A stretch of 22,727 bases of DNA from positions 1 to 22,727 of the IMG/VR virus record IMGVR_UViG_3300023442_000188; one strand, written 5' to 3'. This DNA is from a virus. Positions 1-22,727 of this stretch are shown here, piece after piece. The notes under the pieces are model-generated. The model did not search any database. It saw only the letters and a list, made by a program, of their open reading frames with translations, and was not told the origin of the DNA. How positions within the stretch are numbered: the stretch's first letter is position 1; each line of letters starts with the position of its first letter. The translations under genes were made by a program, and so were the position numbers.

Positions 1-1
1 G

Positions 2-640
2 ATCAACCGGGCCAAGAACCACTACGAGATCGGGCGCTCTGTCGGCGAGAGCAAGCTGCGCGCGGGTGCGACCGCCGCCGGGGGCGCGATGGGGACGCTC
101 ATACTGGGCTACGGCAGTCTGTACCTAGGCCAGCTACTGGTCACGATTGCACGGGAGGCGATTTTCAGCCAAGACCAGTGGGACAAGAAGGACAAGGAGG
201 GCACCCTCGACCGCTGGCTGCTGACGCTCGCACTGTCCCGGACGGGCATAGCCGGTCCGGGGGACGTGCTGCTGAACTCCCTCATCGGCCTGCGCTACGA
301 GCGCGATCTGACGTCCCTCCCCACAGGCCCCTATGCGGCGAACATGCTGTCTCACGTCCAGAACATCATCAAGGGCTTGCCCCAGGCTGAACTCTGGCAA
401 GGCGGCCCCGGCGTCGGCGCGCGCAACAGCCCGAACACCACCACGGCGGAACGCACCGCGATCAAGTCGGCCTACCTGCTGCTGGGCGCGCCGACGCTGA
501 CCGTCATGTTGTCGTCAATCAATGCTGGCGGCCCGGCGGGGTGGGCGACCCGCTACGGCCTGATGACCTACCTGTCGTCCTACTCGGCTGCGGGCGACGT
601 GGCCAACGCCGTGTTGGGCCCGAAGAAGCAGAAGCGCTGA
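2..640 (+). CDS. C-terminal part of a large phage virion (internal/ejected) protein, LPD38-like
   Basis: The reading frame is open from the first bases, so this is the last 212 residues of a longer protein whose start lies outside the window. The visible part mixes two hydrophobic helical stretches (near GTLILGYGSLYLGQLL and YLLLGAPTLTVMLSS) with a central segment reading ALSRTGIAGPGDVLLN then LIGLRYERDL. That arrangement resembles the C-terminal domain (LPD38-type) of very large podovirus virion proteins thought to be injected with the DNA. It ends in a basic KKQKR tail. It is the only late structural gene seen on the + strand, and it converges on the leftward tail genes across the attP region. 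The family assignment is from remembered sequence pattern; virion location is inference. Confidence 0.6.
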   Translation: MNRAKNHYEIGRSVGESKLRAGATAAGGAMGTLILGYGSLYLGQLLVTIAREAIFSQDQWDKKDKEGTLDRWLLTLALSRTGIAGPGDVLLNSLIGLRYERDLTSLPTGPYAANMLSHVQNIIKGLPQAELWQGGPGVGARNSPNTTTAERTAIKSAYLLLGAPTLTVMLSSINAGGPAGWATRYGLMTYLSSYSAAGDVANAVLGPKKQKR

Positions 641-682
641 GTAAAAAGGGTTTTTACCCAACGCTTTGGCTCACCATCGGGC

Positions 683-695
683 ACGTCCGTGGACG
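683..695 (+). repeat. 13-bp inverted repeat pair around attP, left arm (partner 932-944)
   Basis: ACGTCCGTGGACG at 683-695 is the exact reverse complement of 932-944. Each arm is itself nearly palindromic. The pair brackets the attP core. It could be a second class of binding site, for example for an excisionase or a host factor. GGACG is common across this window, so part of the match may be background. Confidence 0.3.
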
Positions 696-744
696 TCCAG
701 ACACGGCCTACAAAACCACCATTCCCGCCATTGTGCTGCGATGC

Positions 745-760
745 GATGCGATGCAGCACA
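745..760 (+). repeat. 16-bp direct repeat, left copy (candidate integrase arm site)
   Basis: GATGCGATGCAGCACA occurs here and again exactly at 977-992, on either side of the attP core, about 60 bp to its left and 104 bp to its right. This left copy also forms the right half of a hairpin with TGTGCTGC at 732-739. Direct repeats flanking a core are typical of integrase arm-type or excisionase sites. The role is inferred. Confidence 0.5.
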
Positions 761-820
761 CATAGGGCTTTTTCTATGTGTTGGGTGTTTGGGAAAATCG
801 TTTGTTTTCGGTGGTTTAAG

Positions 821-872
821 TGGTGCTGCCGGGGAGGATCGAACTCCCGGCCTCTCCCTTACCAAGGGAGCG
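821..872 (-). other. attP core: 3' portion of a tRNA-Thr(GGT) gene
   Basis: Read on the minus strand, these 52 bases give an anticodon stem-loop with anticodon GGT (rc of 861-863) in loop TTGGTAA, a T-arm (stem GGGAG/CTCCC, loop TTCGATC), acceptor 3' strand CGGCAGC, discriminator A and an encoded CCA. The 5' half of the tRNA is absent: upstream of the anticodon stem the sequence does not form a D-arm or the matching acceptor strand GCTGCCG. A 3' tRNA fragment of this length is the classic identity segment used by tyrosine integrases, which restores the host tRNA gene on integration. Phage genes lie on both sides, so it is read as attP and not as a prophage end. Confidence 0.75.
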
Positions 873-976
873 TTTGTCTGGTGTGTCGGTAGTCCCGGAC
901 GTGGCTAAGTGTTTGATTTTTAACAGTGCCGCGTCCACGGACGTTAGCGTAGGCCGACATAACCCGACAAAAGCGT

Positions 977-992
977 GATGCGATGCAGCACA
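977..992 (+). repeat. 16-bp direct repeat, right copy (candidate integrase arm site)
   Basis: This is an exact second copy of the 16-mer at 745-760, in the same orientation. The following bases also resemble each other (CATAGGGCT against AATGGCCTT). See the left copy for the interpretation. Confidence 0.5.
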
Positions 993-1066
993 AATGGCCT
1001 TGAAATGGTTGAATTTTCCCGGACGCGGTTTTGTCTGTGCGTTGACGGTTTTGTTGGCCTACGACG

Positions 1067-2545
1067 CTAGTTGACCGTGATGCGGGCAAGCGCCGACGGG
1101 CCGGTCAGGGTCGGATTGCTGCCACCGCCGCCGCCACTGCCCCCGGCTCCTGTGCCGCTTGCCCAATAGGCCAGAGCGACGCGGCCCCACAGCGACGTAT
1201 CTGCGGGACGCAAGGGCTGCACCCCGTTGTTGTATGGTCCGGGGCCAGCGAACGCGTCGTTCTGCCACCATGTCGGCCCGATGAGCTGCGCTTTTATCAG
1301 CCCGGCGGCGTCCGGCCAGATGATATTCAAGTGATCGGGGTCATACGGATCGCCCGCGCCGTTGAACGTGGCCGCAAAGCCCGTCACTAGGCCGGAATAC
1401 TGCACGTCCGTCTGACCCAGCGACGGGTCTTTGAACAGGTTGTTGGTGAGGATCGCGCCAGCCGCTACCCCGGCGGTGCCGCGCGCGAAGTTGCTGTCGA
1501 ACGTGTGGACGCCCGCCGTGGGGCCGGTGCCGAAGCCAGACAGCAGCGCCGGGCACTGGACCTGCGCCAGCGCGGACGGATTGCCCAGCACCGGGTCCGG
1601 GTTCATGGCGCTCGGGCGGAACATCGCATTGCGCCGCGCTGTCAGGTTCAGGGCGCTGTTCCACGAAACGCCGTGGGTGGTGGAGCCGATCCCGAGGTTG
1701 TCGTCGACCGTGATGTTGTCGTGATAGAGGCCGGGGTATGGCGGCGACGTCCCTTCGGACTGTTCGGAGCGACCGAACACGATCTGTGTCGGAGTTCCGT
1801 TGCCTTGGTCAACGATGTTGTTGCGCACCGTCAGGTTGGTGATCATCGGCACCTGGTTGCCTGCGTCCACAGGGGCTTGGCCCTGGATGATCCCATCAAC
1901 GTGGTCAGGGGATGAGGTGATCTGGTCCGAACGGGAGTTTACGAAGTAGTTCCACTCGGCCAAGGCATTGTTCGTCCCGGCCATGACCATCCGGTCGCCG
2001 TCCACGTTCTCGGCCATGTTGTAGCGGATCGTGATGTTGGACTGCTGCGCGTTCGAAAAGCGGTTAACCGGATCAATGCCTTTGAAAAGGTGCCGCAGGT
2101 AGTTGTTCTCGATAGTGATGTTGTTGCTGTTCTCGTAAACGATGCCCTTGCCGTATCCGAACGTCCGCTGCGCCGCCGGGTAGACGGACAACCACGAGGC
2201 GGTCGAAACGTAAGCCGTGCCGACGATGTTGCAGTACCGGACGGTGATCGTGTCGCACGCCAGGATGTGAAAGACGTAGCCCCAATTCGTTGTGAAATTC
2301 GTCGGATTGATGGTGATGTTCTCGACGATGATATTCTTGCAGCCAGACAGTTTCAGCGTCCGAAACACCGCATGGCTGGTGCTGGTCTGGCTGCGGAGCG
2401 TGACGGCTGCCCCCGCCGAGAAGTCGTAGCCGGACGCCGTATAATCAGCATAATTTCCGGGGGCCACCTCGATGATGTCGCCGGGCGCGGACGCGCCGAA
2501 CGCGGTCGTCAACTCTGCGGTGGTGGTTGCTGTGCGAGTAACCAT
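1067..2545 (-). CDS. Right-handed beta-helix tailspike / probable depolymerase
   Basis: The 492-residue protein has no signal peptide and starts at an ATG nine bases after the stop of the upstream tail gene. The N-terminal 45 residues (TATTTAELTTAF...GDIIEVAPGNYADY) are a typical first coil of a pectate-lyase-like right-handed beta-helix. Residues 60-330 repeat short Asn/Ile/Thr-rich coils such as NIIVENITI, TITVRYCNI, NITIENNYL, NITIRYNMA and NLTVRNNIV, the signature of parallel beta-helix rungs. The C-terminal 30 residues are Gly/Ser-rich. Phage proteins of this build bind or cleave host surface polysaccharide. It is the last gene of a two-gene tail cassette transcribed leftward towards attP. 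Whether it is enzymatic or only a receptor binder cannot be told from sequence. Confidence 0.8.
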   Translation of the reverse strand: MVTRTATTTAELTTAFGASAPGDIIEVAPGNYADYTASGYDFSAGAAVTLRSQTSTSHAVFRTLKLSGCKNIIVENITINPTNFTTNWGYVFHILACDTITVRYCNIVGTAYVSTASWLSVYPAAQRTFGYGKGIVYENSNNITIENNYLRHLFKGIDPVNRFSNAQQSNITIRYNMAENVDGDRMVMAGTNNALAEWNYFVNSRSDQITSSPDHVDGIIQGQAPVDAGNQVPMITNLTVRNNIVDQGNGTPTQIVFGRSEQSEGTSPPYPGLYHDNITVDDNLGIGSTTHGVSWNSALNLTARRNAMFRPSAMNPDPVLGNPSALAQVQCPALLSGFGTGPTAGVHTFDSNFARGTAGVAAGAILTNNLFKDPSLGQTDVQYSGLVTGFAATFNGAGDPYDPDHLNIIWPDAAGLIKAQLIGPTWWQNDAFAGPGPYNNGVQPLRPADTSLWGRVALAYWASGTGAGGSGGGGGSNPTLTGPSALARITVN

Positions 2546-2554
2546 TGATCTGGC

Positions 2555-3892
2555 CTACCTTACCTCGAATTGGGCTGCGCCCCATTGCTGCCCAGCCCCG
2601 ATAGTCGCCGTCTGAGCAGCGGTCGCACCGGCTGCCACCCCGGCGGATGCCGACAGCGCAAGCCCGCTGGTGCCCGACAGCGCGCTCTGGACTGACCCGG
2701 CGCGGGTTATCAGCGCGCTGCGGGCGTAGAATATTTCAAACACGAGGCTGCCCGCTAGGGCAGTCAAGCTCGCGGCAGTCAAAGTGGTGCCCCAACCCGA
2801 TCCGCTCACCGGAACCACTTCGCTGGTCACGCCGGACACGACGGCGGCGAACGCCACCCGGTCGACATAACCGCCGTTGAACGTCTCGTTCGCGGCTTCT
2901 GCCCCGTTGGACGTGCGCTTGAGAACCTGTGTTATACGATCTGCGGACGTCAGCGTGGCAACGGACGTGATACCGGCAGGCAGAGCGCCGAGGTTCAGCG
3001 CGTTCGCCGCGTTCTCACACACGAAGTAATAGATCACGTCCCCGGCCACGTTGGCTGGGTTCGGGACGGTGATGTTGTTCGTGTTCAGGGCGGACGCGAG
3101 CGTCGTCGCGCCAAGTGCCGGCCCCGCCGGGGCGGCTGCGGCCACGAAGTCGAAGATCGCTGGGACATCGGTAGCGAATTGTCCCGCGGCGTCCTCGACC
3201 GTGGCGTGAATGTAGTAGGTGTTCGTATCGACAAGCCCGGACAGATCGACAGCCACGGTGACGGTGCCCCCGGCTGCTGCCGCCACGGACGCGGACGCGG
3301 CGTAGGTCGCACCCTGCGCGCCAGTCTTGATCGCGCTGCCTGCCTGCGCCGGAGCGTTCTGGTCGATGCCGATGTAGACGGTGCCCGGCTGCGTGACGCC
3401 GGAGATAGTGATCTCGTTCGCGGCCTGGTTGACGGACACCAGCCCGATGACCGGGACCGCCGGGTTCACGACCACAGACGCGAGCGATGCCACCCACGGC
3501 GAGGTCTCGCCGTTGATGTTCACCGCCTGGACAAATAGCTGATAGCTGCCTGGGGTGACGGACGCGCCAGGGTAGGTCAGCCCGGTGAAATTCAGCGGAA
3601 CGCCGTCGCGCTCCCACTTGAGATTGAATGCTGGCGTGCCCTGCGCGATAGTTTTCCAGTCCCACGTCCCGACGGTCCCAACCAGATCGTTCCCGGCCAA
3701 CGCCCCGGACGCAGGCGTGATCGTCGGCAGGCCCGTGTTCGTCGGCGAGGTACTCGGCGTCTCGAAACGGGTGTCCTTGCCGCCGGAAAAACGGGTGTCA
3801 TTGCTGGGGGAGGGGAAACGCCCGTCCACGCCCGGTGTTTGAAAGCGCACATCGGTGCTTGGCAGAGGGAAACGGGCGTCCGGGTTGGCCAC
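2555..3892 (-). CDS. Phage tail/appendage protein with N-terminal DxRF repeats and Ig/FnIII-like domains
   Basis: The protein has 445 residues and starts with GTG at 3892. The GTG lies ten bases after AGGAG; no better ATG fits. Residues 4-46 carry five degenerate 9-residue repeats built on D-x-R-F (DARFPLPST, DVRFQTPGV, DGRFPSPSN, DTRFSGGK, DTRFETPST), which could anchor the protein to the tail. The rest is rich in Ala, Val, Thr and Gly, with beta-strand-like segments (PGSYQLFVQAVNINGETSPWVAS; TNTYYIHATVEDAAGQFATDV) of the fibronectin-III or Ig-like type. It lies nine bases before the tailspike gene and is probably co-expressed with it. It is likely a virion surface or tail fibre component. 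No enzyme motif is seen. Its leader resembles that of the HGG-motif gene (both contain CCAGACAGGAGTA). Confidence 0.65.
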   Translation of the reverse strand: MANPDARFPLPSTDVRFQTPGVDGRFPSPSNDTRFSGGKDTRFETPSTSPTNTGLPTITPASGALAGNDLVGTVGTWDWKTIAQGTPAFNLKWERDGVPLNFTGLTYPGASVTPGSYQLFVQAVNINGETSPWVASLASVVVNPAVPVIGLVSVNQAANEITISGVTQPGTVYIGIDQNAPAQAGSAIKTGAQGATYAASASVAAAAGGTVTVAVDLSGLVDTNTYYIHATVEDAAGQFATDVPAIFDFVAAAAPAGPALGATTLASALNTNNITVPNPANVAGDVIYYFVCENAANALNLGALPAGITSVATLTSADRITQVLKRTSNGAEAANETFNGGYVDRVAFAAVVSGVTSEVVPVSGSGWGTTLTAASLTALAGSLVFEIFYARSALITRAGSVQSALSGTSGLALSASAGVAAGATAAQTATIGAGQQWGAAQFEVR

Positions 3893-3917
3893 GGGATTGG
3901 TACTCCTGTCTGGTTCA

Positions 3918-3947
3918 GGAATACCAGCCCCGTGGCGGGTGCGTCAA
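3918..3947 (-). promoter_or_regulatory. Possible promoter of the leftward tail cassette
   Basis: On the minus strand TTGACG (3942-3947) is followed after 18 bases by TATTCC (3918-3923), 26 bases before the GTG of the tail protein. Just upstream lies GTCTGCTTTGT (rc of 3951-3961), the element also seen before other operons in this window. The -10 box is poor, so this is tentative. Confidence 0.35.
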
Positions 3948-3963
3948 CCTACAAAGCAGACGC

Positions 3964-4686
3964 TCAGTCCGTGGTAGTAAGCAGGTCCGGTGCGATGTTC
4001 CGCAGCGCGGCCAGAAACCCCCACATCGCGTCTTTCGGCGGCAGGCCGGCGATGGTGACGTCCGCCGGTTTCACATCCTCGTACTGGTCGCCCCACGACT
4101 TGGGCGGGGTGCCCATCAGGGACGCGCGCTCGGCCATCATCACCGCCACGTCCGCCCTTTTGATGATCCGCATCATGTCGCGGAGCGAGGCCACGGACAG
4201 GCTCATGTCCTTGATTTCCAGCACCCCAGCCGCAGAGAAGATCGCGGCGTCGTGGACCGTTTTCATCATGGCGAACGGGTCTCCGGTGACGCCATTCACG
4301 TTTAGAATGTGGCGGACAGCGAGGCCGACAGGCGTCGTCCGGTCGCCGAGATACGCCTCGTGCGCGTCGTGCAGCAGCGCCCGCAGCCACAACCAGCGCG
4401 CGACCGCCGGGTCGCTGATCTGGCCCTGCGTTTCCTGCCGCACGGCTTGCAGCACCCGGACGCTGTGTTCAGCGACCGAATAGAACCTGTTGGTGTGGCC
4501 GTTGAACCGGCACAGCTTGGACAGGGCGCTCGCGATGTCCGTCCAGCTCACGTCGGTGGGTTCTGGTTTCAGCACATTCCACGCCGCCCCGGACGCCGTT
4601 TGGCTCCAGATGTCGGGCCGGGACGGTGCTTTACCGCCCGGCGTCCTGCGCGCCATTACCGGCGCGCCATTGATTGCCTGCCCCAT
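3964..4686 (-). CDS. HD-domain phosphohydrolase (nucleotidase / DatZ-like)
   Basis: The 240-residue protein starts at the ATG in a TAATG overlap with the upstream gene, with AAGGAG seven bases upstream of it. HD superfamily metal ligands are visible: H74 in FYSVAEHSV, H106-D107 in ALLHDAHEAYLGD, and D179 in IIKRADVAV. The segment CRFNGHTNRFYSVAEHS is characteristic of phage HD proteins related to YfbR-type deoxynucleotidases and to DatZ, the dATP triphosphohydrolase of 2-aminoadenine phages. It would act in the cytoplasm on deoxynucleotides, which suits its place at the end of the replication block. Substrate cannot be fixed from sequence: common phage HD nucleotidases without any modified base look similar. 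Confidence 0.75.
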   Translation of the reverse strand: MGQAINGAPVMARRTPGGKAPSRPDIWSQTASGAAWNVLKPEPTDVSWTDIASALSKLCRFNGHTNRFYSVAEHSVRVLQAVRQETQGQISDPAVARWLWLRALLHDAHEAYLGDRTTPVGLAVRHILNVNGVTGDPFAMMKTVHDAAIFSAAGVLEIKDMSLSVASLRDMMRIIKRADVAVMMAERASLMGTPPKSWGDQYEDVKPADVTIAGLPPKDAMWGFLAALRNIAPDLLTTTD

Positions 4687-4922
4687 TACGTTTCTCCTTG
4701 GGTTGTTAGTTTGTTTGCAGTTTGTCGGATCGTTTGCCGGGCGTTCTGATACGCGTGGCGGTTATTTGTGGACATTGAGACGAACACCTTCCGGGTTCGG
4801 CCCCGATGCCGCATTGCTATGCAGATGTGCCCGCCGCGAGACTGGACGGCACTCGCCTCGTCAACCAGTTTTTTAGCCTCGGCCAGCAGCACCCGAATGC
4901 GGGCCTTGTCGCGCTTGGCCAT
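4686..4922 (-). CDS. Small hypothetical phage protein (78 aa)
   Basis: The start is taken at the ATG at 4922, which overlaps the preceding stop as TGATG, and the gene's own TAA overlaps the next ATG as TAATG. Such tight coupling on both sides supports translation. The N-terminal half is a charged helix (KARIRVLLAEAKKLVDEA). The C-terminal half, GGHICIAMRHRGRTRKVFVSMS then NNRHAYQNARQTIRQ, is basic and resembles a small alpha/beta fold seen in many phage hypothetical proteins that may bind nucleic acid. A longer frame reaching to 5075 exists but covers the neighbouring gene and is not favoured. Function unknown. Confidence 0.6.
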   Translation of the reverse strand: MAKRDKARIRVLLAEAKKLVDEASAVQSRGGHICIAMRHRGRTRKVFVSMSTNNRHAYQNARQTIRQTANKLTTQGET

Positions 4923-5113
4923 CACCCGCCTACCGCGCGTTTTGACGGGAAGAACCAAGCCTCGGCGGGTTCCGGCAGCGGAATGTAGTAACACTTCCGC
5001 AGATGCCCACTCGCCGTTCTGTAAATGCGCCCGAACACGTTCGTGTCCGCCGGGACTTTGCGGGCTGAAACCCACCGCCCGAAGCCTTCTCGCGCTTGTT
5101 GAAAATCGTCCAT
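4922..5113 (-). CDS. Small hypothetical protein (63 aa), first gene after the 5.17-kb promoter
   Basis: The start is the ATG at 5113, preceded by AAAGGTGAG at good spacing. A longer version would begin at 5173, inside the predicted -35 box, and is rejected. The protein reads MDDFQQAREGFGRWVSARKV near its start and ends PAEAWFFPSKRAVGG. No family is recognised. It is the first gene of a three-gene coupled run ending with the HD phosphohydrolase, and its leader begins just downstream of the strongest leftward promoter in the window. Confidence 0.6.
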   Translation of the reverse strand: MDDFQQAREGFGRWVSARKVPADTNVFGRIYRTASGHLRKCYYIPLPEPAEAWFFPSKRAVGG

Positions 5114-5144
5114 GATCTCACCTTTGCGTGTTTCGGATGCAGGC

Positions 5145-5173
5145 AGGTTAGAAAGCATTGTCTGTTTTGTCAA
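5145..5173 (-). promoter_or_regulatory. Strong leftward promoter (TTGACA-17-TAACCT)
   Basis: On the minus strand TTGACA (5168-5173) and TAACCT (5145-5150) are separated by exactly 17 bases, and the ATG of the 63-aa gene follows about 30 bases downstream. The -35 box lies between the arms of a perfect inverted repeat (5160-5187), so binding there should block RNA polymerase. Confidence 0.65.
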
Positions 5174-5187
5174 CTACCAAAACAGAC
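5160..5187. promoter_or_regulatory. Operator-like perfect inverted repeat over the 5.17-kb promoter
   Basis: GTCTGTTTTG (5160-5169) and CAAAACAGAC (5178-5187) form a perfect 10-bp inverted repeat with an 8-bp centre that contains part of the -35 box. No T-run follows, so it is not a simple terminator. It is the clearest full palindrome of the CAGAC element that recurs in this window. It just touches the stop codon of the DNA polymerase gene. Confidence 0.55.
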
Positions 5188-7187
5188 TATTTGCGGTAGC
5201 GCTGACCGAACCAGCCGTCGGCGTCGGTCGGCAGGCCCGCCGCCCACGCTGGCGGGACGCGCATGATGCCGATCAGATCATCCAGGCGCTCCTGCCCCCG
5301 GCCCTCGGGGGCGAGGGCGAGTATCTCGTCGTGGACCGTCAGCACGATCTCGTGACCGTCGGCGTCCGCGCGCAGCATGGCGTCCGCCATGACGTCGCGC
5401 GCCACGGCCTGGGTAACATTCTCGGCCAGTTTGCCGCCGTAGGTGCGCAGGCGCTCCCATTTGCGGGTGTACTGGTTGATGCCCATGTAGGAAATGTCTT
5501 GGGTGCCGGGGCGGTCGGCGTTCGCCACCAGGCGGGCGTCGCGGTAGACCAGCGCCCGGCCACTCGGCAGCCGGATGATCAGGTGTGCGCCGAACATGCC
5601 GACGCGCAGCCGCCCCACGGCCACGACCTTCGTCGGGTTCTGAATTACCTGCCGTGCAGCCCGGTCCAAATCCCACCAGAATGAAACGATCTTCGGGTTG
5701 GCCTCGCGCCACGCGGCCTTGATGCCTTCGGCCTGTTCCTCAGGCAGTGTCAGGCCGTAGTTGGCCGCCATCGTCAGGAACGCGCCCTTGCCGCCGCCGA
5801 AACCCAGCGCCAGAATGGCGACCTTGCCGATCTGGCGCTGCGCCTTGGTGACGTCCTTGGGGTCAATGCCGTAAATCCCGGCGGCGGCGATGACGTAGAT
5901 GTCCTCACCCCGGCGGAACGCGTCCAGCGTGCCGATCTGTCCGGCCAGCCACGGCAGGACGCGGGCCTCGATCTGAGAGAAGTCCGGCACGACCAGCACC
6001 TTGCCGGGCGGGGCCACAATGCAGCCGCGCAGGCAGGACGCCACCACCCCCATGATCGGGCCGAACAGCGCCTCGATCTGGTCGTCGGTTGCGCCACCCT
6101 CAATGAGCGTGATCGCGGCGCTCACGTTCGAGATCGAACCGCGCGGCATGTTCTGCATCTGGATCAGCCGTCCAGACCAGCGGCCCGTCCGGCTGGCCCC
6201 GTAATACTGTAACATCCCGTGAACGGTGCCCGTCGTCCGGCGCACCGGGCAGGCGTCCAGCATGGCGTTGAGCTTGGCTGCGGACGTCCGGGCGGCGTCT
6301 AGGCGCAGCCCCAGCCCTTCCCGTTCGAGGCCGACGCACGCCGGATCGTCCAGCCGCGCCTCGACCGTGGCCCGCCGCAGGTTGTCCTCGGGGTAGCCGT
6401 GCGCCTGCAACCATGTCAGGAATGCCTTGTGGGCGTTGATCGACTTGACCGCGCCCCCGGTCAGGCGCTGCACGTCCTGCGTGGCCCGATTGGCCGCGCG
6501 CACTGACACGCCCTTGAGCCGTTCGACGAACGTGTAATCCACCGTCACGCCACGGTCGTTTATCCGGTGATCGAGCAACCAGACCTGTCGCTCGGCGTCC
6601 GGGTGCGATGGGATCGCGCTCTTGATCGCGCGCTCGACCACCACGTCCTGGCGGCAGTATTCGACGAGGCGGTCCAGCTTGTCCGGCTCGTCCTCGTGCC
6701 ACCATGTTACCTCTCCGGTCACGGCGTTGACGGTGCGCGGCTTGCAGAGCTGCATCATCAGGCGGTGGCCCTCTTTGTCCTTCTTGTGCCGGACGCCAGC
6801 CGCCGGGGCAGCGGCGTCCAATGACAGGGGCAGCCCCCAATACGCCGCCGTGGCCATCGTATCGTGAAGCTGCGTCCGGGACAGGTCCGACGCCGAGGCG
6901 TGCTGTCCGATCTGGCGCAGCAGCGTGTAATTCCAGATTTCGTACTCGAACGCCGCGTTCCACGCGTGGACGGCGTGCATGTTCATAACGTGGTCCAGCA
7001 CGTCCGGGGGAAAGGGTTGCCCCGTAACCCACACCTGCACATCCTCGTCGTCGAATGCGTAGGCCATGCACAGCACCCGCGTCGAGGGGTGCTGTGCATA
7101 CGTCCGCGCGCCAGTCCGGCGCAGGTCAACGAGGCTCGCAGTCTCGAAGTCTATGGACAGGTCAGCCACGGGGCTGGCCGCGCGCAA
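5187..7187 (-). CDS. Family A DNA polymerase with 3'-5' exonuclease domain
   Basis: The protein has 666 residues if begun at the TTG at 7187, which sits seven bases after a perfect AAGGAG; a GTG at 7169 is the alternative. The proofreading domain shows Exo I (D13, E15 in LSIDFETAS), Exo II (N77, E81 in WNAAFEYE) and Exo III (Y177, D181 in YCRQD). The polymerase domain shows motif A (402-410, DFSQIEARV), motif B (R451, K455, G462-F463) and motif C (H619-D620 in VHDE). It is the phage replicative polymerase. In motif B the position of Taq F667 or E. coli F762 appears to be L459, a residue that affects sugar selection. No 5'-3' exonuclease domain is present. The start overlaps the 60-aa gene upstream. 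Confidence 0.95.
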   Translation of the reverse strand: MRAASPVADLSIDFETASLVDLRRTGARTYAQHPSTRVLCMAYAFDDEDVQVWVTGQPFPPDVLDHVMNMHAVHAWNAAFEYEIWNYTLLRQIGQHASASDLSRTQLHDTMATAAYWGLPLSLDAAAPAAGVRHKKDKEGHRLMMQLCKPRTVNAVTGEVTWWHEDEPDKLDRLVEYCRQDVVVERAIKSAIPSHPDAERQVWLLDHRINDRGVTVDYTFVERLKGVSVRAANRATQDVQRLTGGAVKSINAHKAFLTWLQAHGYPEDNLRRATVEARLDDPACVGLEREGLGLRLDAARTSAAKLNAMLDACPVRRTTGTVHGMLQYYGASRTGRWSGRLIQMQNMPRGSISNVSAAITLIEGGATDDQIEALFGPIMGVVASCLRGCIVAPPGKVLVVPDFSQIEARVLPWLAGQIGTLDAFRRGEDIYVIAAAGIYGIDPKDVTKAQRQIGKVAILALGFGGGKGAFLTMAANYGLTLPEEQAEGIKAAWREANPKIVSFWWDLDRAARQVIQNPTKVVAVGRLRVGMFGAHLIIRLPSGRALVYRDARLVANADRPGTQDISYMGINQYTRKWERLRTYGGKLAENVTQAVARDVMADAMLRADADGHEIVLTVHDEILALAPEGRGQERLDDLIGIMRVPPAWAAGLPTDADGWFGQRYRK

Positions 7188-7344
7188 TACGGCGCTCCTT
7201 CTGGACTATGGATTGCAGCCGCGCGGCAATCGCGTCGCGCAACTCGGCAGTCCAGCGCAGGCGATACAGCTCGTTTTCGAGCATGTCCTCGGCATATTGT
7301 TCATAGCGGATTTGCTCAAGATCGTAGTCGTCCAGTTTAGCCAT
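7162..7344 (-). CDS. Small hypothetical protein (60 aa) upstream of the polymerase
   Basis: It begins at the ATG at 7344, after a purine-rich GTAGGGGG leader, 11 bases beyond the stop of the MazZ-like gene. The protein is mostly helical and charged (LDDYDLEQIRYEQYAEDMLE; ELRDAIAARLQSIVQKERR) and ends inside the polymerase frame. Its last codons carry the ribosome binding site of the polymerase, so the two are probably coupled. No family recognised. Confidence 0.55.
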   Translation of the reverse strand: MAKLDDYDLEQIRYEQYAEDMLENELYRLRWTAELRDAIAARLQSIVQKERRIARGQPRG

Positions 7345-7355
7345 GATGCTGCCCC

Positions 7356-7775
7356 CTACGCCGCGAACCGGACGGCGGCATGGCCTTCTTCTGGCGGCGT
7401 AGGGTCCGGGGCAGTAGCCCGGTCGTCAAACTCCGTCATGCCGCGCTCCTCGTAGGTGATCAGGAAGGCGATGCAGCAGCCCGCATGCCACAGATGCGAG
7501 TAGCCGGTCTCGTCGTCCAGGTCGCCCAGCAGGAAATTTTTGGTGGTCGGCCCACGTCCGCCCCACCACGCCCACATGTGGCGCATCAGCGCGCCGAACA
7601 CGCGCGACCACTTGATGCCGTTCTCCCAATTCCGATCATCGTATTTCGTCGCTCCGAACGTCAGCACCTCGGCGACGGCCATCAACATTTCAGGGGGAAG
7701 CAATTCCAGACGTATCTTCCCGCCGTCGTCCTTGCGTCCGGGGGCACGTGCGCGTGCGCAATCCTCTTTTTCCAT
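7356..7775 (-). CDS. MazZ-like dATP/dGTP pyrophosphohydrolase (DUF5664 family)
   Basis: The 139-residue protein has an ATG start at 7775 with AAGGAG seven bases upstream. Family hallmarks are DGGKIRLELLPPEML (17-31), AVAEVLTFGATKYDDRNW (33-50), ALMRHMWAWWGG (62-73) and DLDDETGYSHLWHAGCC (85-101). Acidic residues E36, D85, D88 and E89 are probable metal ligands of an all-helical MazG-type site. Members cut dATP or dGTP to the monophosphate and pyrophosphate; MazZ of 2-aminoadenine phages is one of them. The gene lies between the ssDNA-binding protein and polymerase genes, fitting a dNTP-pool role. Many phages without modified DNA also carry this family, so the exact substrate is unknown. Confidence 0.8.
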   Translation of the reverse strand: MEKEDCARARAPGRKDDGGKIRLELLPPEMLMAVAEVLTFGATKYDDRNWENGIKWSRVFGALMRHMWAWWGGRGPTTKNFLLGDLDDETGYSHLWHAGCCIAFLITYEERGMTEFDDRATAPDPTPPEEGHAAVRFAA

Positions 7776-7798
7776 GAGTGTTCTCCTTCAGTAACGTT

Positions 7799-7830
7799 GC
7801 CCTGCGCCGGTTTGCACCCCGGCGCAGGGC
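7799..7830. other. 12-bp perfect stem-loop between two replication genes
   Basis: GCCCTGCGCCGG (7799-7810) pairs perfectly with CCGGCGCAGGGC (7819-7830) around an 8-base loop. It lies in the 70-bp gap between the DUF2815 gene and the MazZ-like gene. On the minus (transcribed) strand it is followed by AACGTTACTG, not a U-run, so it is more likely an mRNA-processing, stabilising or attenuating hairpin than a strong intrinsic terminator. Confidence 0.6.
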
Positions 7831-7845
7831 GTTCACGGACGTGCC

Positions 7846-8484
7846 CTAGAAGGGCAGGTCGTCCGCGCTGGCACCGGACCCGCCCGTGGAGGGAGCGGAC
7901 GCGTCGATGCCCAGGGCTTTGAGCTGGTCATCGTCAGCGTTGGCGAACGCCCGATTAGCCGACTGCTTGCCGTCCAGGCGCGGCATGTCCTCCTTGACGA
8001 TCTGGACGTGTTCCAGACCGAACGACACCCCGGCATTGCCGTTGCTGTCGTAAGCGAACGCCCGGACAGTGGCCCGCGCAAGCTGCCCGGCGAACACGTC
8101 CCCGGGGACAACGATCTTGTCTCCTTGCAAGTTCACCACGTCCGGGCGGGACGCATACTGGCCCTCGCCCTGTGACCAGGGGGAAATGTAGGTTTCGCCT
8201 TCCTCGAAACCATCGTAGTCTTTCTCGCTGGCGTCGCGGAACGGCAGCCGCAGCTTGCGGACAAACGCCGGGTCGGACGCCTTGGCCGACCCCCATTTGT
8301 CCTCAATCGCGGCGTGGACCGCTTTGCGCAGGTTTTGGTAGGCGGTCGATCCAGTCCCGCTCTCGTCGAACAGCAGGATGCACGAGTAGCGCGCTTTGGC
8401 CTGCGGGTTCTGCTTGTTCTTGCGCGGCTCGAACAGGACAGGGAAGCAGAGCGTCCCAATAGGGGTCAGAGTAGTGTTTGCCAT
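7846..8484 (-). CDS. DUF2815 phage single-stranded DNA-binding protein
   Basis: The 212-residue protein starts at the ATG at 8484, preceded by AAAGGAAA. The N-terminal TPIGTLCFPVLFEPRKN then KARYSCILLFDES, and the later DVFAGQLARATVRAFAYD and GVSFGLEHVQIVK, are typical of DUF2815, an OB-fold family related to T7 gp2.5. The last 40 residues are low-complexity and end ADDLPF, the acidic tip with a terminal Phe that SSB proteins use to recruit partners. It would coat ssDNA during replication and recombination. It has its own upstream promoter-like region at 8518-8546. Confidence is high for family and moderate for the role. Confidence 0.88.
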   Translation of the reverse strand: MANTTLTPIGTLCFPVLFEPRKNKQNPQAKARYSCILLFDESGTGSTAYQNLRKAVHAAIEDKWGSAKASDPAFVRKLRLPFRDASEKDYDGFEEGETYISPWSQGEGQYASRPDVVNLQGDKIVVPGDVFAGQLARATVRAFAYDSNGNAGVSFGLEHVQIVKEDMPRLDGKQSANRAFANADDDQLKALGIDASAPSTGGSGASADDLPF

Positions 8485-8517
8485 GTCATTTTCCTTTTGC
8501 TTGGCTCCATGGGGCGC

Positions 8518-8546
8518 GTTTTAGTCTGCCAACAAAGCAGACAAAA
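8518..8546 (-). promoter_or_regulatory. Predicted promoter of the ssDNA-binding protein gene with GTCTG/CAGAC element
   Basis: On the minus strand TTTTGT (8541-8546) is followed after 17 bases by TAAAAC (8518-8523). The spacer contains GTCTGC...GCAGAC as a short inverted repeat. The same TTTTGT-17-TAACAT arrangement precedes the primase-helicase gene. The -35 box is weak, so activation by a phage factor is possible. Confidence 0.45.
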
Positions 8547-8567
8547 CGGCTAAAAAAAGGGGGTGAA

Positions 8568-9359
8568 TTACGTCTGCATCCTGTACTTCTCGAAAAACTC
8601 GTCGCTGGACAGCACGAACAGCGCGCCGTCGTCATCCCGGACGACCCAATCGTCACACCCGACTTCGCGCTCCCCGAACGGCGTGACCACGACGGGGGAC
8701 GGAAAGGGCGACCGGGTGCTGCGGGACAGGGACATGCTGCCGGGTGTGCCATCGGACCTGCGCAGCACGTCGTAAACCCACTCCGGCCAGTAGGCGGGGC
8801 TGGCATATGCCATTGGCCAGAACGCATCCAGCTTCTTGCCGGGATTGCTGCGGTAGCAGAAACGGGTGGCCCGCGTGAAACCCTCGTCCTCGGCAAAAGC
8901 CGTCACGTCCGGGTCGGGTTCGCACACCTGCCCGTAGTGTTTGGTGAGGTACTGCGCGCTGAGGCACATCCAGATGCCATCGGCCTTGGCCGGGTAGCCC
9001 GTGGTGACGTCCGGGTCCGCCTCAGGCGGTGTGCCGGTGGCGGGTATGTAGGTGGCCGCGAATATGTCCGGTTTGCAGGGATAAAGCTCACCCTGCACGC
9101 CCCGGATGATCCAATCGCCCCACTGGACGCTATGCGATCCTTCCAGCGTTTCAATCTCAAGCCCGCCAGCATACGGCCCCATCAGATCATAGTCCGGGTC
9201 CGCCGGGTGAAAACTGCCGGGTGAGTCGTGCGGCAACTCCCACGCTTCGCGCAGCCAATCCGGCCACTCCGAGTTGTTGTAGCGACGCACGGGCGTCATC
9301 TGAAACGCCTCGATCACGACCGGGCGTTTGCGGTAGGCGTAATTGATCTTGGTCATCAT
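8568..9359 (-). CDS. Phage protein with two copies of a small 'GDWIIRG...GELYPCKPDIF' domain
   Basis: Two ATGs are possible (9359 and 9356); the second is better spaced from GGAG, so the protein may be 262 rather than 263 residues. The N-terminus YRKRPVVIEAFQM and the segment GDWIIRGVQGELYPCKPDIFAATY are hallmarks of a very common small phage protein of unknown function. That normally ends a protein of about 100 residues. Here the chain continues and ends with a diverged second copy, CDDWVVRDDDGALFVLSSDEFFEKY, after a middle segment that includes a repeated aromatic pattern (AYWPEWVYDVLRR). It appears to be a tandem duplication or fusion. No catalytic motif is visible. Confidence 0.65.
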   Translation of the reverse strand: MMTKINYAYRKRPVVIEAFQMTPVRRYNNSEWPDWLREAWELPHDSPGSFHPADPDYDLMGPYAGGLEIETLEGSHSVQWGDWIIRGVQGELYPCKPDIFAATYIPATGTPPEADPDVTTGYPAKADGIWMCLSAQYLTKHYGQVCEPDPDVTAFAEDEGFTRATRFCYRSNPGKKLDAFWPMAYASPAYWPEWVYDVLRRSDGTPGSMSLSRSTRSPFPSPVVVTPFGEREVGCDDWVVRDDDGALFVLSSDEFFEKYRMQT

Positions 9360-9371
9360 CTTCTCCGATTT

Positions 9372-9641
9372 TCAGGATTTACTCACCAGCGCCCAATCAT
9401 CAGCCAGGACATCACCCATCGACGGCTGCCAGACCGATACCGACCCGTCGGGAAGGTGGATGTCGATATGCGGACGATAGGTCACGTCCGTGCCGTCGCC
9501 CAGGATCGACCGCAGCGGCTCGCGGTTCACCTTGAAGTTGCTGCCGTTGACGTAAAAGACGAACATGCCTTTTCCGTTCCAGCCTTTGCGGGTGAGGCGA
9601 TGCCCGATCCTCAGCATTTCGAGTGCGTGTCCGAACAACAT
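9372..9641 (-). CDS. tad2: Tad2-family (DUF2829) anti-Thoeris protein
   Basis: The 89-residue protein has an ATG start at 9641 after AAAGGAAAC. It carries the whole DUF2829 pattern: FGHALEMLRIGHRLTRKGWNG at the N-terminus, GMFVFYVNGS, a PHIDIHLPDGSVSVWQPS segment, and a C-terminal D-L-A-D-D-W-A-L-V. Tad2 proteins are phage 'sponges' that bind the cyclic ADP-ribose-type signal made by Thoeris TIR proteins and so stop NADase activation. The length is normal for the family. It is placed inside an early replication operon, so it would be made soon after entry. The family call is strong; the actual ligand here is inference. Confidence 0.85.
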   Translation of the reverse strand: MLFGHALEMLRIGHRLTRKGWNGKGMFVFYVNGSNFKVNREPLRSILGDGTDVTYRPHIDIHLPDGSVSVWQPSMGDVLADDWALVSKS

Positions 9642-9652
9642 AGTGTTTCCTT

Positions 9653-10954
9653 TCAGGTTTTGGTCATGGGTTGGGTAGTCTGGCCACTGGCGAACGCGTC
9701 CCTGCCGGAGCGCCGTTTGATGCGCTCGCGCGGATCGCCCTCGGACGCCAGCGTCAGCCCGGACGACTGTTTGACCACGTGCGGCGCGACGTGCTGGTCG
9801 TACAGCTTCTTGCCCAGGTTCTTCTGGACCTGCGCCGGGGACAGCACTGAAAGCCGGGCGAATTTGTCAGGGGGCAACCCCTCGTGTTCTAGCGTTTCCA
9901 TGATCACGTCCGGGTCGTCAGCCCACATCCGGCGTTTGCGTTTGGGCACGAGCTTGTGTCCGGGGATGGTGCGCTGGGCTTTGGCACGTTCAAGGGCCAG
10001 CTCCTTCACGGCCTTGAGCCATGGCGTGATGATCTCGATCTTGTCCAGCAGATCACCCAGCGCCTGATCGGACAGTTGCTTGTCCGGCAGCGCCGCGCCC
10101 GGATCGGTCGGGGCCGGGATGTTGGCAATCGGAGTGTTCATAAACGCTTGACGCGCGGCTTGGAACGCCGTGTCGCGCGGCTTCGTGCAATGTGGCAGCG
10201 CCGGGCACCAACGGCAGTGATCGCCTGCACGCAGCGTCTTGCCGTTGTCCGCCATGGCGCGCTCGACGCCGGAGTATAGCACTGTCCGGGACCAATCCCG
10301 CACCTCGGCGTAGGTGTAGCTGGCGCGCCGGACGGGGCCATCCCTGTGGAATGCACGCGGTTGCACGATCACCAGATCGACGTCCTTGACGCCGCTGAAC
10401 ACCAGCCCCGCCTGCGCACAGAACGGCGCGAGGCTGTCAGGGTGCGCCACGCCAGCGCCGTAATAGAGAAGCTGTGTGTTGCCCTGCACATTCACAGGCA
10501 CACCCCGCCCGAATTTGAGGTCGACGACCATCAGGTGCTGCGTGTCCGGGCGGTATGCCACGCAGTCCGCCGTGCCAAACAGGTCGATGTCCAGCGGCGG
10601 CAACCCGTCCCAATGCACCTGGGGCGAGACCCGGCGTTCCAACACAATGACGTAGCCCATCGCCTGGAGACCCCGAACGGTATCGACGTAGACCTGCACG
10701 GCCTCAGCGAAATCCTCGTCCACGGTGAACTCGAACCCGTCCGCGCGCATGGTCAACCCCAAAAAATCACTGGCGTTCTTGCCCGTCGTAATACAGACCT
10801 CGCTGATTGAGTGTGCCAGCGTGCCCTCGGCGGAGAACACCGTCGAGTGGCGCTGGCCGTCGTCCACGTCCGCAGATAGCTGGAAGCTGCCCGGACACGC
10901 CAGCAGGCGGGCGGACGAGGACGCGGCAAACGTTGAGTGCTTGGTAGGTGCCAT
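9653..10954 (-). CDS. DUF2800 PD-(D/E)XK nuclease with Fe-S-type cysteine cluster (Cas4/AddB-like)
   Basis: The 433-residue protein starts at the ATG at 10954. The nuclease core shows AEGTLAHSISE (H48, E52), GTADC (D130), and VVDLKFGRG (D145, K147), i.e. H...D...D-x-K. Four cysteines, C20 in LLACPGSF and C247, C250, C256 in GDHCRWCPALPHC, match the split cluster that holds a 4Fe-4S centre in Cas4 and AddB nucleases. It is expected to degrade or resect DNA ends during phage recombination or replication. It lies in the same run as the DUF2815 protein and SNF2 helicase, a combination repeatedly seen in phage replication modules. The C-terminal 100 residues are helical and basic. Confidence 0.88.
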   Translation of the reverse strand: MAPTKHSTFAASSSARLLACPGSFQLSADVDDGQRHSTVFSAEGTLAHSISEVCITTGKNASDFLGLTMRADGFEFTVDEDFAEAVQVYVDTVRGLQAMGYVIVLERRVSPQVHWDGLPPLDIDLFGTADCVAYRPDTQHLMVVDLKFGRGVPVNVQGNTQLLYYGAGVAHPDSLAPFCAQAGLVFSGVKDVDLVIVQPRAFHRDGPVRRASYTYAEVRDWSRTVLYSGVERAMADNGKTLRAGDHCRWCPALPHCTKPRDTAFQAARQAFMNTPIANIPAPTDPGAALPDKQLSDQALGDLLDKIEIITPWLKAVKELALERAKAQRTIPGHKLVPKRKRRMWADDPDVIMETLEHEGLPPDKFARLSVLSPAQVQKNLGKKLYDQHVAPHVVKQSSGLTLASEGDPRERIKRRSGRDAFASGQTTQPMTKT

Positions 10955-10964
10955 GGGGGTTTCC

Positions 10965-11273
10965 TCAGGAATGCTCGGCTTCGTAGTGGAACAGCAACTC
11001 GTCTATCGCCCAAGCGACGCTGCGGTCGATGGGCACCCACAGCCCGATCTCCTTGATCGGCTCGGAAGGGACGTTCTCGTCATAGAACCGCAATTTCTCG
11101 TGGCGGTATTCGGTAGTGCGGATGGGCGGCGGGTCCGCCGGAACCTGCTGGGCGGTGACAGGGGCCGAGAGTATCGACGGCACCTGCGCCACTGTAAAAA
11201 CTGGTGTCCGGTTGGTGACGCGACGGCCCGCTTGCGGACCGCCGATCAACACCCCTTCGTAGCCCTGTCCCAT
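10965..11273 (-). CDS. Small conserved phage protein (102 aa), unknown function
   Basis: The start is the ATG at 11273, overlapping the upstream stop as TGATG. The N-terminus GYEGVLIGGPQAGRRVTN and the later YRHEKLRFY and IGLWVPIDRSVAWAIDELL resemble a widespread class of small phage proteins that begin with Y-x-G-V-I-x-G-G-P. The middle 40 residues are Pro/Ala-rich. No enzyme motif is seen. A longer frame exists upstream to 11405 but it covers the neighbouring gene and lacks a good ribosome binding site. Confidence 0.6.
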   Translation of the reverse strand: MGQGYEGVLIGGPQAGRRVTNRTPVFTVAQVPSILSAPVTAQQVPADPPPIRTTEYRHEKLRFYDENVPSEPIKEIGLWVPIDRSVAWAIDELLFHYEAEHS

Positions 11274-11716
11274 CAGCCCGCGTCCGGCGTGCCGTTGACG
11301 ATCAACATGATGTCCGCCAGCAACTCGACCGCGCGCTCGTCGCTCACCTCGGCAAACATTTTGATCCCGAATTTGCGCTGCAAGTCCGCGATCTGCGGTA
11401 GGCATTCAGGGTGTTCGGGGAAAAATTTCTGCATCACCGAGACTGCGCGGTCGCGGGCCTCGTCCGGCGTCAGGTCGGACACGACGTCGCCGGGGTCAAC
11501 CTGCGGCGCGTCGTCGGCCTTCTTGGCTTTGCGCGGACGCCCGCGTTTGGCCTTGGGCTTCGCCTCGACGGTGATCTCGGCGGTCGTGTCGCTGGGCTGG
11601 TTGATTGCGCTGATACCGGCGTCGCCGCCGGACAGGTTGTCGGCGAACGTCCGCAGCAGCGCCCGCAGTTGCTCCGGGTTCTCTGCCTCGAACGAGACTT
11701 TGATGTTGGTCGGCAT
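11273..11716 (-). CDS. Hypothetical protein with AT-hook-like KRGRPRK motif (147 aa)
   Basis: It starts at the ATG at 11716, five bases after the stop of the SNF2 helicase gene, whose end carries the ribosome binding site. Residues 1-35 form a predicted alpha/beta segment (NIKVSFEAENPEQLRALLRTF). Residues 53-66 (PKAKRGRPRKAKKA) are a basic AT-hook-like linker, and the C-terminal half is helical and acidic. The AT-hook suggests minor-groove DNA binding next to helicase and nuclease partners. No family name is recognised. Confidence 0.6.
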   Translation of the reverse strand: MPTNIKVSFEAENPEQLRALLRTFADNLSGGDAGISAINQPSDTTAEITVEAKPKAKRGRPRKAKKADDAPQVDPGDVVSDLTPDEARDRAVSVMQKFFPEHPECLPQIADLQRKFGIKMFAEVSDERAVELLADIMLIVNGTPDAG

Positions 11717-11721
11717 GGTGG

Positions 11722-13146
11722 CTACTCCTTCTCTGTGAAACCTTGGGGGGCAGCCCCGAAAAGCTGCACTTGGTCGGCTGCGCGGCGGCGCAGAACGTTG
11801 CTGATGTGCTGATCTATCGTGCCGTCCGCGTAGGCGAACCGGGCGACCACGCCGGACGCCTGCCCGATGCGGTGACAGCGTGAAATGGCTTGGTAGTTGT
11901 TGGCGGGCGTCCAGTCAGGCTCAACCAGCAGCACGTTGGACGCTGCCGTGAGGGTGATCGCCGTGCCCGCCGCTTTGGTCTGGCCGATGAATACGCGGCA
12001 CCGTGGGTCCGTCTGAAACCTGTCAACGGCGTGCGCCGCCCTCTTGGCCCCGACCCCGCCCTTGACGACGACCGGATGGTGCGTGCTGAGGCCGTTTTCC
12101 AGCGCGTCGATCACGTCCCTGTGGTGGGCAAACACCACCAGTTTGCGGGTGGTCTGGCTCAGGAAATCCATCGCCCACGCGATGGCGGGCTGCGTCTTGG
12201 CCAGCCCCAACGCACGGCGGCGCGCCGCGATGGCCGGGTCGGCCAGCGCCGCCCCCAGGATCGTGAGCGTGTCGTCGTCAGATGTGATTTTCTCGGGCGG
12301 AATGTTGTTCAGGAAATTCTGAACGATCCACTTCCTGTCGGCGGGGTCCGCAATCTCGAACGGCAATGGCACGCAGGAGATCGCGGGCAGGTCTGTCAGG
12401 ACGTCCGCCTTGCGCCGCAGCAACAGGTGCGGTTGGAGCGCAGCCCGCAATTCAGGGATCGTCTGCCGGTTGTTGCCAACTACCTTGTAGCCAAAACCGT
12501 TGTGGCGCAGCGTGCAGTAGCGCTCGATGAATTGGCGATATGTCGGCGTGTCGCCGCGGAACAGCCTGCGCAGCACGTCCGGCAACAGCGCGCGCATGTG
12601 CGAATACAACTCGCCCGCGTGGTTCGGGGTGAGGGTTGCCGAGGCGACCCACGTGCGGGCCACGCCCGCCAACACCGCGTTTTTGAAATCGCCCCGTGCG
12701 CCGTAGACCGCCTTCGTGCGGTTGGCCGAGGGGTTTTTGAGGTAGTGAACCTCGTCCACATAGGCCACGTCCATAGGCGCGGCCCGCCCCAGCAGACGCA
12801 CCAGCCGGGCGCGTTTTGCGGGCTGTGACAGCCAGTCCAGTGTGACGATCAACGCCACGTCGCCGGACGGGATCGTACCGTCGGTCTCGTCCGGGAACAG
12901 ATAGATCGGACGCTGGCGGGTGTCCCATTGCCGGAATTGCAGTTTCCACGACACACGGGCGATGGCTGGACACAGCACGAGGATGCGCCCGAGGTCCAGC
13001 CGTTCGGCTGCACGTATCATCTGCATGGATTTGCCGAGGCCCGCGTCGTCCGCGAGAACAGCCCTGCGGCGATCGGCCAGGAACTTAATCCCTGTGCGCT
13101 GATAGCCGTAGGGCTGGGGTGCCTGTGGGATTGCCTCTGTGGGCAT
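11722..13146 (-). CDS. SNF2-family (SF2) DNA helicase/translocase
   Basis: The 474-residue protein starts at the ATG at 13146 after AGGTAGGAA. Motifs appear in order: Q-motif-like YGYQRTGIKFL (13-23), Walker A DDAGLGKS (33-40), motif II DEVH (131-134), motif III SAT (169-171), and motif VI QAISRCHRIGQ (419-429). The latter and GTAITLTAASNVLLVEPDW are typical of Snf2/SMARCAL1-like proteins. It is short, with no extra domains, like those of many phage replication modules. It probably remodels forks or displaces bound proteins during replication or recombination. It is the second or third gene of the leftward early block and has its own upstream control region (13147-13259). Confidence 0.92.
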   Translation of the reverse strand: MPTEAIPQAPQPYGYQRTGIKFLADRRRAVLADDAGLGKSMQMIRAAERLDLGRILVLCPAIARVSWKLQFRQWDTRQRPIYLFPDETDGTIPSGDVALIVTLDWLSQPAKRARLVRLLGRAAPMDVAYVDEVHYLKNPSANRTKAVYGARGDFKNAVLAGVARTWVASATLTPNHAGELYSHMRALLPDVLRRLFRGDTPTYRQFIERYCTLRHNGFGYKVVGNNRQTIPELRAALQPHLLLRRKADVLTDLPAISCVPLPFEIADPADRKWIVQNFLNNIPPEKITSDDDTLTILGAALADPAIAARRRALGLAKTQPAIAWAMDFLSQTTRKLVVFAHHRDVIDALENGLSTHHPVVVKGGVGAKRAAHAVDRFQTDPRCRVFIGQTKAAGTAITLTAASNVLLVEPDWTPANNYQAISRCHRIGQASGVVARFAYADGTIDQHISNVLRRRAADQVQLFGAAPQGFTEKE

Positions 13147-13201
13147 TTCCTACCTCGTAGTCGTTGTCTTTTTTTGGTCTGTTCACTGTCGCGTTTACTG
13201 C

Positions 13202-13217
13202 TGACAAAGCAGACAAA
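13202..13217 (-). promoter_or_regulatory. CAAAGCAGAC element upstream of the SNF2 helicase gene
   Basis: TGACAAAGCAGACAAA on the + strand (TTTGTCTGCTTTGTCA read leftward) lies in the 113-bp gap before the helicase gene. The sequence TTTGTCTGCTTTGT followed within a few bases by GCAG and TAAA(A)CGCG is shared with the promoter region of the DUF2815 gene. No -10/-35 pair is convincing here, so only the shared element is claimed. GGTCTG at 13176 may be a second half site. Confidence 0.45.
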
Positions 13218-13259
13218 CCACATTTGCCCGGGCGTCGTCAAGTGGTTTTTTTTTCGTCG

Positions 13260-13805
13260 CTATTTCGTGTAGGGGATGACCCGCAAAACCTCGGAAAAAT
13301 ACGCGTAGCCGATCAGAACCGCGTCCGCCTCGTTATGCGCTCGCGATTTTGTGAACAGGCGTGCCTGGCTGGGGAACAGCCGCTTGGCGTGAGTGAGGCT
13401 GCCGCTCTTGCCAGCAGGCTTGCGCGCCCAGCGCTGCCACTTCTGCGGGGCGATCATCGCCACGCTCAACCCTGACGCGACGCACGCGCCTGCGACCGCG
13501 CCCGCCGCGTAACCGAACCTGAACATGGACGTCACGCCCTGCCCCGGTGCCGCGCCGACCTGTTCGACCACGGCCAGAGTTGGCTTCTGGCCGGGGGCGT
13601 AACTCTGGATCATGCCAGTCAGGGCCGGAAGATCGAGGTTCTCACGCGCGCGTCCGCCCGTGTGTTTGGTCAGGTATGTCGGCAACCTGCGGACGCTGCG
13701 CAGCAGGACCATGTGCCCGTAGTCCTCTGAATATACGTGGCTCAGGACCGCCATCGCCCCGTGGATGCCGGGGTCAACCGCCAGAATGTTACTGTGTTTC
13801 AGCAT
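13260..13805 (-). CDS. RuvC-like Holliday junction resolvase (RNase H fold)
   Basis: The 181-residue protein starts at the ATG at 13805, six bases after GGAGG, and overlaps the end of the Cro-like gene by 17 bases. The RuvC catalytic acidic residues are visible: D11 in ILAVDPGIHGAMAV, E81 in LAVVEQVG, and D161 in HNEADAVLIGYA. The GQGVTSMFRFGYAAGAV stretch is the usual RuvC helix. Length is normal for the family. It would cut branched DNA before packaging or during recombination, working with the nuclease and helicase downstream in the same operon. Confidence 0.9.
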   Translation of the reverse strand: MLKHSNILAVDPGIHGAMAVLSHVYSEDYGHMVLLRSVRRLPTYLTKHTGGRARENLDLPALTGMIQSYAPGQKPTLAVVEQVGAAPGQGVTSMFRFGYAAGAVAGACVASGLSVAMIAPQKWQRWARKPAGKSGSLTHAKRLFPSQARLFTKSRAHNEADAVLIGYAYFSEVLRVIPYTK

Positions 13806-14109
13806 GCTGCGCCTCCGGTTTACGTCCGGGCGCGCGGTAGGCGTTCCCGATCCGAAACAATTTGGCCGTGCTGATCAACCCGTCGTGCAACAGGCAGTAG
13901 ACCAGGCGCGGACGCCAGCGGTCGGGGATTTTCCGGCGGCTCGACCACTGGTAGACCGCCAGAGTGCTCGGGTCGCCCTGTCCGTGCAACCTCAAGAGGT
14001 GCCGGATCGCGGCGGGCGACCCGCCTGCGGCGTCCAGAATGTTGGGGTCGTTCCAGAAAACCGCCGTGTCCGGGGTCTGGCCGGGGGAATATGAGCTGTT
14101 GCTCGCCAT
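13789..14109 (-). CDS. Cro-like small DNA-binding regulator
   Basis: The start is the ATG at 14109 with AGGA seven bases before it; the longer upstream frame (to 14277) would run through the control region. The 106-residue protein has a helix-turn-helix-like core, GSPAAIRHLLRLHG then LAVYQWSSRRKIPDRWRP, which matches the pattern of small phage Cro-type proteins (helix, turn, V-x-Q-W recognition helix, then K/R-I-P-x-x-W-R-P). It is the first gene leftward of the divergent control region and faces the XRE repressor, the arrangement of a cro/cI switch. Specific function is inferred from this arrangement. Confidence 0.65.
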   Translation of the reverse strand: MASNSSYSPGQTPDTAVFWNDPNILDAAGGSPAAIRHLLRLHGQGDPSTLAVYQWSSRRKIPDRWRPRLVYCLLHDGLISTAKLFRIGNAYRAPGRKPEAQHAETQ

Positions 14110-14384
14110 GTGCTGTTCCTGCCTCTCGTTCGTTGGGTTGGCGCGACGCCTGCAACGGCTTCCAACAGGCGGGGAGAGGGAGAACCCCGCGCCGGGGACG
14201 TCGCGCCTGCGCCCGACGACACCACCCACCCTGTCGTCAGACAAAACAGACAATAACGGTAATGCGGACACGGGCAACCAATAATTTTCCGAATTTCCAG
14301 AACTCGGTAATGTTTTCCAAGCATGTTGACAGAACAGACAAACGCGCCTACGGTCTAGGGCGGTACGGTAACAAGGAGAACACC
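14110..14384. promoter_or_regulatory. Divergent control region of the lysogeny switch
   Basis: The 275 bases between the divergent Cro-like and XRE genes hold two CAGAC elements: CAGACAAAACAGACAA at 14239-14252 (a tandem pair) and TTGACAGAACAGACAAA at 14326-14342. The latter overlaps the repressor promoter. A leftward promoter for the Cro-like gene must also lie here but no clear box pair was found. No small gene is visible. Confidence 0.6.
14326..14354 (+). promoter_or_regulatory. Repressor promoter (TTGACA-17-TACGGT)
   Basis: TTGACA at 14326-14331 and TACGGT at 14349-14354 are 17 bases apart, 30 bases before the ATG of the XRE gene, with AAGGAG in between at good distance. The element GAACAGACAAA occupies the spacer directly after the -35 box, so it may be autoregulated. 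Confidence 0.6.
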
Positions 14385-14858
14385 ATGCAGAAGAAAATCG
14401 CTCCCGAACACGGTGTGGGGCCGGTTCGGCTCTCGCGCCACGTTTCGGCCAACATCAAAACCCTGCGCCGCGCAAAAGGCTGGTCGCAGAGTGACCTCGC
14501 CAAGAAGCTGTGGGGCACCACGCTGGACAGCCGGGGCTATGCTGTCGCTCGAAACAGGGACCGGATTTCGGCCTGGGAAATGGGTCGGGCGGCTCCGACG
14601 CCGGATAATCTGTTGCTACTGAGTGAAGCGCTCGGCGTGTCGCCGGTAGAACTCGCCCCGGACGTGGTGTCCCGCTCGGCGGCACACGCCCCGGCTGCCC
14701 TCTCGCTGCAAATTCTGGAGGAAAACCCGGACCAGGCCCACCTGCGCGTGAACATGGTGCTGCCCTCGGACGTTGCGTCCGAGATCATGGGTTTGATCAC
14801 GCGGGTTGCCGGGGACGTCCGCGACGACAACGAAGATGGGGTGGTCGATGCCGGGTAG
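14385..14858 (+). CDS. XRE-family (cI-like) transcriptional repressor
   Basis: The 157-residue protein starts at the ATG at 14385 after AAGGAGAACACC. The HTH domain spans about 20-90: SANIKTLRRAKGWSQSDLAKKLW, then RDRISAWEMGRAAPTPDNLLLLSEALGVSP. There is an unusual 14-residue insertion (GTTLDSRGYAVARN) between helix 2 and the recognition helix. The C-terminal 65 residues show no LexA/S24 peptidase motif, so RecA-driven self-cleavage is not expected; induction may work by another route, for example the excisionase or Cro-like protein. It overlaps the next gene by 11 bases. Role as lysogenic repressor is inferred from location. Confidence 0.75.
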   Translation: MQKKIAPEHGVGPVRLSRHVSANIKTLRRAKGWSQSDLAKKLWGTTLDSRGYAVARNRDRISAWEMGRAAPTPDNLLLLSEALGVSPVELAPDVVSRSAAHAPAALSLQILEENPDQAHLRVNMVLPSDVASEIMGLITRVAGDVRDDNEDGVVDAG

Positions 14859-15189
14859 GCTGGAAGAAGGCTGGCTGACGCAGCAGGAAGCGGCGCGCTG
14901 GCTCGGATGCAGCGTCCGCAAGATCGAGCGCCTGCGATCCGCCGGGGAAGTGCGGGCTGTGCCCGGACGCCCCGTCCTGATCCACCGATCCGAACTGATC
15001 GGCTACCTGAACAGAAAGGCAAAACGAAAATGCAACTATCAGGCACCCGTCTCGTCCGTAATCGGAGCGGGTATTACCAAATCGCCTGGACCGAACCAGA
15101 TAGTATCAGCGGACGCGCACGCACGCGAACTTATTCGTGCCGCACGAAGGACCGCGCTGTCGCTGAAAGCGTCCGGCGGACGTGGCTGA
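14848..15189 (+). CDS. Excisionase-like HTH protein (helix-turn-helix 17 / MerR-type)
   Basis: The start is the ATG at 14848, overlapping the repressor stop by 11 bases. Residues 8-52 (LTQQEAARWLGCSVRKIERL then SAGEVRAVPGRPVLIHRSEL) form a winged-helix excisionase-type domain. Seen lengths of such proteins are about 60-80 residues. Here the frame continues to 113 residues, the last 50 overlapping the integrase in another frame. That tail is Ala/Arg-rich and may carry no function. Located between the repressor and integrase, it is the likely directionality factor or a regulator of the integrase. Confidence 0.65.
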   Translation: MPGRLEEGWLTQQEAARWLGCSVRKIERLRSAGEVRAVPGRPVLIHRSELIGYLNRKAKRKCNYQAPVSSVIGAGITKSPGPNQIVSADAHARELIRAARRTALSLKASGGRG

Positions 15190-16073
15190 CCGCCACCAAC
15201 ATTGTGAACGGTCTGGTGGTCGAACAGACCATCGGCGACCTGATCACCAAATACCTACAGGGCCATGTTCGCCAGAACGGTGTGTCCGCGTCTCAAGAGT
15301 GGTCGCTGCGGCCCGTACTGGCGTTTTTCGGCTCGGACTTCATGGCTGACCTGACGATTGACCGGATCAACATCTATCGGGGCGTGCGCGCGGCACGCGT
15401 GAAGGGTGGCACGGTCCGCCGGGAGCTTGGCGCGCTGCGCGCCGCGTTGACGTGGTGCGCGTTCAATGGTGTGCTGCCAGCGGGGACCGTGCTGCCGCAT
15501 ATTCCGCTGCCGCCCATGTCGCAGCCGCGTGAAAACTATCTGAGCGAGGCCGAGGAGCGCCGGATGTGGGCTGTAGCGTCACGTCTGGCTGTCCGCGTAA
15601 GCACGGACATCCGGTTCCGGCGCACGGGGCTGTTCATCTGCATTGCGCTCGGGACCGGCGCGCGCAGCGCCGCCATTGAGGGGCTGACGTGGGATCGGGT
15701 CGATCTGGACCGGACGCGCGGCAGTATTGATTTCCGGCTGCCGGGGCGCAAGCTATCGCGCAAGCGGCGTGTCGTGGTGCCTCTGTCGCAACGCCTGCGG
15801 CCCGTGCTGCTGGCCGCAAAGATGCTGGACCCCGGTGGGATGTTCGTGTTGGGGACCAACGGTTCGACCCGGCGCGGGTTTGAGATGTTCCGGGAAAAAC
15901 ACGGCTTCGACTGCACGCGGCACGACCTGCGCCGGACATTCGCCACGCTGAAAGCACAGCGCGGCGTGTCGATGTTCGATCTGGCCGGGCTGCTGGGAGA
16001 CAACCCCGAGACCGTGAGCAAACACTACGCGCACCACGCCCCCGACCACCTGCGGACGGCTGCGAACGCCTGA
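15030..16073 (+). CDS. int: Tyrosine-recombinase phage integrase
   Basis: Start taken at the ATG at 15030 (MQLSGTRLVRNRSGYY), giving 347 residues; the frame is open further upstream, inside the excisionase gene, but the upstream translation is not integrase-like. An N-terminal arm-binding region is followed by an SAM-like core-binding domain (about 60-150) and the catalytic domain. Catalytic residues visible are R in GTGARSAAIEG, K in LPGRKLSRK, H-x-x-R in RHDLRRTFAT, and the nucleophile Y333 in KHYAHHAP. The usual second His of the LLGH box is replaced by Asp (LLGDNPETV). It presumably acts on the tRNA-Thr-derived core 14 kb away. Its last bases belong to a 10-bp tandem repeat. Confidence 0.93.
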   Translation: MQLSGTRLVRNRSGYYQIAWTEPDSISGRARTRTYSCRTKDRAVAESVRRTWLTATNIVNGLVVEQTIGDLITKYLQGHVRQNGVSASQEWSLRPVLAFFGSDFMADLTIDRINIYRGVRAARVKGGTVRRELGALRAALTWCAFNGVLPAGTVLPHIPLPPMSQPRENYLSEAEERRMWAVASRLAVRVSTDIRFRRTGLFICIALGTGARSAAIEGLTWDRVDLDRTRGSIDFRLPGRKLSRKRRVVVPLSQRLRPVLLAAKMLDPGGMFVLGTNGSTRRGFEMFREKHGFDCTRHDLRRTFATLKAQRGVSMFDLAGLLGDNPETVSKHYAHHAPDHLRTAANA

Positions 16074-16094
16074 CAACGCCTGACAACGCCTGAC
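16065..16094 (+). repeat. Three tandem 10-bp repeats at the integrase stop
   Basis: AACGCCTGAC occurs three times without interruption, the first copy containing the integrase TGA stop. Because 10 is not a multiple of three, each copy offers TGA in a different frame. It may be a slippage product that does not affect the protein. Confidence 0.7.
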
Positions 16095-16196
16095 CGGGCT
16101 GTGCGGCACCGTGCGCCAGCGCGCAGCGTTCAGTTTCCGCCCGATTTCAGGTTGACCGCCTGCATTTTGCGGGTCTAGCTATATCCCGCTTGTCTG

Positions 16197-16225
16197 TTTT
16201 GTCACCCTGCGGGGCAGACTAACAT
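16197..16225 (+). promoter_or_regulatory. Predicted promoter of the primase-helicase gene
   Basis: TTTTGT (16197-16202) and TAACAT (16220-16225) are 17 bases apart. The element TTGTCTGTTTTGTCA (16190-16204) covers the -35 box and GGCAGAC (16213-16219) ends the spacer, as in the region before the DUF2815 gene. A GAGAGGA ribosome binding site follows at 16229-16235. Confidence 0.45.
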
Positions 16226-16243
16226 CTAGAGAGGACCATTCCG

Positions 16244-18778
16244 TTGACAAATATCGAAAAAACAGTGACCGCGACCGCGACCGCGACCGCGACCGCGACC
16301 GCGCCAGCGCACGTTACCGTGCGTGAGTTTCTAGAGACCATCTACGAAGGCCCGGATGTGGTCGATAAACAGGTCTGGACCTGCGGGTTTCGGACGTTCC
16401 CTGGGCGCTGGACCGGGGAAATGGGTTTGGCCGGGCTGGGGAGCCTGCCGCCGGACGAGGGCGATCAGTATTTTTGTATCGGGGAACTGGCCGAAGGGTC
16501 AACGAAACGCTCGAACGGTAACGTAATTCGGCAACGTGTTATCGTCGCCGATGATGTCGGGACGAAAGCGCCCGCAGCGAGCTGGGAGGCGCTATTCGGG
16601 TTGGGATTTCCGCTGCCGACATTTCGGATCGAGACCTCGCCGGGCAACCAGACGTTTGGCTGGGTACTGGACACGCCCATCTGCGAGGACACGGACGCCG
16701 GGCGGGCCGACTGGAAGGCGCTGGGGCTGTTCCGGGCGTGGCTCGGTGAGCGCGGCCTAACCGACCCGGGCGTTGCGGACCCGGCGCGGTACATCCGGCT
16801 GCCTGCGGGTTGGAACTCGAAACCGAAATACGTGGCCGAGGGAGGTCGCCCGCCCCTGGTGCGGCTGGTGGACTGGCGTCCGGGGCATGTGGTCTCGCTG
16901 GACGACATGGGCCGGACGCTGCTCGGGGACAACTGGCGGGAGCTGGACTTTCCCGTCGGCGCTATGACGTCCGCGCAGCTCAATCAGATGGGCGGCGCAC
17001 TGACGCGGACGGCGGACATGAACAACCCCGAACCGATCATGTTGCTGGCTCGGGAGTTGGGTCTGAACCCCGTGCAGGAACGCGCCGGGGTGGTCTCGGC
17101 CACCTGCCCGAATGCGGCGGCTCACTCCGCTGACGGACGCGAGGACACCGGGTTTGCATTCCTGGGGAACGGCCTGATGGAGTGCCACCATGGCTCGTGC
17201 CAGCACCTGTCCACGCCCGCGTTTCGGCAGATGATGATCGAGCAATTCGACGCAAACATCGCCGGGCGGCTGGCGCTGGGCATGGACATCCCGGCCTCGG
17301 ACGCGGGAGAGTTTCTCGCGCGGGAAGATATGCGCCGCCACGGTGCGCTGTCCGACGAAGGCGCGGCACTGGAAGTGGCCGACGAGATCGCATCGCGCCA
17401 GCACCAAGCGTCCGAGAAAGCGGAACAGACCCGCGAACAGGCGCTCGGCGCACTAGCGGAGCGCTATGTGTGGGTCTACGGGGCCGGAATGTTTTTCGAC
17501 ACCAAGGACAGGCGTCTGTACGGGCCGAAGGATTTTTGCTGCCTGCGGGACGTATCGGCGGTCATCCCCGTGGGCGACAGCGGCAAGAAGGCCGCTAACC
17601 ATGTGATCCTGAACCGGAAAGACACCCGCTATGCGCTGGGGACGACATATCTGCCGGGCGAGGATCGCGGGTTGGTGGACACCGTGTCCGAGAGCGGCCT
17701 GGTCGCGCCCCATGTGAACCTCTGGACCCCATCCGGGCTGGGCCTGCGGGACGGCTCGCCGGACGTCTGGCAGGAAATCATGGCCTATGTGCTGTGTGAC
17801 CGGGCCTACCGTGAGCGGTTCATTGATTGGATGGCGTTCGTGGTCCAGAACCCACTACTGCGGTCGCCGATCATCCCGGCGCTGTTCTCCCGGCAGGGCA
17901 TCGGTAAGGACATGATGCTGAAACCGTTTTTGGCAATACTCGGTGTGCAGAACGTCGAGAGCCTGACGCCCGCACGTCTGCAATCCGCTTTCAACGACTG
18001 GCTGCACAAGCGGTTGTTGGTGCTACAGGAAGTCCGGCTGGACGCCAGCGGTGCCGCGTACAACCGGATAAAAGACCTGACTGGCACGTCCGACGTCGCG
18101 TGGGTGACGGTCAACGAAAAATTTCGCCGTCCTTACACGATCCCGTTCAGGGGCGTGTTCGTCGCCCTGTCCAACAACCTTGACGCGCTGCGGGGCATGG
18201 AACATGACGACCGGCGGTTTGCGCCCTATATCTCGCCCGCCAAGCGCGGGTCGTTGGCGTTCTATGACCGGATCAATCGTGGCCTGAGCGATGTCGCCGA
18301 ACAGGAACGGGCGCATCGGTTCCTGCTGGAGCGCGACCTGAGCGCGTTCTCGCCGTTCGAGCCGTTCCCGGACGCGGACGGGGCGCGGGCCACGATCCTG
18401 TCCGAAGGGCTGAGTGCGCCTGCACGGGCCGCGTTCGACGCGCTGACGCAGGGTACGTTCGCCGGGCGGAAGTGGCTGACCATGGCCGAAGTGATGGCCG
18501 AGTTGCAGCTATCCAACAACCGCATGGTGAGCAACCACCTGACCCACCACAACGTGCGCGAGGGCATGATGGCGGCGGGTTGTGTTCCCGCCAACGCGGG
18601 CAAGCCGATCAAGGTCGATGGCAAACCCACGAAGTTGTACGCTGGGCCGGGCTGGCCGGACACCCGGATGCGGGACGACGCGGTGGCCCTGCTCGCCCCC
18701 CGGCAGATCGCCGACAGCTATCTGGCGGACGTACAGGACGCGACAAAGCGGGCCGCCGACAAGCTGCTGCGTCCCTGA
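16244..18778 (+). CDS. Primase-helicase (primase-like N-terminus, zinc finger, DUF5906 SF3-type helicase)
   Basis: The 844-residue protein begins with a TTG at 16244, eight bases after GAGAGGA; no ATG fits. Residues 9-22 are a Thr-Ala repeat encoded by six GACCGC units. Residues 40-210 resemble the catalytic part of RepB/archaeo-eukaryotic-type primases (VIVADDVGTK with D103-D104; PARYIRLPAGWNSKPKYV). C288, H294, C314 and C319 form a zinc-binding knuckle. The C-terminal ATPase has Walker A SRQGIGKD (549-556), Walker B-like LLVLQEV (591-597) and the family segments VTVNEKFRRPYTIPFRG and VALSNN. It should unwind DNA and prime synthesis at the phage origin, a candidate for which lies directly downstream. 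Confidence 0.88.
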   Translation: MTNIEKTVTATATATATATAPAHVTVREFLETIYEGPDVVDKQVWTCGFRTFPGRWTGEMGLAGLGSLPPDEGDQYFCIGELAEGSTKRSNGNVIRQRVIVADDVGTKAPAASWEALFGLGFPLPTFRIETSPGNQTFGWVLDTPICEDTDAGRADWKALGLFRAWLGERGLTDPGVADPARYIRLPAGWNSKPKYVAEGGRPPLVRLVDWRPGHVVSLDDMGRTLLGDNWRELDFPVGAMTSAQLNQMGGALTRTADMNNPEPIMLLARELGLNPVQERAGVVSATCPNAAAHSADGREDTGFAFLGNGLMECHHGSCQHLSTPAFRQMMIEQFDANIAGRLALGMDIPASDAGEFLAREDMRRHGALSDEGAALEVADEIASRQHQASEKAEQTREQALGALAERYVWVYGAGMFFDTKDRRLYGPKDFCCLRDVSAVIPVGDSGKKAANHVILNRKDTRYALGTTYLPGEDRGLVDTVSESGLVAPHVNLWTPSGLGLRDGSPDVWQEIMAYVLCDRAYRERFIDWMAFVVQNPLLRSPIIPALFSRQGIGKDMMLKPFLAILGVQNVESLTPARLQSAFNDWLHKRLLVLQEVRLDASGAAYNRIKDLTGTSDVAWVTVNEKFRRPYTIPFRGVFVALSNNLDALRGMEHDDRRFAPYISPAKRGSLAFYDRINRGLSDVAEQERAHRFLLERDLSAFSPFEPFPDADGARATILSEGLSAPARAAFDALTQGTFAGRKWLTMAEVMAELQLSNNRMVSNHLTHHNVREGMMAAGCVPANAGKPIKVDGKPTKLYAGPGWPDTRMRDDAVALLAPRQIADSYLADVQDATKRAADKLLRP
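16267..16302 (+). repeat. Six tandem GACCGC units in the primase-helicase gene
   Basis: Six perfect GACCGC copies encode the Thr-Ala repeat near the N-terminus of the primase-helicase. Copy-number change would be in frame. Confidence 0.9.
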
Positions 18779-19055
18779 AATCACCCCAAACAGTTCACGG
18801 ACAGCCATCCCGGCCCCCGAAAGTGGCCGGTCGAAGGCGCAGCCCCACCCGATCTTGGGTTACGACGATCTGCCGGTTACATGGCGTTACGAACATACGT
18901 GTAACTAATTTTGGCCAATAAAATAAGGCGTAATTACCTCTAGTTACTCAGTTACACTACTTTTTTTTTAATAGAAAAAGGAAATATATAAGAATATAAG
19001 GGTATTATTTATGAGATATAGATAGGTAGTATATATATAAAGGAGGGCCGAAAAA

Positions 19056-19070
19056 CCGTAACCCGTAACT
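19056..19070 (-). repeat. 15-bp iteron CCGTAACCCGTAACT, copy 1
   Basis: This exact 15-mer recurs at 19129-19143 in the same orientation. Each contains two GTAAC units seven bases apart. CGGTTACGG at 19107-19115 lies between them in the opposite orientation. These are candidate binding sites for the replication initiator. Confidence 0.6.
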
Positions 19071-19128
19071 TTTCACGTAAGTCTATGAAATGTTAGGGCA
19101 AATTAGCGGTTACGGCTGATTTGCCTTG

Positions 19129-19143
19129 CCGTAACCCGTAACT
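19129..19143 (-). repeat. 15-bp iteron CCGTAACCCGTAACT, copy 2
   Basis: Exact second copy of the 15-mer at 19056-19070, located 43 bases before the end of the HGG-motif gene. Confidence 0.6.
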
Positions 19144-19185
19144 ACTGGGCGATTTCAGCGGTTTTTCAACACTTTTTCGGGCATT

Positions 19186-19881
19186 TTAGGGAATTAATCC
19201 CAATTCGCGAGTTTTTGCGACGGCCTGCCCCCAAAACGAGTAGTTTCCCGTCTCCTGGAGGATTTGCCACCCGGACGCCAGCTCGAACGCGAGGTTCCGC
19301 AGAGCTGCCATCCGGCGGGCGTCCGCCGTCGAGCGTTGCTCGCCTGTCTGGCGGAGTTCACGCATGGCGCGGTTGCTCTCGTGGATCGCGCTGCTGACGG
19401 CGACGAACGCCTCGCTATGCGCCAACCCCTCGGGCAGATCGCCGCGCGCGGACATCCGGCGGAGCGTTCCCCAGGCATAGCGTCCACGGTCCGCGTCCAC
19501 GCAGTTGTCGCGCAGGCGGCGCAGCATCTGGATGCGTGAGCCGCCGTGAGTGAAGCACTTGTCGTATTCCCGGACAGCGGGCCGCGCGCAGCGCTGTCCG
19601 TTGCGCCGGATGAACGTGCACCGCGCCATGTTGACCGCGCCTTCGCCCTTCACGAACAGCGTGCGTTTCCGGGCCTCGGCCAGCGCGGCCAGCGAGTTCG
19701 GGTGCCCGCGCCAGCCGCCTTTGTTCTTGTGGGTCTTGTCCTTGATCACGAGGCGCGGACGTTTGTAGTGCTTCGGCTTCGGAGCGCTCGGATCGACTGT
19801 CCTCTCGATGATGGTTCTGGTGGCCGCTTTCAGCTTCTTCAGTTTCTCGGCCTCGCGCTGTTCGGGATTACCGTAGGGCAT
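19186..19881 (-). CDS. HGG-motif phage protein with a Cys3His zinc-binding knuckle
   Basis: The start is the ATG at 19881, ten bases after AGGAG; the frame continues upstream to 20199 but through repeat-rich intergenic sequence. The 231-residue protein has a basic N-terminal 80 residues (AEKLKKLKAATRTI; HYKRPRLVIKDKTHKNKGG). It then has C88, C98, C109 and H112 in ARCTF...GQRCARPAV...KCFTHGGS. The C-x-n-C...C-x-x-HGG knuckle is found in many uncharacterised phage proteins. It lies alone on the minus strand between the candidate origin and the rightward ATPase operon. No function is known; DNA or RNA binding is plausible from its charge. Confidence 0.65.
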   Translation of the reverse strand: MPYGNPEQREAEKLKKLKAATRTIIERTVDPSAPKPKHYKRPRLVIKDKTHKNKGGWRGHPNSLAALAEARKRTLFVKGEGAVNMARCTFIRRNGQRCARPAVREYDKCFTHGGSRIQMLRRLRDNCVDADRGRYAWGTLRRMSARGDLPEGLAHSEAFVAVSSAIHESNRAMRELRQTGEQRSTADARRMAALRNLAFELASGWQILQETGNYSFWGQAVAKTRELGLIP

Positions 19882-19967
19882 GGGAAGGTTACTCCTGTCT
19901 GGCGGGTTGTTGGTTGTGTTGTTTGTCTGCCCGCAGGATAGCGTCCCCGGACGCAGGACGCTACCAG

Positions 19968-20000
19968 CGGGTTGTTGGCGGGTTGTTGGCGGGTTGTTGG
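19968..20000 (+). repeat. Three tandem 11-bp repeats (CGGGTTGTTGG)
   Basis: CGGGTTGTTGG occurs at 19968, 19979 and 19990 head to tail, with a fourth copy at 19903. It lies upstream of both divergent genes and could bind a regulator or have arisen by slippage. Confidence 0.75.
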
Positions 20001-20096
20001 AGTGACCTCCCAGGGGCTGTCCGGCGGCGTCCGGGCGCGAATTTCCCGCCCCTACGCGGGTGCGCGGTCTTTTCCCCCATTTTGTCTGCGGACGTG

Positions 20097-20125
20097 TTGA
20101 CAAAACAGACAGACAGGCGATATGT
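20097..20125 (+). promoter_or_regulatory. Promoter of the CobS/CobT-like operon (TTGACA-17-ATATGT)
   Basis: TTGACA at 20097-20102 is followed by AAACAGACAGACAGGCG and ATATGT (20120-20125); TATGTC with an 18-base spacer is an alternative -10. TTTTGTCTGC lies just upstream, so the -35 box is bracketed by two halves of the CAGAC element as at 5160-5187. The ATG follows about 50 bases downstream. Confidence 0.6.
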
Positions 20126-20173
20126 CTGGGTCCGGGCGATCCTGCCCGACAAACCAGACGAGAGGAAAACACA

Positions 20174-21681
<1,508 letters not shown>

Positions 21682-21685
<4 letters not shown>

Positions 21686-22727
21686 GCCGGGCGAGTAAAC
21701 CAGTTACCGCGCAATCAATCTATGATTTTGCCGGACGCCTGCCCTATGGCGATTTCGTCCGGGCAGCGGAGACCACAGTGCAAGCAATGATGGACTGCCG
21801 CGAGGGTGAGGAGCCGGTAAAGGTGACGGTGACGGCGCAGGGGGGCCAGACCGCGCGAATTAGTGCGCTTAGTCCCCAACTATATCGGGTGGACCTACCC
21901 AGTTATCCAGCTGAGACGCAGGTGTCGGCACAGTTCGCCCGGCGGCTGTTGGGCTATCTGATCCACGAAACGTTGCACGCGATCCACACAAGGATGGGTG
22001 ACGTGGCGGACCGGCTGACCACCACCGCGTCCGAGGCCGGGGTTAACCCCGGCACGCTGCACGGGCTGCACAACGTAATTGAGGATTACGCGATAGAGCG
22101 GTTGGGGTGCGACCCGGACGCGCTGGCCACGGGCGCAGCGCCCGGCCTGCTGGGCGCGCTGAATGACGAGGTGATAGCGCGTGGCACGGTAGCGGCGTGC
22201 CGACGCGCGGCGCAGAGCGGCGACCCGGTAGCGCAGGCGCGGGCATACGTGCTGGCGCGGATCAATCGCCACGGACGCCAGCGGACGCCAGCACTAGACG
22301 CGGTAGCGGATGCAGCGGCCAGCGAGATTGCGCCGAGCGTGCGTGGGCTGGTGGACAGCGCGCTAGATGCGATTGACCGGTACGAGTACGATTACCGGGG
22401 CCGGATGGGCGCGTCGGCGCGATTGCTGGCGCAGCTAACTGGCGATCAGGATCAGGATCAGGATCAGACTGGCGATCAGACTGGCGATCAGACTGGCGAT
22501 CAGGATCAGGATCAGGATCAGGATCAGACTGGCGATCAGGATCAGGATCAGGATCAGACTGGCGATCAGGACGGCGATCAGGACGGCGATCAGGACGGCG
22601 ACCAGGACGGCGATCAGGATCAGGACGGCGACCAGGACGGCGATCAGGACGGCGATCAGGGTCAGGACGGCGATCAGGACGGCGATCAGGGTCAGGACGG
22701 CGATCAGGGTCAGGACGGCGATCAGGA
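21682..22727 (+). CDS. CobT-like protein (HExxH-type N-domain, giant acidic DQ repeat), 3' end outside window
   Basis: The ATG overlaps the ATPase stop by four bases (ATGA), so translation is coupled. The open frame runs to the window edge without a stop. The N-domain has HETLH at 95-99 followed by NVIEDYAIER at 131-140, a pair that recalls phage and cobaltochelatase CobT-type proteins (H-E-x-x-H then N-x-x-E-D-x-x-I-E). From residue 253 the protein is a repeat of DQ, TGDQ, DGDQ and GQ units for at least 96 residues. CobT proteins have an acidic linker before a C-terminal VWA domain, which should follow beyond the window. It probably works with the CobS-like ATPase. Whether the HExxH is a peptidase or just a fold marker is unknown. 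Confidence 0.75.
22438..22727 (+). repeat. Hexanucleotide/dodecanucleotide tandem repeat array (GATCAG family), continues past window
   Basis: From 22438 to the last base the sequence is built only from GATCAG, ACTGGCGATCAG, GACGGCGATCAG and GGTCAG units, with a few GACCAG variants. All units are multiples of six, so changes in copy number keep the reading frame. The units shift from ACTGGC types in the first half to GACGGC and GGTCAG types in the second, as expected of repeated local duplication. About 26 GATC sites fall within 285 bases. Confidence 0.9.

Follow-up and report, generated by a model that had tools for sequence, protein, structure and literature searches.

We found that an array of GTTAC pentamers and the primase-helicase gene immediately upstream of it very probably constitute a Rep-ori of the SaPI/PICI type in a temperate phage, with the pentamers presumably being read by the C-terminal domain of the primase-helicase. 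The stretch analyzed, referred to as the window, is a whole IMG/VR virus record of 22.7 kb and represents one viral fragment. This reading would assign an origin and its initiator to an uncultured temperate phage.

The window encodes an integrase, an XRE repressor, DNA polymerase A, an Enc34-type ssDNA-binding protein, an exonuclease, and a SNF2 helicase, and a virion gene end is apparent. Scans of the window for Rfam families and tRNAs gave no matches. We additionally observed a 15-base motif, TTGTCTGTTTTGTCA, with 10 copies in the window at up to three mismatches compared to 0.2 expected (positions 874, 5158, 5175, 8530, 13202, 14239, 14327, 16190, 20098, and 20147). The copies are located mostly in or near intergenic gaps, one of them just upstream of the primase gene, and the motif is probably the operator of the phage repressor. 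Towards the end of the window (20060-22725), a gene for a MoxR/CbbQ-type AAA ATPase is followed by an ORF with an acidic repeat tract, an arrangement resembling the cobalt-chelatase-like pairs of phages. Tandem repeats of 12 nt at 22429-22725 encode a D/Q/G-rich tract in a large ORF at the contig end.

The first-pass annotation had proposed an initiator-bound origin downstream of the primase-helicase on the basis of 11 GTTAC/GTAAC pentamers next to an AT island. All 11 were recovered between 18859 and 19142, GTTAC starting at 18859, 18876, 18886, 18943, 18951, and 19109 and GTAAC at 18901, 19058, 19065, 19131, and 19138. The 15-mer CCGTAACCCGTAACT, described as an exact repeat, is indeed identical at 19056-19070 and 19129-19143 on the plus strand. 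The estimate of about 0.6 copies by chance agrees with ours at equal base use; in 5,000 dinucleotide-preserving shuffles of 18850-19145, which leave some sources of repeats unmodeled, the mean was 1.26 and the maximum 7, compared to 11 observed. Across the whole window, GTTAC occurs 26 times with 21 expected and thus shows no excess, so that the signal lies in the clustering of the sites. The description of the island as nearly pure A/T overstated its composition. A/T reaches 85% in the best 60-bp segment (18961-19020) and 82% across 90 bp (18952-19041), although no other part of the window is as A/T-rich and the island has the lowest G+C at every segment length tested.

The array lies, as described, between the primase-helicase gene and a gene with an HGG motif. 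The two genes are convergent, the stop codon of the primase gene being at 18778 and the HGG ORF ending at 19186, and the array begins 80 bp past the former. The HGG-motif gene (19186..20199, minus strand), which borders the intergenic region, has no Pfam or PHROG match. Within the array, six sites form a left half (18859..18955, unstranded; order +++-++, spacings 17, 10, 15, 42, and 8) and five sites a right half (19058..19142, unstranded; order --+--, spacings 7, 44, 22, and 7), with a distance of 107 across the center in the same notation, and the halves are thus mainly opposed. Counted outward from the gap, the left sites have offsets of 0, 8, 50, 65, 75, and 92 and the right sites of 0, 7, 51, 73, and 80; the right half is approximately the mirror image of the left, with the sixth, outer site absent. 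The gap itself (18956..19057, unstranded; 102 bp, 25% G+C) holds the lowest-G+C 60-mer and 80-mer of the window and is the proposed unwinding element. GC skew, which had been suggested as a check of the origin, does not change sign at the array and is uninformative for a fragment of 22.7 kb.

The proposed initiator is a primase-helicase of 844 amino acids (16244..18778, plus strand), assigned by Pfam, PHROG, and PDB profile comparison. It shows a weak RepB_primase match at residues 121-209 and a DUF5906 helicase domain at residues 547-658. In Pfam, PF19263 was matched with an E value of 3.7e-15 and PF16793, under its cut-off, with 3.4e-4; the PHROG match is 1156, DNA primase. When the helicase half was used together with the proteins of the other loci as a profile, the solved structures 6k9c, 7ola/7om0 (“DNA primase”), 7pds (“similar to D. 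nodosus vapE”), and C962R were found. We take 6k9c to be the NrS-1 primase, and 7ola/7om0 and 7pds are presumably staphylococcal island proteins. The PF19263 match and the profile matches to 7ola/7om0 and 7pds place the protein among initiators with an SF3/D5-type helicase. No close relative of the whole protein was found in IMG/VR, and the only one in bacterial genome contigs is encoded at locus L122 (Oricola).

The C-terminal domain (18371..18775, plus strand) is the part proposed to bind GTTAC, based on its position, the precedent of a characterized helicase (PMC7581432), and the comparison of loci L041, L156, and L122. In the window protein, this domain gave no match to DNA-binding families; some related C-termini match the RFX and Pox_D5 families, whereas the window's own does not. 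Structure prediction from an 11-row alignment resulted in pLDDT values mostly below 50 in this domain, and prediction from the single sequence in a mean of 44. The predicted fold was set aside because its confidence was too low.

Raw counts of long GTTAC and GTATC patterns in IMG/VR were uninformative, since they are lower bounds and many matches are tandem repeats, and only adjacency and geometry were used. At least 120 IMG/VR contigs contain the 14-mer CCGTAACCCGTAAC; many of the matches represent chance or other repeats, and several belong to dense arrays in two orientations. Among the matches listed, we chose 38 GTTAC arrays that have at least 7 sites within 300 bp, include both orientations, and lack hexamer periodicity. 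An initiator-type helicase gene ends within 600 bp of 14 of these 38 arrays, nearly all at 0-40 bp, and for 19 no helicase was recognized in the flanking DNA examined. The helicases preceding GTTAC arrays belong to the DUF5906 (L123, L202, L237, L250, L265, L268), DUF927 (L007, L042), and Prim-Pol/AAA_25 (L210, L217, L231, L271, L272, L171) classes. They fall into five BLAST groups without detectable similarity between groups; as near-copies exist within one helicase group, the number of independent cases is below 14. The control word GTATC gave the same picture, its arrays lying 8-40 bp past genes of the DUF5906 or AAA_25 type. Origin-like GTATC arrays were observed in L281 (5720-5980), L381 (2390-2660), and L311 (4690-4930). 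Arrays directly after independent initiator helicase genes support the initiator-bound origin that had been proposed for the window.

Relatives that keep the helicase and lack the repeats had been named in advance as evidence against this origin, and such phages exist among distant relatives: phiM5, RDJL3, Fanboy, and MW202496 (~25% identity) retain a DUF5906-type protein without a clear GTTAC array downstream. Fast turnover of the pentamer would explain this distribution. Our literature search, covering mainly openly accessible papers, did not reveal GTTAC iterons with such a function.

A census covered DUF5906 genes from bacterial genomes, sampled blind to the pentamer. For each gene, the most over-represented pentamer between -30 and +450 bp of the stop codon was scored against dinucleotide shuffles (p ≤ 0.01). 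As this is the best of several hundred pentamers per locus, the same choice was applied to the shuffles, and equal-length stretches inside the same genes served as control. Significant arrays were found at 25 of 58 genes compared to 3 of 58 in-gene controls (batch 1, with the window left out, 10/28 compared to 3/28; batch 2, 15/30 compared to 0/30), and more than half of the genes have no significant array. The words include GCAAA, GGCAC, GTGCA, CGTCC, CCGTA, AGGTG, ATCCA, GGACA, and more. GTTAC accounts for only 2 of the 25 significant arrays (L156 and L405; as the scored stretch of L156 was positioned manually to cover its array, this case is not blind) and is therefore one word of many; a special status of GTTAC is ruled out by these numbers. 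Helicases with up to ~60% identity over their last 200 residues can carry different words, which suggests that the word turns over quickly.

The layout of the arrays recurs. The fullest ones consist of two inverted sets of about six sites each, with spacings of ~9, 11, 22, 33, and 43 bp and a central gap of 70-115 bp, and the window array shares this two-set, inverted, and helically phased layout, which lends further support to the origin reading. The order +++-++ with spacings of ~9, 11, 23, 43, and 9 is found in L042 (DUF927), in L202 and L237 (both DUF5906), and in L422, where the word is CCGTA. The GTATC arrays of L281 and L381, located 8 bp past DUF5906 genes, are perfect six-plus-six mirrors of another form. 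In 22 census arrays, spacings peak at 7-12, 18-23, 31-34, 42-46, and 51-57 bp. The resulting periodicity of ~11 bp (R of 0.65 compared to a null maximum of 0.25) was evaluated against random site placement, and short-unit duplication could add to the 9-bp peak; restriction to spacings of at least 15 bp, which partly handles such duplication, gave an R of 0.52 compared to 0.38 for the null. Spacings of 41-46 bp occur in 11 census arrays compared to 8.0 expected, which is not a significant excess, and in 11 of 13 arrays of the viral set, which was preselected by word, where the excess is significant (null maximum 10). The halves are inverted in 13 of the 16 arrays with a clear gap. Arrays comprise 6 to 15 sites; 12 sites or more were counted in 7 of the 22 census arrays, and six plus six is therefore the full form rather than a universal rule. 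The geometry was first noticed and then tested on the same loci.

It is conceivable, though on balance we would not expect it, that DUF5906, DUF927, and Prim-Pol/AAA_25 helicases have one origin design in common, namely inverted half-arrays of about six pentamers with one pentamer per subunit, in which the geometry is kept and the word is exchangeable. Spacings would be stereotyped (~9, 11, 22, 43, and 9 bp), often with one flipped site as in +++-++. Under such a common design, the geometry would persist and the word change because the hexamer sets the former and a swappable C-terminal domain the latter. The scheme across words and helicase classes appears to be less covered in the accessible literature and rests partly on selected arrays. 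If the geometry holds, the head-to-head placement of two ring helicases on double-stranded DNA would become directly testable. Origins of numerous phages and mobile elements could also be searched for from sequence alone, as opposed pentamer sets 0-500 bp past the stop codon of DUF5906, DUF927, and Prim-Pol/AAA_25 genes.

Three loci bear on the role of the C-terminal domain. In L041, 13 GTCCC sites come directly after a DUF5906 gene. A leftover segment lies ~1 kb away from this gene, and its end by eye resembles the C-terminal domain of the L123 and L156 primases; a GTTAC array comes next, and both arrays have a duplicated stretch of ~100 bp beside them. The region (9497-10970) comprises two tandem array units and looks like an origin cassette swap in progress. 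In L156, where the primase gene ends ~300 bp ahead of the GTTAC array, a small ORF that stands by itself precedes the array and encodes a sequence 46% identical to the C-terminus of this same primase. This free-standing ORF of ~83 codons (2340-2588, within 2253-2780) has the primase gene, six GGATGCTCTC-type repeats, and the GTTAC array around it, and its stop codon falls within a GTAAC site. The L122 protein has the N-terminal primase part in common with the window protein but a different C-terminal half, and its locus lacks a GTTAC array. This locus (5881-8361) appears as a natural domain exchange, with GCGTAGGT-like repeats downstream. Taken together, the C-terminal half and the array appear to belong together.

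We infer that the array functions as an origin and is recognized by the C-terminal domain; a pair of hexamers, the melting step, and the direction of unwinding are proposed by analogy with characterized systems. The primase-helicase encoded immediately upstream would recognize GTTAC via its C-terminal domain, with one hexamer assembling on each inverted half-array of about six sites, whose spacings would hold the sites on related helix faces. Melting of the intervening A/T-rich gap by the two hexamers would follow, with unwinding of the DNA in both directions, and the N-terminal primase domain would prime synthesis.

Other functions of the array appear far less plausible. Were it a packaging site (cos/pac), it would be bound by the terminase small subunit and not by the primase-helicase. 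Weaker GTTAC clusters of 5-8 sites do lie upstream of terminase genes in one phage family (L023, L045, L080, and others), and terminase-type genes are found near arrays in L069, L094, and L027/L123. The L123 array, however, is located 38 bp past a DUF5906 gene as well as upstream of late genes, so that nearness to a terminase gene does not discriminate. Moreover, the strongest arrays start 0-40 bp past helicase genes of several families, the DUF5906 census revealed the same adjacency with other words, and no terminase gene was recognized in the window, which together make packaging most improbable. We give equally little credence to an operator array, through which a phage repressor or other regulator would bind GTTAC and control the primase or the HGG gene. 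The sites are short and clustered between genes, and the phage encodes an XRE repressor; but the array is flanked by the ends of two convergent genes, upstream of neither, no sigma-70-like promoter was found at the array, and TTGTCTGTTTTGTCA, given its copy number and its copy just upstream of the primase gene, is the better candidate for an operator.

A further alternative retains the origin but has it read by a separate phage or host protein that recruits the helicase. A common third-party binder could explain why the same pentamer is found beside unrelated helicase families, and in L156 the free-standing ORF that resembles the C-terminal domain lies ahead of the array. We consider this very unlikely, as the pentamer varies between related helicases and the low share of GTTAC in the census is what one would predict for helicases that each read a word of their own. 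In addition, no shared accessory gene was recognized beside the arrays in a look that was not systematic.

Recognition by the primase-helicase itself would be in line with known systems. At the putative origin of SCCmec, the helicase Cch2 uses its C-terminal domain to bind a direct-repeat region just past its own gene, where the 5-nt iteron is AAGTG (PMC7581432). The window likewise has 5-nt iterons just past the helicase gene, and in Cch2 it is the isolated C-terminal domain that binds. The SCCmec system differs in its word, in having three iterons in a 23-bp direct-repeat region, and in its separate primase, and Cch2 is a Cch-type helicase as opposed to the DUF5906 primase-helicase of the window. 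The closest solved structure by profile (6k9c, E value of 1.4e-35) joins a primase to a DUF5906-like ring helicase. The recognition sequence of the phage NrS-1 primase-polymerase is 8 nt long, is read by the N-terminal part for priming, and is present in only two copies per genome; an iteron array is not described (PMC7102993). L405, a proteobacterial locus with a DUF5906 gene, resembles the window in having GTTAC in two inverted sets of six, starting within ~10 bp of the stop codon. Unlike the window, its sets have the opposite polarity and its gap is less A/T-rich, and BLAST detects no similarity between the two proteins over their last 200 residues. Replicons of the P4 type have their iterons in ori as well as in a separate crr region; the 22.7-kb fragment contains only one GTTAC array.

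The closest correspondence in layout is with SaPIs and PICIs. For SaPIs, PMC7581432 describes, from work it cites, that two hexamers of Rep appear to bind the origin located downstream. Origins of E. coli PICIs consist of an A/T-rich region between two iteron sets, and a rep-ori segment drives plasmid replication (PMC6092414). The window has the same order, with a helicase initiator gene and, directly after it, a candidate origin in which two groups of short iterons surround an A/T-rich region; its iteron is GTTAC, and the likeness to PICI origins concerns the layout. Unlike these satellites, which are small, carry an AlpA-like regulator, and lack a full phage gene set, the window is a fragment of a temperate phage with its own polymerase and other phage genes. 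The proposed origin is PICI-like by anatomy, but owing to this gene set the element is not a PICI. Overall, the window probably carries a further instance of a known Rep-ori replicon type and not a novel type.
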